Source: Acidithiobacillus thiooxidans ATCC 19377 (GTDB lineage: Bacteria > Pseudomonadota > Gammaproteobacteria > Acidithiobacillales > Acidithiobacillaceae). From it: a DNA stretch of 64,000 nucleotides. Both the position numbers and the translations under genes were made by a program. Of this stretch, positions 1-64,000 are shown in pieces. Location of the stretch: the NCBI RefSeq assembly GCF_009662475.1, contig NZ_CP045571.1, positions 2,292,501 through 2,356,500 on the forward strand. The letters are read 5' to 3'. The stretch's first letter is position 1, and every line of letters starts with the position of its first letter. Below the pieces are notes generated by a model. It was given only the letters and a program-made list of their open reading frames with translations. It ran no database searches and was not told the origin of the DNA.

Positions 1-2609
1 AGGAACTGAGCATCGGACTGAATCAATCCCACCAGTGCTTCCCGATTCATGGTTTGTTTGCCCGGTGTAGGGTTCGTGTAACGACTGATCAGAGTCATGA
101 TGTAGTCGTAATCAATCACGGCGGAAGCAAAAAGGACAAACTCAAAATCCAGCTGCTCGACTTCCGGACTGGTCTGTTCGCGGTTTTGTGCTCTTTGCTC
201 GCGTAACCGCTGTGCCGTATCCAGATACACCCCCCGAAAGCCTTGTAAGGTTTCTGGCGGAACCATCTGTTCAATGCATTCCCGTTCTTCAGGAGTTAAA
301 TCCGTGTATTGATCCAATTGGGTTTTGCAACGCTGCACTTCTTTGAAGCACTGTATGAACTGACAGCGCGCTGCATCGCCCTGCAGCTGCGGTACGGCTT
401 CCGGGGCAGCCGGTAATCCCTGCGACTGCAGAAAGGTCTCTAATTGCCCCAGAGCACCTTGCAGGCGGTCGATGACCACCGGCGCTTTATCCACCAACCA
501 GATTTTCTTGGCCTGTTCCCCGGATTGTCCGGAGAACAGGCTGATGGCGGTGTCTACGGCCGCTTGTTGCTGGCGAAAGTCGAGAATGTTGCCATAAGGC
601 TTGGTGTCATTGAGTACCCGATTGGTGCGGGAGAACGCCTGAATCAGTCCGTGGTACTTGAGATTCTTGTCTACATAGAGGGTATTGAGATAGGCGGAAT
701 CAAAACCGGTGAGGAGCATATCCACGACGATGGTGATATCGATTTTCTGGGCATGGGGTAGATCGGTGTTGGGGTATTGCTGATCCTTGATGCGCTTTTG
801 GACATCCTGATAGTAGAGATCGAATTCCCCGATACGGTGACTCGTACCATAGCGGTGATTGTACGTGGCCATAATGGCCTGTAGGGCGGCTTTCTTGCGA
901 TCCGGATCCTGAGCATTGTCGGCTTTCTCCTGGGGCAGGTCTTCCTGGATCTGCAGGACATCCTGATTCCCTTCCGGAGGAGGAGAAAAAACGCAGGCAA
1001 TGTTCAGGGGATGATAGTCGGGGTTTTCGGCCTGTTTCTCGGCCTGCATGGTCTCGAACAAACTGTGGTATTCAATGGCATCGACAATGGATGCCGTGGC
1101 CAGCAGGGCATTGAACTTGCGTCCAGCGGTCGCGGCATCATGTTTGGAGAGAATCGCTTCGACGATGGCGCGTTTGGCCAAGGCTTCTCCCGGTTTCGGT
1201 GCCTGTTTCCCATCGGGCTTGTAGTAGTCGATATGAAAGCGCAGGACATTGAGGTCATCAATGGCGTGGGTGATGGTGTAGGCGTGGAGCTGCTGCTGGA
1301 AGATGTCGGCGGTGGTGCGATAGGAGGCTTGTTCTCCCTCGATCTGCTGGTAATTGGCATTCTGCTCAAAGATCGGGGTGCCCGTAAAACCAAAGAGCTG
1401 AGCATTGGGGAAGAATGCCTTGATGGCCTGGTGGTTCTCGCCAAACTGGGAGCGGTGACATTCATCGAAAATGAAGACCATGTGCTTATGCCGTAAGGGT
1501 TCCAGTTTTTCCTTGTAATGGTTGCGATGATTCCCATCCAGAGCCAAACCGAGTTTCTGGATGGTGGTGACGATGACCTTATCGGCATAGTCGTCGGAAA
1601 GCAGACGGCTCACCAAGGTACCGGTGTGGGTATTGGCTTCTACACAGTTTTCCTGAAAGCGATTGAATTCATCGCGGGTCTGGCGGTCGAGGTCTTTGCG
1701 GTCCACCACAAACAGGCATTTGTCGATATCGGGGTTGTCTTTGAGGAGGGTCGAGGCTTTGAAGGAGGTCAGGGTCTTGCCACTGCCGGTGGTATGCCAG
1801 ATATAGCCATTGCCGCGATGCTGATGAATGCAGTCCACGATCGCTTTGACCGCGTAGATTTGATACGGCCGCATCATCAGGAGCTTTTGTTCGCTCGCGA
1901 CCAGTACCATGTAGCGGCTGATCATCTCCCCCAGCGTGCATTTCGCCAGAAAGGCGTCGGCAAAATCATCCAGATGGGTGATCTTGCTGTTGTCTTCCCG
2001 TGCGAACTGGTAGAGGGGTAAAAAGCGTTCCTCGGCATTGAAGGCAAAATGACGGCTGTTGTTATTGGCGAAGTACCAGGTATCGCTGCGGTTACTGACG
2101 ATGAACAGTTGCAGAAAACAGAGCAGCGTCTTGGCATAACCGTTACCGGGATCATGCTTATACTCGACGATTTGCTGAATGGCACGACGGGGACTGATCT
2201 GCAGGGTTTTGAGCTCGATCTGGACGACGGGTACGCCATTGATGAGCAACATCACGTCATAGCGATGATGGCTGTAATCGGTATTGATGCGCAGCTGATG
2301 GATCACTTCAAAGGTGTTTTTGCACCAGTCCTTGATGTTGACCAGGGTATAGTGCAGCGCCGTACCGTCATCACGCTCGAAATGATTGCGTTCCCGGAGG
2401 ATGCGAGACGCCGCATACACATCGGGAGTCACAATCGTCTCCAGCAATCGGGAAAATTCACTGTCACTGAGGGAAACGTGATTCAGGGATTCAAAATGAT
2501 GGCGGAAGTTAGCTTCCAGTGCGGCCCGATCATGAATATCCGGACGATAGCTGTACTTCAGATCGCCCAGTTTCTGGATGAGGGCTTCTTCGATTTCTTG
2601 TTCGGTCAT
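1..2609 (-). CDS. hsdR: Type I restriction enzyme R subunit (HsdR), 3' end beyond window
   Basis: The ATP-dependent translocase and nuclease subunit of a type I restriction-modification complex, cutting unmodified foreign DNA. About 869 residues are visible, read from the ATG at 2609 to the left edge, against roughly 1000 usual for the family. Seen in order: a PD-(D/E)xK nuclease signature (D118, then E132-L-K134), Walker A GSGKT at about 275-279, and a DECH helicase box near residue 383, followed by SF2 helicase motifs. The stop codon lies outside the window. No hsdM or hsdS lies on the right side, so any partners must be to the left. The next gene starts 97 bases upstream and is unrelated. 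Confidence 0.93.
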   Translation of the reverse strand, partial: MTEQEIEEALIQKLGDLKYSYRPDIHDRAALEANFRHHFESLNHVSLSDSEFSRLLETIVTPDVYAASRILRERNHFERDDGTALHYTLVNIKDWCKNTFEVIHQLRINTDYSHHRYDVMLLINGVPVVQIELKTLQISPRRAIQQIVEYKHDPGNGYAKTLLCFLQLFIVSNRSDTWYFANNNSRHFAFNAEERFLPLYQFAREDNSKITHLDDFADAFLAKCTLGEMISRYMVLVASEQKLLMMRPYQIYAVKAIVDCIHQHRGNGYIWHTTGSGKTLTSFKASTLLKDNPDIDKCLFVVDRKDLDRQTRDEFNRFQENCVEANTHTGTLVSRLLSDDYADKVIVTTIQKLGLALDGNHRNHYKEKLEPLRHKHMVFIFDECHRSQFGENHQAIKAFFPNAQLFGFTGTPIFEQNANYQQIEGEQASYRTTADIFQQQLHAYTITHAIDDLNVLRFHIDYYKPDGKQAPKPGEALAKRAIVEAILSKHDAATAGRKFNALLATASIVDAIEYHSLFETMQAEKQAENPDYHPLNIACVFSPPPEGNQDVLQIQEDLPQEKADNAQDPDRKKAALQAIMATYNHRYGTSHRIGEFDLYYQDVQKRIKDQQYPNTDLPHAQKIDITIVVDMLLTGFDSAYLNTLYVDKNLKYHGLIQAFSRTNRVLNDTKPYGNILDFRQQQAAVDTAISLFSGQSGEQAKKIWLVDKAPVVIDRLQGALGQLETFLQSQGLPAAPEAVPQLQGDAARCQFIQCFKEVQRCKTQLDQYTDLTPEERECIEQMVPPETLQGFRGVYLDTAQRLREQRAQNREQTSPEVEQLDFEFVLFASAVIDYDYIMTLISRYTNPTPGKQTMNREALVGLIQSDAQF

Positions 2610-2705
2610 GTTGCGGGATGCGGCTTCCTGAAAACACTCCCGCCCATGGTGCGAGGTTCAGGGGCTTTCGTCAATTTTTGTAGGGATGTAGAAACCAGAA
2701 ATGGT

Positions 2706-2969
2706 TCAGAAGGAGGGTTTGTGCCGGGAGGGACCATCCTCATCAAAGGTGCCGCCGTTACCTGAAGCCATGGCCCAGATTAAAGCGGCAATCCAGCCCA
2801 GTACCGTCCATCCCAGAAAGATGTCCAGGAGCGTGATGGCACTTAGGTAAGGACTTCCCATGGTCCAGGCCAGAAAAATTGGAAGCGCATAGACCAGTGC
2901 AGCGATGACAAAGGCCGCTATCAGCAAAAACAGAAAACCGGCGCGACTATCCATCATCCAGTGCATCAT
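2706..2969 (-). CDS. Superinfection immunity family membrane protein
   Basis: A small (87 aa) inner-membrane protein with two hydrophobic segments (about residues 9-32 and 38-63). The second carries the Y-L-S-A-I-T-L-L-D-I-F-L-G-W-T pattern typical of the phage T4 Imm-like superinfection immunity family. Family members in phage block DNA entry of a second phage; most bacterial copies have no tested function. Start at 2969 is chosen because AAGGA lies 8 bases upstream; an ATG nine bases further up sits directly on the Shine-Dalgarno sequence. It lies beside hsdR, consistent with an anti-phage neighbourhood, which is inference. Confidence 0.7.
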   Translation of the reverse strand: MMHWMMDSRAGFLFLLIAAFVIAALVYALPIFLAWTMGSPYLSAITLLDIFLGWTVLGWIAALIWAMASGNGGTFDEDGPSRHKPSF

Positions 2970-3099
2970 GAGCGGCATCCTTTTTTTCTATGGGCAGGAC
3001 AACACGATCAAGCCTGCAAAAGCAGCAGAAGTCTTTCCTTACTGGTGATCTTACAAATCTGAGACGCAGGCGTAAATAAGCTTTTACTGTTATCTCGAT

Positions 3100-3399
3100 T
3101 CAGGCCGCATGCCCCTTGAGAGCACGAATGGCCGCATGAGGATCGACAGCCACAATCTGTAAAAGCGCCCTGGCTGGTCCAGCAGGCCGCACCCGTTTTT
3201 GTTCCCAATTCTGCAGTGTCTTGAGCTTTACCCCGATCATCAGAGCGAACTGCGACTGAGAAAGTCCTGTGGTTTCACGGATGGCTTTCACATTGGGATC
3301 CGGAATTTGGATAGTCCGTCCATCCGCTTCATCACCGCGCATTTGGCGACCCATCCAGCGCACACTCTCCATGAGTTCCACAAATCCTTGATCATTCAT
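3100..3399 (-). CDS. NadS/HigA-type helix-turn-helix antitoxin, no toxin partner seen
   Basis: 99-aa DNA-binding protein with a C-terminal Cro/C1-type HTH (TGLSQSQFALMIGVKLKTLQ) and the Q-N-W-E-Q-K-R stretch characteristic of NadS/HigA-like antitoxins, which normally neutralise a RelE/HigB mRNase and repress their own operon. Start at 3399: AGGAG lies 7 bases upstream, better than the in-frame ATG 18 bases earlier. The toxin gene should lie just upstream; instead a short open frame (ending at 3392, overlapping this start) runs back into the MOSC gene without a recognisable start or RelE features. It may be an orphan antitoxin or the remains of a pair. Confidence 0.75.
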   Translation of the reverse strand: MNDQGFVELMESVRWMGRQMRGDEADGRTIQIPDPNVKAIRETTGLSQSQFALMIGVKLKTLQNWEQKRVRPAGPARALLQIVAVDPHAAIRALKGHAA

Positions 3400-3516
3400 G
3401 ATCCAACTCCTGCTCAACGAGCTTTCCTAACTGACGAATTTGATCCTGCATCAAATCGATCTGAGTGTTTTTCTGGTAGGCAGCGCTGTATTCTAATAGA
3501 GGATGACAGGACGGCC

Positions 3517-4194
3517 TTATCGGTGTGTATCTTTCAGATAGATGATGCGCTTTTCAATTTTCAGTCGAAGGTTATCGGCAAGGCCAGGTGCTTCCATCCA
3601 TTTTTGCAGCACACCCATAGCCTCCGGATCGTCGCGTCGCATCTCTTGCAGCAATGAGCTCAGGCGATAGCATTCATTCACGGATTCCAGCAACTCCAGT
3701 TTGTCGTACTCCTTAACCATGCCCGCCTTAAGAACACGAAAATACCATCCCGTTATGGAGGTTTCGGCGATATAGGCTGCCACACCTTGGCAATCCAGTT
3801 TCTCGTCAATTTTCCAGCAGGGACTGCGAGGTTGCGATATTTGCAAGAGCCCTTCACCTAATCGCCAGATATCGCCGATATGCACATCATGTTCATCCAG
3901 ATCAGGGCATGAAATATTTTCGCCAATAGCACCTGGAAACAATTTTTCATGCAGTGTCGGAAAGCGCTCTGCCAATGCTTCATAATGTTTAACGGGATAT
4001 AACTGAACAGCTTTATCTGGGCCACCATGAACCCGTAGGTCTGCCTGATGATCCCCTTCAAAACCGTTTATTTCCAATTTCACCGGCATTTTCGTCGGGA
4101 TTTTGTATATACCGCTGGGTCGAGCTGATTGGGGTAACAACTGGATAGTACCCACAAAAATCTGCACGGCTACGGATTTTTTGATGGATGTCAT
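3517..4194 (-). CDS. MOSC domain protein (YiiM-like)
   Basis: 225 aa, the usual size of YiiM-type MOSC proteins. MOSC domains bind molybdenum cofactor and deliver sulfur or reduce N-hydroxylated bases through a conserved cysteine; YiiM protects E. coli from 6-hydroxylaminopurine. Seen: G-D-H-Q-A-D-L-R-V-H-G-G-P-D-K-A-V near residues 47-63, then QPRSPCWKID with the single conserved cysteine, then a C-terminal helical part. The start overlaps the stop of the upstream gene by four bases (ATGA), so the two are probably cotranscribed. Substrate is not deducible. Confidence 0.85.
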   Translation of the reverse strand: MTSIKKSVAVQIFVGTIQLLPQSARPSGIYKIPTKMPVKLEINGFEGDHQADLRVHGGPDKAVQLYPVKHYEALAERFPTLHEKLFPGAIGENISCPDLDEHDVHIGDIWRLGEGLLQISQPRSPCWKIDEKLDCQGVAAYIAETSITGWYFRVLKAGMVKEYDKLELLESVNECYRLSSLLQEMRRDDPEAMGVLQKWMEAPGLADNLRLKIEKRIIYLKDTHR

Positions 4195-4553
4195 TGGATC
4201 AGTATCTGTAATGAAAAAATGGCTGATACGCGTTCAATTTGTATCCTGAGCATTGTATATTCTGGTAATTCAGTTTCTGGTGCCGGATCACCCTGACAGG
4301 CGCAACCGGGTATGGTGCTGGCATAACTGACGCCCAAATCCATGCAGAGTAACTGGTTATTTTCGCGGCGATTCAGCTCCATGAGCGTGACATTATCCAG
4401 TAGTGCATAGCTGCCATGCTCTAAAGCACTTTGTAAGGGCGCAAACAGAACGTCCTGTGCCAGTAAATCGGCGCGCAACAGGTGCAGAAATTCAGGCTGC
4501 CCCCAAGCACAGAGTGTAAAACTGGAAAGCATCGAGTTCAAAACCGATGCCAA
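4191..4553 (-). CDS. Hypothetical protein upstream of the MOSC gene
   Basis: Up to 120 aa if the TTG at 4553 is used; an internal ATG at 4532 is the alternative, and neither has a clear ribosome-binding site. No family recognised. The protein has no signal peptide and contains a C-A-C cluster (PGCACQGDPAPE) that could bind metal. Its stop overlaps the MOSC start by four bases, the main support for a real gene. The N-terminus is doubtful: a short ATG frame just upstream (MGNQSVDNWHRF then stop) hints at a frameshift, so this may be the surviving part of a longer gene. Confidence 0.5.
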   Translation of the reverse strand: MASVLNSMLSSFTLCAWGQPEFLHLLRADLLAQDVLFAPLQSALEHGSYALLDNVTLMELNRRENNQLLCMDLGVSYASTIPGCACQGDPAPETELPEYTMLRIQIERVSAIFSLQILIQ

Positions 4554-4833
4554 TTATCAACTGATTGATTACCCATGGTCATCCTCACTATTCTTCATTG
4601 AACGCCGTTGATCAATCACAAAGCGGTCTTCCGCGCTGAGTTGTGTCAGTGGATTGATCAGATAAAAAATTAAGCCGTTCCGCTATCACCGGAAAGCTGT
4701 TTTCGGTCAGAACCGGTACGATTATGTTCATGAGTGTTGGACGATGGGCGCAGCTACTGCGTACTAAGCACTATTGTACTGTAGTATTTGTTCGGCTCAA
4801 TCATCCCTCACATGTGCTGATTCTTAGCTTCGG

Positions 4834-5232
4834 TCAATCTTTCTCAATGCTCTTGGAGAACAGCGATACGTCAGGCAGAGCCTCGAAATGGGCATCACAG
4901 GTGAGCAAAGTGGCCTCTTTACGTCTCGCTGTTGCGTAAACGATGGCATCGGCCGTGGCGAGTTTATATTCACGGTGCAGATCGGCCGCCAGTAGCGCAA
5001 TGACCGTATCCATCGGCACAACAATACATTTCTGCGTATAGGCAATTACCTGGTCGGCCTGCTCCTCACCAACCTCACGCACTAACCACTTCGAAAGCTC
5101 CAGTTGTACGATGGTGGGGACGATACAATGTGATTTTTCTGGAAACTGTTTTCCCAGACGCCTACCGGTGGGGGTGTCAGCAAGCCATTCAATCCATGCT
5201 GAGGTATCGACCACGCAAGGCATTAAATCCAT
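4834..5232 (-). CDS. vapC: VapC-type PIN-domain toxin
   Basis: 132 aa, normal size for VapC ribonucleases, which cleave tRNA or rRNA when freed from their antitoxin. PIN-domain acidic residues are visible: D in V-V-D-T-S-A-W near the N-terminus, E in Q-L-E-L-S-K, D in T-A-D-A-I-V-Y-A-T and D in L-T-C-D-A-H-F. The start overlaps the stop of the preceding AbrB-type gene by one base (TGATG), typical translational coupling of an antitoxin-toxin operon. Start at 5232; an internal ATG three codons later is possible. Confidence 0.9.
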   Translation of the reverse strand: MDLMPCVVDTSAWIEWLADTPTGRRLGKQFPEKSHCIVPTIVQLELSKWLVREVGEEQADQVIAYTQKCIVVPMDTVIALLAADLHREYKLATADAIVYATARRKEATLLTCDAHFEALPDVSLFSKSIEKD

Positions 5233-5450
5233 CAGAATCGATCCTGGCGATCACGAAAATCGTCAATGTGAGCTCGAGCTCCTTTGGCAATGCCGACTAA
5301 CTGCTCCTTTTCGGGCACGGGTAACACCAAGACACCCTTACCTTTGGGGATGAAGACAAACTCTTGTCCGGCTTTCCAGTGCTGTTCATCCCGCAGAGCC
5401 TTGGGAATGGAAATCTGGAACTTGCTCGATAAAGTAGCTGTGACCTTCAT
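5232..5450 (-). CDS. vapB: AbrB/VapB-type antitoxin
   Basis: 72-aa swapped-hairpin AbrB-like DNA-binding protein: SSKFQISIPKALRD is the classic SpoVT-AbrB signature. It should bind and inhibit the VapC toxin encoded directly downstream and repress the shared promoter. AAGGAG lies 8 bases before the ATG. The C-terminal tail (A-H-I-D-D-F-R-D-R-Q-D-R-F) is charged and likely the toxin-binding part, as in other VapB proteins. Confidence 0.9.
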   Translation of the reverse strand: MKVTATLSSKFQISIPKALRDEQHWKAGQEFVFIPKGKGVLVLPVPEKEQLVGIAKGARAHIDDFRDRQDRF

Positions 5451-5599
5451 GATTCGTACTCCTTAATGATCGATGCATTTCTAGTAAGACTAGCTGATAT
5501 CAACTCGCAATGCCACACAAAGCCATAGATCAGGTAAGATCATATTATAATCCTGCCTGATCGGGCTGCTCTTTTAGCAATTTAAAAAATATCAGTTTC

Positions 5600-5866
5600 T
5601 TACCATTCCTCAATTACTCCTTCTTGATCGTTACCCCAGAGTTTAGCTGACCTTTGCACAGCGCTTTTCTGCGCTAATGTATCCGCATTCTTAGCAGCCT
5701 GTTCCCGTTTGTAATCCCAGACTTCTTTCTGATAAATTATATTACGACTCTTACACGTAATACAAAACTTCCAATCATCATCTCTATAAGGTTGATCTTT
5801 CTTGTAGTACAGCGGCATCCGTGTACCACAATCACGACAATAATAAACTTTAAGTGGTTTACTCAT
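5600..5866 (-). CDS. Small zinc-ribbon protein of unknown function
   Basis: 88 aa from the ATG at 5866, chosen because GAGGA sits about 8 bases upstream; an in-frame ATG 36 bases earlier lacks one. Two C-x2-C knuckles (C-R-D-C-G near the N-terminus and C-I-T-C 25 residues later) form a probable zinc ribbon; the C-terminal half is helical and charged. Family unknown to me. It stands alone between the VapBC pair and recD2, in somewhat A+T-rich DNA, suggesting an acquired gene. Confidence 0.6.
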   Translation of the reverse strand: MSKPLKVYYCRDCGTRMPLYYKKDQPYRDDDWKFCITCKSRNIIYQKEVWDYKREQAAKNADTLAQKSAVQRSAKLWGNDQEGVIEEW

Positions 5867-6002
5867 GATAGTATCCTCAATTAACATTACGAAGTGAGTC
5901 AAATACTCATAATATTAATAAGAGGCTGTAAAAAATTATTGAAGCAAGATAGCGATGATGGTTTTTAAAGTGCTTAACTGTTGAATGAGTGCGTTAGTAT
6001 TG

Positions 6003-8201
6003 TCATATCATCCAATCGCATAGTTTTGTCCAGCGTCTTTTACTGGAACCGTTCCGTGTCGCCATGGCTACCGCTTTCTTCTGGCCAATGAGTATCACCA
6101 GCGTCTTGCCCCGAGTTACCGCTGTGTATAGTAAGTTACGCTGCAGCATGGGATAGTGTTGCGTACTCAGAGGAATCACCACTGCGGGATATTCCGAGCC
6201 CTGACTCTTGTGGACTGTGATGGCATAGGCCGGTTGCAACAGATCCAACTCCCCGAAACCATAGCTGACCATACGATCCTCAAAGTCCACAGTCAGGGTG
6301 TTTTCTTCGGTATCTACCGCCTGCACAAATCCGATGTCGCCGTTGAAGACGTCTTTTTCGTAGTCATTCTGAATCTGCATGACCTTATCACCGGGCGCGA
6401 ATCTCCGACCGAACTTTTCGACTAGCGGTGTGCTTTCACCATTCAACGCCGTCTGCAGAGCGTCGTTGAGTGCCCGAGCACCTAACGCACTACGATTCAT
6501 GGGGCAGAGCACCTGAATGTCGCGCAAGGGGTTCAGGTGAAAACGTCGGGGGATATGGGTCGTCACCACTTTCACCAGCTTGTCAGCCGCTTCAGCGGGA
6601 TCCTCTACGTCAATAAAATAGAAATCACTGAGCTTTTCGGGTGGACGGAGATCAGGGAGGTGCCCGGCATGGATCTGGTGGGCCGCCCGAATAATCCGGC
6701 TTTGTGCGGCCTGGCGAAAAACTTCCGTCAGATGCACTTCGGGGAGTGTTTGCGCGGCAATCAGATCCGCCAGTACCTGCCCAGGTCCAACAGAAGGGAG
6801 CTGATCGGGATCCCCTACCATCAACAGCCCTGCAGTCGGCGGCAAGGCTTTGAGCAGCGCATGCATCAACGGGACATCAATCATGGAGCATTCGTCGAGA
6901 ACCAGCAGATCACATTCCAAGGGATAGTCTTCCCGGCGCTTGAAACCACCGCCCAGCGGATTAATTTCCAAAAGCCGATGGATGGTCTTGGCTTCTTTGC
7001 CCGTTGTTTCACTCATCCGTTTAGCGGCTCGTCCGGTCGGGGCCGCCAAGACAATGCGCAACTTTTTGGCATCCAGGATATGGAGAATGGCATTCACGAG
7101 GGTGGTTTTACCAACGCCTGGACCGCCGGTAATCAGAGCCACTTTTTCCTGCAACACCATACGGATGGCCGCTTTTTGGCTATCGGCCAGGACAATGTCC
7201 AACCTTTTTTGCACCCAATCCATCGCCGCATCAGCGGCAATGCCCGACCACGGCGCCTGGCCCGCACAGAGTTTTTTCAGGATTTGGGCGATGCCTTGTT
7301 CGTTGCGGTATAAGGGGGCCAGAAAAACCCCAGGGGTGTTCTGCACCTGGTCGGCTATGAGGGTCCCCTCCTGTATTTCGGCTGCTATGGCTGCTTCGAT
7401 GGCGTCGATTGGTACTTCCAGTAATTGCTCTGCCAGAGGGGTCAATGCCTCGTGGGGTAATCCACAGTGACCGTCATCCCGGGCTTCCATCAGCGCATAG
7501 GAAATACCGGCTTGCACCCGTATGGGGGCATTTTGCGCGATACCCATTTTCATGGCGATGGCATCGGCCGTTTTGAAGCCTATCCCATGTATATCCCGGG
7601 CCAGCCTGTAGGGGTTTTCTGTCATTATCCGGACAGCATCGATGCCATAGGTTTTAAAAATCCGTACAGCGCGGGCAGTACCTACCCCATGGGTATGCAG
7701 GAACAGCATGATCTCCCGGATCACTTTCTGGTCTGCCCAGGCGGCAACCATCCGTTCCCGGCGAATGGGGCCGATTCCGTCCACCTCAGCCAGTCTTTCC
7801 GGGGTTTCTTCGATCACCGTGAATACCTGTTCTCCAAATGCTTTCACAAGCTTTTTGGCATAAACCGGACCAATGCCCCGGATCATGCCGGAGCCCAGAT
7901 ACTTTTCGATACCCTCTCTGCTGGTGGGTGCAGACACTTTCAAAAAGGCCGCCTTGAACTGGAGGCCGTGATCGCGATCGGTGACCCAGATACCGGATGC
8001 GGTGATCCATTCACCGGCCGTAACCGCCGCTGCGTGGCCCACCAGGGTGACCAAGTCCCGATGACCACGGGCCTTGATGCGCAGGACGCAAAAGCCATTG
8101 TTATCGTTATGAAAGGTCACCCGCTCAATCAGGCCGCCCAGGAGTTCTGTGGGCACATCCTGCTGGGGGCGCTCCGATTTAGCCATAGAAGCAAGACTCA
8201 T
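6003..8201 (-). CDS. recD2: RecD-like DNA helicase (RecD2/YrrC type)
   Basis: 732-aa superfamily 1B 5'-3' helicase that works without RecBC. Seen: N-terminal OB-like region, tandem helix-hairpin-helix motifs (GIGPVYAKKL, DGIGPIRRER, IHGIGFKTAD), Walker A GGPGVGKTTL at about 357-366, a VLDECSMID Walker B, MVGDPDQLPSVGPG motif III, and the C-terminal QGSEYPAV and YTAVTRGK motifs. The start at 8201 begins just before the OB region, with GGAG 12 bases upstream; the open frame extends 25 codons further without support. Divergent from the SRAP gene with only 73 bases between the starts, so the two likely share a control region. Confidence 0.93.
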   Translation of the reverse strand: MSLASMAKSERPQQDVPTELLGGLIERVTFHNDNNGFCVLRIKARGHRDLVTLVGHAAAVTAGEWITASGIWVTDRDHGLQFKAAFLKVSAPTSREGIEKYLGSGMIRGIGPVYAKKLVKAFGEQVFTVIEETPERLAEVDGIGPIRRERMVAAWADQKVIREIMLFLHTHGVGTARAVRIFKTYGIDAVRIMTENPYRLARDIHGIGFKTADAIAMKMGIAQNAPIRVQAGISYALMEARDDGHCGLPHEALTPLAEQLLEVPIDAIEAAIAAEIQEGTLIADQVQNTPGVFLAPLYRNEQGIAQILKKLCAGQAPWSGIAADAAMDWVQKRLDIVLADSQKAAIRMVLQEKVALITGGPGVGKTTLVNAILHILDAKKLRIVLAAPTGRAAKRMSETTGKEAKTIHRLLEINPLGGGFKRREDYPLECDLLVLDECSMIDVPLMHALLKALPPTAGLLMVGDPDQLPSVGPGQVLADLIAAQTLPEVHLTEVFRQAAQSRIIRAAHQIHAGHLPDLRPPEKLSDFYFIDVEDPAEAADKLVKVVTTHIPRRFHLNPLRDIQVLCPMNRSALGARALNDALQTALNGESTPLVEKFGRRFAPGDKVMQIQNDYEKDVFNGDIGFVQAVDTEENTLTVDFEDRMVSYGFGELDLLQPAYAITVHKSQGSEYPAVVIPLSTQHYPMLQRNLLYTAVTRGKTLVILIGQKKAVAMATRNGSSKRRWTKLCDWMI

Positions 8202-8274
8202 GACGCAGCGATTCTCCGCTGACCTTGGTAAAATGGTAGCATGGTCAGCAAAAGCTGTAATTTGGGGAGGATGC

Positions 8275-8958
8275 ATGTGCGGACGCTATGGATTCATTCA
8301 CAGTCCAGAAGATCTTCAGCAGGCCTGGGGAGCTTTTCGGGAGCATGGCGCATTCCCGCCTTCTTACAACCGTGCACCAGGTCAGAGGCATCCGGTCCTG
8401 CGTCAGGCTCCGGATCTGCGTCTCGAACTGGTGCCCATGCGCTGGGGATTCTTGCCGGGCTGGAGTACCCGCACCCAGATACGACCGATCAATGCGCGGG
8501 TGGAAACCGTCGCGACGCAACCGCTGTTTCGGGAAGCCTTTCGTCTGCGGCGAGCCGTGATACCGGCAGACTGGTATTTTGAGTGGCCTTTTATTCCTGA
8601 AGATCCCTCTGAAAAACAGCCCGTACTCATCCGGGCCAGGGATCAGAGCATTCTGGGGCTGGCCGGTATCTGGGATCGACACAAGGGCACAGAGGGTCAA
8701 ACCGAGGAGACCTTTGCCATTCTCACCGTTCCTGCCACCCCCACACTGCAGTCGGTGCATCCGCGAATGCCGCTGGTTCTGAATCCTCAGCATTGGGCGC
8801 TTTGGTGGCATCCGCACGCCCAGCGCAAACATCTGGAACCCTGTTTACAACCCGCAGCGACGCTTTGGGAAAGCTTTCCCGTGACCCCAAAGGTAAACAG
8901 CCCCCGTTTTGATGAACCAGAGGCCATTCTGCCTTGGGATGGAACACCACCGGCATAA
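8275..8958 (+). CDS. yedK: SRAP-domain abasic-site protein (YedK/HMCES)
   Basis: 227 aa. SRAP proteins form a covalent crosslink to abasic sites in single-stranded DNA through the cysteine that becomes N-terminal after Met removal. The start must therefore be the ATG at 8275 (M-C-G-R-Y-G-F) with GGGGAGG just upstream, although the frame is open 126 bases further 5'. Other family marks: INARVET (catalytic Asn region), P-A-D-W-Y-F-E-W and H-P-R-M-P (catalytic His). Divergent neighbour is RecD2; both act on damaged or single-stranded DNA. Confidence 0.93.
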   Translation: MCGRYGFIHSPEDLQQAWGAFREHGAFPPSYNRAPGQRHPVLRQAPDLRLELVPMRWGFLPGWSTRTQIRPINARVETVATQPLFREAFRLRRAVIPADWYFEWPFIPEDPSEKQPVLIRARDQSILGLAGIWDRHKGTEGQTEETFAILTVPATPTLQSVHPRMPLVLNPQHWALWWHPHAQRKHLEPCLQPAATLWESFPVTPKVNSPRFDEPEAILPWDGTPPA

Positions 8959-9052
8959 GGGCATTCAACCGTTCACCAGGCGAAAAGTGGACTTGCGTCG
9001 TGCGGAATTATTGCTATATAAATATATAGTAACCACTCAAGAGGGATTCCTC

Positions 9053-9319
9053 ATGCGCACTATCCACGCAAAATCTTCCCAGAAACCAATGCGGTCACTC
9101 GGTTCAAGGCCGTTAAGTTTCAATTGGCTCATGATTCCCGCCTTGCTGCTAGCCGGTTGGCTGGGACATCAGTCTTCGAGATATGCACCCGATCATTGGA
9201 ACCTGTTGCAGGGTATTGGTGTTATCCATTCTATCGGGGACTGCATGATACAGGATCGAGCAGGACAACCAGCAAAAGGTCAAAAGCCGCACACCCTTCA
9301 GGATGACTTGTATGCATAG
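9053..9319 (+). CDS. Small single-pass membrane protein, hypothetical
   Basis: 88 aa from the ATG at 9053, which has GAGGG at a suitable distance; the longer open frame overlaps the SRAP gene end. One hydrophobic segment (F-N-W-L-M-I-P-A-L-L-L-A-G-W-L-G) preceded by a basic N-terminus; no recognised domain. Just upstream is an A+T-rich stretch that could hold a promoter. Function unknown; existence is supported only by the start context. Confidence 0.4.
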   Translation: MRTIHAKSSQKPMRSLGSRPLSFNWLMIPALLLAGWLGHQSSRYAPDHWNLLQGIGVIHSIGDCMIQDRAGQPAKGQKPHTLQDDLYA

Positions 9320-9436
9320 TGGGATCAGCACATTGCCAAATCGGACATTGCTGGCAACAGCATCTCGTCCTTTGCGAGAGGTATCCTAATTCTCATGGTA
9401 ACCCTCGATTGGATATAATGAATCACGGAGGATTTC

Positions 9437-9523
9437 ATGAAGAAGAAAGTGGAACATTATTCAGTCGAGTTTCGATCCGAAACCATCAACTTGTTTTTGA
9501 TTCAGTGTGTTGGCTTACAATGA
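9437..9523 (+). pseudogene. Transposase N-terminal scrap (IS3 OrfA-like)
   Basis: 28 codons preceded by GGAGG. The peptide M-K-K-K-V-E-H-Y-S-V-E-F-R-S-E-T-I-N-L resembles the start of IS3-family OrfA (basic N-terminus followed by the Y-S/T-x-E-F-R/K helix), then the frame stops. Too short to be functional; read as the relic of an insertion sequence. Confidence 0.4.
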
Positions 9524-9543
9524 GGATACCGTCTAGTACACCA

Positions 9544-9774
9544 TCACGTCCAGAATCTCCACCATGGATTGTTAATATTTTTAGTAACTTCAGAACGCTG
9601 AGATTTAAGCATTGAGGTCCTATAGACCCGCGTAATAGCTTTTGAGCCGCATTCTGGACAAGCTAAGAAAATATCCTCATCTTCCCCATTAAGCTGAAGG
9701 CTTTTCTTCCATGTGCATGAGAGACAACCTAACTCAACATATCTTTGATGGATGGGCTTTTTGATATCAGTTCC
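9544..9774 (-). pseudogene. Zinc-ribbon open frame without a start codon
   Basis: A 76-codon open stretch bounded upstream by a TAA at 9775-9777 and ending in TGA at 9544. It contains C-L-S-C and C-P-E-C 25 residues apart, a plausible zinc ribbon, and ends in a Trp-rich tail (N-P-W-W-R-F-W-T). No ATG, GTG or TTG opens it, so it is probably the 3' piece of a truncated gene. Family not recognised. Confidence 0.35.
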
Positions 9775-10577
9775 TTATCGTTAAATGTAAAAAAATTGTG
9801 TCATGAGGCTTTGATGAGCTTTCATGCATCAGGAAAGTAACGCATTGATTGCAAACACCAAGCATGCAGATGAGCGAAACGATCGTTGCCATGGTGTGCT
9901 TTCATGCGGGAAAATCATAGCTAAAATTCACGGATCACACCCTTAACAAACACCTCGCTTGTTGGATAACGCCTGAGGAGATATCAGTTCAGGCCAATGA
10001 TCACTTCCAACATTGTATGCCCGGCCCTATCGATTAACAGTTAACACGGCAATATAAGCATACAATAATGAGTTTCTCTTGAAGACGGAAAACATTAGTC
10101 GGCAAGGGCTAGACATTGCTGTTTTCAAGGTTCACTACAGATCGTGGTACCCGGCTTATTGTTACCTCCCTGAAATGGACTAACAGGGTAAAAGAGACAG
10201 GAAATCAAATCTGAGGATGCAATTTTACTTAAAAGCGTGAGGATCAACTGTAAGTATTGCAGCACAATCATGATTCTGCCATGATAGTAAAACCTAATGG
10301 ACGACATGCAAAGCAAGCTGAAATGGACTGAATCATCCATGGACCATTTATCCACCTAAATTCAGCAAAATACCTTACCATGAGAGGGGGCACTTATGAT
10401 ACAAAGGTCAAATGAACAGATGAACGCATTCTCTTTCTGCTGGCACGATTTTCTCAATATATAATACAAATATATACTGTCGCCAAGCTTAGAATTGATC
10501 TTTTTACATATTGTACAAGCATGGAATAATAACAACGAAAGATATCAGGGTTTAAATAAAAATATAGGCGAGTAAAA
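9775..10577. other. A+T-rich intergenic stretch, no gene seen
   Basis: About 800 bases with only short, unconvincing open frames. Composition falls well below the flanking core DNA. The last 130 bases should hold the promoter of the diguanylate cyclase gene, but no clear motif was picked out. Confidence 0.5.
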
Positions 10578-11897
10578 ATGTACAATAAAGATGATATAAG
10601 CAAACTATCAGACCAGTTTATTCAAGATATTCTAACCAAGTTTATTGGTATTGAATTTATCAAGACACATCCCATTCCCCATGCGATAACAATTAACCGA
10701 AAGTTTATATTTTTAAATCAGGCTGCATTATCACTTTTTGATGCTACGGACGCATCGCAACTTATCCGTAAGGATATCACCACTTTTATTCATCCGTTAG
10801 ATCACGGCAGAATCCTCGGACGACTAGAAATCCTAAGTGAAAACACACCAAGAAATCCTCCCACCGAACAACGATTATACGCATTATCTGGTAAAGTAAA
10901 GAGAATCATTTCAACAAGTAGCTTGTATCAAATCGAAAACTGTGATCTAGTCATGGCAACAGGTATAGAAATTACCGAAGCCATAGGCTATGAGATTAGC
11001 GAAACCGAAAAAAACTTTCAGAGACTATTTGAAAACATGCATGATGTTTTTTATCGCACGGATAGAAATCAGATAATAACCCTTATCGGACCCACTATTC
11101 ATGATGTTGCAGGTTATCAACCTGAAGATGTTATAGGGATGCCAGCGGATTATTTTTATCTGAATCCAGAAATGAGAAAGGGTTTAGTTGAAATATTGGA
11201 AAAAGAAGGATCAGTTAAAAATTTTCACACACAATTAAAACACAAGAATGGAAGCATTGTAGATGTCGAAATTTCTAGTAAGGCTATATATAGTCCAGAA
11301 GGTAAATTTCTAGGCATTGAAGGAGTTTTCAGAGATATCAGCGAGCAAATGACAATTAAACGTCAGCTAGAACATTTAGCACAAACAGATGAGCTCACTG
11401 GAACCCTCAATCGAAGATCATTCATCGAAGCGGGCACACAACTGGTAAAACAGCTGAAGCGAAAACATGAAGATAATTATCTTTTAATTTTTGATCTAGA
11501 TAAATTTAAGCCTATTAATGACACGTACGGTCATCTCAATGGAGACAAGGTGTTAGTAAATGTTGTTGCTGTTATTAAGGAAACACTACGTGAAACGGAT
11601 ATATTCGGGCGCCTTGGTGGTGATGAATTTGCTATCATCGCTCGAAACTGTAGTGCCGAAGAATGCCTCATGATGCTAGACCGCATTTTAGATTCCGTAC
11701 AGAAAAGTACAATTACGATGAGTGATGAAACGGAAATCAGTATTTCCCTAAGCATTGGCCTCACTCACCTAAAAAACGCAGATACTCCTCTATCTTTAGC
11801 TATGGCGCGGGCTGACCAGCAGCTGTACTTAGCTAAAAGTCGTGGAGGAGCATGTTATGTAGTGGAAAATAATAATCAAATTCAATTGATTTCTTGA
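10578..11897 (+). CDS. PAS-PAS-GGDEF diguanylate cyclase
   Basis: 439 aa soluble signalling protein that should make cyclic di-GMP. An N-terminal PAS-like region (about 25-135), a second PAS with PAC (about 143-262, from F-Q-R-L-F-E-N-M-H-D-V-F-Y-R to F-R-D-I-S-E-Q) and a GGDEF domain (about 270-430). The active site GGDEF is intact at 347-351 and an inhibitory I-site RETD sits five residues before it, so product feedback is likely. No membrane segment or EAL domain. Codon use is A+T-rich compared with the core genes near 40 kb, suggesting acquisition. Confidence 0.92.
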   Translation: MYNKDDISKLSDQFIQDILTKFIGIEFIKTHPIPHAITINRKFIFLNQAALSLFDATDASQLIRKDITTFIHPLDHGRILGRLEILSENTPRNPPTEQRLYALSGKVKRIISTSSLYQIENCDLVMATGIEITEAIGYEISETEKNFQRLFENMHDVFYRTDRNQIITLIGPTIHDVAGYQPEDVIGMPADYFYLNPEMRKGLVEILEKEGSVKNFHTQLKHKNGSIVDVEISSKAIYSPEGKFLGIEGVFRDISEQMTIKRQLEHLAQTDELTGTLNRRSFIEAGTQLVKQLKRKHEDNYLLIFDLDKFKPINDTYGHLNGDKVLVNVVAVIKETLRETDIFGRLGGDEFAIIARNCSAEECLMMLDRILDSVQKSTITMSDETEISISLSIGLTHLKNADTPLSLAMARADQQLYLAKSRGGACYVVENNNQIQLIS

Positions 11898-11927
11898 TAA
11901 TCCTTAATCACGGCATACTCAATGAAT

Positions 11928-12989
11928 CTATGTTATTTCTCCTCTGAAATAGAGCCTTTGTTTTTTACCATACTTAAAGGTTAGATTCTGATCCTCTTTT
12001 ACCTGGTACCAAATGACATAGACGAGACAATTAAATTTATCTTTATCGCCTCTTTTGATCATGCCAATGGCATTACAAACAGGAATATGCCTATCGAGAT
12101 TCGTGGACTGAAACAATCCTATCCCAGCTGTAATCTTCATCCAGGCCTCTCTAACCTGATGAGCTATATGCTCATCCTGTCTACGTTTATGGCCATTGTA
12201 AAATAGAGACATATGAATGTGATGGCCTTTTAACCGACCATACTCTATATGCGCGATATACCCAGTCAAATCCTTAAAACATCCATCCTTTCTGGAGAGT
12301 AACTTACGGAAACGGGTAAAGGAGTCCATGAGAAAAGATAACCCCTGTTCATCGCTTTCTATCAGGCTACGATCATAAGCAAGATCAATCCTAATATGTA
12401 ACAATTTAGAATATTTACTTAGTAGATACGATACATAGTTGACAGATGAATTAAACTGCCGAAATCCGTTTTCATATTGATCTCTTAGTTTTTTCTTAAA
12501 CTCGGCGCTACTCATACGAGCCCTTAAAGTTGTAATTAGCTGATTCCCAAAATCAGCTATTGTCATTGATCCCATCCATAGAGCATTGATAGGATACGAA
12601 TAATTATCGTCAGGATATCCTATCGTCAATACCGTCTGATAAAATAACTCCACATACGGACTATAACGAAGGTCAGCTTTTCTATGTTGTATCCAAGTGC
12701 TGATCTTTTTTAAGTTCTCGCAGATTAATCTGCATCGAAAATTGCTAACATAAAATTCTTTCTTGTTTTTAACATAAGGAAGATGAGTGGTACGTTTCAC
12801 TTCACGCATGAATCTGTCGATGTTGTAAAACGATACATTGGAATCGTGATCATAGATGATCACTGACTTTTCTTCTTTGGTGGTAAGCTTGTGGTGAGCC
12901 AGGTTAAGCTGCTCATACAAATGACAGCGTACCCGTTCATCACTAGCATCAAACTTTTGAAATAATTTTAACATCTTTGCAAGCTTCAC
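11928..12989 (-). CDS. YagK/YfjJ (inovirus Gp2-like) protein, possible replication initiator
   Basis: 353 aa. The C-terminal half matches the YagK/YfjJ pattern found in prophage remnants and inovirus-type elements: an I-R-I-D-L-A-Y core strand, then G-H-H-I-H-M-S-L-F-Y-N-G, whose H-I-H resembles the metal-binding HUH motif of rolling-circle initiators. The N-terminal half is helical with no known domain. A replication role is inferred, not shown. It lies in A+T-rich DNA and on the same strand as the integrase 500 bases upstream, suggesting one small mobile element. Confidence 0.75.
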   Translation of the reverse strand: MKLAKMLKLFQKFDASDERVRCHLYEQLNLAHHKLTTKEEKSVIIYDHDSNVSFYNIDRFMREVKRTTHLPYVKNKKEFYVSNFRCRLICENLKKISTWIQHRKADLRYSPYVELFYQTVLTIGYPDDNYSYPINALWMGSMTIADFGNQLITTLRARMSSAEFKKKLRDQYENGFRQFNSSVNYVSYLLSKYSKLLHIRIDLAYDRSLIESDEQGLSFLMDSFTRFRKLLSRKDGCFKDLTGYIAHIEYGRLKGHHIHMSLFYNGHKRRQDEHIAHQVREAWMKITAGIGLFQSTNLDRHIPVCNAIGMIKRGDKDKFNCLVYVIWYQVKEDQNLTFKYGKKQRLYFRGEIT

Positions 12990-13490
12990 AAAAATCTCCT
13001 AAATAAGTTTTTTAATAGTAATATATCATTGTTACAATGTTTAAAGATAAATAAACGAATAAAAATAAGTTGACGTCAAATTGATCTAATAATTTTTTTC
13101 TTAATATTTATATATATATTAATAATTAGAAGACTATGTTTTTATTATTTTGTTAGTCTTATTTTAGAGAGACTATGAGGGGTATGAGTACCTAGTAAAT
13201 AATTAACAGAGATAATAATATATATCCTGCAAATTCGGAGTGTAATGAAAAACCTACCAACCTATAGAAAAGGCGCATAGTGGTTTAATTAATGAGATCA
13301 AACTAGTAAAACTAGTAACTTTTTATAATACACAGTATATGTCAAGTTGTGCATTAAAATATTGTAAAGTTATGCATCGTAATGTTGCTTCTAAAATCTG
13401 ATATGACTGATAAATTCCAAGAATATTTAAAGCGTAATCATTCTGTTGCAGTATTAATCGTTGAACACAAGGATAAGATGCTAATTCCTT
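12990..13490. other. A+T-rich spacer between integrase and YagK/YfjJ gene
   Basis: No convincing gene. Very A+T-rich (runs such as TTAATATTTATATATATATTAATAATTAG near 13100), compatible with promoters or an origin for the mobile element. An open frame from 13382 runs antisense into the integrase 3' end and is not accepted. Confidence 0.5.
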
Positions 13491-14702
13491 TTAGTAAATG
13501 GTTGTTATCTTCTCAAGTTTCGAAGACCAATCTTCCAGCGCAGCACGCTTTTCTGTGTCGTATGTATGACGATCATAGATGGCGGTTACGCCACCTTCTA
13601 CATGGTTGAGTATTTTTGAGATTACCAGGCGGTTATGGCCCAGCATGCCAATATGTGTTGCAGCGGTGCGTCGGAGATCGTGCGGCGTAAAGGGTGTGAT
13701 TTGTATTGCTGATAGATTTCTACGTAGTGCGTGTGACAAAGCTGTAGGGCTCATTTCTCTGTCCCTCCCCTCCTCCGTCAACCTTGCTGAGGGAAACAAA
13801 TAGCGATCAATCCCCATACTCTGAGCTGCGTCGAGGATGTTCATTGCCAATAATGACAATGGCACGCGGTGGGCTCTTCCATTTTTGGCGATCTCCGCAG
13901 GGATTATCCACCAATTTCCTTCGATCTGTTCCCGAGTCAAATGGCAAACCTCCCCCAAACGCTGACCGGTAACCAGCATAAAGCGCAATGCTAATTTTGA
14001 GGTGAGCGACATGGCGGCAGTGTCCAGACCTTTCCAGAACGCAACTATCTCTTCAACATTCAACACTCGATCCTTCTGGTGTTCCTTGGATGGAGACTGA
14101 ACACCCAGGCATGGAGATTGGTCAATCATGGAGCGGCTAATCGCAAAATTGTACATTTTCCTCAGAACGGCCAGGGTCCGATTAGCTGCTATGGGCGCTC
14201 CCCTTGAGGCTATTTGATCCAGAAGAGCCACGACTTCTTTTCTGGTAATGCTTTCAGCCTTACGTGTACCCCAATGAGGCAGGATATCTTTTTCCAAGAT
14301 CCGTTGATCTTCAGGCCACGACCGTTTTCTGAGTTTCGCCCATTTCTCAATATATTCTGTTGCTAAGTCTCCGACCGATGGTTCTTTCGCATAGGCGACT
14401 TGACGCTCTCGTTCCTGAGCTATGGGGTCAAGTCCGGCGTCAATTCTTTCACCAATTTCATTAGCTTTTGTTCTAGCAGCAGCCAGTGTTAGCTGATCAG
14501 GACGGGTTCCATACTCACCCAACGTCAACCGATGGACTTTTCGATCAATGGAATAGCGCAATACAAAGGCTTTCTTGCCTGATGGTGAAACCCTGAGAAT
14601 CAGGGTGCCTCTGCCGTGATCATTTTCGTCCGCAATCTCATATCGATTGTCCTTCGGCTTGAGGGTTTGAATCTTTCTATCGGTCAGCACAGGTCTCTCC
14701 AA
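13491..14702 (-). CDS. P4-type tyrosine integrase
   Basis: 403-aa site-specific recombinase of the type that inserts islands at tRNA 3' ends. Seen: the N-terminal DUF4102-like arm-binding domain (L-T-D-R-K-I-Q-T-L-K-P-K and RGTLILRVSPSGKK), a SAM-like core-binding domain, and a catalytic domain with R in V-T-G-Q-R-L-G-E-V, H-D-L-R-R-T-A-A-T-H and the Y of Y-D-R-H-T-Y. Full length and apparently intact. It starts about 180 bases from a tRNA-like fragment, the expected position for its attachment site. Confidence 0.93.
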   Translation of the reverse strand: MERPVLTDRKIQTLKPKDNRYEIADENDHGRGTLILRVSPSGKKAFVLRYSIDRKVHRLTLGEYGTRPDQLTLAAARTKANEIGERIDAGLDPIAQERERQVAYAKEPSVGDLATEYIEKWAKLRKRSWPEDQRILEKDILPHWGTRKAESITRKEVVALLDQIASRGAPIAANRTLAVLRKMYNFAISRSMIDQSPCLGVQSPSKEHQKDRVLNVEEIVAFWKGLDTAAMSLTSKLALRFMLVTGQRLGEVCHLTREQIEGNWWIIPAEIAKNGRAHRVPLSLLAMNILDAAQSMGIDRYLFPSARLTEEGRDREMSPTALSHALRRNLSAIQITPFTPHDLRRTAATHIGMLGHNRLVISKILNHVEGGVTAIYDRHTYDTEKRAALEDWSSKLEKITTIY

Positions 14703-14887
14703 ATCAGCGGTTTTGTAGGCTAGCGCTGGGTCAACTCAGGGTCAACATTGGGTCAACTATTACGTGGGATTGGGTGATCTCTCATGATACAACATGAAGC
14801 ATATAACTAACTTAACATTATGTTCCTATTTATATTTATGACTGTTTATGGATAGTTATGATAACCCATGAAACATGTTTTCATCCG

Positions 14888-14921
14888 ATTCGTAATCAGT
14901 AGGTCTGAGGTTCGATTCCCC
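14888..14921 (+). other. 3' fragment of a tRNA-Thr(CGU)-like gene: presumed attachment site, first part
   Basis: ATTCGTAAT followed by AGGTC and GGTTCGATTCCCC matches the anticodon loop, variable loop and T-arm of a tRNA with anticodon CGT (Thr). No 5' half precedes it. It continues at 16346 with TCAACGGCACCA, ending in CCA, after an IS256 insertion. A 3' tRNA piece next to a P4-type integrase is the hallmark of an att site. By orientation the element lies to the left and the intact tRNA should lie further left; none was found in this window. T-stem pairing is imperfect. Confidence 0.6.
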
Positions 14922-16336
14922 GAGCTATAGTCAAATCTGGTGTATGAGCATTTTCTGACATAGATCAGGCGGCGGTCTGTTGATCATCCGGCAGGGTGAG
15001 GTTAGCCGGTAAGCCATCGATAAATTTCACCCCTGCAAAAAGCTGCAGGACTTTCTCTGGAGCATAAATCCCAATCCAGCGTTTTTCAGCCTGCTGCAGC
15101 ATCTTGAAACCCAATCCCAGAAAGCTGCTGCGTGATACACAGTTCTTCGTCCGGGTAGTCCGGTGGCGTACCGTAGCGAAGGTGGACTCAATGGCATTGG
15201 TGGTCCGGATATGCCGCCAGTGTTCGGCTGGAAAATCATAGAAAGCGAGCAATTCAGCCCGATCTTTTTCCAGTTTAGCCACGGCCTTGGGATACTTTGC
15301 CTGGTAATTGCGCACAAACACGTCCAGTGCTTTTTCCGCAGCCTGGCGATTGGCGGCCATCCAGATTTCCTGCAACGCTGCCTTGGCTTTGCTCTGTTGG
15401 GCTTTGGGAAGTTCGTTGAGAATGTTGGCGGTCTTATGCACCCAGCAGCGTTGCTGACCAGTTTCGGGATAGGCTTCATCCAGTGCGGCCCAAAACCCCA
15501 TGGCACCATCCCCAATGGCGAGCAAAGGGGCCGCCTCCAGACCGCGCGCCTGCAGGTCACGCAGAATCTCCAGCCAGGAAGCTTTGGATTCGCGCAGGCC
15601 GTCACTGACACTGACCAGCTCTTTCTTGCCCTCTGCCGTCACGCCGATAATCACCAGCAGGCAGATACGCGGATCCTCCTCCGCACGGAGGTTCGTATAA
15701 ATACCGTCTACCCACCAGTAAGCATAGCGCTTTCCCTGTAGGGAGCGGTGTTGCCAATGGGCATACTCTTGCGCCCACTCCGCCTTGAGACGTCCCAACA
15801 CCGCAGGTGAAAGTCCCTTGGCCTCATCACCCAGCAAAATGGAAAGGGCTTCCTGCATGTGGCCGGAAGACACCCCATGCAGATAGAGCCAAGGTACTGT
15901 AGCGGCTACTGTTCGTGATTTGCGTACATACGGAGGCGCCAGTACCGAATTGAATTTGATCCCCGATCCTGAGCGGTCCCGCACCTTGGGTACTTTGACG
16001 GGTACCGGACCCAGAGCGGTCATGATCTCGCGCTCCGGCAGATGCCCATTACGCACGACCGCCTGACGCCCATCAACCATCCGCACCGTCGCAAATTCTT
16101 CCAGCAATACCGCCACCTCTGCCTCTATGGCCTGCTCAATCAGAGAGCGTGCCGCGCGTCGAAGTATCCCTTCAATGCCCAGACCCAACTCTCCCATCCC
16201 ACCTGCTATTACGGTATTCTTTTCCACGGCGTACTCCTTATGTTGCTCTTTGAGTCGGAAACCCTTTGTAGCAACAGTACGCCACCTCATTCAAGCCAGT
16301 TGTAACGCGCCCGTACACCACTTTCGAGCATAGCTC
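14922..16336 (-). mobile_element. IS256-family insertion sequence inside the tRNA fragment
   Basis: 1415 bp. Imperfect terminal inverted repeats of about 25 bp: left end begins GAGCTATAGTCAAATCTGG, right end finishes GAGCATAGCTC. A perfect 9-bp target duplication, CGATTCCCC, flanks it (14913-14921 and 16337-16345), in line with the 8-9 bp typical of the family. The insertion cut the T-arm of the tRNA-like fragment. Confidence 0.9.
14965..16227 (-). CDS. IS256-family transposase
   Basis: 420-aa DDE recombinase. GTG start at 16227 with AAGGAG 6 bases upstream; the frame stays open 21 codons further without a better start. Catalytic triad visible: D in W-V-D-G-I-Y, D in A-I-G-D-G-A-M-G-F-W, E in T-T-N-A-I-E-S-T, plus the C-W-V-H-K motif. 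Appears intact, so the element may still move. A decayed relative of its 3' end is found near 29.9 kb. Confidence 0.93.
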   Translation of the reverse strand: MEKNTVIAGGMGELGLGIEGILRRAARSLIEQAIEAEVAVLLEEFATVRMVDGRQAVVRNGHLPEREIMTALGPVPVKVPKVRDRSGSGIKFNSVLAPPYVRKSRTVAATVPWLYLHGVSSGHMQEALSILLGDEAKGLSPAVLGRLKAEWAQEYAHWQHRSLQGKRYAYWWVDGIYTNLRAEEDPRICLLVIIGVTAEGKKELVSVSDGLRESKASWLEILRDLQARGLEAAPLLAIGDGAMGFWAALDEAYPETGQQRCWVHKTANILNELPKAQQSKAKAALQEIWMAANRQAAEKALDVFVRNYQAKYPKAVAKLEKDRAELLAFYDFPAEHWRHIRTTNAIESTFATVRHRTTRTKNCVSRSSFLGLGFKMLQQAEKRWIGIYAPEKVLQLFAGVKFIDGLPANLTLPDDQQTAA

Positions 16337-16345
16337 CGATTCCCC

Positions 16346-16357
16346 TCAACGGCACCA
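16346..16357 (+). other. tRNA-Thr-like fragment, second part (acceptor stem and CCA)
   Basis: Continuation of the fragment at 14888-14921 once the IS256 element and one copy of its target duplication are removed: TCAACGGCACCA. The CCA end and the terminator right after it support a genuine tRNA 3' end. Confidence 0.6.
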
Positions 16358-16365
16358 TAAAAACA

Positions 16366-16397
16366 GGCGCTTAGGATTTTTCCCAAGTGCCTTTTTC
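16366..16397 (+). terminator. Rho-independent terminator downstream of the tRNA fragment
   Basis: GGCGCTTAGG and CCCAAGTGCC form an imperfect stem around a T-rich loop and are followed by CTTTTT. Its position directly after the CCA suggests the native tRNA terminator was carried along. Confidence 0.65.
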
Positions 16398-16505
16398 ATT
16401 GCTGGTAGACGCATAGTAGACGTTTGCAGTCCAACCCAGTACTACCATGTGATAGTTGATGCAACATCCTACTTATTGAATACCAAATTTACATCCCAGT
16501 TAGGC

Positions 16506-17027
16506 TCAATCAAGAATAAAAATGAGCTTGGCGCACTTTTCATTATGAAGCTTAGCCTTCCAGGCCAGTACCAACAATTTCCAGCGCTTAATATAACTTT
16601 CTGCATATTCCTTGCTAAGCCATGGAGCATCCTCCTCGTTGTATAGCAACCACTGATCTTCGATATCATAACGCCCCAGAAACTTGCCATCCAATGTGAG
16701 AAGGAAAAAATCAGGAGGCACTTTAAAATCTAAAGATTCTATTCCAGTTATTATCCAGCCAGTCTCTGATTCATCACCAATCAAACCTTCTTCATGCATT
16801 GTTTCTCCAAGCCAATTAACAACGTGATAAGTTTCGGTTTGGTTGTTTTTAACTACAGCATGGGGTGAGAACGCTTCCCACCACTCTCTAGTTTGACACA
16901 AGAAATTACGATCTTCGCTTTCTATCATTTTAGAATAGAAAATGTTTATCTCACTCCAGACATTCCTGTCAACATCTGAAAGCTGATAAATTTCATAGTC
17001 CAAGCTATCATCATATTCATAACTCAT
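16506..17027 (-). CDS. Hypothetical protein, partner of the small HTH gene
   Basis: 173 aa from the ATG at 17027 (AGGAGG 8 bases upstream). Acidic, aromatic-rich, no signal peptide or membrane segment, no family recognised. Its start overlaps the stop of the HTH gene by four bases (ATGA), so translation is coupled. An HTH followed by an acidic unknown could be a toxin-antitoxin or phage-regulator pair; this is only inferred. Also lies beside the tRNA attachment site. Confidence 0.6.
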   Translation of the reverse strand: MSYEYDDSLDYEIYQLSDVDRNVWSEINIFYSKMIESEDRNFLCQTREWWEAFSPHAVVKNNQTETYHVVNWLGETMHEEGLIGDESETGWIITGIESLDFKVPPDFFLLTLDGKFLGRYDIEDQWLLYNEEDAPWLSKEYAESYIKRWKLLVLAWKAKLHNEKCAKLIFILD

Positions 17028-17218
17028 TTCAAAACCTCCTGCATACGTTTTTCCAGTTCTTTGAGTTCTATCCACTTCTGCATGTTTGGGACTTGCCCCT
17101 GCTTCATCCAGCCATGCAAGGTGGATACTGGTATCTTCAGCTCTCGGGCCACAAAGGTGGGTCCTCCGAGCTTATGCACCAATTGATGCAGTTCGTTGGG
17201 TGTTTCTGTAATCGTCAT
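17024..17218 (-). CDS. Small Cro-like helix-turn-helix regulator
   Basis: 64 aa, start at 17218 because GGAG precedes it by 6 bases; an ATG four codons earlier lacks this. HTH: G-G-P-T-F-V-A-R-E-L-K-I-P-V-S-T-L-H-G-W, with a basic C-terminal helix. Probable DNA-binding repressor of itself and the coupled downstream gene. Confidence 0.7.
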   Translation of the reverse strand: MTITETPNELHQLVHKLGGPTFVARELKIPVSTLHGWMKQGQVPNMQKWIELKELEKRMQEVLK

Positions 17219-17466
17219 ATTTAACTCCATACCAATAAAGGTTAATCAAGGGCCACGATTTCAACTGTGAGCTTCGTGGTATTGCAGAGCAATTTTAGTA
17301 TGGTCACCCTGCGCTCTTTGAGCTTCGTGGAAGATTATTCCAACCTTCCTTTCATCTCCCTGTAATTTTAGTGTGTACGCTTTACCCGCTTCTTTTTAGA
17401 AGAATATCCGGTTGCTTGTTATAAGAAGCATGGAGCAATACTGCTCATTTTACTGAGGATTAAATC

Positions 17467-17544
17467 ATGGGTTTTTTATGCGCGTTGCGCTTCTGGTTGA
17501 ATCTGGCGCTGCAAGTGCTGGAACATTTATTGGACCGCATTTAA
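17467..17544 (+). CDS. 25-residue hydrophobic peptide upstream of DUF932 gene
   Basis: Short frame with TGAGG in front of the ATG. The peptide (MGFLCALRFWLNLALQVLEH then L-L-D-R-I) is a hydrophobic/amphipathic helix, and its stop overlaps the Shine-Dalgarno region of the DUF932 gene 10 bases downstream, so it could be a leader peptide or a small membrane protein. No homolog known to me. Confidence 0.4.
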   Translation: MGFLCALRFWLNLALQVLEHLLDRI

Positions 17545-17554
17545 GGAGATCATC

Positions 17555-18511
17555 ATGGCACATTTAGTAGAGAACATGGCTTTTGTACGGGAAACCCCTT
17601 GGCATGGTTTAGGGAACCGCTTACCCGATAAGCAGCCCCTGGAAGTCTGGCTGGAAGCAGCTGGCATGGATTGGGAAATCAAAACCACGGACGTGCTCTT
17701 TCGGGTGGGGAACGGCAGCAATTTCAATGTCCATCCCAACCCTGACGCCAAGGTACTGTATCGGTCGGATACGCTGGCTCCCTTATCGGTGGTTTCTCCC
17801 CGTTACAAAGTGGTGCAGCCCAAAGAGATTCTGGAATTCTATCGGGATCTGGTTTCACTCGGCGGCTTTGAACTGGAGACGGCGGGCGTACTGAAGGATG
17901 GCAAAAAGCTCTGGGCATTAGCCAGAACGGGTGAAGAAACCCTGCTCAAAGGCGGGGATCGGGTGAAAGGGTATTTGCTGCTGGCCACCAGCTGCGACGG
18001 TACGTTAGCTACTACGGCGCAGTTCACCTCTGTCCGGGTCGTTTGCAATAACACGTTGCAGCTGGCAACTAATGATCGGGTTGGTGCTATCAAGGTGCCC
18101 CACTCCACGCAGTTTGATCCCGATGTGGTCAAAAACGCTTTGGGTGTGGGGGCGTCTGCCTGGGACACTTTTGAAGAACAGGCAAAGGCGTTATCCAGCC
18201 GTAAGGTCAACCGCATTGATGTGACAGCCTACCTCATCAATGTCCTGGGAGATCGGCATGCCCCTATAGCGGAGCAGCCCAACGAAAAAGCGCTGAAAGC
18301 GGTCATTGATCTGTATGCGGGTCAGGGTAAGGGCAGCACTCTCAGTTCTTCTGAAGGTACGGCCTGGGGATTGGTGAACGCGGTCACGGAATTTGTGGAT
18401 CATCACCGCCGGGCACGCAGTCGGGATAACCGACTGGATTCTGCCTGGTTTGGTCAGGGTGCCAGCATCAAGGAAAAAGCCTGGATGGAGGCGTTAAAGC
18501 TTGTGGCCTGA
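17555..18511 (+). CDS. DUF932 (phage/plasmid-like, TIGR03299-type) protein
   Basis: 318 aa with the family's opening H-L-V-E-N-M-A-F-V-R-E-T-P-W-H-G-L-G and the V-V-C-N-N-T-L-Q signature. DUF932 proteins are carried by plasmids, ICEs and phages alongside recombination genes; their biochemistry is unsettled. AAGGAG precedes the start. A strong terminator follows, separating it from the YqaJ gene although the three genes form a recurring plasmid/ICE module. Confidence 0.85.
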   Translation: MAHLVENMAFVRETPWHGLGNRLPDKQPLEVWLEAAGMDWEIKTTDVLFRVGNGSNFNVHPNPDAKVLYRSDTLAPLSVVSPRYKVVQPKEILEFYRDLVSLGGFELETAGVLKDGKKLWALARTGEETLLKGGDRVKGYLLLATSCDGTLATTAQFTSVRVVCNNTLQLATNDRVGAIKVPHSTQFDPDVVKNALGVGASAWDTFEEQAKALSSRKVNRIDVTAYLINVLGDRHAPIAEQPNEKALKAVIDLYAGQGKGSTLSSSEGTAWGLVNAVTEFVDHHRRARSRDNRLDSAWFGQGASIKEKAWMEALKLVA

Positions 18512-18567
18512 GTTTTCAGGATTCACCCACAAGCGGTTATCTGTCAGCAGTTTTTACAAAATCCATA

Positions 18568-18600
18568 GCCCCTACCGGGATCTCCGGTAGGGGCATTTTT
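18568..18600 (+). terminator. Rho-independent terminator after DUF932 gene
   Basis: Perfect 11-bp stem GCCCCTACCGG / CCGGTAGGGGC with a GATCT loop followed by ATTTTT. Confidence 0.9.
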
Positions 18601-18640
18601 GTGGGTCTTTTTCATTTTCAAGTTTGATCAGGAGGTTGTT

Positions 18641-19594
18641 ATGAGCGCTGTGCGTCTAGTATCCACTAAAGCCATGAGCCGTGAGGAATGGCTGCAATGG
18701 CGTAATCGGGGGATTGGCAGCAGTGATGCCCCAGTCGCGGTAGGTGTATCCCGTTACAAATCCCCACTGGAGTTATGGCTGGAGAAAACCGGGAAAAAGG
18801 AACCTGATGATTTATCCAGTAAAGATGTCGTGTTCTGGGGCACCACATTAGAACCCATTGTCGCGCAGGTCTATGCCGAAAGAACCGGCAAGAAAGTACG
18901 TAGAGTCAATGCCGTCCTGCAGCATCCCGACTACCCATACATGCTCGCCAATCTGGATCGGATTGTGGAGGGTGGCGGAATACTGGAAATCAAAACGGCA
19001 GGCCTACGCAGTCAGGGACAATGGGAAGAAGGTGTTCCCTTGGCCTATCAAATCCAGGTTCTGCATCAACTGGCTGTGACGGGAAAAAGTTGGGCTGATG
19101 TCGCGGTCCTGATTGGTGGGCAGGAATTCCGAATCTACCGCATAGAGCGGGAAGAAACCCGCATTATGCAATTGCTGGAACTGGAAACAGTCTTCTGGAA
19201 CCACGTAGACCGCAATACCCCACCAGATGCAGATGGCTCTGCTTCCAGTAACCGTGCTTTGTCTCTTCTGTATCCCCAGAACAGCACCACACTGGTGGAT
19301 TACAGCGAAAAGCCGGAAATGAACGCCTTATTCAAATCCCTCATTGAAGCCAGACAGCACAGCAAGCTGGCAGAGCAGCAGGAAGCCTTACTGGAACAGC
19401 GGATAAAGGAAGCTATTGGCGATGCCGAAGGTGCCCTCTTCAGCCAAGGCAAAGCGCTGTGGAAATGCAGTAAACCCAGCCGAACCCTGGACACCAAAAG
19501 ATTGACCCAGGAACAGGCTGACCTCATCGCGCCATACTGGACAGAAAAATCCGGTACAAGGCGCTTCACTTTATATGAAGGAGCACAATCATGA
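18641..19594 (+). CDS. YqaJ-type viral recombinase (lambda-exonuclease fold)
   Basis: 317 aa from the ATG at 18641, which has CAGGAGG upstream. N-terminal E-E-W-L-Q-W-R-N-R-G-I-G-S-S-D-A-P and nuclease residues D in N-L-D-R-I-V and E-x-K in I-L-E-I-K-T-A identify the YqaJ/lambda Exo PD-(D/E)xK fold, which resects double-stranded ends for single-strand annealing recombination. The C-terminal third is a coiled, Gln-rich helical region. Overlaps the next gene by four bases, pointing to a two-gene exonuclease-annealase arrangement. Confidence 0.88.
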   Translation: MSAVRLVSTKAMSREEWLQWRNRGIGSSDAPVAVGVSRYKSPLELWLEKTGKKEPDDLSSKDVVFWGTTLEPIVAQVYAERTGKKVRRVNAVLQHPDYPYMLANLDRIVEGGGILEIKTAGLRSQGQWEEGVPLAYQIQVLHQLAVTGKSWADVAVLIGGQEFRIYRIEREETRIMQLLELETVFWNHVDRNTPPDADGSASSNRALSLLYPQNSTTLVDYSEKPEMNALFKSLIEARQHSKLAEQQEALLEQRIKEAIGDAEGALFSQGKALWKCSKPSRTLDTKRLTQEQADLIAPYWTEKSGTRRFTLYEGAQS

Positions 19595-20454
19595 TTAAGG
19601 GATTGGCAATCACACCCCCCGTCATAGGCCGGATCGCCATCGGCAAAGTCGTCGAGAAAAACGGCAAGCGTCTTCCCGAGAAGGATGATGCTTTTACTAT
19701 CACTACGCAGGTACAGCACAAAGGCGAATGGATACTGCACCCCCTGCACAACACACTACTGGCTCAACAGGAAGGCGGGAAGCTCCGAAGTATACCGGTT
19801 AACCTGCTTTTCAATGACCCGGACCTGAATCTACGGGCTGAATACAGCTTGTTTGATCGCAAAACTGGACGACCGCTTTGTGTGGGAAATGGCGAAGTGG
19901 CCAGACGCAGCACCCAGGAAGGATATAAAACCATCACCTGTCCCGGTCCCCAGAATTGTGCGCTGGGTGCAGAGTTGGGCTGCAAACCCTATGGGCGATT
20001 GAATGTGCAGATTGAAGGACAGGAGGATGATCTGGGCAGCTTCATGTTCCGCACTACCGGCTACAATTCTATCCGGACACTGGCAGCACGTTTACAGTAT
20101 CTCAACGCTGTCAGTGGTGGCAGAGCACGGTATCTGCCGCTGTCCCTGAAGCTCAGAGCAAAAAGTACCACCCAGTCCCATCGGGCACCAGTCTACTACG
20201 TGGACATTACGACAAGGGACGGCATAAACTCCCAACAGGCGCTGAAGCAGGCCAGGGAACAAGCGGATCAGTCCATGGAATCCATGGACGCTCTGGAAAC
20301 AGCAGCTAAATTGGGACTCAGCAACGGGGCCTTTGAAGAAACGGAAGATGAGGGCATTGATGTGGTGGAAGAGTTCTTTCCGGTGCAGCAGGAAGATCAG
20401 CAGGCGGAAGATGTGCCTGCGTTGACCGCCATGGAGACGCGCCGTGTGGGATGA
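19591..20454 (+). CDS. Plasmid/ICE 'hydrolase or metal-binding' protein, candidate annealase partner of YqaJ
   Basis: 287 aa. Belongs with proteins of unproven function that sit next to DUF932 and YqaJ genes on mobile elements. Seen: N-terminal P-P-V-I-G-R-I-A-I-G-K-V, a cysteine pair T-C-P-G-P-Q-N-C-A-L-G-A-E-L-G-C likely to bind metal, and an acidic C-terminal tail typical of single-strand annealing or single-strand binding partners. Its ATG overlaps the YqaJ stop (ATGA). An annealase (RecT-like) role is inferred from position only. Confidence 0.7.
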   Translation: MIKGLAITPPVIGRIAIGKVVEKNGKRLPEKDDAFTITTQVQHKGEWILHPLHNTLLAQQEGGKLRSIPVNLLFNDPDLNLRAEYSLFDRKTGRPLCVGNGEVARRSTQEGYKTITCPGPQNCALGAELGCKPYGRLNVQIEGQEDDLGSFMFRTTGYNSIRTLAARLQYLNAVSGGRARYLPLSLKLRAKSTTQSHRAPVYYVDITTRDGINSQQALKQAREQADQSMESMDALETAAKLGLSNGAFEETEDEGIDVVEEFFPVQQEDQQAEDVPALTAMETRRVG

Positions 20455-20459
20455 TGCGT

Positions 20460-20497
20460 AAACACCCTCGAGCGAAAGACTCAAGGGTGTTTTTTTA
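20460..20497 (+). terminator. Rho-independent terminator ending the YqaJ operon
   Basis: AACACCCTCGAG and CTCAAGGGTGTT form an 11-bp stem with one mismatch around CGAAAGA, followed by seven T. Confidence 0.9.
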
Positions 20498-20940
20498 GCT
20501 GCATGCAGAAATTAAAATGGCATAACGTGTTTAACGGCGAAAGGATGGCAGATGAAGGTCTGATAAAGACTAGAAGTGGTGGTACCCCGGCACTCTATTA
20601 GATTAGTAAATGTCTCCTTGTAAAGCCGGGAGCATTAGTTCATGCGCCACTCAAAGCGGCATAAAACTGGGACACCAACGCGGCTACTCAGTTTTGCGCC
20701 ACCATAGGGTGGCCCGAGTTAGCTCCGTATGTTTACAGTGATTCACTCCTGTCATCTTCCTCGCCATGAATCGGGTTTTGTGTTCAAAATTCACTAACGC
20801 ATGAGCATTGCCTGTAACAAAAACATTACAATCGTGATGAATGAAGCTTTTCTCATGTTTACATTATGTTTTTTACAAAAAATGAGCCTTTTCCGCAAAT
20901 AGTCCTACAAGGATGTATCGGACGTATAACAAACACACTA
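20498..20940. other. Non-coding spacer between ICE-like module and IS630 copy
   Basis: No gene found. Two small dyads are present: AAAACTG/CAGTTTT around 20664-20697 and CCACC-ATA-GGGTGG near 20700-20713. They could be regulatory or part of a transfer or replication site, but nothing more specific can be supported. Confidence 0.4.
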
Positions 20941-22105
20941 GTGTAGTGTTGCATTCTTGGTGAACCTTAAGGTTAATGATGATAAAATAGCTCCATGTTG
21001 AGGGTATGAATGGAGTCGAGCCTTGCGAGTTGCGCCCACAGTCACTTTAACCAGCGAAGAGCGGTCCGAGTTGTCCCGTATAGTCGCCTCCCGATTAAGC
21101 AGTGTCCGCTTGTCATTACGGGCACGGATGATATTGCTGGCGGCAGAGGGCTTGCAGAACAAAGAAATTGCGGAGCGCCTGGGGGTGGATCGCCTGCAAG
21201 TCGCACGTTGGCGCAAGCGTTATCTGGAACACCGCTTGTCGGGCATTGAACGCGATTTACCGCGCGGCGCCCCTCCGGTGAAAGTGGATGTGGCCCGTCT
21301 GGTAGAATTGACCACGCAGAGTAAGCCGGAAGCGATGACGCATTGGAGTACGCGTAGGATGGCGGCAGAACTGGGTGTCAGTGCCGCCAGTGTGTCACGG
21401 CATTGGCGCAAGCATGGCCTCAAGCCTCATCTGCTGCGTGGTTTCAAGGTGTCACGTGACCCGCATTTTGTGGAAAAGCTGGAAGATATTGTGGGGTTGT
21501 ATATGTCTCCCCCGGAGCATGCCTTGGTGCTCTGCGCGGATGAAAAAAGTCAGGTGCAGGCCCTGGACCGGACCCAACCGGGACTTCCCCTCAAAAAGGG
21601 CCGCGCAGAAACGATGACCCACGACTACAAACGTAATGGTACCACGACCTTGTTTGCCGCCCTCAACGTGCTGGATGGTCAGGTCATCGGACAGTGTCAA
21701 CAGCGCCATACCCATGTGGAATGGCTGAAGTTCCTGAAGAAAATTGATCGGCAGACGCCCAAGGACAAGGCTCTGCATTTGATCGCCGACAACTATGCGA
21801 CCCATAAACACCCGGTAGTACAGGCGTGGCTCGACAAGCACCCGCGTATTCACATGCACTTTACGCCCACTTCGGCATCCTGGCTCAACATGGTCGAGCG
21901 TTTCTTTCGGGATATCACGACCCAGCGGTTACGTCGTGGGGTGTTCACCAGTGTGCCTGAACTCATCCAGGCCATTGAGGGGTACATCGACCACCACAAC
22001 ACCCATCCCAAACCTTTCATCTGGACCAAAACCGCCCGCGACATCCTGCAAAAAGTCATTCGCGCCAACAGCCATTTAAGCAGCAAACAGAATGCAACAC
22101 TACAC
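20941..22105 (+). mobile_element. IS630-family insertion sequence, copy 1
   Basis: 1165 bp with 17-bp perfect inverted ends (GTGTAGTGTTGCATTCT) and a TA dinucleotide on both sides (20939-20940, 22106-22107), the IS630/Tc1 target duplication. A nearly identical copy in opposite orientation lies at 27552-28716. It sits about 110 bases upstream of the first gene of the amyloid-like locus and may have replaced or altered its promoter. Confidence 0.93.
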
Positions 22106-22108
22106 TAG
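21023..22108 (+). CDS. IS630-family transposase, copy 1
   Basis: 361 aa, TTG start with GGAG upstream. N-terminal HTH (G-L-Q-N-K-E-I-A-E-R-L-G-V-D-R) and DDE domain: D in C-A-D-E-K-S, D in L-I-A-D-N-Y-A-T-H, E in N-M-V-E-R-F-F-R. The stop codon TAG straddles the element boundary: TA comes from the target duplication and G from host DNA. Differs from copy 2 at two residues (A/V before D-E-K-S and K/R in the D-K-A-L region). Confidence 0.93.
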   Translation: MRVAPTVTLTSEERSELSRIVASRLSSVRLSLRARMILLAAEGLQNKEIAERLGVDRLQVARWRKRYLEHRLSGIERDLPRGAPPVKVDVARLVELTTQSKPEAMTHWSTRRMAAELGVSAASVSRHWRKHGLKPHLLRGFKVSRDPHFVEKLEDIVGLYMSPPEHALVLCADEKSQVQALDRTQPGLPLKKGRAETMTHDYKRNGTTTLFAALNVLDGQVIGQCQQRHTHVEWLKFLKKIDRQTPKDKALHLIADNYATHKHPVVQAWLDKHPRIHMHFTPTSASWLNMVERFFRDITTQRLRRGVFTSVPELIQAIEGYIDHHNTHPKPFIWTKTARDILQKVIRANSHLSSKQNATLH

Positions 22109-22215
22109 GTAGCATCCTTGAAATATTATTTAACCTACTAATAACTATAGACTTTATACTCAGGTACGATAAATGCTAAACGGATAGTAAAACTTCTCTT
22201 ACTGGTGCAGCTGAT

Positions 22216-22626
22216 ATGAACGCAACCGATTGGAGCACAGCATTTAGAACAAAGAGCTCAATAATATTGATTAGCTTGTTATGCGGCTCACTCTTTGTAG
22301 GTATTGCCCAAGCGGAAGGTGCCGCGCATAAATCGGGCAGATTGCAAACAACGTATTCACTCATCCAACAAAGCAATATTCAAAGCCCAACTCTGAAAAT
22401 CGGTAAGCAGGCGTGGATCCTCGGGAGCGCGGGCACATTGTCTAACCACATGCTAGCAGAGGTTTCTGGTAAGGGTGTTCCTGCCAATTTGCCTTCTGTT
22501 AGTCACGATAATAACAGCGTCGTTCTGTGGGACGAAATGGAAACCCACTCCGGGGAAGGGAAAAGTACTATTGAAACGGGTGGGGCAAATAACCAGCAGA
22601 TACTCAGCATTACTGCAAATCGGTGA
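22216..22626 (+). CDS. Secreted hypothetical protein heading the amyloid-like locus (FapA position)
   Basis: 136 aa with a signal peptide (hydrophobic I-I-L-I-S-L-L-C-G-S-L-F-V-G-I-A-Q-A-E-G). The mature part is Ser/Asn/Gln-rich with no recognised domain. It precedes the minor-subunit gene by 28 bases and is probably cotranscribed. FapA in Pseudomonas is a small periplasmic regulator of amyloid composition; equivalence here is by position only. No strong ribosome-binding site is visible, and the IS630 end lies only 110 bases upstream. Confidence 0.5.
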   Translation: MNATDWSTAFRTKSSIILISLLCGSLFVGIAQAEGAAHKSGRLQTTYSLIQQSNIQSPTLKIGKQAWILGSAGTLSNHMLAEVSGKGVPANLPSVSHDNNSVVLWDEMETHSGEGKSTIETGGANNQQILSITANR

Positions 22627-22654
22627 CAGGATTTTGCATCAAGGAGTGAAGAGG

Positions 22655-23092
22655 ATGAAACCAATAACGCCAGGGTTACTCGTTGGATTGCTTCTGACCC
22701 TCACCAGCTATTCGATGAACGCTGTAGCGCTGCCCGAACAAACTTTCAATAACAATCAGACAAGCAGTGTGATTAGTGGTAGTGCATTTGCAAACAGCAA
22801 CGGCGTTGTTGCCATCAATCAGGCTGCCGGCGTGGCTAATGCCCAGGCCAATAGCGTTAGTATCATAATGGGAGCCAATAAACCTGTTAACAACAGCATT
22901 CTGGCGCAGAGTGTAACTTCTGAACCCGACCAAATAGCCACGTCGCAATTAAAGAATTTGAATTCTGTGTCCATTAGTGCCACAGCGTTCAAGGGAGCTG
23001 AAGGCATTGCCCAAATCAATCAAGTAGCTGGTTCAGGCAATGCTTCGGCAAACAGCTTCACTCTCGGGATAGCGCCCGGGGTGATTCACTAG
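22655..23092 (+). CDS. Fap-like minor amyloid subunit (FapB position)
   Basis: 145 aa from the ATG at 22655 (GAAGAGG upstream), with a signal peptide ending near A-V-A-L-P. Two imperfect repeats of the form S-x-S-A-F-x-(N/G)-x-x-G-x-x-x-I-N-Q-x-A-G-x-x-N-A-x-A-N-S-x-(S/T) at about 38-70 and 107-139, rich in Asn, Gln, Ala and Gly. This spacing resembles the repeats of functional amyloid proteins exported by the Fap system. Followed 50 bases later by the major-subunit gene. Confidence 0.65.
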   Translation: MKPITPGLLVGLLLTLTSYSMNAVALPEQTFNNNQTSSVISGSAFANSNGVVAINQAAGVANAQANSVSIIMGANKPVNNSILAQSVTSEPDQIATSQLKNLNSVSISATAFKGAEGIAQINQVAGSGNASANSFTLGIAPGVIH

Positions 23093-23248
23093 TAAGTAGA
23101 GACCTTACAACTACTGTTCTACTTCACTTCAGGAGAATATCATGAAAATCTCGACTAGGTTAAGCCCTGTTGCCATTGCTGTTGCGGCTCTTTGCCTCTC
23201 TCCGCTGGCCTTTGCAGACTCAAGCTCTTCAGCCGTAAGCAATAGCTT

Positions 23249-24550
23249 GGTTCCTCGTCATTTCAAGTGGGTAGCCTGAGATCCAGCTTACCCAAGATCA
23301 GGTAGGCCATATTGATAAAGTTCTTGTGGGTACGGTAACCCCGAGCTTTCGCCTTGGCGGATTGAATGAGGCTGTTAAAACCTTCCAGAATTCCATTGGT
23401 GATCTGGCTCTCAAACCAGTGGAGCACACCATCCCAATGATTCATGATGGTGTAGGCAACCTTGACGATAGGCGGCAGATCGCTGGTCTTGGCGTTTTCC
23501 AACCAGGCTTTCAAGAGGGTAGCACCCTGATGGCGATTCTTGATCGTGAAGATGTCCTGAAAGGTCAGGCGGAATTGGTAGGCCTGCGCCGTCTTGAGGT
23601 TCTGGTCTTTGAGTAATGCCTGCAGCTTTTCTTTCTGCTTCACCTTGAGTTTCCGTTCATTCTTGAGCCAGAGCCAGCGGGTCTTTTTGAGGTCTGGCTG
23701 GGTAAATGCTTCGCTCCTGCGTACCGCGTCCACGGCCTCGTTGACGAGCTTCATGAGGTGGAAACGATCAAAGGTCACCTGGGCGTTGGGAAGATGCTCT
23801 TTAGCCCCTTTCTGGAAGGCGGGAGACAAGTCCATGCTGACGTCCGTGACAGCTTCTGCGCTGCCCCCATGGGCTTCAAGGTCTGTGGCAAATCGCGCAA
23901 AAGTGGAGACGTCCTTACCGGGGGTGGCAAACAGCAGTCGCCTAGCTTCCAGATCTACGAAGAGCGTGATGTAGTCATGGCCGCGCCGACTGCTGGTTTC
24001 ATCGACGCCGACGGCATGGACATGGGCCATATCCACTCTGGTACGGGCTTCGGGCACATAGTGGTCAATCACCCGCCACAGGAGCGTGTCGGTCTCGCCG
24101 ATCAGGCGGGCTACTGTCAATACCGGCATCTCCCGCACCAGGGTCATGATCAGCGCTTCAAAGAGCAGGGTGAAACGCGAGCCTTCCCGCGCCCAGGGAA
24201 CAGGGATCTGATGCACCCCATGTTCCGGGCACATCACACGGGGTACGCGGGCGTGGAGATAGGCTTCATGCTGAAAGAAATCCATGTGCCGCCAAGTATG
24301 TTCACGGGTGTCATGTACCGGACACTCCTCACCACAGACGGGGCAAGCAAAGCGACTGCCCTTGGGAAAGTTGATGTGCAGATCCAGGCGCTTCTCCTCC
24401 ACTTGGAAGGTCACATCGTCCACCAACCACGGCGGTACCAACCCTAACGCGAGAGAAAACAGCTCTTCTGGGACCATCAGCTAACTCCTATTCGGGACAC
24501 AACTGCTCCGCTGCATTGTAAACCCTACCCACTCGATCTGACGAAGAGCC
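23249..24550 (-). mobile_element. ISL3-family insertion sequence (ISAfe1-like)
   Basis: 1302 bp. 26-bp imperfect inverted ends, 21 of 26 matching: GGTTCCTCGTCATTTCAAGT at the left and, reading inward from the right, GGCTCTTCGTCAGATCGAGT, both continuing GGGTAG. An 8-bp target duplication AATAGCTT lies at 23241-23248 and 24551-24558. Length, ends and duplication agree with what is known of ISAfe1 from Acidithiobacillus ferrooxidans; identity was not tested. Confidence 0.93.
23263..24477 (-). CDS. ISL3-family transposase
   Basis: 404 aa. N-terminal zinc finger (C-P-V-C-G-E-E-C, later M-C-P-E-H-G), HTH, then DDE domain: D in V-G-V-D-E-T-S, D in V-S-M-D-L-S-P, and E in N-G-I-L-E-G-F-N-S-L, with the F-D-R-F-H motif characteristic of ISL3. 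Full length, apparently intact, antisense to the gene it interrupts. Confidence 0.93.
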   Translation of the reverse strand: MVPEELFSLALGLVPPWLVDDVTFQVEEKRLDLHINFPKGSRFACPVCGEECPVHDTREHTWRHMDFFQHEAYLHARVPRVMCPEHGVHQIPVPWAREGSRFTLLFEALIMTLVREMPVLTVARLIGETDTLLWRVIDHYVPEARTRVDMAHVHAVGVDETSSRRGHDYITLFVDLEARRLLFATPGKDVSTFARFATDLEAHGGSAEAVTDVSMDLSPAFQKGAKEHLPNAQVTFDRFHLMKLVNEAVDAVRRSEAFTQPDLKKTRWLWLKNERKLKVKQKEKLQALLKDQNLKTAQAYQFRLTFQDIFTIKNRHQGATLLKAWLENAKTSDLPPIVKVAYTIMNHWDGVLHWFESQITNGILEGFNSLIQSAKAKARGYRTHKNFINMAYLILGKLDLRLPT

Positions 24551-25752
24551 AATAGCTTGCAAAACTCTCACTTAAATGTAGGGCGCATGAAATATGATTC
24601 ACCTACTACCGCAACAGTTGATGGCAGTGTTTTACAAAATGCCTCTGGCAACCTATCACTGAACGTTGCTTCCGGCCTCCAGAATCAGCAAAGCAATGCT
24701 GCCGCCATTACTAATGACAGCAGTAATGGGAGAACGAAAAATCAGCATGCTGTAGCAGCGAATAGCCAAGACACATATTTTAATTATGACACCCAGATTA
24801 GTGATACTTCAGATGATGCTTCGCTCTCTGGAAATGCAATGCGCGGAGCCAGTGGCAACATAAATAGCAACATTGCCTCTGGAGTTTTTAATCAGCAACA
24901 TAATGGATTGGCAATTGTTTCCGGCAAAGATGGAATGGCGGATGCGTCTTCGGCCAATTCGCAAATGTCCTCAATGTATTCCCTAGAAAACTACTATATG
25001 ACCAACAATGCCGGTCTGTCAGGTTATGCTCTGAGCGGTGCGACTGGTAATGTTGGGGCGAATATTGCTTCGGGAATGGGTAATCAACAGAGTAACAACC
25101 TGAGCGTTGCATCGGTAAAGAAGGGCTCTGCCAATGCAGCAATCGGAAGCCTACAGGGATTAACAGGCGCCCCAGCTCCGGCTCCAGAAACCAGCAATCC
25201 ACAATATGTTATTTCAACCGACCTGGACAACAACGCCAGCATTTCTGGTAATGCTCTTACTGGAGCATCAGGAAATGTAGGCGTCAACATCGCATCAGGC
25301 GACATCAATCAACAGGCAAATAATACCGCCATCAGCCGTTCAGGTGGGGGCAGCATGGCCACAGCTGTTGCTGCGGCGGGACAACAAATGACCTATCTTG
25401 ATCCCACTGATACTGGGGTTCAGGATTCAGCAACGATCAACGGTCATGCAGGGCAAGGTGCCAGCGGTAACATTGCCCTTAATGTCGCGGCTGGAGCAGA
25501 AAACCAACAGCAGAATGGGCTGGCCATGGCTGTAGCTTCCAATGCGGCTATGGGCACTGCTACGGCGCCTGTGGAACAGGTCGCTGACTTCAATGGTGGG
25601 AATAGCGCTTGTTCTGACTACAACAGCACTGTGAGCGGCTATACACTTACTGGTGCAACGGGCAATATTAGCCTGAATGTTGCTTCAGGTAACGGTAACC
25701 AACAGACCAATACGTTAGCAATTGCCAGCTCGCAATAACTGATGAAGACTTT

Positions 25753-25773
25753 GCCACCCCCTCTGGGGGTGGC
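25753..25773 (+). terminator. Hairpin between amyloid subunit and C39 peptidase genes
   Basis: Perfect 9-bp stem GCCACCCCC / GGGGGTGGC with a TCT loop, then GTTT. With only three T after it, it more likely acts as a partial terminator or 3' RNA stabiliser, which would keep the subunit message more abundant than the export genes downstream. Confidence 0.6.
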
Positions 25774-25804
25774 GTTTACAAGAGTTCATTAGGAGGCTGA
25801 TGCT

Positions 25805-26521
25805 ATGTTGCGTTCTGACGCTATTCGTCCATTAATTTTATCCAGCTTGATTGTGGCGACCTTCTGTTCTCTCTCCCTAAGTAACGATGCCAGGGCAGCA
25901 GCCTTCGGCGGCATCATTCCTGGGGCTGGAGTGATTCATATGCCCGTCACCAATATGATAGCCATGCATTTTATTCATGTAGTTCGTCAACATACAGATT
26001 TTTCCTGTGGGGCTGCTTCCTTGGCCACCATCCTAAAATATGCATTTGGTCAGAATGTTGACGAAGAAGAGGTCATCAAGGGCCTTTTCACCGTGAGCAA
26101 TCCGGCAGAAGTCAAAAAAGTTGGCTTTTCCATGCTTGATCTCAAAAAATACGTCGACAAAATCGGGCTGAAAGGTGAAGGCTATATCGTCACCCCCTCA
26201 GAACTAGAAAAAATACATATTCCCGTTATTGTTCTTTTGGATCTTGGGGGCTACAAACATTTTGTCGTCCTTGAGAAAACGACTAAAAAGCATGTCTACC
26301 TAGCTGATCCGGCATTAGGTAATCGCATTATGCCCATAAAAATATTTATCAAAGACTGGAACAAAATTGTTTTTGCCGTTTTCGGCAAAGGTTTTGAACC
26401 TCACACGGTGCTCCTGACGCCACCAGAACCACCTAGTGCCCTTAAACTCTTGCATGGCATTTTACCGAACCCGATGCTCACACCAGCACACTTTGGATTT
26501 GACCAAGCCAATTATTTTTAA
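25805..26521 (+). CDS. C39-family peptidase (FapD-like)
   Basis: 238 aa with a signal peptide (to about residue 32) and AGGAGG before the start. The C39 cysteine-protease pattern is intact: Q-H-T-D-F-S-C-G-A-A-S-L-A-T-I-L (catalytic Cys, upstream Gln), H in G-Y-K-H-F-V-V-L and D in L-A-D-P-A-L-G-N. FapD is the C39 peptidase of Fap amyloid operons and is needed for export or processing of the subunits. Placement after two repeat proteins supports the same role here. Confidence 0.8.
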   Translation: MLRSDAIRPLILSSLIVATFCSLSLSNDARAAAFGGIIPGAGVIHMPVTNMIAMHFIHVVRQHTDFSCGAASLATILKYAFGQNVDEEEVIKGLFTVSNPAEVKKVGFSMLDLKKYVDKIGLKGEGYIVTPSELEKIHIPVIVLLDLGGYKHFVVLEKTTKKHVYLADPALGNRIMPIKIFIKDWNKIVFAVFGKGFEPHTVLLTPPEPPSALKLLHGILPNPMLTPAHFGFDQANYF

Positions 26522-26549
26522 TAATAGCCATACACTTGAGAGGCTCATC

Positions 26550-27314
26550 ATGAACGGATATCTGCTACGTAAAACCGCTGTAATGGCTGGTTGTTGTTGT
26601 CTGACAGTGTCGTGGATACTGGTCAGCAGTCCAGCAGCCTCTGCATTCCCACTGAACAGCGTTCTTTCAATCAAGATCAAGCCTATTACCAACCAAGCAC
26701 TGTCTCAAATCGTCGGTCGTGGTGTCATCGGCGGAAAAATTGTCTATTTCGGTGTAGAAATGCAAACCAACTGGACTGCGCCCAACAATCAAACATCGAT
26801 GAGCAGCACCATGAATGTTGCACTTAATAGTCAGGGAAACATCTTTAAGCCCACCATCACCTATACAATGCAAGGCACATTGCCACAGTCGAAATCTTCA
26901 GCTACCAACAACGTAAGCGGAGAAGGTTTGAATAACATCCAAGGGGTTACCCAGGCCATCCAGATTGGAGGGAATGGCAATTCCGTTCAAAATGGCATGT
27001 CCCTGAATGTCATCAAAGGTGCTCCTAACACTGCCAGCGAAGGCAACACCATGACTGTGGGTACTCTAAGCAACAACGGTGTAACAATGACCGTACAGCC
27101 AGGACAGCTATCCATGGCGCTGACTAATGACGGCACAACCATTAGACAAGGCATTGGTTCTAATGGTGTTTTCCAGATATCTCAAGTAGGTACCAATATG
27201 AATAATATCCAGAACCACATGGCCCTCACGCTCGGCGTTAATCCTGGCACAAACAACGCCCAGAATCTTGCGCAACTACAGTCGGTCCTGAGCAGCCTGC
27301 AACCAGCCCCATAA
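26550..27314 (+). CDS. Secreted repeat protein (FapE-like)
   Basis: 254 aa from the ATG at 26550 (GAGAGG upstream; the frame is open further 5' inside the peptidase gene). Signal peptide ending around S-P-A-A-S-A-F. The mature region is Asn/Gln/Ser/Thr-rich with weak repeats (G-N-G-N-S-V-Q-N-G-M, G-T-N-M-N-N-I-Q-N-H-M). It sits where FapE, a secreted minor component, lies in fap operons. No outer-membrane FapF gene follows in the same direction. Confidence 0.6.
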   Translation: MNGYLLRKTAVMAGCCCLTVSWILVSSPAASAFPLNSVLSIKIKPITNQALSQIVGRGVIGGKIVYFGVEMQTNWTAPNNQTSMSSTMNVALNSQGNIFKPTITYTMQGTLPQSKSSATNNVSGEGLNNIQGVTQAIQIGGNGNSVQNGMSLNVIKGAPNTASEGNTMTVGTLSNNGVTMTVQPGQLSMALTNDGTTIRQGIGSNGVFQISQVGTNMNNIQNHMALTLGVNPGTNNAQNLAQLQSVLSSLQPAP

Positions 27315-27548
27315 GTTAACTATTAAAAGGGGGGCGTGAGGTTGAAACCTCTTGAGGCGGTTTCAGTCGTTCCTGCGCGCTTCGGTAACTTCAGCAATTA
27401 TAAGGAATGGTCGCGGTATGCTGGAAGTTCGGTGCATTGCTCGTCATGCCCAGTCCTAGATTCATAATCAAGGAAGTTCTGGGGTTAAGGGCATAGGTCA
27501 TGCCCACATTGGCCACCGCCACCTACAAGCGGCTACCATGCCCCTCTC

Positions 27549-28634
27549 CTAGTGTAGTGTTGCATTCTGTTTGCTGCTTAAATGGCTGTTGGCGCGAATG
27601 ACTTTTTGCAGGATGTCGCGGGCGGTTTTGGTCCAGATGAAAGGTTTGGGATGGGTGTTGTGGTGGTCGATGTACCCCTCAATGGCCTGGATGAGTTCAG
27701 GCACACTGGTGAACACCCCACGACGTAACCGCTGGGTCGTGATATCCCGAAAGAAACGCTCGACCATGTTGAGCCAGGATGCCGAAGTGGGCGTGAAGTG
27801 CATGTGAATACGCGGGTGCTTGTCGAGCCACGCCTGTACTACCGGGTGTTTATGGGTCGCATAGTTGTCGGCAATCAGATGCAGAGCCTTGTCCCTGGGC
27901 GTCTGCCGATCAATTTTCTTCAGGAACTTCAGCCATTCCACATGGGTATGGCGCTGTTGACACTGTCCGATGACCTGACCATCCAGCACGTTGAGGGCGG
28001 CAAACAAGGTCGTAGTGCCATTACGTTTGTAGTCGTGGGTCATCGTTTCTGCGCGGCCCTTTTTGAGGGGGAGTCCCGGTTGGGTCCGGTCCAGGGCCTG
28101 TACCTGACTTTTTTCATCCACGCAGAGCACCAAGGCATGCTCCGGGGGAGACATATACAACCCCACAATATCTTCCAGCTTTTCCACAAAATGCGGGTCA
28201 CGTGACACCTTGAAACCACGCAGCAGATGAGGCTTGAGGCCATGCTTGCGCCAATGCCGTGACACACTGGCGGCACTGACACCCAGTTCTGCCGCCATCC
28301 TACGCGTACTCCAATGCGTCATCGCTTCCGGCTTACTCTGCGTGGTCAATTCTACCAGACGGGCCACATCCACTTTCACCGGAGGGGCGCCGCGCGGTAA
28401 ATCGCGTTCAATGCCCGACAAGCGGTGTTCCAGATAACGCTTGCGCCAACGTGCGACTTGCAGGCGATCCACCCCCAGGCGCTCCGCAATTTCTTTGTTC
28501 TGCAAGCCCTCTGCCGCCAGCAATATCATCCGTGCCCGTAATGACAAGCGGACACTGCTTAATCGGGAGGCGACTATACGGGACAACTCGGACCGCTCTT
28601 CGCTGGTTAAAGTGACTGTGGGCGCAACTCGCAA
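27549..28634 (-). CDS. IS630-family transposase, copy 2
   Basis: 361 aa, TTG start, same domains as copy 1 with V in place of A before D-E-K-S and R in place of K in the T-P-x-D-K-A-L-H-L stretch. As in copy 1, the TAG stop is completed by the target TA and a flanking G. All three DDE residues are present. Confidence 0.93.
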   Translation of the reverse strand: MRVAPTVTLTSEERSELSRIVASRLSSVRLSLRARMILLAAEGLQNKEIAERLGVDRLQVARWRKRYLEHRLSGIERDLPRGAPPVKVDVARLVELTTQSKPEAMTHWSTRRMAAELGVSAASVSRHWRKHGLKPHLLRGFKVSRDPHFVEKLEDIVGLYMSPPEHALVLCVDEKSQVQALDRTQPGLPLKKGRAETMTHDYKRNGTTTLFAALNVLDGQVIGQCQQRHTHVEWLKFLKKIDRQTPRDKALHLIADNYATHKHPVVQAWLDKHPRIHMHFTPTSASWLNMVERFFRDITTQRLRRGVFTSVPELIQAIEGYIDHHNTHPKPFIWTKTARDILQKVIRANSHLSSKQNATLH

Positions 28635-28716
28635 GGCTCGACTCCATTCATACCCTCAACATGGAGCTATTTTATCATCATTAACCTTAAGGTTCACCAA
28701 GAATGCAACACTACAC
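27552..28716 (-). mobile_element. IS630-family insertion sequence, copy 2 (inverted)
   Basis: 1165 bp, same length and 17-bp ends as copy 1, opposite orientation, TA on both sides (27550-27551, 28717-28718). Only a few base differences from copy 1 were noticed, so the two copies are recent. Inserted into the decayed barrel-protein gene. Confidence 0.93.
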
Positions 28717-28938
28717 TAGCAAGCGCGTTTTCGGTATTATCCTGAAGACAGTCAGTAAAAGAAGTGCTTAAACTTAATCTGTCATTCAAGGCCAAAGCCA
28801 CACCAAGACTGTACTAAAAAGCATACCCTAGGCCTACTTGACCAGGTTGGGCTTTACCTGCGTGAGTATTGATGCCGAGGGAATTTTGTTAAAATCATGA
28901 TAGTCATTTGTATGGTTTTACCGGCCTGTGCTGGTGGA

Positions 28939-29343
28939 TTATGACTGCAATGCGGAAATAAGTGGGCAGGCGACCTCGCCCGAATGCTTCTGACATTCTT
29001 CCAACAGTTCTGCCAATGCAGCTTCCATGGCCTTTAGTTGTTCCAAGCGCTTTCGTACATCGGATAAGTGACTTTCTGCTACCGCAGCTGCCTGCTTGCA
29101 ATGCGCCCCGTCATCCAGATGCAGAAGTTGAGCGACCTCTTCAAGATTAAATCCCAGGCGCTGAGCAGACTTCACAAACTTTAATCGTTTCAGATCCTGC
29201 TGCCCATAGTGACGAATCCCTCCATGAGGCCGTTCAGGTATGCGCATCAGCTTCTTGCGCTGGTAGAAGCGTATGGTTTCTATATTGACCCCTGCGGTCC
29301 TTGCGAGAGTGCCAATGGTATAATTACGCAAATCGTCTGTCAT
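28939..29343 (-). CDS. merR: MerR mercury-responsive regulator (merC-linked)
   Basis: 134 aa, start at 29343 (GGAG 9 bases upstream), dropping 29 spurious codons. N-terminal winged HTH Y-T-I-G-T-L-A-R-T-A-G-V-N-I-E-T-I-R-F-Y, long dimerisation helix, and the three Hg(II)-binding cysteines of true MerR: C in G-A-H-C-K-Q, and the pair in E-C-Q-K-H-S-G-E-V-A-C-P-L. It should repress, and with Hg(II) activate, the divergent merC promoter. Confidence 0.95.
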   Translation of the reverse strand: MTDDLRNYTIGTLARTAGVNIETIRFYQRKKLMRIPERPHGGIRHYGQQDLKRLKFVKSAQRLGFNLEEVAQLLHLDDGAHCKQAAAVAESHLSDVRKRLEQLKAMEAALAELLEECQKHSGEVACPLISALQS

Positions 29344-29347
29344 AGTG

Positions 29348-29378
29348 TTGACTCCGTACTTGAGTACAGGAGTAAGTA
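29348..29378 (+). promoter_or_regulatory. MerR-type merC promoter and operator
   Basis: TTGACT (29348-29353) and TAAGTA (29373-29378) are separated by 19 bases, the over-long spacer MerR untwists on activation. The spacer holds the operator dyad CTCCGTAC-TTGA-GTACAGGAG, matching known mer operators (GTAC half-sites with flanking CTCC/GGAG). It lies 5 bases from the merR start and 67 from merC. Confidence 0.88.
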
Positions 29379-29444
29379 TAGCAAACGAGAATATTGACGC
29401 ACGTGCGCTATGCTCAGTGATCTGGTTCAACAGGAGATTTTACC

Positions 29445-29885
29445 ATGAACACCCAATGGATGACTCGTATTGCCGATAAGACAGGCGTTATCGGCACCCT
29501 TATCGGAAGTTTTAGTTGCGCCATGTGCTTCCCCGCAGCGGCGAGCATCGGGGCGGTCATTGGCTTGAGCTTTCTTAGTCGGTGGGAGGGGCTCTTCGTG
29601 CATATCTTGATCCCGGTTTTTGCCAGTATAGCCTTGGCTGCTAATCTAATCGGATGGTTTTCTCATCATCAGTGGCTTCGGGTCTTGGCTGGTATCATCG
29701 GACCCATACTGGTTTTAATCGGTTCCTTTGGAATGACTCAACATTTCCTGCCCATAATGATGGCCCGTGAGCTTTTTTATGTCGGTCTAGTTGTTATGTT
29801 GTTGGCAGCATTGTGGGACTTGTTCAGCCCGGCACATCGTCGCTGTAACGTGTCCTTACCAAAAGAGGGCCAGCGTGGCGGGTAA
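29445..29885 (+). CDS. merC: Mercuric ion transporter MerC
   Basis: 146 aa, four transmembrane segments, with the C-A-M-C-F-P motif in the first one (G-S-F-S-C-A-M-C-F-P-A-A), the Hg(II)-binding pair of MerC. It imports Hg(II) to the cytoplasm for reduction. Here it stands alone with merR; the reductase is encoded about 22 kb away in a separate operon. A split arrangement of mer genes with merC is known from Acidithiobacillus ferrooxidans. Confidence 0.93.
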   Translation: MNTQWMTRIADKTGVIGTLIGSFSCAMCFPAAASIGAVIGLSFLSRWEGLFVHILIPVFASIALAANLIGWFSHHQWLRVLAGIIGPILVLIGSFGMTQHFLPIMMARELFYVGLVVMLLAALWDLFSPAHRRCNVSLPKEGQRGG

Positions 29886-29908
29886 TTTGCGCCATGTGCG
29901 TGCGGAAG

Positions 29909-30180
29909 TATAGTCAAATCTGTTTTAGGCGCGTTTTATGACATAGATCAGTGGCGCACTGTTGATCCTCCGACAGGTTTTGGTTGGTTTGAGTTTATCT
30001 GCAAATTCACCCCTCCCAAAATCTGCTGAAATTTTTTCCGGCGCACAAGTCCCGCCCAGTTATTCCGCCGCAGCATCTTGAAAATCAATCCCAGGAAGCC
30101 ATTGCGTGTTATAGAGTTCTTGGTCAGATCAGGAGGGTAAATAGCAAATTCCTCATATAGCGTTTTCTGGAGCGAGCCTA
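29909..30180 (-). pseudogene. Decayed IS256-family transposase 3' end
   Basis: Starts with TATAGTCAAATCTG and continues with TATGACATAGATCAG, matching the left end of the IS256 element at 14922. Translated on the minus strand it gives T-K-N-S-I-T-R-N-G-F-L-G-L-I-F-K-M-L and then I-L-G-G-V, aligning with the C-terminus of that transposase but with frameshifts and substitutions. An old relic, diverged well beyond the intact copy. Confidence 0.75.
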
Positions 30181-30327
30181 ATAAAAAGCTGCTGGCATAT
30201 AGGCATTCAACTTCCAGCCATGCAAAATAATACCAACTATAATCTTCAGATAGCCTTACATTTAATGCAACCCGCCCCCGTCATGATAGCCGTGTGAGGA
30301 CTGTGGAGTGCGGTCAGGAGAAGACTC

Positions 30328-30918
30328 ATGTTAAAACTGAAAATTGCCGTTCTTTTTACCGTCACCTGCCTTTTTTCCAGCTGGGCTTGGGCGCATACAG
30401 CCGGACCCAGCCCTGAAGCTCTGTGGAAAGAAGTGCAAATTTTGCAAAAAACGCACGCCATCATGCCCGGAAGTACACCCTTTCAGCTGGGATCTCGGAC
30501 GGTTGATCCTTACACTGTGGACCTGGCCAACACTTTGGCAATATCCACTATAAAAAAAGCCGGTGGGATACTGAAAGTGACCCGCTATAGTAACGGAAGC
30601 CTGGTGGTCAAAGAGAATTACAATGCCCACAAGCAGTTAGTTGGCGTTACCGCCATGCTGAAGGCGGCTAAATATGATCCTTCAGACCGCAACTGGATCA
30701 TGGCTGCCTATGATCCCACCGGTAAAGTCCTGGCTTATGGCAAAGTAGGCAGCTGTATCGCCTGTCACGTACTGGTCCGCCATCAAGACTTGGTTTTTGC
30801 TCCGCCGCCAACACAATTATTGCCGATCACCACTTGGAAGGCTTTTTTCTCCAAGCAGGAAATGAATCCGGCTTACGTGACACAGATTCAAAAACATCCC
30901 GAGGCTGTCGTTCAGTAG
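30328..30918 (+). CDS. Periplasmic cytochrome P460-family protein
   Basis: 196 aa with a signal peptide (cut near A-W-A-H). A single heme c motif C-I-A-C-H at about residue 151-155 follows the W-I-M-A-A-Y-D-P-T-G-K-V region typical of P460-fold proteins. Cytochrome P460 oxidises hydroxylamine or detoxifies NO in other bacteria; the substrate here is unknown. The DsrE-like gene begins 25 bases later, so the two are probably one operon exported to the periplasm. Confidence 0.85.
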   Translation: MLKLKIAVLFTVTCLFSSWAWAHTAGPSPEALWKEVQILQKTHAIMPGSTPFQLGSRTVDPYTVDLANTLAISTIKKAGGILKVTRYSNGSLVVKENYNAHKQLVGVTAMLKAAKYDPSDRNWIMAAYDPTGKVLAYGKVGSCIACHVLVRHQDLVFAPPPTQLLPITTWKAFFSKQEMNPAYVTQIQKHPEAVVQ

Positions 30919-30943
30919 CCTGCTCATTCAGGAGGATATTCCC

Positions 30944-31435
30944 ATGCAACGTTTTATTCTGGCCTTTCTGTTTCTGTCACTTGGCTGCCTGTTCACCAAT
31001 GCCCAGGCTGAAAAGCTCAATGACACTGCGGCCCTATCGGGCTTACATGATGCAAAGGCCGTATTTTTAGTGAATATGCGTAACCCGGCGGCTGTGGATC
31101 ACCTGGTCAGAGTCATCGGTTTGACCCGCAAGCAACTTCTGCAACAAAAGGTGACGCCGCACTTCATCGTGGTCTTTATCGGTCCAGATGTCGCATTTCT
31201 GACCAAAGATCGTCGGGGCATACCTTACACAGAAGAAAGGGATATCGCGGGGATTCAGGGAGAAATCCTGAAGCTCAGCCACAAAGGCATCCAGTTTCAG
31301 GCTTGTGGCGTGGCGCTACACGGTATGGACGTATCTCCGAGCATGCTGATTCCGAGCGTAACGCCTGTGGAAAGTGGATTCATCTCTACCATTGCCTACC
31401 AAGAGAAGGGGTATGCTTTGGTTCCAGTTTATTAG
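30944..31435 (+). CDS. Periplasmic DsrE-family protein
   Basis: 163 aa with signal peptide (cut near A-Q-A-E-K) and AGGAGG upstream. The fold shows in H-F-I-V-V-F-I-G-P-D-V-A-F-L and the single cysteine of G-I-Q-F-Q-A-C-G-V-A-L-H-G, the position used for sulfur transfer in DsrE/TusD-like proteins. Exported DsrE-like proteins are common in sulfur oxidisers. Pairing with a P460 cytochrome hints at a shared redox role, which is inferred. Confidence 0.82.
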   Translation: MQRFILAFLFLSLGCLFTNAQAEKLNDTAALSGLHDAKAVFLVNMRNPAAVDHLVRVIGLTRKQLLQQKVTPHFIVVFIGPDVAFLTKDRRGIPYTEERDIAGIQGEILKLSHKGIQFQACGVALHGMDVSPSMLIPSVTPVESGFISTIAYQEKGYALVPVY

Positions 31436-31596
31436 GCGGCGATCAGAACCAATTTGCGCCCGGCATCGCGCAGGGATTCCCGTTCCATTGATTCTTGCAA
31501 TTTTCAGTTAATCAGATAATGTTGTAACCCGCTGATTTCCGAATGCAGGCGGTTTTCTTTGGCTGGGGCCGTTCTGATGTTAGCCTCGCGTTAGCC

Positions 31597-31631
31597 AAAA
31601 AAAGGCACCTAGCAAATGACGCTAAGTGCCT
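31597..31631 (-). terminator. Rho-independent terminator of tRNA-Arg
   Basis: On the minus strand AGGCACTTAGC pairs with GCTAGGTGCCT (one mismatch) and is followed by seven T, just downstream of the tRNA. Confidence 0.85.
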
Positions 31632-31639
31632 GTTTTATT

Positions 31640-31716
31640 TGGTGCGCTCGGAGAGAGTCGAACTCCCGACCTACTGGTTCGTAGCCAGTTGCTCTATCCA
31701 GCTGAGCTACGAGCGC
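31640..31716 (-). tRNA. tRNA-Arg(ACG)
   Basis: 77-nt cloverleaf with encoded CCA: acceptor GCGCTCG/CGAGCGC, D-arm with AGCTGGATAGAGC, anticodon stem ACTGG/CCAGT around CTACGAA (anticodon ACG), T-arm GGGAG-TTCGACT-CTCTC. All stems pair. Reads CGN arginine codons after A-to-I editing. Confidence 0.97.
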
Positions 31717-31785
31717 AACGAGGGCGTAATATAGCGACTGCACTGGCCGGGGTCAATATGTTGCGCCAGCAGCAGCCACGAATGC

Positions 31786-32526
31786 TCAGGAATTTCCCGA
31801 ACTGTCTCCGGATGCCCCTCCGGCCTTTTCTTTGGCCATTTCTGCCTTTAGACGGGCGAGATCATCATCAACGCCACTACTGGCGCGTACTTTATCCAGT
31901 TCCTTATCGGTTTGGCTGCGAGTATCGAGGGGGTCACTGAGGGCACCCGACTCAATCAGGCCATCCATGGCAGTTGCCTTGGACTCCATTTGGGCGGTGC
32001 GGTCCTGGGCGCGACGCATGGCCTCACCGGCGTCATCCATACCCTTGCCGATACCACTCAATGATTCTCCAGCCTGGACCTCAGCCTTGGCAGCCATCAT
32101 TTCGCTTTTGGTCACTTCTTTCTGGGTACGGAACTGTTCAATATGATCCTGCAGTTTCTGCTCATAATCCTGCAGCTTCTGGGACTGAGCCGACACCGCA
32201 TCATGCGCTTCCTTGAGACTGGCCAGTTTTTGCAATTCAGACTGCTTTTGGGCCAACTCGGCGCGGGCCAGGTCTTCACGGTTGGCACCCAGAGCCATCT
32301 TGGCATCTGCGTCGGCCTTGTCAGCGGCTTTTTGCGCTTGTGCCATCTGACTTTCCAGCGACACTTTTTCAGTAACCACATCGGCCAGATGGCGTTTGGT
32401 TTCCTGCAGGTTGGTGATCATTTTTTCATATGATAAATCCAGGGTTTCAGCAGGATCTTCCGCATTATTCAGAAAATGATTGACCTTACCCTGCAATATT
32501 TCTGAGGCATGCTTAAATAATGACAT
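31786..32526 (-). CDS. pspA: PspA/IM30-family membrane-stress protein
   Basis: 246 aa with AAGGAG before the start. Almost entirely alpha-helical coiled coil, opening with the amphipathic M-S-L-F-K-H-A-S-E-I-L-Q-G-K and the family's E-D-P-A-E-T-L-D stretch; the tail is Gly/Ser-rich. PspA proteins form ESCRT-III-like scaffolds that shore up damaged inner membranes. It is the last gene of a four-gene operon with two YbjQ-like proteins, an arrangement different from the enterobacterial pspABC operon. Confidence 0.93.
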   Translation of the reverse strand: MSLFKHASEILQGKVNHFLNNAEDPAETLDLSYEKMITNLQETKRHLADVVTEKVSLESQMAQAQKAADKADADAKMALGANREDLARAELAQKQSELQKLASLKEAHDAVSAQSQKLQDYEQKLQDHIEQFRTQKEVTKSEMMAAKAEVQAGESLSGIGKGMDDAGEAMRRAQDRTAQMESKATAMDGLIESGALSDPLDTRSQTDKELDKVRASSGVDDDLARLKAEMAKEKAGGASGDSSGNS

Positions 32527-32556
32527 TGAATACTCTCCTTGCGAATGACTCGCGCT

Positions 32557-33381
32557 TTAATCGTTGACCGGAATAACCAGTTGCGGGCTCAGGCCATCAA
32601 CCAGAGCATCGGCATTTTCCATGGCTTTCACGGCGGTACCGACGGCAAAAAATTCGATGATATGGGGTTTCCAGTTATGGCTGCCTTCATGAAGCTGAAC
32701 GCCGGTAATGCCGTCCGCCTGGGCTTCCTGCGCCTCATGTTGCATACGTTCCATGGCAAGCTCCCTGGCGTCATACATGGCTTGGGTAAATTGTTCCATT
32801 TCCGTATTGCGACCCACATTTCCCATGGATTTCAACAGCCCTTGATGTGCCACATGATACACGCAGGAACCCATGACCATTTCCATGGGGCGGTAACCCG
32901 CCTGCAACAACATCCAGAAGTCCTGACCACTCAGATCACTGGTAAAGGGCTTGCCGCCCACCCCCTTGAAGCCTGACGCGCCACTGCGGTGGGCGATGGC
33001 CGTGCCAATCGCCATGAATTCGAGAATGTCCTGATCCCATTCCATACGCTTCACTTCCAGTCGCACACCCACAATACCATCGGCCTGCAGTAAAATGGAT
33101 TCCTGCTCCATGCGACTGATAGCCAGCTCACGGGCTTGATACATGGCCTGAGAAAGCACATCCATTTCCATGTTTTGATTCCAGTTTCCATACTGGATTC
33201 CCATGTGATAAATACACGAACCGACCACCAGACCCAAGGGCTCAAAATTGGCCTTGCGGACCATCACAAACTCATTGACGGACAAATCCGAAGTAAATAT
33301 ACCTTCGTGACTGCCCTGCGAACGCAGTCCTTTCAGACGTTCTACAGCATGGGGAGCGAGATGTTCTGTACTATCGGTCAT
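32557..33381 (-). CDS. Tandem YbjQ-like (heavy-metal-binding fold) protein
   Basis: 274 aa made of two similar halves (about 25-135 and 145-260). Each has a V-x-G-S-C-x-Y-H core strand, an A-M-Y-x-A-R-E-L-A-x-x-R-M helix and a A-D-G-I-x-G-V-x-L strand, the pattern of the YbjQ_1 domain, often labelled heavy-metal-binding though metal binding is unproven. Start overlaps the upstream stop by four bases. No signal peptide. Sits between a paralogue and pspA. Confidence 0.75.
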
Positions 33382-34355
33382 ATCAAATCCTTTTTGGAGT
33401 CAGTAGCACTGGTCAGGGGGTGATCAGCCAGTGATATCATGGCAAGCAGTTCATGTTGCGGTGGGTTTTTTGGCAGATAACTGATGGCGGTACCAATACT
33501 GATGTGGCGGCATAGAAAACGTTCGGGGTTGTCCTGATCGGCAGGTACCCGAAACATTTGGGTATAACTGGTGTGTCCAAGAACTCCGGCAGCCATCTTG
33601 CGGCCATCTTCGCGCAAATCATAAAGCGCCCGGCGCCGGACATTTTCCTGAAAAGTAGAAAGGTCGGTAATTTCCATATTCCAGTAACGTGCCGCAAAAG
33701 GTGCCTGCTGAGAAGCCTGATCGGCGACCGTACCCATCCAGGGCATGTACCAGTCAAAATTGGCGCCAATGGCAATACCTACAGGAACCACGCCATCTTC
33801 CAGCAAACGGACAAATTCCAGGGCTGACACAGTAGCGATAACTGGCGCGGTGGCAGGGGGAATTCCGGTTAGCCGGATAGCGGTGCCGGTCACCCCATAA
33901 TCCATATCCTCACCTTCCCCATGCCGCACTTTCATGCGCACATCGACAATCGCATTAGCTCCCAGAGCGATGGCTTCAAGGCGCATTCGCTCTACCGCCG
34001 TGTGCCAGCCATCGTAGTGTCCCTGGGTCCAGGAATAACCAAAGTGATACCAACAGTTTCCGGTTACCATACCGATAGGCTGAACCCCGTGACTGCGTTG
34101 CAAAAGAAGTTCTGCGGCAGTGGCCGTACTGATCCAGGGAAGATGCCCCTGACTGGTCGCGAACAGGCGATTTTGAACAAAACTGGGCAGGCGGCGTTGC
34201 TGCAAGGCCTGTTCCCATTCAGAATAACGCTGCATTTCTTCAGGGGTTTGTGAACGGACGCCCTGGCTCACGTTATGACCCAGATTTTCGGCCGCTCGCT
34301 GCGCGTCCTGGGCGACTTCCTCAATACCGTGTTTGATCTTGTCCCAAATGGACAT
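33378..34355 (-). CDS. Second tandem YbjQ-like protein
   Basis: 325 aa. After a 55-residue amphipathic helical N-terminus ([15 protein letters not shown]) come two YbjQ-like units: [10 protein letters not shown] with [11 protein letters not shown], and [13 protein letters not shown] with a more diverged helix. Paralogue of the next gene; AAGGAGG lies before the start. The N-terminal helix could contact membrane, as in PspA, but this is a guess. Confidence 0.72.
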
Positions 34356-34370
34356 AGTACCTCCTTGCCG

Positions 34371-34751
34371 TTACCCCATGAGAAAATCGTGCAATGTATT
34401 GCTGGCTCCCTGCATTTCTCCGGACAAATCACCGAGGTCTTTCACCAGACTTTCGAGCCAGGTAGCGAGTGGTAAATCCTCATGTTTAAGCACCACGCCA
34501 CGCACGGTTTTGGCGCGAACCGTGCTGATATGAGCACCCTCATGAGTCAGTAAATAATCGTTATTGTTGGTGTGAACAGTAATGGCATGGACATGGCTGG
34601 TCTTGGCAAAAAAACCGTCTTTTTTTCTTTCTACTTCAACCAAGCCGGGCATATCTCCCTCCAGCCTTGCCGCCAATCCTTCTACAAAAGCCTTCATGTC
34701 ACCTTGCGCGCGCCTGATCCAGGCGGTACTTTGGTCAAAATCTGTGCTCAT
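34371..34751 (-). CDS. Hypothetical protein, first gene of the PspA operon
   Basis: 126 aa, no recognised family, no signal peptide or membrane segment. Mixed alpha/beta composition with H-V-H-A-I-T-V-H-T-N-N-N-D-Y-L-L in the middle and a helical C-terminus. Ends 15 bases before the first YbjQ-like gene, so almost certainly cotranscribed with it and pspA. Confidence 0.65.
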   Translation of the reverse strand: MSTDFDQSTAWIRRAQGDMKAFVEGLAARLEGDMPGLVEVERKKDGFFAKTSHVHAITVHTNNNDYLLTHEGAHISTVRAKTVRGVVLKHEDLPLATWLESLVKDLGDLSGEMQGASNTLHDFLMG

Positions 34752-34848
34752 AGAGGGCCTCCCACCCTATTTATCGGCCACATTCAGTTTTTCAAAAAAT
34801 AATTACTCAAGTTCAGACCGTCAGCTTAGACTATAGTTCTGTTTTTCT

Positions 34849-36681
34849 TCAGGCGCGTATTTTTTCCAGGGTGGATAATTCCGGAGATTGTTCGTGCAGG
34901 CGCTGCAATTCAGCAAATTGTCGGTAAGTGGGACAACTTTTCAGCAGCGCTTCATGACTACCAATAGCAATGAGTCGGCCCTGATCAAGCACGGCAATGC
35001 GTGCAGCATGAACAATAGTGGCCAAACGATGCGCTGCCACCAGGGTGGTCCGCTGTGCGGTCAAATTAGCCAGTGCCTCCTGAATGAGCCGCTCATTTTC
35101 CGCATCCAGGGCGCTGGTGGCCTCATCCAGAATCAGTACACGAGGGTTTCTCAGAATCGCCCGGGCAATGGCAATGCGTTGGCGTTGCCCTCCAGATAAA
35201 GTTACGCCTTTTTCTCCAACATGGGTTTTCAGTTTATCTTCCAGTCGGTCAGAAAATTCATCCACCCGAGCAGCCTTTACTGCAGCCAGTAAAGCTGCCT
35301 CATTGGCATCAGGACGCGCCATCAAAATGTTATCCGCAATACTCATGGAAAAAATGACAGGATGTTGAGGGACTACAGCCAGTTGCTGGCGCAAACTACG
35401 CAAGGGCATGGCATCAATGGCCGTTCCATCCAGCAAAATTTGCCCTTCGCTGGGTTGATAATGGCGCATGAGCAGGGAAAACACCGTACTTTTACCGGCT
35501 CCGGAAGCTCCTACAAAAGCCACCGTTTCTCCTGGTTCAATATCCAGGGAAATATTTTCAATAGCGGGCACATCCGGCCGCGAAGGGTACCGAAAGGCGA
35601 CGCGCTCCAGGGTCAATCGTGCCGGATTTCTGATGGAAAATTCAGAGGATTCTGGAACTTTGCCGACTTCGCCTGACAAAGCCTGGGCACTGTGTTCCGG
35701 CTTTTCATCCAGCAGCGCCAGCAAGCGTTCAGTGGCACCCGCCAGTCGCGACATACTGCCCCATAACTCCCCCAACGAGGCCAAAGACGTTGCCGCCATC
35801 AGGGCATAAAGCAGAAATGCCGCCAGTACGCCCATGCCCACCTGCTTTTCGAGAACCGCGAGACCGCCCAGATAGAGCATAGCGCTGAGTGCCAGAAAAA
35901 CCAGGCTTCCCGTCAGAAAGGTGGACCAGGACTGGACTTTGACCCGCGACCAGACTTGTCCCAGCAACAGATGAATATCCTGGCGATATCGGGTTTCAGT
36001 CTGAGGTTCGAGGGTAAGCGCCTGGATAACCCGAATGCCATTGATAGACTCTTCGGTATGGGCACTGAGATCAGCCAGATAATCCTGCTCCTTGCGGCTG
36101 TATCCGCGCTGCAGACGTCCTGAGCGGATATTGACAAACACCAGCAACGGCAATACCAACACTCCCGGGAGCAGTAACTGGGGCATGGTCACCAGCATCA
36201 ACACCAGCGCGCCGACCAGGGTGATGCCGCTTTGCAGACTGCGCCCGAGCACGCCCGTCAAACCAAAACGTAAAATGGTGACATCACTGCTCAGGCGCGA
36301 AATGACCTCACCGGTCCGGAATGTCTCATAAAATATGGCGGGAAGATGCAGCGCATGACTGAACACCGCGCTGCGCAAATCGGCGACGACCCCCTGCCCC
36401 AACCAGGTTGCCAGACCATCCCGCAGCCCGCGCATGGCGACCGTAAACATACCCAATATGAACAGCGCAATGCTGATCCAAAGTAATGCCTTGTAACTAT
36501 GGAACCCCTTGTCGAGAATAAACCGGGCTCCCTGGGGCAAAACCAAGGAAGCGCCAGCACTGCAGAGCATGGCCAGCAGATAAGCCAGCAGTAGCCCGAG
36601 CCGGGAACGCAAAAAGGGCTTGAGTTTCCATAATACCCAAAGATTTTTGTTGACCGGACGTTGCCAGGGATTTTGCGCCAC
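34849..36681 (-). CDS. ABC exporter, fused permease and ATPase (MsbA/LmrA type)
   Basis: 610-aa half-transporter expected to act as a homodimer in the inner membrane. Six transmembrane helices in the first 320 residues, then an ATPase domain with Walker A G-A-S-G-A-G-K-S-T, Q-loop, signature L-S-G-G-Q-R-Q-R, Walker B V-L-I-L-D-E-A-T-S-A-L-D and H-loop A-A-H-R-L-A-T-I. Such exporters move lipids or drugs; substrate cannot be told. It ends 97 bases before the PspA operon on the same strand and might read into it. Confidence 0.9.
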   Translation of the reverse strand: MAQNPWQRPVNKNLWVLWKLKPFLRSRLGLLLAYLLAMLCSAGASLVLPQGARFILDKGFHSYKALLWISIALFILGMFTVAMRGLRDGLATWLGQGVVADLRSAVFSHALHLPAIFYETFRTGEVISRLSSDVTILRFGLTGVLGRSLQSGITLVGALVLMLVTMPQLLLPGVLVLPLLVFVNIRSGRLQRGYSRKEQDYLADLSAHTEESINGIRVIQALTLEPQTETRYRQDIHLLLGQVWSRVKVQSWSTFLTGSLVFLALSAMLYLGGLAVLEKQVGMGVLAAFLLYALMAATSLASLGELWGSMSRLAGATERLLALLDEKPEHSAQALSGEVGKVPESSEFSIRNPARLTLERVAFRYPSRPDVPAIENISLDIEPGETVAFVGASGAGKSTVFSLLMRHYQPSEGQILLDGTAIDAMPLRSLRQQLAVVPQHPVIFSMSIADNILMARPDANEAALLAAVKAARVDEFSDRLEDKLKTHVGEKGVTLSGGQRQRIAIARAILRNPRVLILDEATSALDAENERLIQEALANLTAQRTTLVAAHRLATIVHAARIAVLDQGRLIAIGSHEALLKSCPTYRQFAELQRLHEQSPELSTLEKIRA

Positions 36682-36825
36682 TCAGTCACCTTATCAGCGA
36701 ATTACAGGAATAACACAGCATACGCCTGCCCGACGGCTTTGGCTGCATTATCGCGATCCGTCAATTGACCGCTGGCAACCTTCAGCAGCAGAATGTGCCA
36801 AATTCCCTCACTTCCTGGAATAACT

Positions 36826-37728
36826 ATGCAATCCTTTGATGCACTGAATCGCTACGCCATTCCCGAACATGTGTTTTTTCGCTTTGGTCCGGGGGGGCAG
36901 ATTTTTGCGGACATTCGCAACAGCAGTGCCAGTGCCAGTGTTTTCCTGCAGGGGGCTCATCTGACAGCGTTTCAACCACGCTCCCAGTACGATCCACTCA
37001 TCTGGCTTTCGGAAAAATCGCGCTTTGCCGTCGGCAAATCCATTCGCGGCGGCGTGCCGGTATGTTGGCCCTGGTTCGGTCCGCATCCCGACAACAGCCA
37101 GTTCCCGGCCCATGGCTTTGCCCGCACCCACTTGTGGACCGTCAGCGATTCATCAAGCAGCAAGGACATTACCCGGATTACCCTGACCCTGGAGCCCACG
37201 AACGAAACCCGGGCACAGTGGCCTCATGAAACTCCGGTCAGCCTTGAAATTGTCGTTTCAGAAACTCTGGAAATGTCTCTAACTACCCATAACGCAGGAA
37301 ACGACACAATCACTCTGGGTGAGGCCTTCCATACGTATTTCCACGTGGGCGATATTCATTCGGTGCGCCTCGAAGGTCTGGATGGTTGTACGTATCTCGA
37401 CAAAACCGCAGATTTCGCCCGGAAGCAGCAGGAAGGTGACATTACCTTCAACGCCGAGACCGACCGGGTTTATCTCAACACCCAAAATGATTGCATTATC
37501 CATGACCCGCGCATGTACCGCCGAATTCGTATTCATAAGGAGCATGCCGATTCCACAGTAGTCTGGACGCCCTGGGCCGAGAAAGCCGCTGCCATGGGAG
37601 ATTACACGCCGGATGGCTGGCGGCAGATGCTCTGCGTGGAATCCGCCAACGCCGCCGAAAATGTGCTGCAACTACAGCCGGGTGAGAAGCACACGCTGAT
37701 GGTGCGTTACAGTGCTGAACCTCTTTGA
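36826..37728 (+). CDS. D-hexose-6-phosphate mutarotase (YeaD-like)
   Basis: 300 aa aldose-1-epimerase-fold enzyme that interconverts the anomers of glucose-6-phosphate. Seen: R-G-G-V-P-V-C-W-P-W-F-G-P-H, A-H-G-F-A-R-T-H (catalytic His), G-E-A-F-H-T-Y-F-H-V-G-D (second His) and the late catalytic Glu in L-C-V-E-S-A-N-A. Start at 36826 (GGAAT upstream). Fits functionally with zwf and gnd about 6 kb away, which use glucose-6-phosphate. Confidence 0.9.
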   Translation: MQSFDALNRYAIPEHVFFRFGPGGQIFADIRNSSASASVFLQGAHLTAFQPRSQYDPLIWLSEKSRFAVGKSIRGGVPVCWPWFGPHPDNSQFPAHGFARTHLWTVSDSSSSKDITRITLTLEPTNETRAQWPHETPVSLEIVVSETLEMSLTTHNAGNDTITLGEAFHTYFHVGDIHSVRLEGLDGCTYLDKTADFARKQQEGDITFNAETDRVYLNTQNDCIIHDPRMYRRIRIHKEHADSTVVWTPWAEKAAAMGDYTPDGWRQMLCVESANAAENVLQLQPGEKHTLMVRYSAEPL

Positions 37729-37734
37729 TCCCTT

Positions 37735-37933
37735 GAAAGTGGCTGTTGCCGCAGAGGCTTTGCCGCGACTTTTGGCCCGCGCCGTTGTTGTTCTTGGAGA
37801 AATCCTGCGCCCGTCAGGAGAGCTGTTTGAGCCCGCAGGGCGAGTTCTCTCCTGACAGCAGGATGAGCCTAGAACAACAGGCGAGGGACAAGGGAGCGGC
37901 AAAGCCTCTGCGGCAACAGCCACACCTTTCAGA
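37735..37933. repeat. Large nested inverted repeat between yeaD-like gene and copA
   Basis: Outer arms of 28 bp are perfectly complementary (37739-37766 and 37896-37923, reading GTGGCTGTTGCCGCAGAGGC onward) and extend outward through TGAAAG/CTTTCA. Inside are further dyads: GTTGTTCT...ATCCTGC with GCAGGAT...AGAACAAC, and GTCAGGAGAG with CTCTCCTGAC. The whole 200 bases can fold into one long hairpin. It fills the gap between two convergent genes, so it may terminate both, or be a small repeated element (MITE-like) or structured RNA. Confidence 0.8.
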
Positions 37934-40361
37934 CTGAATCAGGCACCCACGGACGCAGCCACTTCAAACGTAAACTGTTACTGAGCACAAATACTGACGA
38001 CATTCCCATGGCCAGTCCCGCCAGCATGGGATTCAGCTGAAATCCCCAGGGAATCAGCACACCCGCAGCCACCGGAATCAGCAGGATATTATAAAAAAAC
38101 GCCCAGAATAAATTACCGCGAATGGTCGCCATGGTTTTTCGCGCTGCCTGCACTGCCGTCACCAATGCACTGAGATCCCCATGGGTTAAGGTCAAATCAG
38201 CCGTCTCCATGGCAATGTCAGTGCCTGAAGCCAGGGCCAGGCCCACATCGGCCTGAGCCAAAGCCGGAGCATCATTGATGCCATCGCCCACAAAGGCGAC
38301 TTTGCCGCCCTGGCTTTGTAACTGCTTGACGATATTTGCCTTATCCTGAGGCAACACCTCTGCATAAAACTCTTCTAATCCAAGGTGTTCGGCAAGATGC
38401 CGCGCTGCGCTCTGGCTGTCACCCGTAATCATGACCACCCGCATACCCATGGACTGCAGTTGCCGGACGACCGCTAAGGATTCGGGTCTTACGCTGTCCT
38501 GAATGGCGATTTTCCCCAGCAAATGTCCATTCCCGGCAATATACACCCAGCTTTGGGCCACCTGCGGCTCAGTCCAAAATTTAGCGTCCTGCTCTACGCC
38601 ATTCTCCTGCAACCAGACCGCCGTACCGACCAGAATTTTCTGTCCGGCTACGACACCCTCAACACCCCGGCCAGGGACGGCCTGAAAATCCGTCACAGGA
38701 GACAGGGAAATTTCCCGTTCACGCGCAGCCTGAACAATGGTCCGCGCCAAAGGATGCTCAGAAGCCGCTTCCAGCGACGCAGCCAAGGTCAGAACCTGGC
38801 GGACATCGTCTGCGACAATTTCACACACGGCTGGCGTACCCCGCGTCAACGTGCCGGTTTTATCCAGACAGACCGTTTTCACCTGGGCCAGCGTTTCCAA
38901 CGCCAGTCCTTTGCGAAAAAACACACCTAACTCTGCAGCCCGGCCGGTACCGACCATGACCGCCGCCGGGGTGGCAAGTCCCATGGCACAGGGACAGGCC
39001 ACCACCAGCACCGCCACAGCGGACAACAGGGCCACAGTAATAGCCGGGCTGGGTCCCAACCATAACCACACCATAAAACTCAGCAGCGCAATGCCAATAA
39101 CCAAAGGCGTAAATACACGAACCACCCGGTCAGCAAGACCCTGGATGGGCAGCTTTCCAGCCTGGGCCTGCTCGACCATCTGAATAATATGGGCAATGAC
39201 TGTATTTTGCCCCACCGCAGTCGCTTCGATAATCAGCCTGCCGTTACCATTGATCGTCGCGCCGACGACGGCGTCACCTGCTTTTTTATGCTCAGGTAAC
39301 ACTTCTCCGGTCAGCATGGCTGCATCTATATAGGATTCTCCTTCCAGGACGATGCCATCCACGGGCAGACGCTCTCCCGGTCTGACCAGGAGATGATCTC
39401 CAGTGCGGATGCGGTTGAGTGGCACCCGCTGTTCCTGCCCATCTTTGAGCAGTGTTGCGTCCTTGGCCTGAAGATCAACCAGATGCCGAATCGCCTGCGA
39501 GGCCCGGCCTTTGGCCAGCTCTTCCAGATACTTGCCGAGCAGAATGGCGGCAATGACCACCGCCGCCGAATCAAAATACACATGCCCTCCGACCTGGCTG
39601 AAAAGCTCCGGGAAAATCAGCACGATCATGCTGAACAGCCAGGCGGCTCCCGTACCGGTAGCCACCAGAGAATTCATATCCGGAGACAAATGACGGTAGG
39701 CAATCAGACCCGGACGAAAAAAACGCCGCCCTGGACCGGCCAGTACCAGCGTTGCCAGTACGGCCTGAACCCAGTCCCAAAAACGCCCAAAGAGTGCATT
39801 TTCTTGCAGCCATCGTCCCAACGCCGGAAAAAGCAGGGGACCCATGGACAAGCACAAAATAGGCACAGCCAGAACAACTGCCGTCAGCAAATCTTTTCGC
39901 ATAAGCCGCAGCTGGAAGATTTTACGATCTTCACCCCGGGCATCAGCACGGACCGCCCGCGCTTCATAACCGGCATTAACAACAGCCGCAATCAATTGAT
40001 CCTGATTAGTGCTATCCGGAAAATATTCCACCATGGCCCGTTCTGTGGCCAGATTGACACTGGCCGACAGGACGCCAGAAACCTTGCCCAGAGCGCGCTC
40101 CACGCGACTGCTGCAGGAAGCACAAGTCATCCCGCCAACCTCCAGCTCAGATTGGGCCACGACGGGTTGATAGCCTATATCAACAATCGCAGCCCTCAGC
40201 GTTTCCAGGCTGGTCTGGGTCGGATCGAATGCCACGGTTGCCCGCTCAGTACTCAAATTCACGCTGGCCTGCACCCCCGGCAAGCGATTCAGCGTGCGTT
40301 CTACCCGACTGCTGCAGGAAGCACAGGTCATCCCTGCCACCCCGATCTCCAGATTTTTCAT
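37929..40361 (-). CDS. copA: Copper-exporting P1B-type ATPase CopA
   Basis: 810 aa. Two N-terminal heavy-metal domains, each with G-M-T-C-A-S-C (about 9-15 and 76-82), eight membrane helices, the Cu(I)-site C-P-C in [12 protein letters not shown], phosphorylation motif D-K-T-G-T-L-T, H-P of S-E-H-P-L-A, and G-D-G-I-N-D-A-P. Pumps cytoplasmic Cu(I) outward at the cost of ATP, important for acidophiles on metal ores. No CueR or copper chaperone gene adjoins it. Confidence 0.96.
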
Positions 40362-40576
40362 AACGCTCCCTTTCCTGCCCGCTGCCCATTGCTATTTGAA
40401 AATTACAATCTGCAGCATATCCTTGTAGCCAGATGTAATGTCAATCCATCACCATGGGCAACCGCGATCTTTTCGCCTACAGCAAAATAGTTGATTTTAA
40501 GTGACGGATGCTTATCATTTGCCCTCTTGTGCGCATTTGCCGCACCCGCTGAAAATGATATCTGGAGTTTAACATC

Positions 40577-41758
40577 GTGGATATTCGCCTTTCCCGCCGC
40601 GTTACTGCGGTGCGTCCCTCTCCGACACTCGCCGTTACCGCCCGGGCACAGCAACTCCGTCGGGAAGGCAAAGACATTGTCAGTCTCGGCGCTGGCGAGC
40701 CCGATTTCGACACACCCGAATATATCAAGGATGCGGCCATACAAGCCATTCATCGAGGCTTCACCAAGTACACCGCAGTCGGTGGCACGCCGGAGCTGAA
40801 AGCCGCCATCATAGCCAAATTTGCCCGGGACAATCATCTCGATTACCGCCCCAGTGAGGTGCTGGTCTCCGTCGGCGGCAAGCAGAGCTTTTTCAACCTC
40901 TGTCAGGCCTTACTGGATGCAGGAGATGAAGTCATCATTCCCGCGCCCTACTGGGTGTCCTATCCCGATATGGTCATTCTTGCCGAGGCCTGTCCGGTCA
41001 TTATTGATACGGACGCCGCACAACACTTCAAAATTCTGCCTGAACAACTGGAAGCGGCCATCACCGAAAGCACCCGGCTTTTAGTGCTCAACAGCCCTTC
41101 CAACCCCTCAGGAGTCGCTTATAGCCGCAGTGAACTCGAAGCACTGGGAGAAGTATTACGTCGTCATCCCCGGATTTTGATTGCCACTGATGACATGTAT
41201 GAAAAAATCCTCTTTCAGGACCAGCCTTTCGTAAACATTACCAATGCCTGCCCCGATCTGAAAGAACGCTGCATGGTGATGAATGGCGTCTCCAAGGCTT
41301 ATGCCATGACCGGCTGGCGCATAGGCTATTGTGCAGGGCCCGAAACACTGATTACGGCCATGAACACCGTGCAGTCGCAAAGCACCTCCAATCCAACCTC
41401 CATCGCCCAGGTAGCTGCCCAGGCAGCTCTGGAAGGGGGCGATAGTGCGGTGCATGAAATGGTTCATGCTTTCCGGCGCCGTCATGCTTACGTTTATGGT
41501 CGCCTGCATAGTCTTCCGGGCGTCAACGTACTGCCATCAGATGGCACCTTTTACAGCTTCCCGGGCTTTCATGAAGTGATGCAGGCCAAAAATCTGCAGG
41601 ATGACCTGATTCTGGCGGAAGCCCTCCTGGAAGCAGGCGTTGCGGTGGTACCAGGTTCTGCCTTTGGAAGCCCCGGACATATTCGCCTTTCTTTTGCGAC
41701 CAGTGACAAAAATCTGGAAATGGCACTGGATCGCATCGAACAATTTGTAAAAAGTTAG
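40577..41758 (+). CDS. aspC: Class I pyridoxal-phosphate aminotransferase (aspartate aminotransferase type)
   Basis: 393 aa, GTG start with GGAG upstream. PLP-binding lysine in [15 protein letters not shown], preceded by N-S-P-S-N-P-S-G-V and Y in D-D-M-Y-E-K; substrate-carboxylate Arg in H-I-R-L-S-F-A. Subgroup I-gamma (thermophile-type) aspartate aminotransferase is the best reading; a related specificity is possible. Converges with purT, the two stop codons overlapping by three bases. Confidence 0.9.
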
Positions 41759-42936
41759 GCGGGGCTGACCGTAATCGCGGCGGCGGCCCTGGCAGCCCTT
41801 TCCCGCGCCTCTTCCACACTTTCTCCGGCAGCGACGGCTACACCAAGACGCCGCAACTTGCTGGCCGTCGGCTTGCCAAACAGACGTAAATCACTTTCCG
41901 GTACGGCCAGTGCTGTTTCAAGACCGGCATATCGGGGCCCCCAACCCAGGTTTTTACCCCGAATAACCGCAGAAGCGGAAGCTCTGCGGAATCCGGGATC
42001 AACGGGCAAGCCCAGAATAGCCCGCAAATGCAATTCAAACTCGTTCTGGCGTTGACTGGCCAGGGTCACCAGACCGGTGTCATGGGGTCTGGGCGACAAC
42101 TCACTGAAAATCACTGCTTCACCCTGCACAAAAAATTCCACCCCATATAATCCCTGTCCGCCGAGATTATCCGTCACTTTTTGCGCCATGCTCTGTGCAT
42201 CCTGAAGCGCCTGCGCGGACATGGCCTGGGGCTGCCAGGACTCCACATAATCTCCGGCTTCCTGACGATGTCCGATGGGCGGGCAAAATACTGTACCTAA
42301 GGCAGAGCGCACCGTCAGCACGGTGATTTCAAAATCAAAGTCCACAAAGCCCTCGACAATGACTTTCTGCGCCCCCACACGCCCGGCCGTCTGCGCTTCC
42401 TGCCAGGCCAGCGCCAATTCCGCCGCACTCCGTGCGACCGACTGCCCTTTGCCGCTGGAAGACATGACCGGTTTGATCACACAGGGGAAACCCAGCTCGA
42501 CAGCTGCCGCCTCCAGTTCCTGCAAGCTGCTGGCGAAGCGGTAAGGAGACGTGGGCAAGCCTAATTGTTCGGCCGCAAGACGACGAATACCCTCACGATC
42601 CATGGTTAATTGCACGGCCCGCGCCGAAGGGACCACCGTAGCCGAGCCGGAATTTTCGATTTCTGCCAGGGCGGAGGTGGCGATAGCTTCAATTTCCGGG
42701 ACCACGAAATGCGGTCGCTCACGCTTGACCAGAGCCAGAATTGCTTCAGGGTCTGTCATATCTATCACGTAGGCGCGGTGAGCGACCTGCATGGCAGGCG
42801 CATCTGCGTAACGATCCACGGCGATGGTTTCAACGCCCAGACGCTGGGCAGCAATCAACACTTCCTTACCTAATTCACCGGCGCCCAGCATCATCAGCCG
42901 GGTCGCAGAAGCAGAACACGGAGTACCCAGATTCAT
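41755..42936 (-). CDS. purT: Formate-dependent GAR transformylase PurT
   Basis: 393 aa ATP-grasp enzyme of purine synthesis, making formyl-GAR from formate, ATP and GAR. Seen: G-A-G-E-L-G-K-E-V (dinucleotide-like loop), [18 protein letters not shown] (phosphate loop) and [10 protein letters not shown]. Start at 42936 (AAGGAA 6-8 bases upstream); the open frame continues 55 codons upstream without sense. Does not need folate, unlike PurN. Confidence 0.94.
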
Positions 42937-43032
42937 GCGCATTTCCTTTAGCAAAAAACAATTAAAGCCCGATATGTCTATACTCAACATAGTATCATTT
43001 TCCCGACAGACGCATACGCAAAGGAGCATGAC

Positions 43033-43953
43033 ATGAGTAAACCCAGTATAGGCATGGTCGGTCTTGGTCGCATGGGCGCCAATATGGCGCGACGTCTGCA
43101 TCTAAAAGGCATGGATGTCATTGCTTACAATCGCCATGCCCAAAAAGCTCAGGACCTTGCCCAGGAAACCGGCATGCGCTCTGCCAGCACTCTGGAAGAT
43201 CTGGTCAGACAATTGCCAGCCCCCAGAGTCATCTGGTTAATGTTACCAGCTGGTGAAGCCACTCAGGAGCATATTGATCAACTGCTTCCCTTGTTGGGCA
43301 AAGGTGACATCCTGGTCAATGGGGCCAATGCACTCTACGAAGACTCCATGGCGCAGGCCGCCAAGGTCGAAGCTGCTGGCTTGCATTATGTCGACGCGGG
43401 TGTGTCCGGCGGGGTTTGGGGATTGAAGGAAGGCTATGCCTTGATGGTAGGCGGCAGCCAGGAGGCGGTTACTCAGGTTACGCCTTTCCTGAAAGCCCTC
43501 GCTCCCGGTGAAAATCAGGGGTGGCTGCATTGCGGACCGGTAGGTAGTGGGCATTTCGTGAAAATGGTTCACAACGGTATTGAATATGGAATGATGCAGG
43601 CACTCGCCGAAGGTTTCGCCATTCTTCAGGCTAAAACCGAGTTTAATCTGGATCTCGCCAATGTCGCCGAAATGTGGCGCTATGGCAGTGTTGTCCGCTC
43701 CTGGCTTTTGGATCTGACTGCTGACACCCTGCACAAAGATCAGGTCCTCGCGGATATTGCGCCGGTGGTCGCCGACTCGGGCGAAGGGCTCTGGACCGCT
43801 CAAGCCGCTTTGGCCATGAAAATTCCTGCTCCGGTCATCACGCTGGCCCTGCAGATGCGTTGGGCTTCCCAGGGAAAAGACGACTATGCGGCCAAGCTAT
43901 TGGCCATGATGCGCAATCAGTTCGGCGGTCATGCCGTACAAAAGGAGGACTGA
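43033..43953 (+). CDS. gnd: 6-phosphogluconate dehydrogenase, short type
   Basis: 306 aa, the short decarboxylating form (about 300 against 470 residues). Rossmann motif [13 protein letters not shown], catalytic K in [15 protein letters not shown]. The usual D-G-G-N-S is changed to N-G-A-N-A. Oxidises 6-phosphogluconate to ribulose-5-phosphate with NAD(P)H formation. AGGAG precedes the start, and the stop abuts the zwf GTG with no gap, so the two oxidative pentose-phosphate genes are translated together. Confidence 0.92.
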
Positions 43954-45420
43954 GTGGATAACCAATGTATTTGTCAGTTCGTCATTTTTGGCGCTACCGG
44001 GGATCTGGCCAGTAAAAAACTGCTCCCGGCCCTGTATCACCTGGAATGTGCCGGTATGATGCCCAAGGAAATGCGTATTTTGGCTTTTGGGCGGCGTCCT
44101 TGGGACAATAATGGCTGGCAGGATTTCTTGCGAGAACAATTGGAAACCTACGCAGGAAATTATCATGACGAACATTTTGATGATTTCTGCAAACACTTTG
44201 AGTATGTGCGTGGAGAAATTCATGAAAAGGAGTCTTATGAAAAGCTCCGCGCGGCACTCACTGAGGAAGGTGCGGATAAACCTGCTGCTACCATATTTTA
44301 TCTGGCCATTCGCCCGGCAGATTTTGTGCCTGTTGTTCAGCATCTATCGAGTGCCGGCTTCAATCAGGAAGGCGACTATCGTATTGTTATTGAAAAGCCT
44401 TTCGGTGAAGACCTGGAAAGCGCCATGCGTCTCAATGAACAGTTGCATCGTCACTTCCGCGAGGAACAGATTTATCGCATTGACCACTATTTAGGCAAGG
44501 AAATCGTCCAGAACCTGATGGTTTATCGTTTTGCCAATCTGGCCGTAGAAGCCCTCTGGAACCGCAATTATATAGACCATGTGCAAATTACCGTAGCCGA
44601 AAGTGGTGGTATCGAAAGTCGCGCCGGTTATTATGATCAGGCCGGAGCATTGCGGGATATGTTGCAGAATCATCTGATGCAAATTCTGACTCTGGTAGCT
44701 ATGGAGCCCCCCCCTTGCATGGAAGCGGACGCTCTGCGTGATGAAAAGGTCAAGGTACTCCGCTCTATTCGACCCATCCCCAAATCTGCCGTCACGGCCT
44801 ATGCCATGCGCGCTCAATACGGTCCCGGGGTAGTAGATGGCAAGCATGTACCGGGCTATCAGGATGAAGCCGGGGTTGAAACCAACTCCATTACCGAGAC
44901 TTATGTGGCCGCGAAATTTTATATTGATAACTGGCGCTGGCGCGGGGTTCCTTTTTATCTGCGTACCGGCAAACGCCTCGAAAACAAAACCTCCAGTGTT
45001 GCCCTGCGTTTTCGGCATACGCCTCAGCAGCTTTTTCGAGAAACCAGTATCGAAAAAATCGAACCCAACTGGATCCTGCTTTCTTTGGAACCCGAAAGTC
45101 TGAAAACCGAAATCCAGATCAAGGAACCCGGCCTGGAAATGCGCGTCCGTCCGGTGCAGCTCAATGCATCCTATCGCAAGGAGGGTGAACAGGAGCTGGA
45201 TGCGTATGAAGCTCTACTGCTGGATGTCATGGAAGGCGACAAAGCCCTGTTTATCCGCTTTGATGAAGTGGAATGGGCCTGGCGGGTAGTAGACCCGATT
45301 ATCAAGGCTTGGGGCCGGGAAACCGACTACATCCTCACCTATCCGGCGGGCTCCTGGGGACCGGAAGAGGCTGCGCGGATTATGGACAAAGAAGATCAGT
45401 ATTGGCGCAACAAAATCTAA
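43954..45420 (+). CDS. zwf: Glucose-6-phosphate 1-dehydrogenase
   Basis: 488 aa, GTG start immediately after the gnd stop, with AAAGGAGG inside the end of gnd. Nucleotide motif F-G-A-T-G-D-L-A-S-K-K-L, active-site R-I-D-H-Y-L-G-K-E with the catalytic His pair, and E-K-P-F-G-E-D. First step of the oxidative pentose-phosphate route, supplying NADPH for biosynthesis. A hairpin follows the stop. Confidence 0.96.
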   Translation: MDNQCICQFVIFGATGDLASKKLLPALYHLECAGMMPKEMRILAFGRRPWDNNGWQDFLREQLETYAGNYHDEHFDDFCKHFEYVRGEIHEKESYEKLRAALTEEGADKPAATIFYLAIRPADFVPVVQHLSSAGFNQEGDYRIVIEKPFGEDLESAMRLNEQLHRHFREEQIYRIDHYLGKEIVQNLMVYRFANLAVEALWNRNYIDHVQITVAESGGIESRAGYYDQAGALRDMLQNHLMQILTLVAMEPPPCMEADALRDEKVKVLRSIRPIPKSAVTAYAMRAQYGPGVVDGKHVPGYQDEAGVETNSITETYVAAKFYIDNWRWRGVPFYLRTGKRLENKTSSVALRFRHTPQQLFRETSIEKIEPNWILLSLEPESLKTEIQIKEPGLEMRVRPVQLNASYRKEGEQELDAYEALLLDVMEGDKALFIRFDEVEWAWRVVDPIIKAWGRETDYILTYPAGSWGPEEAARIMDKEDQYWRNKI

Positions 45421-45429
45421 GCTGAGCGT

Positions 45430-45461
45430 GAGCGACAGCCCTGAAAGCTCGACTGTCGCTC
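45430..45461 (+). terminator. Hairpin after zwf
   Basis: Perfect 9-bp stem GAGCGACAG / CTGTCGCTC with a 14-base loop, only a short CCTT after it; likely 3' end of the gnd-zwf message. Confidence 0.6.
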
Positions 45462-45675
45462 CTTGATAACAAAAAAAATACTATATGATTCAATCAAATA
45501 AACTATCCCTATAAAAAGCGTAGTCGAACGTCTACAGCATAAGCTAATAAACGCGCCATAGAAATACACTAATTATTATTTTTTATTTTATATTTCATGT
45601 GGATATAGTTATTGGCATGGTTTCTGCTTAATCATCCAGGTCAGTTACCTAATGATAGTCAAGTAAGGAGACACC

Positions 45676-45978
45676 ATGAAAAGCACAGGAAACACGATCA
45701 TTCCCGAATGGGAAATTACCCGGCTTTCTGAAATTATCAAGGCCATGTCTCATCCATTGCGCTATAAGATCATCTGCCTACTTGGTCGCGGTGAAATGAG
45801 CATGCAAAATCTGGTGACCGCCATCAACACCAGTCACAGTAATGCTTCCCAGCATCTTGCCCTGCTTCAGGACTCCGGTCTGGTCCTGGTCAGAAAGGTG
45901 GCCAGTCGCGTTTATTACCGCATCCGCGATCAACGCACCTTACGCTTGCTGGAAATCAGTAATCAAGTACTTGCCTGA
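45676..45978 (+). CDS. ArsR/SmtB-family regulator
   Basis: 100-aa winged HTH: S-H-P-L-R-Y-K-I-I-C-L-L, then recognition helix N-T-S-H-S-N-A-S-Q-H-L-A-L-L-Q, then beta-wing V-A-S-R-V-Y-Y-R-I-R-D. The metal-binding C-V-C motif of ArsR helix 3 is absent (E-M-S-M-Q-N-L instead) and only one cysteine is present, so it does not sense arsenite in the classical way. AAGGAG precedes it. Its 3' end overlaps the convergent dusA by 16 bases; the 255 bases upstream are A+T-rich. Target unknown. Confidence 0.88.
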   Translation: MKSTGNTIIPEWEITRLSEIIKAMSHPLRYKIICLLGRGEMSMQNLVTAINTSHSNASQHLALLQDSGLVLVRKVASRVYYRIRDQRTLRLLEISNQVLA

Positions 45979-46964
45979 TCCATTTTTTCAATATGTTGCA
46001 TGGCTCGCCGCAGAAATTCTGCGGCGTTTTCGTTGACTGTCGCCGTACCCAGAAATCGACGCCATTCTCCAGCGCCAGTAACCCCAAAATACAGACCATG
46101 CAGATGTCGGCTCAGGCGTGGCGCAGGCAACGCCTCTCCCCAGTTTTCGGCATAAGCCAGTAATTGTTCGAGCACGACGGATCGATCAGGTAATTGCCCG
46201 CGCCTGTCCAGGACCATTTCCACTTCGGCCAGGAACATTGGATTATGATAAGCCGCTCGACCAATCATCACCCCATCGACGTGAGCGAATTGATCCAGTA
46301 CCGTTTCAGTGGTCTTGAAGCCCCCATTGACTTCAATGCGCAAGTGGGGGAAATCGCTTTTCAGACGATGTACCCAATCCCAGCGTAATGGCGGTATTTC
46401 CCGATTTTCTGCGGGATTCAGGCCCTTCAACCAGGCATTACGGGCATGCACAATAAAATGCTGGCATCCCGACTGCGCCACAATTTCCACGAATTGATGC
46501 AAAGACGCAAAATCCTCTTCGCGATCCAATCCCAAACGATGTTTGACACTCACCGGTAAGGCACTGTCCGAAAGCCCTGCCATCAGCTCGGCAACCAATT
46601 CCGGAGTCGCCATGAGGCAGGCACCAAAACTGCCCTTTTGTACACGTGGCGAAGGACAACCTACATTCAGGTTGATTCCGTCGTATTGATACTCCTTGGC
46701 CAGCCTGGAAACACGGCGCATCGCGGCCGGATCATCCCCCCCTACCTGCAAAATCAAAGGGTTTTCAGCCGCAGAATACTCCAGGAAACGCTGGGGATCG
46801 CGACCCAACAAAAGCGCATTAGTCGTCAGCATTTCCGTGTAGAGCACGCAGGAAGGACAAATCAGCCGCAAAAAATGCCGACAATGACGGTCTGTCCAGT
46901 CGAGCATGGGCGCAACCGATAATATCTTAACACTTGATTCTAGTGTATTTTTATTTATATTCAT
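45963..46964 (-). CDS. dusA: tRNA-dihydrouridine(20/20a) synthase DusA
   Basis: 333 aa flavoenzyme reducing U20/U20a in tRNA. Seen: A-P-M-L-D-W-T-D-R-H-C-R, N-L-N-V-G-C-P-S-P-R-V-Q with the catalytic cysteine region G-S-F-G-A-C-L-M, and K-H-R-L-G-L-D. The N-terminal dozen residues (M-N-I-N-K-N-T-L-E-S-S-V) look unlike other DusA proteins and have no clear ribosome-binding site; they may have been supplied by island insertion at the 5' end. Confidence 0.94.
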   Translation of the reverse strand: MNINKNTLESSVKILSVAPMLDWTDRHCRHFLRLICPSCVLYTEMLTTNALLLGRDPQRFLEYSAAENPLILQVGGDDPAAMRRVSRLAKEYQYDGINLNVGCPSPRVQKGSFGACLMATPELVAELMAGLSDSALPVSVKHRLGLDREEDFASLHQFVEIVAQSGCQHFIVHARNAWLKGLNPAENREIPPLRWDWVHRLKSDFPHLRIEVNGGFKTTETVLDQFAHVDGVMIGRAAYHNPMFLAEVEMVLDRRGQLPDRSVVLEQLLAYAENWGEALPAPRLSRHLHGLYFGVTGAGEWRRFLGTATVNENAAEFLRRAMQHIEKMDQAST

Positions 46965-47075
46965 AAGGTTGACTCATATTCCCATCGTCCGAATTATGCC
47001 GTATTTTGCCGCATTAGCTTGTATTTTACCGTATCCGGTGTTACAAGAGTGCAACATGAAATCGTTTCCCCGTCC

Positions 47076-48212
47076 ATGTTGCACCGGAGCACCAATTTGG
47101 CGACTATTGTCTCACGAAAACAGAAGGATGGTACCCTTCGTCATACCGCAACGATTCGTCTCAAGCGCAATGGGGAAGTTTTCCATTGTGAGAGCCGGAC
47201 GTTCCATAAAAAAGCGGTGGCCAAAGCCTGGGCATTAGAACGCGAACATGCCCTTCGTGAAAACCCCGCAGAGGCTATGCGTCCTTCGACGGCGCTGCCC
47301 ATTGGCAAGATGATTGATCGCTACATTGAGGAAAAGCAAACTGTCGAGCCGTTAGGCCGTACCAAGTTACAGCACCTGCTCCTCTTGCGGAGACTGCCCA
47401 TTGCAGAATGCATGGCATCTGAACTTGATGCCCCGCGCCTTATCTCCCATATTCGTAGTCGCCGCGTGTCCGGAACAGGGCCATCCACCGTGCTCAACGA
47501 TCTGATCTGGTTGCGGGTAGTCTATCGCTATGCACGCGCCGCCTGGGGCATACCACTGTCCATGGAAGCCATCGGTGATGCGACAGAGCTTTGCCGTGCC
47601 GAGCGACTGGTAGCGAGATCACGGAAGAGAAAGCGACGGCTCAAACGGGAAGAAATAGAGACAATCTGCAAGCGGTTTTTATCACTGGGACACCGAAAAT
47701 CCTCGCCACCCATGTATCTTATTTTCTGGTTCGCTATCTATTCATGCCGCCGGCAATCGGAAATCATGTCCATGCGACTTTCGGACTACGATCAGGATCG
47801 TGGAATCTGGCTTGTACGCAACATGAAAAACCCCGGCGGATCACAAGGAAACGATCAATGGATGCACATCACAGATGCCCTTCTGCCCGTCATTAAAGCA
47901 GCCATAGAGGACGCTGATCTGGTGGTACGCCGAAAAATGATGCAGGATGACCGACTGTTTCCGTTTGATCCAAAAACCATTGGGTCTTACTGGACGCGGC
48001 ACATGCAAATTCTGGGAATCGAAGATCTGCATTTTCATGACTTGCGACATGAAGGTTGCTCACGGCTGGCCGAAGACGGGCTGAGTATCCCTGATATTCA
48101 GCGTGTCAGCCTGCATGAGTCATGGAGTAGCCTGCAAATCTATGTAAACAGGGACATCCGCAGTCAATCGGTTACACGCGCCGAGTTTGATCCTACATTT
48201 TCCAGCAGATGA
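47076..48212 (+). CDS. Tyrosine integrase adjacent to dusA
   Basis: 378 aa if the ATG at 47076 is used; an ATG at 47019 would add 19 residues and the true start is uncertain. Catalytic residues: R in Y-S-C-R-R-Q-S-E-I-M, H-D-L-R-H-E-G-C-S-R, H in S-L-H-E-S-W and Y in L-Q-I-Y-V-N-R. Divergent from dusA by about 110 bases, the arrangement of dusA-associated integrases, which insert islands into the 5' end of that gene. The island would extend to the right (tlpA relic, mer operon, cassettes). Confidence 0.88.
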   Translation: MLHRSTNLATIVSRKQKDGTLRHTATIRLKRNGEVFHCESRTFHKKAVAKAWALEREHALRENPAEAMRPSTALPIGKMIDRYIEEKQTVEPLGRTKLQHLLLLRRLPIAECMASELDAPRLISHIRSRRVSGTGPSTVLNDLIWLRVVYRYARAAWGIPLSMEAIGDATELCRAERLVARSRKRKRRLKREEIETICKRFLSLGHRKSSPPMYLIFWFAIYSCRRQSEIMSMRLSDYDQDRGIWLVRNMKNPGGSQGNDQWMHITDALLPVIKAAIEDADLVVRRKMMQDDRLFPFDPKTIGSYWTRHMQILGIEDLHFHDLRHEGCSRLAEDGLSIPDIQRVSLHESWSSLQIYVNRDIRSQSVTRAEFDPTFSSR

Positions 48213-48709
48213 TCAATCCCCCTCAGCCAGAACATCAGCGACAGCATCCTGCAAAGGATGATAAATGCCGACCCGCTTTCTGAAAAAGACGGGGCAGACG
48301 AACATCATTCAATTTGCCTTGGGCCTACGTGCATCCCTTGTGCTTGCGCTCCACCCAATGACACGTAGGCAGCGGAAGCGGTCATTCGGCGGATTGCCCG
48401 TCATGTTCTCGCAACTCGTCACTAATGCTGTAAAACGTGGCAGTCTTATGAGCATGAATTTAGAAAATCATGGCTGGTAGCTGAAAAAGGCTAGAGCATG
48501 CCTTTGGTAGACCTTCAATCCTGCTGCCGCATAGGTTTTTCTGGGCCAAGTTCGTCAATGCGATAGCCATCTGGGTAGCTTGGCCAGCGTAATTGCGTAC
48601 GCATCACGGATTTGTTTCTGAGCGGTAGCGCACTGGCTATTCGTCCGCGCAAATGTAATGCATCCAACTACCGGCAGAATAAAGGAAGACACGATACTAC
48701 ATACTCCAG
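48213..48709. other. Spacer after integrase, no confident gene
   Basis: About 500 bases with no supported gene. One 36-codon plus-strand frame (48258-48368) encodes a Cys-rich tail (I-C-L-G-P-T-C-I-P-C-A-C-A-P-P-N-D-T) but lacks a well-placed ribosome-binding site. Confidence 0.4.
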
Positions 48710-49169
48710 TTAGGGATATTTACGTATGACTCGGTTAATGGCCATGGCGAGTTTGGATGCAGAAAAAAATCCCAGATGACGTTCTACTATACGCCCATCG
48801 GGGTCGACGATGAGCGTATAGGGAAGCATTTCATTTCGATCTCCAATCTCCGAAAGGACTTTGCTCGGATGTGCTCCAGCCAAGAGTGTTAGATACTTGA
48901 CGTGCTCCTTATCTATAAATTTCTCAGCAGATCTTTTGCCATCCAGTGCTATACCCACGAAGCGCACCTTGGAGCCCAGATTTTGATGGAGACGAACAAA
49001 CCCAGGTGTTTCCTCATGGCAAAACGGACACCAGTTGGCCCATAAGTTTACCACCATGACCTTGCCTTTGAGATTGTTTAAATCCACTTTCCTTCCGGAA
49101 AGATTAGTCAAAACTATCTGCGGAAGAAAAGTTGTCTTGGCAACGACTTTTGCACAAGACTGGGCGGTT

Positions 49170-50183
49170 TCAAGTTTGAAGTGCAACACCGCTGTTTAAC
49201 TGCCTGATTTGCTGTGCCATCACTTCGGCTGGAGTTCGGAATCCCAAGGATTTCCTGGGCCGATTATTGAGTTCCTCCGCTACCTGAGTCAAACGCCGTT
49301 GCGAATATTCGGATAAGTCCGTGCCCTTGGGGAAATACTGACGCAGTAGGCCATTCGTATTTTCATTGGTCGGACGCTGCCAGGGGCTATGTGGGTCAGC
49401 GAAATAAACACATATGCCCGTATTTCGCTCCAGTTCCTGATGCCGAGCCATTTCGCGGCCCTGATCATAGGTGAGCGTTTGCCGGAAGCTCTTGGGCAGC
49501 GTACGCAAACGCCGCGTAAAGCTTTCCAGGATCGCTTCTGCCGTAGCATCCTCCACTCGCGCGAGGATGACGAAGCGACTGCTACGATCCACTAACGTGC
49601 CAATAGCACTGGCATTGAATGCCCCCTTGATCAGGTCGCCTTCCCAGTGACCGGGTACTTCGCGAGCTTGTGCTTCCTCCGGGCGCTCACGGATTGAGCG
49701 CATGTTCGTGATCCCGCCACGACGGTCTTTACCTCGTGTGCGGGGCTTGCGTTTGCTGTGCCCTCTGCGCAGCCCTGCAATCAATGCCTTGCGCAGTTCA
49801 CCAGCCGGGTGGGCATAGATAAACTGGTAAATAGTCTCATGAGAGACGTGCCACTGTTTGTCTTCGGGATAGTCCATCCGCAACCTCCCCGCTATCTGCT
49901 CCGGTGACCACTTCCTTTGCAGAATAGCGTGTGTCACCGCGAGGGTTAAAGGCGAACCTTCAGTCAACTTCCTGACTCCCTTGCGTCGGCGCCTCTGCGC
50001 TTCTTCCCGAGCGCATACGGCGTCATAGGTCTCTTCCACACGACCTCGCTGAATCTCCCGACTGATCGTGCTAGGGCTTCGGCCCAACTGCCTGGCAATG
50101 CCACGAATACTCAGCCCCTGATTCAATCCACGCTGTATCTGGTTTCGCTGATCGGGCAACAATTGCCTGTATTTTCTGGCCAT
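49170..50183 (-). CDS. IS30-family transposase
   Basis: 337 aa. N-terminal HTH (S-I-R-G-I-A-R-Q-L-G-R-S-P-S-T-I-S-R-E-I), then DDE: D in H-W-E-G-D-L-I, D in L-T-Y-D-Q-G-R-E-M, E in P-T-N-E-N-T-N-G. The last three codons and the TGA lie outside the element, in tlpA sequence: the transposase borrows its stop from the target. Confidence 0.93.
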   Translation of the reverse strand: MARKYRQLLPDQRNQIQRGLNQGLSIRGIARQLGRSPSTISREIQRGRVEETYDAVCAREEAQRRRRKGVRKLTEGSPLTLAVTHAILQRKWSPEQIAGRLRMDYPEDKQWHVSHETIYQFIYAHPAGELRKALIAGLRRGHSKRKPRTRGKDRRGGITNMRSIRERPEEAQAREVPGHWEGDLIKGAFNASAIGTLVDRSSRFVILARVEDATAEAILESFTRRLRTLPKSFRQTLTYDQGREMARHQELERNTGICVYFADPHSPWQRPTNENTNGLLRQYFPKGTDLSEYSQRRLTQVAEELNNRPRKSLGFRTPAEVMAQQIRQLNSGVALQT

Positions 50184-50225
50184 CTCTCACCTCCGTCTGC
50201 CTTCGACCAGAGGTGTTGCACTTCA
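49177..50225 (-). mobile_element. IS30-family insertion sequence in tlpA-like gene
   Basis: About 1049 bp, ends TGAAGTGCAACACCGCTG at the left and, inverted, TGAAGTGCAACACCTCTG at the right (17 of 18 matching). A 2-bp AA/TT duplication is possible, consistent with IS30. Boundaries are uncertain by a base or two. Confidence 0.85.
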
Positions 50226-50341
50226 TTTTAGAGCGCGCCCTGTTCCGGTATCGAACAAAAAAGAGCGGCAATTAATATGGCGTTAAAAATTCGTTGAAGG
50301 ATTTTCATATCTTCTCCAGCCGAATTGGCTCAAGGTCATCA

Positions 50342-50809
50342 TTATCGTTCCCCCGCGTCCGCAAGCAAATGATCCATGCTTGCGTCATCTGCTTCCAGAC
50401 ATTCCAAAATCGGACACGCATGATGCTGGTTAGGATATTCTTGTTGGCAATCCTGAATTAAACGGGCCAATACGATTTCCAGTCTTCGCAAAGCCTGAAT
50501 TTTCGCAAGCACCGCAGATTGTTTGATTTTTGCCTGATGCAGTACAGCATCACAGGCTTGAGTTTTGTCGGACTGCAACAGAAGGAGTTCACGCGCTTCT
50601 TTTAAGGTAAAGCCAAGCTTTTGGGCGTGCTTGATAAACCGAATGCGTGCAATAGTCTCCTCGGGATACCGTCGAGAGCCAAGATACGGCTTCTTGGGCT
50701 GCACGATAAGACCTTCCCGTTCGTAATAGCGTACCGTTTCGACATGGACACCGGCAGCACTGGCCACTTCGCCAATACGATAACCTTGTCGATGAGATGG
50801 CTCAGTCAT
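50342..50809 (-). CDS. merR: MerR mercury-responsive regulator of the mer operon
   Basis: 155 aa, start at 50809 (AAGGAG 7 bases upstream, overlapping the merB stop by four bases). HTH Y-R-I-G-E-V-A-S-A-A-G-V-H-V-E-T-V-R-Y-Y; Hg-type cysteines in T-Q-A-C-D-A-V and D-C-Q-Q-E-Y-P-N-Q-H-H-A-C-P-I-L. It is the last gene of the operon it presumably controls, not divergent as in Tn501/Tn21. The C-terminus is about 20 residues longer than usual. Confidence 0.9.
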   Translation of the reverse strand: MTEPSHRQGYRIGEVASAAGVHVETVRYYEREGLIVQPKKPYLGSRRYPEETIARIRFIKHAQKLGFTLKEARELLLLQSDKTQACDAVLHQAKIKQSAVLAKIQALRRLEIVLARLIQDCQQEYPNQHHACPILECLEADDASMDHLLADAGER

Positions 50810-51462
50810 GGCAAATCTCCTTGCAGATACTGAAATTTTTGCAGCAGAGCAACCTGGAAACCGAAAAACATCTGACTGATGTACTGCGCTTCCTGTAACG
50901 GATAAATAGCCATTGTCAGATTCCTGGCGCACGCCGTGCAAAGAAAATATATACCTGTACACAGCCCGCTACATGCCGGTTGTTCCGCGCAGGTTTTCCC
51001 ATCCAGGTGCCCCATGGCAACGCAGGGAGCTCCGATAATGTCCGGGCTATCCCCGTTTGGATCCAAGCCCCATTTAATAGCCACAGCACAATCGTGACAT
51101 GCGCTCTCAATCTCTATGGGAGCATTCCACAAGAACGGTATCGCGAGCGCATCAATGGCGCACATCGCAAATATGGACTGGTGTTTCCCATTCGAGACAC
51201 GAATAGGGGTTTCCTTCGCGCTGAAGGGATAAGCACCGATCAAGCCTTCCGGACTGATTGCGACTGCATCCAGCATCCTCAACCTTTGCAATGGGATTTC
51301 GGGAAAATTCTGCGCCAATGGTGGATGCGCATGCAGTACCCAGAATCGTATAATTTCTGCATAGATCTTCTGTACAGGCTCCGGTTCGTTCATGACTCGA
51401 GACTGGAGCGGGAATTCTCTCAATAAATTTTGCAGCCCTCTTTCCATGTGATCCTGACGCAT
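50806..51462 (-). CDS. merB: Organomercurial lyase MerB
   Basis: 218 aa. Cleaves carbon-mercury bonds by protonolysis; the catalytic set is visible: Cys101 and Asp104 in F-A-M-C-A-I-D-A-L-A-I-P-F and a second Cys in the C-x-x-C rich segment (C-S-G-L-C-T-G-I-Y-F-L-C-T-A-C) near 165-180. That segment has more cysteines than in standard MerB. Lies between merA (18-base gap) and merR, giving broad-spectrum resistance. Confidence 0.92.
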   Translation of the reverse strand: MRQDHMERGLQNLLREFPLQSRVMNEPEPVQKIYAEIIRFWVLHAHPPLAQNFPEIPLQRLRMLDAVAISPEGLIGAYPFSAKETPIRVSNGKHQSIFAMCAIDALAIPFLWNAPIEIESACHDCAVAIKWGLDPNGDSPDIIGAPCVAMGHLDGKTCAEQPACSGLCTGIYFLCTACARNLTMAIYPLQEAQYISQMFFGFQVALLQKFQYLQGDLP

Positions 51463-51480
51463 GATGGCTTTCCTTATCCG

Positions 51481-53163
<1,683 letters not shown>

Positions 53164-53175
53164 TCAATATGCGAA

Positions 53176-53532
53176 TTAAGCATGCGCCAAAGAAGCCGGA
53201 TACCCAATATTCCTAAAGGTTTTCAGGAGAACAGATGGGCTCACTTTTTTGGCATCATAGGTCACCGTCACCGTCCTTTTCATGTCATCAATATGGATAT
53301 GCTGCACACCTGGGATGCGATGCAGTGCAATATAAATAGCCGTTTCACAGGCCTTATCCCCACAGCTCATTGACGGCACACTGAATACCGACGTAACAGA
53401 AGCTGCCTGCACGACAGCAGCAGAAGAAGGCGTGCCAGCCCACGCGAAAGGCATAGCGAGCACACCGCTCGTCAGCAGCGAAAGCGCAGATATTAACACC
53501 AGATTTTTTCCTGAATTTATCTTTATGTGCAT
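53176..53532 (-). CDS. merP: MerP-like periplasmic mercury-binding protein with altered motif
   Basis: 118 aa from the ATG at 53532 (AAGGAG 6 bases upstream). Signal peptide ending near A-W-A-G, then a heavy-metal-associated fold (I-P-G-V-Q-H-I-H-I-D-D and V-T-Y-D-A-K-K-V-S-P). The metal loop reads S-M-S-C-G-D-K-A-C: the two cysteines are four residues apart, not the usual two (C-x2-C). Length and position between merT and merA fix the family; the changed spacing may alter Hg binding. Confidence 0.85.
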   Translation of the reverse strand: MHIKINSGKNLVLISALSLLTSGVLAMPFAWAGTPSSAAVVQAASVTSVFSVPSMSCGDKACETAIYIALHRIPGVQHIHIDDMKRTVTVTYDAKKVSPSVLLKTFRNIGYPASLAHA

Positions 53533-53567
53533 TTTAGTCTCCTTGAGTGCATTGCAATTTAAAAGAA

Positions 53568-53987
53568 CTACATCAACAAGCCGGGCAACACATGCGGCAA
53601 TGCCAGAAAGACAATAACCAAAACGGTACCCGCCCATAAAAGAGGGGATTGCCAACGGCCCATTCGTCCAACCATCGAACACGAACTACAGGCCAGCGCC
53701 TTTTTTTCGCGATAATTTTGAACGTGGGCGTATCCCAAAAAGAGCAACACGACCACATCCAGGTAAGGGGCGTAAGGATCAAGCACCCGCAAGTTAGCCA
53801 TCCATGCGCCACCTACACCAGCCACAATCAGCAATAGCGGCAAGACACAGCAAGCGGAAGCCAGGAAACCCACTACGACCGCTACTAACAACCCCCATAG
53901 CCCCTTTGGTCGGACATTCTGCATATTCGAGTTATTGGTGGCGCAGCCAGATCCCTGTGGATCCGATTTACTGACTTTAGTATTCAT
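53568..53987 (-). CDS. merT: Mercuric transport protein MerT
   Basis: 139 aa from the ATG at 53987 (GGAGG 10 bases upstream). Vicinal Cys pair in the first membrane helix (L-A-S-A-C-C-V-L-P) and a second pair C-S-S-C in the cytoplasmic loop, as expected for MerT. Three hydrophobic segments. A 25-residue N-terminal extension precedes the first helix. First gene of the merT-P-A-B-R operon. Confidence 0.92.
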   Translation of the reverse strand: MNTKVSKSDPQGSGCATNNSNMQNVRPKGLWGLLVAVVVGFLASACCVLPLLLIVAGVGGAWMANLRVLDPYAPYLDVVVLLFLGYAHVQNYREKKALACSSCSMVGRMGRWQSPLLWAGTVLVIVFLALPHVLPGLLM

Positions 53988-54044
53988 AACGTCTGAACCT
54001 CCACTCACCTGGATAGAAGCGTTCTTCAACCTGTCTACTAAGGA

Positions 54045-54075
54045 CTATAGATGCCGTAGCATAGTACGGTGTCAA
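54045..54075 (-). promoter_or_regulatory. MerR-type promoter of the mer operon
   Basis: On the minus strand TTGACA (54075-54070) and CTATAG (54050-54045) are 19 bases apart (20 if TATAGT is used). The spacer contains the dyad CCGTAC-TATG-CTACGG, close to mer operators. It lies 58 bases before the merT start. Confidence 0.75.
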
Positions 54076-54310
54076 GCATGACCTCCATTTCAGGGTAGAG
54101 GCCTCGAGTCGCTGGTCCGCAGGTTTCACCTTTGACGTGGAGGTCGGTAGTGATGTTGAAGTACTACTCCACGGGGATCATCTATGGCTGGGCATCGATC
54201 TACTTCCCCGAAATCATCAGGAAATGATTTTCTATCACCTGCTGCTGAAACTGAGCTTCAAAAGGATAATAGACCCTGGGTTTTTTACCCCAGCCAGATT
54301 CAGTTTATGA
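54065..54310 (+). pseudogene. Open frame without start, possibly a truncated gene
   Basis: 81 codons open from a TAG at 54062 to TGA at 54308, with no ATG, GTG or TTG near the 5' end. The translation looks protein-like (F-T-F-D-V-E-V-G-S-D-V-E-V-L-L-H-G-D-H-L) but matches no family I recognise. It may be the 3' end of a gene cut when the mer operon arrived. Confidence 0.3.
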
Positions 54311-54715
54311 ATCACATTGAATTTTCCCAGCAATGTATCGGCCAGATAAAGCAATTTATGGCCTAGCTCCGGGCACTGGTGATACTCAACTTGGATAACT
54401 GCTTTGGGCCATTTGCTTTCCGCTGCTGAATGACCGCTTTCAGTCTACTGCCCACCATCAGAGATCAACGGCGGCAGGGCAGCGATAGTGGCCGTTCAAA
54501 TTCTGGGTAACTTAGCTTAGAGTCAAAGCTGTAGGATGGATGTAACCGAGGAGATCCAAAAATGTTATGTGGCAATGTCAGGTGTTATGCTGCAACCCCG
54601 ATGCAGTCGAATTTACGTTCAACGCGATAGGCCGCCGCGTTTTCCCCGCCTTCAAAGAGGACTCCATTAGCATGTATTCCGGGGCTGTATGAAGGGCGGG
54701 GAAAAATGGTAAGCT
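54311..54715. other. No gene supported
   Basis: About 400 bases without a convincing frame. Contains several GTTATG words near 54565-54590 that resemble integron core sites but no complete attC fold around them. Confidence 0.4.
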
Positions 54716-54780
54716 GCGAAGCGTTGTTTCGCTGTCGCATAAGCGAGCTTGATGCGCACAGCCGAAAGCAAACGCTTCGC
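54716..54780. repeat. Long imperfect hairpin
   Basis: GCGAAGCGTTGTTTCGCTGT (54716-54735) pairs with ACAGCCGAAAGCAAACGCTTCGC (54758-54780) with small bulges; the loop itself contains GCAT...ATGC. Upstream of the attC-like site; may belong to an older cassette. Confidence 0.6.
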
Positions 54781-54876
54781 GATGAATTACAAGAAGAGGC
54801 CCTGCCCCATGAGTTATGCTGGACTGCAAGCTGAATTTTCATTTTTAGCGCTGCACAGGCGTCGACCTCTCGTGTC

Positions 54877-54970
54877 GAACAGTTCGTTGGAACGGACGTT
54901 CCGCGCAAACGTAGTTCCAACCGATAAGTCCATATTGGCGGAACGCCGCTCAACTCAGTCACGTTATGCC
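54877..54970 (+). repeat. attC-like recombination site 1 (integron cassette boundary)
   Basis: Opens with GAACAGTTCGTTGGAACGGACG, whose first 20 bases parallel the left half of known attC sites (TAACAATTCGTTCAAGCCGA), and closes with CGCCGCTCAACTCAGTCACG followed by core GTTATGC at 54963-54969. Internal dyad GTTGGAAC/GTTCCAAC. The left core is degenerate, so this is a moderate call. The next gene starts 15 bases later, as in a cassette. Confidence 0.5.
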
Positions 54971-54984
54971 AATAAGGAGAAGTC

Positions 54985-56091
54985 ATGGAATATGAGATAG
55001 ATTTTTTGCCTGTTGGTGATGGAGAAAAGTCTGGCGATGCAATATGTCTTCGCTATTCATATGATGGAGGCGAATCCTGGCATGTTGGTGTAATAGATGG
55101 TGGAACACAGACATCCGGCGAAAATCTATGTAACCACATCAGGGAGCATTACAAGACAAACAACGTGGATTTTCTGATATGCACCCATCCCGATAAAGAT
55201 CATGCCTCCGGATTATCAGTTGTATTAGACACGATGACAGTAAAGAAGGTGTTGATACACTGTCCATGGGACTACGTTGACCACATATTTGATGCGGTCA
55301 ATGACGGAAGAATTACAAAACAAAGCCTAAGACAGAGATTGATAGATGGGCATCCGTACGCATATAGCATTTATGAGAAGGCATTAGCCAAGGGCATCCC
55401 AATTTACCATCCATTTTCTGATAATAATGATCACGAAATTCCTGCGCTTAGCATTGTTGGCCCGTCAGGTAGTTATTATTTAAGTCAGCTTGTTAACTTT
55501 CGATCAATAACTGATATCACTGAAGACAAGGAGCATGAATTCGGATTACTTAAGGCTTTACTTGAGGCCTCAAAGAAGGCTCTTAACTGGATCTCGGAAA
55601 GCTGGGATGATGAAAAATTGGTAGACCCAGCTGATGACGCCACATCAAGCGAGAATAGCTCGAGTGTTATCGCGTTTTTCGATTTTGAAGGAAGAAGAGT
55701 TATTTTTACGGCTGATGCTGGTGTGCAGGCTCTTGATGAGGCGGCAACAAACATAGAACGGCTCGGGCATCCTCTGCAATCGTTTTCTTTCGTCCAAGTT
55801 CCCCATCATGGAAGTAAAAGAAATATTGGCCCCACTGTCTTAAATAGGCTCGTTGGCACACCAAAGCTATTTGGTTCTGATATGCACTTCTCGGCCTTCG
55901 TCTCTGCGGCCAAGGAAGGTGCTCCTAAACATCCGAATAAGCGAGTCACAAATGCTTTTAGACGAAGAGGTGGCAAAGTTATCGCAACGCAAGGAAGTAC
56001 CAAATACCACTTTACTAGCGGAACACCAGACAGAGGTTGGTCAACGGCAGAACCACTACCTTTTTATGATGAAGTAGAAGACGATGATTGA
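54985..56091 (+). CDS. MBL-fold hydrolase (ComEC/Rec2-like domain), cassette gene
   Basis: 368 aa, no signal peptide or membrane segment; AAGGAG lies 6-7 bases upstream. Metallo-beta-lactamase fold: T-H-P-D-K-D-H-A-S-G-L at 67-77 (metal ligands H68, D72, H73), I-F-T-A-D-A-G near 240 and V-P-H-H-G-S-K-R-N near 272-280. These are the marks of the ComEC-type subfamily, many of which cut nucleic acids, nucleotides or phosphodiesters. It overlaps the four-TM gene by eight bases and the pair is bounded by attC-like sites, so both travel as one cassette. Substrate unknown. Confidence 0.85.
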   Translation: MEYEIDFLPVGDGEKSGDAICLRYSYDGGESWHVGVIDGGTQTSGENLCNHIREHYKTNNVDFLICTHPDKDHASGLSVVLDTMTVKKVLIHCPWDYVDHIFDAVNDGRITKQSLRQRLIDGHPYAYSIYEKALAKGIPIYHPFSDNNDHEIPALSIVGPSGSYYLSQLVNFRSITDITEDKEHEFGLLKALLEASKKALNWISESWDDEKLVDPADDATSSENSSSVIAFFDFEGRRVIFTADAGVQALDEAATNIERLGHPLQSFSFVQVPHHGSKRNIGPTVLNRLVGTPKLFGSDMHFSAFVSAAKEGAPKHPNKRVTNAFRRRGGKVIATQGSTKYHFTSGTPDRGWSTAEPLPFYDEVEDDD

Positions 56092-56791
56092 TTTGGGTAA
56101 ATATTTAGAACCTTATGAAAGGAAGGCTCGTTTGTATCCGGCATTGATATGCATATTTCCAATTATGTTAGGAGTTGCAGTGTCATTTAAGGATGTATTT
56201 ACCGCCCTTTCAGGCTTAGTAGCACTAGCGGTTTCTGTGGGGATGTTGCAGTTTCTTGCAAACTTAGCTCGAGACCGAGGGAAGTCAATAGAAGCAACAT
56301 TATTTGAACAATGGGACGGAATGCCCTCGGTAAGATTCTTTAGGCATAGGGATTCAACAATTCCGTCTCCTGCAAAAATGAAGTATCACGCTATCTTGTC
56401 AAAGGCTTCAAAGATCAAATCCCCATCAGTCGAAGAAGAGAAACAAAACCCAAAACAAGCCGACGAAATATATTTATCGTGGTCGGATTTTTTAAGGGGA
56501 AAAACACGTGACACGAAGAAATACAACTTATTGTTCAAAGAAAATATTGGCTACGGCTTTAGGCGCAATCTCTTTGGTATTAGGTGGTTTTGTGTGGTTT
56601 CATCGTTAATTGGTATTGGATTGACCAACGCCGAGATCATTATGGGCAAACAGACTACGGATATAACATTCGCGGTGTCGTTATTGTTTAGTGTATATGC
56701 AGTGGTTTTTCTGTTCGTGGTAAATAGGGCTTGGGTTAAAGTCGTTGCTGATGCTTACGCGAAACAGTTAATAGAGGCAGTAAATGCATAA
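56084..56791 (+). CDS. Four-TM protein paired with the MBL hydrolase
   Basis: 235 aa. Two membrane helices at about 17-34 and 39-61, a charged cytoplasmic or periplasmic domain of about 100 residues, then two more at about 166-186 and 194-214. This 2+2 layout recalls the S-4TM type of predicted membrane effectors in conflict systems, but no family motif was recognised. Eight-base overlap with the MBL gene implies fixed stoichiometry. The stop codon lies inside the left core of the following attC-like site, as in many integron cassettes. Confidence 0.75.
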   Translation: MIDLGKYLEPYERKARLYPALICIFPIMLGVAVSFKDVFTALSGLVALAVSVGMLQFLANLARDRGKSIEATLFEQWDGMPSVRFFRHRDSTIPSPAKMKYHAILSKASKIKSPSVEEEKQNPKQADEIYLSWSDFLRGKTRDTKKYNLLFKENIGYGFRRNLFGIRWFCVVSSLIGIGLTNAEIIMGKQTTDITFAVSLLFSVYAVVFLFVVNRAWVKVVADAYAKQLIEAVNA

Positions 56792-56861
56792 CAATCCGCT
56801 ACACAAGGACAAAATTACTCGCTATCGCTCGCAATTTTTCCTGTGAGCGGTGGCGTTATGC
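56786..56861 (+). repeat. attC-like recombination site 2
   Basis: 76 nt bounded by the perfect 7-bp inverted cores GCATAAC (56786-56792) and GTTATGC (56855-56861). Inside, CCGCT pairs with AGCGG and AAGGACAAAATT with AATTTTTCCTGT-like sequence around a GCTATCGCTCGC centre, giving the folded attC shape. The left half GCATAACAATCCGCT parallels published attC sites (TAACAATTCGCT). No integron integrase is in the window. Confidence 0.65.
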
Positions 56862-56935
56862 CGTAAGGTTTCCGCACCAGATACGCCAGTCCATAACCAC
56901 TATGTCTCTCATCTCTTAACCACAAGGCTCGAAAC

Positions 56936-57568
56936 ATGAATAGCACACTCGAACGGTTTCGAATTATTGGCATCCATGGACGGAAGACCGTCGATGTTGC
57001 TATTAGCGAAAATACACTTGTACTTGTGGGCGAAAATGGATCAGGAAAAACAACCTTTCTTCGCATCCTCTTCCATTTCCTGTCAGGCCGTTGGCTCTCC
57101 CTGGTTCAGTTTCGCTTCGAATCCATCGTGGCGACGATTGGGGGTGTCGAATACAAGGTTTCTCACGAGGAGCTGGTCAAAGCATTCAAAGGAGTCGACC
57201 GTCGCTTCCTAGCAGAAATGCCACCTTCATTGCGACGCAGAGTCATGGAGTTCTTGGAAAAGGGTGACCTTGAACGGGTCGGTATTGAGCTTGAGCGTGC
57301 AGGAGGTCGCTATTCCATTCCTACAGAGGTTCTCCTCCGGCAATTGGAGTTCTTTGAAGAACCTCCGCGAGGTGCCAAGAAGGAACTGCAAGAAGCGATT
57401 AGTCGCATACAAAAGGCTATTCGGGCCCAAGTCCTGTACCTACCTACCTATCGCCGCATCGAACGAGAGTTGAGCAGCATTTTCGAGGGCATTGACCCAG
57501 ACGATTTTCGTCGCCATCGGAATAGGCTGCGTCAAAACGAGTCTGGGGAGGCATACATTGAATGTTAA
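56936..57568 (+). pseudogene. Truncated AAA ATPase (OLD/RloC-like N-terminus), cassette gene
   Basis: 210 residues holding only the N-terminal part of an SMC/ABC-like ATPase: L-V-L-V-G-E-N-G-S-G-K-T-T-F (Walker A at 32-40) and a Q-loop-like region, then L-Y-L-P-T-Y-R-R-I-E-R-E-L. Signature motif, Walker B and everything C-terminal are missing, and the frame ends right after E-A-Y-I-E, where relatives continue. Such ATPases are common in anti-phage loci. Starts 74 bases after attC-like site 2, so it was the next cassette. Confidence 0.65.
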
Positions 57569-57720
57569 ACAGCGCCTGAGATTTAACAGTTTTTAGCGGA
57601 AAAAAGCGTCGAAATGGTTTGTCCTTGGCCTGACACGTATTCCGCAGAATACGTCAATCTATCAAGTGGTTAAATACTCATTTTTAACAAAGTTGCATGG
57701 TAAATGCATGATGCTGACAT
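57569..57720. other. Junction after truncated ATPase gene, no gene
   Basis: Short A+T-rich stretch linking the cassette remnants to the next gene; no repeat or terminator was recognised. Confidence 0.4.
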
Positions 57721-58524
57721 ATGGCAAAAGATGCCGCTGATTAACAGGAAATCATTGACGCGTCTGTCCTGGGCAGGCTGAGTGCTCAAGCCCAAGAATT
57801 TCAGCATACCCGACCTTACCCATGGATCCGCATTACGGATTTTCTGTATCCAGAAAAGTTTGACGCGCTTTGCAAGGAGCTTCCCGATCCCGCTCTTTTT
57901 GAATCGCAAATCGGCTATAAAAGGGCGCATGGGCAAGCAAGCCATGATCGTCTCGCGCTACAGTATCGCCCGGCACTGGAAAAAATCCTGGCGCCCAGCT
58001 GGAGGAATTTTATTCACGAATTACAGAGTGATACTTATCAGGATTTCTGGCGCGAGATGCTCGGGTTAACATCCAGGACACCGGTTATTCTGACCATGCA
58101 CTGGCGTTATGCGCCATCCGGCGCCTCCATTTCACCCCATACGGATGCCCGGCGCAAAATAGGTTCGCATATTTTCTATTTCAATACACCCGAAGACTGG
58201 GAAGAAGCCTGGGGCGGACAGACGCTGGTTCTGGATGATGGTGACAAATGGTCACGTCATTCGGCGCCGGACTACAGCGATTTGCGCGAGGCCGGGGCTT
58301 CACAGGTACTGGGGAATCGCAGTTTTCTTTTTGCGCAAACTGATCATTCCTGGCACGCCGTCAAAGCCGTGCAGTGTCCGCCCGGCCATTTCCGCAAGGT
58401 TTTTATTGTGGTCGCCAACCGCCTCACCCCGCAGGTGATCTGGCGGCGCATGCGAGGCAAAGACGCCGATGGCTACCGTCTGTCTGGTGGTGTTCAAGAA
58501 AAACCAAGTTTCAATGAACGTTAA
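57721..58524 (+). pseudogene. 2-oxoglutarate/Fe(II) oxygenase gene with early nonsense codon
   Basis: 268 codons from the ATG at 57721, with an in-frame TAA at codon 8 (57742-57744) and no other stop until 58524. The long frame encodes Y-P-W-I-R-I-T-D-F-L-Y-P, the iron ligands H and D in I-S-P-H-T-D-A-R, a later H in D-H-S-W-H-A-V-K and a basic R-K-V-F-I-V-V-A-N-R, the jelly-roll oxygenase pattern. Internal restart at 58057 would lose half the fold. Either a recent nonsense mutation or initiation from a non-standard codon after the TAA. Confidence 0.7.
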
Positions 58525-58554
58525 TAACAGATATATGGCAAAAGGAGAAGGTTC

Positions 58555-58749
58555 ATGCGCCACCCCCCATTTTCAACTCAACAATGATTACGGTTATTCG
58601 GATTGGTCCTCTTGTTTTCTGTGGTACCTTCGACCTGGGCGGTTACGCTGATGCCCAACGGTGTCCCCTATTTGAGCGTGGGTGCCAGAGCTTTCAATCT
58701 CGTCGGTGCGGTCGATGATGACGGCTACAACCAGACTCCGGCTGGATGA
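58555..58749 (+). pseudogene. Truncated secreted-protein gene with nonsense codon
   Basis: AAGGAG and ATG at 58555; in-frame TGA at codon 11 (58585-58587); beyond it a signal-peptide-like segment (L-F-G-L-V-L-L-F-S-V-V-P-S-T-W-A) and the start of a mature protein (M-P-N-G-V-P-Y-L-S-V-G-A-R-A-F-N-L). It then runs into transposase relic DNA. Double inactivation: nonsense and truncation. Confidence 0.5.
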
Positions 58750-59228
58750 CTACAGTGATGGTAAGGACAATGAAAATTGTGTTCGCAGCAAAGGCTAAGA
58801 ATAGTTCCGAGATTCCATTTAAAAAGGAGTATTACCATGACCAACCCTGACAGCAAGGCGGTTTCCTTATGGCTGTGATCGAAGTGGATGGTCGCGCCTG
58901 GGGCCTTGGTAGAGTGTCGCAGGACCAGCGTATCGTCGATGATCAACTCAACCATCGGCAGTGGCGGCAAAGCGGACAGGAGCCAACGGACTTGAGCGAT
59001 GGCCAGAACCTGGGTCCGCAAGGATTCACGCTCCAGGAGTTTGTAATAAGTGGTCCAATGGCAGCGCAGTGAAATATGGCTGAGTGCACGGGTGACCCAG
59101 CCATCAGGGGAGATCAGGCACCCGCAAAGCAGTTCGAGGAAGCTGCGCCGCGAGCGGGGCGGCACGGCCGCGAGAAAGTAGGTAATCTACTCTGAAAGGC
59201 GGAGGGTAACGAGACGCTGAAAGGACAT
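58725..59228 (-). pseudogene. Truncated DDE transposase (IS4/IS701-like)
   Basis: From an ATG at 59228, in-frame TAG at codon 14 (59189-59187), then F-L-A-A-V-P-P-R-S-R-R-S-F-L-E-L-L-C-G-C and V-E-L-I-I-D-D-T-L-V-L-R-H-S-T-K-A-P, the first catalytic Asp region of IS4/IS701-type transposases. The remaining two thirds, including the other acidic residues, are missing. Confidence 0.7.
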
Positions 59229-59639
59229 GGCAGTGATTCCGAAAAGCCTAAAACGCTTCTCATTGGCCGACCCTTTGGAAAAAAGGGTCGGCCGCACGGC
59301 ACTATCACAGTGTCAAGCACTTTCGTAGCAAAAATAGAAAATAAAACCCGGCGGAGCCGGGCTGAATGTCTAAACTAGAGTATTGTAAATTATCCATTTT
59401 TTCGAGATTGGTAATGACAGTAAATATGGCTGCATATGTAGCCTGCAATCACTCTCCCGTCTTTCTATCTCAAAATTACTCAATAATACATTGCTGTAAG
59501 CAATCAGTTGGATTCGCCGCACTCGCGGGGTGATTCTGGTTTATTTGCATCCAAAGTCCTTTTGTTTATTGACGTATTTCTCTTGATTATAGATCCCAAG
59601 ATCTTCTTATGATTAGCGGCCTTAGAGATCGCTTATCCT
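59229..59639. other. Non-coding, A+T-rich
   Basis: About 410 bases with no gene. A short hairpin CCCGGC-GGA-GCCGGG lies near 59348-59362, with few T after it. The rest has no recognised feature. Confidence 0.45.
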
Positions 59640-59942
59640 TCAACAAGCCACGGTGGCATAGCCTGCATTTTTGCTATGCTTTAGGCTCTGACGGAGAATC
59701 TGAAAAAAGCGTTGATAGCGTGACAACTCCTGCTCCATAAGCAAACCATGATCAGCCATGCGCTTCTGATCGGTATCGTTGGGTGTCCGTTCTTCATTGA
59801 GCGACTCAAGCTCGACTTTCAGTGCATGCCATTGTTCATTAACTAGATCGTGTCGCAATTCCAATACATTCAGAATCTCCAAAATTGTCTGATCGTCGAA
59901 CACAGGTTCCTCTTTAACTGATAGTAACTGTTTGGATTTCAT
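59640..59942 (-). CDS. Hypothetical helical protein downstream of cydAB
   Basis: 100 aa from the ATG at 59942 (GGAGG 6 bases upstream; an earlier in-frame ATG is less well placed). Acidic, almost all helix, one cysteine at the very C-terminus; no family recognised. It follows cydB by 83 bases on the same strand and may be cotranscribed, though it does not resemble CydX (which is a short membrane peptide). Confidence 0.6.
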   Translation of the reverse strand: MKSKQLLSVKEEPVFDDQTILEILNVLELRHDLVNEQWHALKVELESLNEERTPNDTDQKRMADHGLLMEQELSRYQRFFQILRQSLKHSKNAGYATVAC

Positions 59943-60025
59943 ATGAACCTCCATGACCATTTATCCAGTGACCTCTTTCTGGGATAGCTGAGAATGCTTT
60001 TTAAAAAGCATCCTCAGATTTTGAA

Positions 60026-61111
60026 TCAATGACCGCTATAAGTAGCCATTTTCGTGGTACGACCACGGAACACCCAGATTTGGTATGCGTTATAGCCTAC
60101 CATGATAGGGAAGAAACCCGTCATGAACAAAGTAAACACGGCGATAGAGTCGGTCGGATTTGCCGCCTGCGCTATCGTCCATGTTTCCGGTACGATGTAG
60201 GGGAACATTGTTGCCCACATGGCAAACCACATCAGGGCGACTACACCTTCACCCCAGAGCAACGCCGCGAAATCCTGACGACTGGAATGCGCCATCATGG
60301 ACTTATAAGCGAAGAACAAGATGAATAAAATCCAGATGAGCCACACCCACCAGTAGGGACCCGTCCACTTGGCACTTACCCAAGGGAAGATGGCATATGA
60401 CCATATCAAGGTGATGACAATGGCCCCCAACGCGAGCAAAGAAAACAGATTGGTCCATTTTACGGCGCGTTTATAAATGGGATCCTCATGATCAAAGCGC
60501 GCGCAAAGATAGAGTCCGCCAGCTAAACCTCCAGCAATGACTGCTCCAATGCCTGTCCAGATACTGAATGGGCTGAGAAAACTGAAAGGGCCTCCGGAAA
60601 AGTGCGGTATGGCATCAAAAGCCGACGCATGCGCAGCAGCAACTCCCTCAAGCGCAATACCATGTTGCATGGGAAAGCCTTGTAAAGTCGCTCCCAATGC
60701 GACACCTGCCCCAAAAGGTGCTAATAGACTGCCCAACGCGAATGCCAAACCCCAGGATTTTTTAGAGCGGATAGCATGCCCATGAAACTCAAAGGCGATA
60801 GCGCGAGATATAATACCCCATAGGGCGAAAGCCAAGGGAATCAAAAGATAATTGAACGTTGACCCGTAAACCAGGGGAAAGGCTCCAAAGATCACGCCAC
60901 CGGCTACCACCAGCCAGGTTTCGTTGGCGTCCCAAACACCCGCCATAGAGGCCATGATTGCGGCCCTTTCCTGTTCATCTTTAGCAAACAAGGCAAACAC
61001 GCCAGCACCAAGATCTGCACCATCAAGACCTATATAAAACAAGAAAGACAAACAGAGGAGCAGCCACCACCAGGTAGACAGTGTGGTGGCAATTCTTGCA
61101 AGATCAAACAT
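60026..61111 (-). CDS. cydB: Cytochrome bd-type quinol oxidase subunit II
   Basis: 361 aa, about eight membrane helices. Family marks: L-D-G-A-D-L-G-A-G-V-F near the N-terminus, V-W-D-A-N-E-T-W-L-V-V-A-G-G and the R-A-I-A-F-E-F-H-G-H. With CydA it reduces O2 to water using quinol, without pumping protons, working at low O2 and often in the presence of inhibitors. Follows cydA by 21 bases. Confidence 0.95.
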   Translation of the reverse strand: MFDLARIATTLSTWWWLLLCLSFLFYIGLDGADLGAGVFALFAKDEQERAAIMASMAGVWDANETWLVVAGGVIFGAFPLVYGSTFNYLLIPLAFALWGIISRAIAFEFHGHAIRSKKSWGLAFALGSLLAPFGAGVALGATLQGFPMQHGIALEGVAAAHASAFDAIPHFSGGPFSFLSPFSIWTGIGAVIAGGLAGGLYLCARFDHEDPIYKRAVKWTNLFSLLALGAIVITLIWSYAIFPWVSAKWTGPYWWVWLIWILFILFFAYKSMMAHSSRQDFAALLWGEGVVALMWFAMWATMFPYIVPETWTIAQAANPTDSIAVFTLFMTGFFPIMVGYNAYQIWVFRGRTTKMATYSGH

Positions 61112-61132
61112 TGATTTTCTCCTTTAGCGGGC

Positions 61133-62599
61133 TCATACGTTTTTGTCTAACGTAGGTTTGGCAAAAGTCGGTTTAACAAGACCTCCGCCAGCTTTTTCTC
61201 CACCGTCTTTTCCGCCTGTGTCTTGATGGAAAAGCGTATCTGAATGGGGGATACCGTCGGTGCCTTTGGCGATGACGCGACTGAAGAAATACCAAGAGCC
61301 GCTCCAAACGGTCAGTTCAAAAATGATATAGCCAACCCACCAGAAAACCTCCTGACCAACCGTCATATGACTGACACCTTGATATGTGCGCATGAGACCG
61401 TTCACCAACCATGGCTGCCGTCCCACTTCACGCGTCCACCAACCGCACCAGACGGCCAGATAGGGTAGAAACGCGGAAAACACAACCGTTCTCAGGAACC
61501 AGGGGCGCTTACGCAGATCTGTTGCATTGAGCTTGCCGGTCAAACGTAACCAGTTCCCCCACAGCGCCACAAAGAAGAGGAAGAAACCTATAGTTACCAT
61601 GATCCGGAAAGAGTAGAACGGAACCCATACGTCCGGACGATCCTTGGCTGGAAACTGGTCCATACCAGGAACGACGCCGTTCATAGTGTGGGTTTCGAGC
61701 ATACTTAAAACATGTGGAATGGTAATGGCGAACACGTTGCCCGTATTCTGAGCATTCGGGAAGGCGATGATATGCCATCCAGTATCTACCTTCCCGTCAG
61801 GCAGGTAAGTCCGATAATGTCCTTCCATAGCTGCCAAAGAAGTTGGTTGTGTTTGGGCTACAGTTCTTCCCAATCCGTCTCCCAACCAGATTTGCGCGGG
61901 AGTAATAATCAAAAGCGCTAATAAAGCAGGCCTGAGAATCCTCGTAAAAAGATCGGCATTACGGTTTTTAAGGATGAACCAGGCGCTAGCGCCTACAGTA
62001 ACAAATAATGCCAACTCAATCGTGGCTACCCACATATGGGGAAATCCCCAGATGCAGTTCTCGTTGAAAATGGCACTCCACCAATTCTTCACCTCAAATA
62101 GCCCATGTTTCAGAAAGATGCCGTCTGGAGTTTGCATCCACGAATTGGCTACCAAAATCCAGAAAGCGGAGAGAGTTGATGAAAGTCCAACATTAAAAGT
62201 GGAAAAGAGATGCATGCCTTTCCCGATCTTGCCCCAGCCAAAGATCATGAGGCCGATGAATCCGGCTTCATACATAAAGGCTGTGATGGTTTCAAAACCC
62301 AGGATATTGCCGAAGAATGGACCGACGGCTTGGGAGAAAGGACCGTAAAGGATGCCGAAAGCCATTTCCATGGTGACGCCGGTAGCGACGCCGGCACCGA
62401 AATTGATGATAAAGATTTTTTCGAAGAAACGTTCCAGACGATACCAACGCTCGTTGCCCGTTCGTAGCCACGCTACCTCAAGAGCGAAGAGTATCCAGGC
62501 CATTCCGATCGTAAGAGGCGTGTAGAGTATATGCAGGGACGTGATCCATGCAAAATCCAAACGACTCAAAAGCACCGGCCATGTGTTTTCCAGTAGCAT
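61133..62599 (-). CDS. cydA: Cytochrome bd-type quinol oxidase subunit I
   Basis: 488 aa with heme ligand His near residue 23 (W-I-T-S-L-H-I-L-Y-T-P), conserved E-M-A-F-G-I and the W-W-T-R-E-V-G-R-Q-P-W signature. The Q-loop between helices VI and VII is short, as in the cyanide-insensitive (CioA) subgroup, so CioA is an equally good name. The C-terminus has a soluble Gly/Lys-rich tail. Confidence 0.95.
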   Translation of the reverse strand: MLLENTWPVLLSRLDFAWITSLHILYTPLTIGMAWILFALEVAWLRTGNERWYRLERFFEKIFIINFGAGVATGVTMEMAFGILYGPFSQAVGPFFGNILGFETITAFMYEAGFIGLMIFGWGKIGKGMHLFSTFNVGLSSTLSAFWILVANSWMQTPDGIFLKHGLFEVKNWWSAIFNENCIWGFPHMWVATIELALFVTVGASAWFILKNRNADLFTRILRPALLALLIITPAQIWLGDGLGRTVAQTQPTSLAAMEGHYRTYLPDGKVDTGWHIIAFPNAQNTGNVFAITIPHVLSMLETHTMNGVVPGMDQFPAKDRPDVWVPFYSFRIMVTIGFFLFFVALWGNWLRLTGKLNATDLRKRPWFLRTVVFSAFLPYLAVWCGWWTREVGRQPWLVNGLMRTYQGVSHMTVGQEVFWWVGYIIFELTVWSGSWYFFSRVIAKGTDGIPHSDTLFHQDTGGKDGGEKAGGGLVKPTFAKPTLDKNV

Positions 62600-62684
62600 A
62601 ATGAAATCTCCGTTATAGTTGATTTGCTAACATCGAATCTATGCAGATTCCAGTTAGCTACAGGCAATAATCATACCTCAGAAG

Positions 62685-62698
62685 GTTAATATATTAAC
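62685..62698. promoter_or_regulatory. Perfect palindrome in the cydA promoter region
   Basis: GTTAATATATTAAC, a perfect 14-bp palindrome 86 bases upstream of the cydA start. Likely a dimeric-regulator operator; it shares the GTTAAT element of ArcA-type sites but also differs, so no regulator is named. Confidence 0.45.
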
Positions 62699-62751
62699 AT
62701 TTTGATTTAAAAATGCTTTTCTTTAGTGATTTTTTACGATTTAGAGAAAAT

Positions 62752-62807
62752 GGTTCATGTAAACCGCAACCACTGGTTTATATGAACCGCTACGGTTGAT
62801 ATGAACC
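62752..62807. repeat. Three GGTTNATRTRAACC repeats upstream of cydA
   Basis: GGTTCATGTAAACC (62752-62765), GGTTTATATGAACC (62775-62788) and GGTTGATATGAACC (62794-62807). The first two are inverted copies (13 of 14 complementary) 9 bases apart; each is itself nearly palindromic. The third with flanking CGGTT/AACCG and six T could also act as a weak terminator on the plus strand. Confidence 0.55.
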
Positions 62808-62843
62808 GTTTTTTGCTGCGAACTGGGTGTGGATCCATGAGGT

Positions 62844-63250
62844 TTGCCCAACGCACAGTCTCTGGTTGTTCCGTTGGAACTCGTCATCACCGTCAGCCTG
62901 CAGATTTTCACCGGAATCGCCATGGTCTTGGATTGTCTTGCTATGCTTCCTTTTTATATGGATGGTGGGATCGTTGCTGGTCGTCTATTCATCGTGCTGG
63001 CACGGCCTTGGTTGCTGGGCACCCGGCCAAGCCGACGCACCTTATTTGATCTCTTCCCGGCTAGTCGACGCTGGCACACCATCATCCAACAAAGTTACCG
63101 ACCCCTGCCCTCAATGCCATCGTCGATGGCGCCTTTCTTGCTTTTGCCACTGGGGAAGCTGTCCTGGGACTGCTTATAGTATTCACATGGTACGTGCTGG
63201 CCGACAAAAATTTAGTGTTTCTTGACCAAGATCAAGGAAATACCCTATCG
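62844..63250 (+). pseudogene. Frameshifted membrane-protein remnant (DUF2269-like)
   Basis: Hydrophobic, protein-like sequence that moves between frames: V-P-L-E-L-V-I-T-V-S-L-Q-I-F-T-G-I-A-M-V-L-D in one, then W-M-V-G-S-L-L-V-V-Y-S-S in another, and L-G-L-L-I-V-F-T-W-Y-V-L-A-D-K at the end. Together they resemble the C-terminal helices of DUF2269 integral membrane proteins, which often neighbour oxidase and DUF2249 genes. Low-confidence family guess; decay is clear from the frame changes. Confidence 0.35.
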
Positions 63251-63310
63251 AAATGCCCGACTATAACCCGTAGATGTTTCGCTATGATTCATTGTCAACG
63301 GAGGGAAGCT

Positions 63311-63586
63311 ATGACTACAAACATCCCACCCCAGCCTCATATGCATCTTCGTGTCGACGCTACCTATCCCTTTGACGCGCGTGGCGTAGCCAAACGCTTT
63401 CGCCATGCCGCCATTTTCGGGGCCTTGGATGCTCTACACAGCGGAGAAGCTATGGATTTCATTAACGATCACGATCCATTGCCGCTTCTCGACCAACTAC
63501 ACCGCCGTTACGGTGATGGGATCGATTGGGTTTACCTGGAACGCACACCACACATGATACGGATTCGCTTCAGTAAGATGGGGTAA
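63311..63586 (+). CDS. DUF2249 domain protein
   Basis: 91 aa from the ATG at 63311 (GGAGGG upstream; the frame is open further 5' inside the relic). Typical DUF2249 pattern: L-R-V-D-A-T-Y-P-F-D-A-R, then G-E-A-M-D-F-I-N-D-H-D-P-L-P-L-L and a final R-I-R-F-S-K. These small SirA/TusA-fold-like proteins accompany nitrogen-oxide and terminal-oxidase genes; function unproven. Confidence 0.85.
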   Translation: MTTNIPPQPHMHLRVDATYPFDARGVAKRFRHAAIFGALDALHSGEAMDFINDHDPLPLLDQLHRRYGDGIDWVYLERTPHMIRIRFSKMG

Positions 63587-63711
63587 GTGCTGATCCGTAA
63601 AAGGGGTGCGGTTAGGCCCAGGAATTGTTGACCTGAATCACCGACTATAATAGAGGCTGTTGGTTGATCGCATTTTCTCATCGTCGGCCACTAGGCCAAG
63701 GAGCTTTCACA

Positions 63712-64000
63712 TGAACGACAATAGCACGCAACAAGGATTAGCAGGGCACGGAGCTTTTTTCCAGGACACGAACTTATCGGCCAACGAGGCGGAAGCGGCC
63801 ACGGCATGGGTACGCAGCCACGTTGACCGGCGCACCATGGACCTGGGCGAGCGGATGGATGATATACGTGATCACATGTGGGAACTGGAGAAGGAAGGTG
63901 AGATCATCGTCCACCGCATCAATCCCGGACACCAAGCGAAAGTGGTAAAAACCCTCTATGGTTGGGACAAGAAGATCCCCACCAATCGTCTCTGGCACCA
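63712..64000 (+). CDS. Hypothetical protein, 3' end beyond window
   Basis: At least 96 residues from the ATG at 63712 (AAGGAG about 8 bases upstream), still open at the right edge. Acidic N-terminus, then R-S-H-V-D-R-R-T-M-D-L-G-E-R-M-D-D-I-R and helical regions. No family recognised from the visible part. Confidence 0.6.

Follow-up and report, generated by a model that had tools for sequence, protein, structure and literature searches.

What is a PspA protein doing beside two proteins that each repeat a YbjQ-type domain, and which part of such a locus is the constant one? The question is raised by four co-directional minus-strand genes, A, B, C and D, at positions 31786-34751 of the window, the whole stretch of 64,000 nucleotides of Acidithiobacillus thiooxidans ATCC 19377 that was analysed. 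An earlier note on this DNA had described four tightly spaced genes, and this layout was reproduced: all lie on the same strand, A and B are 15 bases apart, B and C overlap by 4 bases, and C and D are separated by 30. The features are as follows; the counts refer to aligned rows that were picked by similarity, so that the invariance of the Cys-His sites is inflated.

34371..34751, minus strand: gene A, 126 aa; no Pfam family; modelled as a helix, five strands and two helices
33378..34355, minus strand: gene B, 325 aa; two predicted YbjQ-type domains behind an N-terminal helix
34269..34349, minus strand: B residues 3-29, predicted amphipathic N-terminal helix (pLDDT about 47-58, which is low confidence)
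33870..34118, minus strand: first predicted YbjQ domain of B, residues 80-162 (Pfam, hhalign, AlphaFold2 model, profile match to solved sequences)
34044..34055, minus strand: C101-x-x-H104 of B (Cys in 77/82 rows, His in 66/82)
33474..33833, minus strand: second predicted YbjQ domain of B, residues 175-294 (hhalign, AlphaFold2 model, structure alignment)
32557..33381, minus strand: gene C, 274 aa; two predicted YbjQ domains; the most conserved member
33205..33216, minus strand: C56-I-Y-H59 of C (Cys in 79/83 rows, His in 83/83)
32845..32865, minus strand: C173-V-Y-H176-V-A-H179 of C (Cys and both His in 83/83 rows)
31786..32526, minus strand: gene D, PspA/IM30 family, 246 aa; the only PspA of the genome

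Searches for promoters and terminators gave site numbers no higher than in shuffled sequence. Immediately after pspA, and also on the minus strand, comes tRNA-Arg (acg) at 31640-31716, the only tRNA gene in the window; past it, the plus strand carries MerC-like, cytochrome P460-like and DsrE-like genes (29445-31435; the DsrE match is slightly below cut-off).

Gene D exceeds the PF04012 (PspA_IM30) cut-off, with 82.6 vs 33.9 bits, and is related to solved PspA/Vipp1 chains. However, it falls far below the cut-off of the classical PspA equivalog, TIGR02977 of NCBIfam (70.7 vs 242.95 bits). A genome-wide search of A. thiooxidans identified D as its sole PspA, and the same kind of search for PspB, PspC and TelA found none. 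This bears out the earlier proposal that pspB and pspC are missing, and the pair PspB and PspC, by which a classical Psp system is recognised, is lacking from this genome. PspA itself is a relative of ESCRT-III and forms rods, as described in parts of PMC8281802, PMC11746142 and PMC12358876.

The partners of D are of another kind. Protein C exceeds the PF01906 (YbjQ_1) cut-off in two stretches (75.6 vs 23 bits) and B in one (28.9 vs 23 bits), the second half of B being missed by Pfam. When the half-proteins were compared with hhalign, the first and second halves of C matched each other at 100%; the first half of C matched the first and second halves of B at 99.4% and 98.2%, and the second half of C matched them at 98.8% and 96.7%. 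The two halves of B matched each other at only 15.7%, which counts against the YbjQ likeness of the second half. The AlphaFold2 model of B (30 rows, mean pLDDT 78.7) contains two beta-alpha-beta-beta units, and Foldseek ranked 1y2i first for it (E 2.7e-3, probability 0.98). For B residues 175-301, the VIA-align ranking, made among chains taken from the Foldseek top 1000, was led by the YbjQ/DUF74 entries 3qkb, 1vr4 and 1y2i, with Z of 6.8, 6.3 and 5.8, values below 8 being middling by the tool's own note. Searches with the B and C profiles hit YbjQ proteins of solved structure at E 7e-4 to 4e-3. Thus, from Pfam, the half-protein profile comparison, the model of B and the structure matches, B and C together are predicted to hold four YbjQ-type units, two in each protein. 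The earlier note had counted the same four; for the second half of B the count is carried by the 98.2% hhalign match, the model and the top structure matches, and the model of B gives YbjQ folds. The pentameric rings that the note mentions for such domains are also in print: parts of PMC4092069 and PMC2954204 describe the solved YbjQ proteins as homopentamers, one of them with alternative folds among its subunits.

Four ordinary YbjQ genes lie elsewhere in the A. thiooxidans genome, two of which are nearly identical and far from the operon (L002:1501-1821 and L003:1501-1821). The work on thiamin phosphate synthase reportedly concerned YjbQ, which is a separate family. Part of PMC7084401 ascribes this activity to YbjQ proteins, and the two names may have been confused in that statement.

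Proteins B and C also carry Cys-His sites. In the 83 similarity-picked rows, the C-x-Y-H-x-x-H motif of C is invariant (C173, H176 and H179), as is H59, and position 56 is Ser in the 4/83 rows that lack the Cys. None of the genome's four ordinary YbjQ proteins has C-x-Y-H. As for the N-terminal helix of B, the hydrophobic moment of the window's sequence was matched by 1/5000 shuffles. Among five relatives, three gave a similar result (1 to 12 of 5000 shuffles), whereas two were not amphipathic by this test (387 and 2069).

No Pfam family reaches its cut-off with gene A. A CesT/Tir chaperone was considered because part of PMC11237479 describes such partners of PspA, and the CesT and DUF2170 models of Pfam gave no match to 22 A proteins at E up to 0.1. 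The most frequent Pfam match among these proteins was DUF5073 (3/22, best E 2.7e-4). The model of A had no Foldseek match below E 0.3, and the A profile no match to PDB sequences up to E 1. VIA-align placed A at Z 6.5 to 6nzu_I and 6.3 to 1ew4 (frataxin/CyaY), middling values that are tied with those of unrelated rows.

The block is a stable feature of the family. A protein search found A in 26/57 genomes: all 17 of the genus (the window's own included), 9/12 in the rest of the family, 0/2 among the other genomes of the order and 0/26 in the class. The block is present in each of the 25 relatives with A. The order A-B-C-D in one direction is kept in 22 of them (one with D cut at a contig end), two have B-C-D followed by A, and in the last, L056, a contig end falls inside C and a run of N in B. 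The three family members that lack A (G024, G025 and G028) also lack C, and two of these genomes are at least 90% complete. Identity to the window in the aligned rows was 90-98% for C and went down to 66% for PspA, 60% for B and 52% for A, which indicates that C is under the strongest constraint. An ABC transporter upstream of the block is common to part of the genus.

Outside the family, C is rare. In the phylum, 2/299 genomes have it, one of them that of the window (E up to 1e-30); at E up to 1e-20, so do 2/385 genomes of the class of G165 and 11/396 of the phylum of G357. A collection scan with C returned at least 580 relatives, and the best 80 of these were analysed; since these loci are the most similar of the at least 580, the conservation seen in them is inflated. 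Among the matches listed, the closest C proteins with a named source belong to Acidithiobacillus, with identities of up to 100%. The best 80 of the at least 580 come from Pseudomonadota, Planctomycetota, Myxococcota, Actinomycetota, Bacillota and Bacteroidota, with two lacking a phylum; many of the records are MAGs, for which misbinning is possible. Open frames were labelled with profiles of A, B, C, PspA and TelA (the B genes of L137 and L138 had been labelled C). In these best 80 of at least 580 loci we found A in 76, B in 77, a neighbouring PspA in 55, TelA on the upstream side of A in 17, both in none and neither in 8, and the labelled genes were all on one strand in 80/80. Of the four loci in which no A was seen, three run into a contig end, and the fourth, L121, lacks the gene. 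The orders in the same best 80 of at least 580 were A-B-C-D (41), TelA-A-B-C (16), A-B-C (7), C-D-A-B (4), B-C-D-A (2) and others (10). Median spacings in this set were 10.5 bases for A-B, -1 for B-C, 24 for C-PspA and -4 for TelA-A (exactly -4 in 9/17 TelA loci), with starts that are uncertain because genes were called from the first start codon. Pfam confirmed 6/6 sampled PspA genes, and 5/5 sampled TelA genes exceeded the PF05816 cut-off (51.0-76.9 vs 30 bits).

The genes of the block run in one direction, lie close to one another and are passed on together. The earlier note would have been undone by a gene order confined to this strain, and the neighbourhood analysis places the block across genera and phyla. 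A chance meeting of YbjQ and PspA in a single strain is ruled out by the conserved block in the relatives and in six phyla. Anti-phage defence was also considered: A, B, C and one TelA had no PADLOC match, and the three weak ones of PspA (E 4.5e-4 to 1e-3) were taken as coiled-coil noise.

The block also exists in reduced and expanded forms. B and C were each found in three plasmid records. One cyanobacterial plasmid holds pieces, and two Streptomyces plasmids have B-C-A (L063:4118-6219 and L064:4154-6240), with no PspA or TelA found alongside. Ten further Actinomycetota loci comprise six with A and two or three YbjQ genes and four with a lone C-like gene; no PspA or TelA was present in the fetched stretches, that of L185 being cut close to C. 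Two Actinomycetota loci, L188:3402-6290 and L189:4775-7747, carry A and three YbjQ-type genes. In the alphaproteobacterial-class genome G403 (L194:2081-8154), A is followed by a C-like gene, a pair of B-type genes, C and PspA, so that the YbjQ part has been multiplied there.

The loci with TelA bear directly on which part of the block is constant. Among the loci examined, the neighbour is PspA or TelA and never both. A quick-method tree was built from 83 C proteins, with L062 and L065 omitted; on it a single change accounts for PspA versus TelA, the TelA rows sitting within a PspA background. With PspA, TelA and neither as three states, 6 changes are needed, whereas shuffled states need 24.9 on average. 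Since PspA and TelA were swapped a single time, the swap is not repeated evidence. The 8 loci with neither, among the best 80 of at least 580, include L131, which is cut just upstream of A, and seven that are uncut. All seven genomes of the uncut loci have a PspA elsewhere. In four of the seven (those of L151-L154) this unlinked PspA scores 217-224 bits with the module-PspA profile; in the other three it is another type (33-66 bits). Of the six unlinked PspAs scored besides those of L151-L154, five, among them these three, reach 33-75 bits and one reaches 172. The PspA of the module is therefore of a type of its own, which also occurs unlinked in some genomes. The 172-bit protein, near the module type, belongs to G361, a TelA-type genome (L159:2325-3110), and is perhaps a leftover predating the swap. 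A TelA search of 14 genomes found the gene only in the four TelA-type ones, one copy each, at the module; two of these four are without PspA, and PspA or TelA is present in 14/14.

The TelA form and the cases of unlinked PspA suggest that A+B+C is the constant core of the module and PspA an exchangeable effector. Thus, the gene make-up that the earlier note presented as an unusual membrane-stress PspA operon with four YbjQ-type domains is well supported, but to frame it as a PspA operon with extras was too narrow and understates the core. The joint YbjQ-PspA scaffold that the note thought conceivable is a conjecture.

How might such a module work? Because of the YbjQ pentamer, the PspA rod and the stress literature on TelA, we favour a reading, to which we give a probability of about one half, in which A+B+C would act as a cytoplasmic sensor-adaptor and PspA, or TelA in one clade, as the membrane-acting effector. 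B and C would build a YbjQ-type ring or a mixed assembly. Stress would alter this assembly, either at the Cys-His sites, by a metal ion or by oxidation of thiols, or through a loss of proton-motive force; B through its N-terminal helix, or A, would then pass PspA to the inner membrane, where PspA would polymerise and seal or reshape the bilayer. A+B+C would in this way take over from PspB and PspC of the classical circuit, which the A. thiooxidans genome lacks. We count in favour of the sensor-adaptor reading the joint absence of A and C in the three family members, the tight C-PspA and TelA-A spacing, the module-type unlinked PspA and the Cys-His motif that the ordinary YbjQ proteins of the genome lack. 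Against it we count the seven uncut loci with neither neighbour, three of whose genomes have a PspA of another type, the Actinomycetota and plasmid loci without a partner, and the two B helices that are not amphipathic. A more specific version, in which A+B+C is self-standing, a mixed tandem-YbjQ ring with Cys-His sites senses the metal or redox state and either nucleates a membrane-remodelling polymer or releases it, and PspA and TelA are interchangeable outputs, is tentative, with perhaps one chance in a few of being right.

The habitat of the carriers brings in a different reading. A genus is named for 32 of the best 80 of at least 580 loci, and 26 of the 32 fall in Acidithiobacillus, Igneacidithiobacillus, Thiomonas, Acidiphilium, Acidocella, Dyella and Alicyclobacillus. 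These seven genera are acid-loving or acid-tolerant; since the sample is biased to the kin of the window, the link to acid habitats is a lead only. Together with the invariant Cys-His motif of C and the naming of TelA after toxic anion resistance, this would fit a metal or oxyanion tolerance unit, in which the YbjQ Cys-His sites bind or buffer cytoplasmic metal and PspA or TelA shields the membrane with no contact between them. However, the sampling bias weakens the habitat argument, metal binding is ascribed to YbjQ by prediction, and part of PMC12791056 ties TelA/YaaN to nisin susceptibility in Listeria and to induction by a cationic peptide in Bacillus, not to tellurite alone. We hold a tolerance unit to be possible and, on balance, rather doubtful.

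The loci without a membrane partner invite another reading, namely that A+B+C has a function unrelated to membranes, for example as a scaffold or an enzyme, and that the PspA or TelA polymer organises it in the cell. This would agree with the Actinomycetota loci in which neither PspA nor TelA lies near A and its two or three YbjQ genes, and with a C that is much more conserved than PspA. However, all 14 genomes searched retain PspA or TelA, including the seven without such a neighbour, four of which keep the module type, and a non-membrane role is accordingly unlikely. That the neighbours simply travel together by horizontal transfer and share no function is very improbable: phyla are mixed on the tree of C and the best 80 of at least 580 include the rearranged orders C-D-A-B and B-C-D-A, but among 3074 clustered flanking open frames from 84 loci (the 80 and L062-L065) no other family recurs beside the block across lineages, A is present in 76 of those best 80 of at least 580 with three of the four misses at contig ends, A and C are lost together, and module-type PspA persists unlinked.

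Returning to the sensor-adaptor reading and to what the module may mean, a linkage of YbjQ (UPF0145, DUF74, PF01906) with PspA or TelA was not found in the searched literature, which would make this a new variant among PspA-based stress systems. The conserved cluster and the replacement by TelA point to a stress module not described in that literature. In the same literature we found no function for a YbjQ protein, despite solved structures and pentameric rings, and we know of no paper explaining the mechanism of the TelA resistance gene. A module that joins YbjQ, TelA and PspA, a bacterial ESCRT-III relative, gives YbjQ and TelA a testable setting. The exchange of PspA for TelA is a natural experiment: if TelA acts here as PspA does, it is a membrane-stress effector, and if the two are interchangeable outputs, it is a second, PspA-equivalent one. 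The module may also let bacteria of acid, metal-rich places manage membrane stress without PspB and PspC. Many partners of PspA have been described in two surveys of PSP systems, one of them PMC11237479, and the terms YbjQ, "heavy metal" and DUF74 are missing from the main texts of both.

Compared with known systems, the block resembles the proteobacterial Psp system (pspF-pspABC) by encoding a PspA/IM30 protein in a compact operon alongside probable regulators, but differs from it in that the genome lacks PspB and PspC, its PspA falls well short of the classical equivalog, and the partners are A and two tandem-YbjQ proteins. As in the CesT/Tir-PspA dyad operons of the yjfIJ type (PMC11237479), a small alpha/beta protein adjoins a non-classical PspA; unlike in those dyads, A has no CesT or DUF2170 match within the E limit given above, and the sections of PMC11237479 that describe the dyads do not mention YbjQ. 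B and C share their fold and Pfam family with the YbjQ/UPF0145/DUF74 proteins 1y2i, 1vr4, 2gtc and 3qkb, the solved ones being pentameric in the descriptions cited above (PMC4092069, PMC2954204), whereas here the domains would be in tandem in two proteins, with an extra Cys-His motif and in an operon with PspA or TelA. The XpaC-TelA/YaaN operons of Listeria and Bacillus also have a TelA family protein tied to envelope stress; in those, according to part of PMC12791056, the partner of TelA is XpaC, and here it is A and the YbjQ proteins instead.
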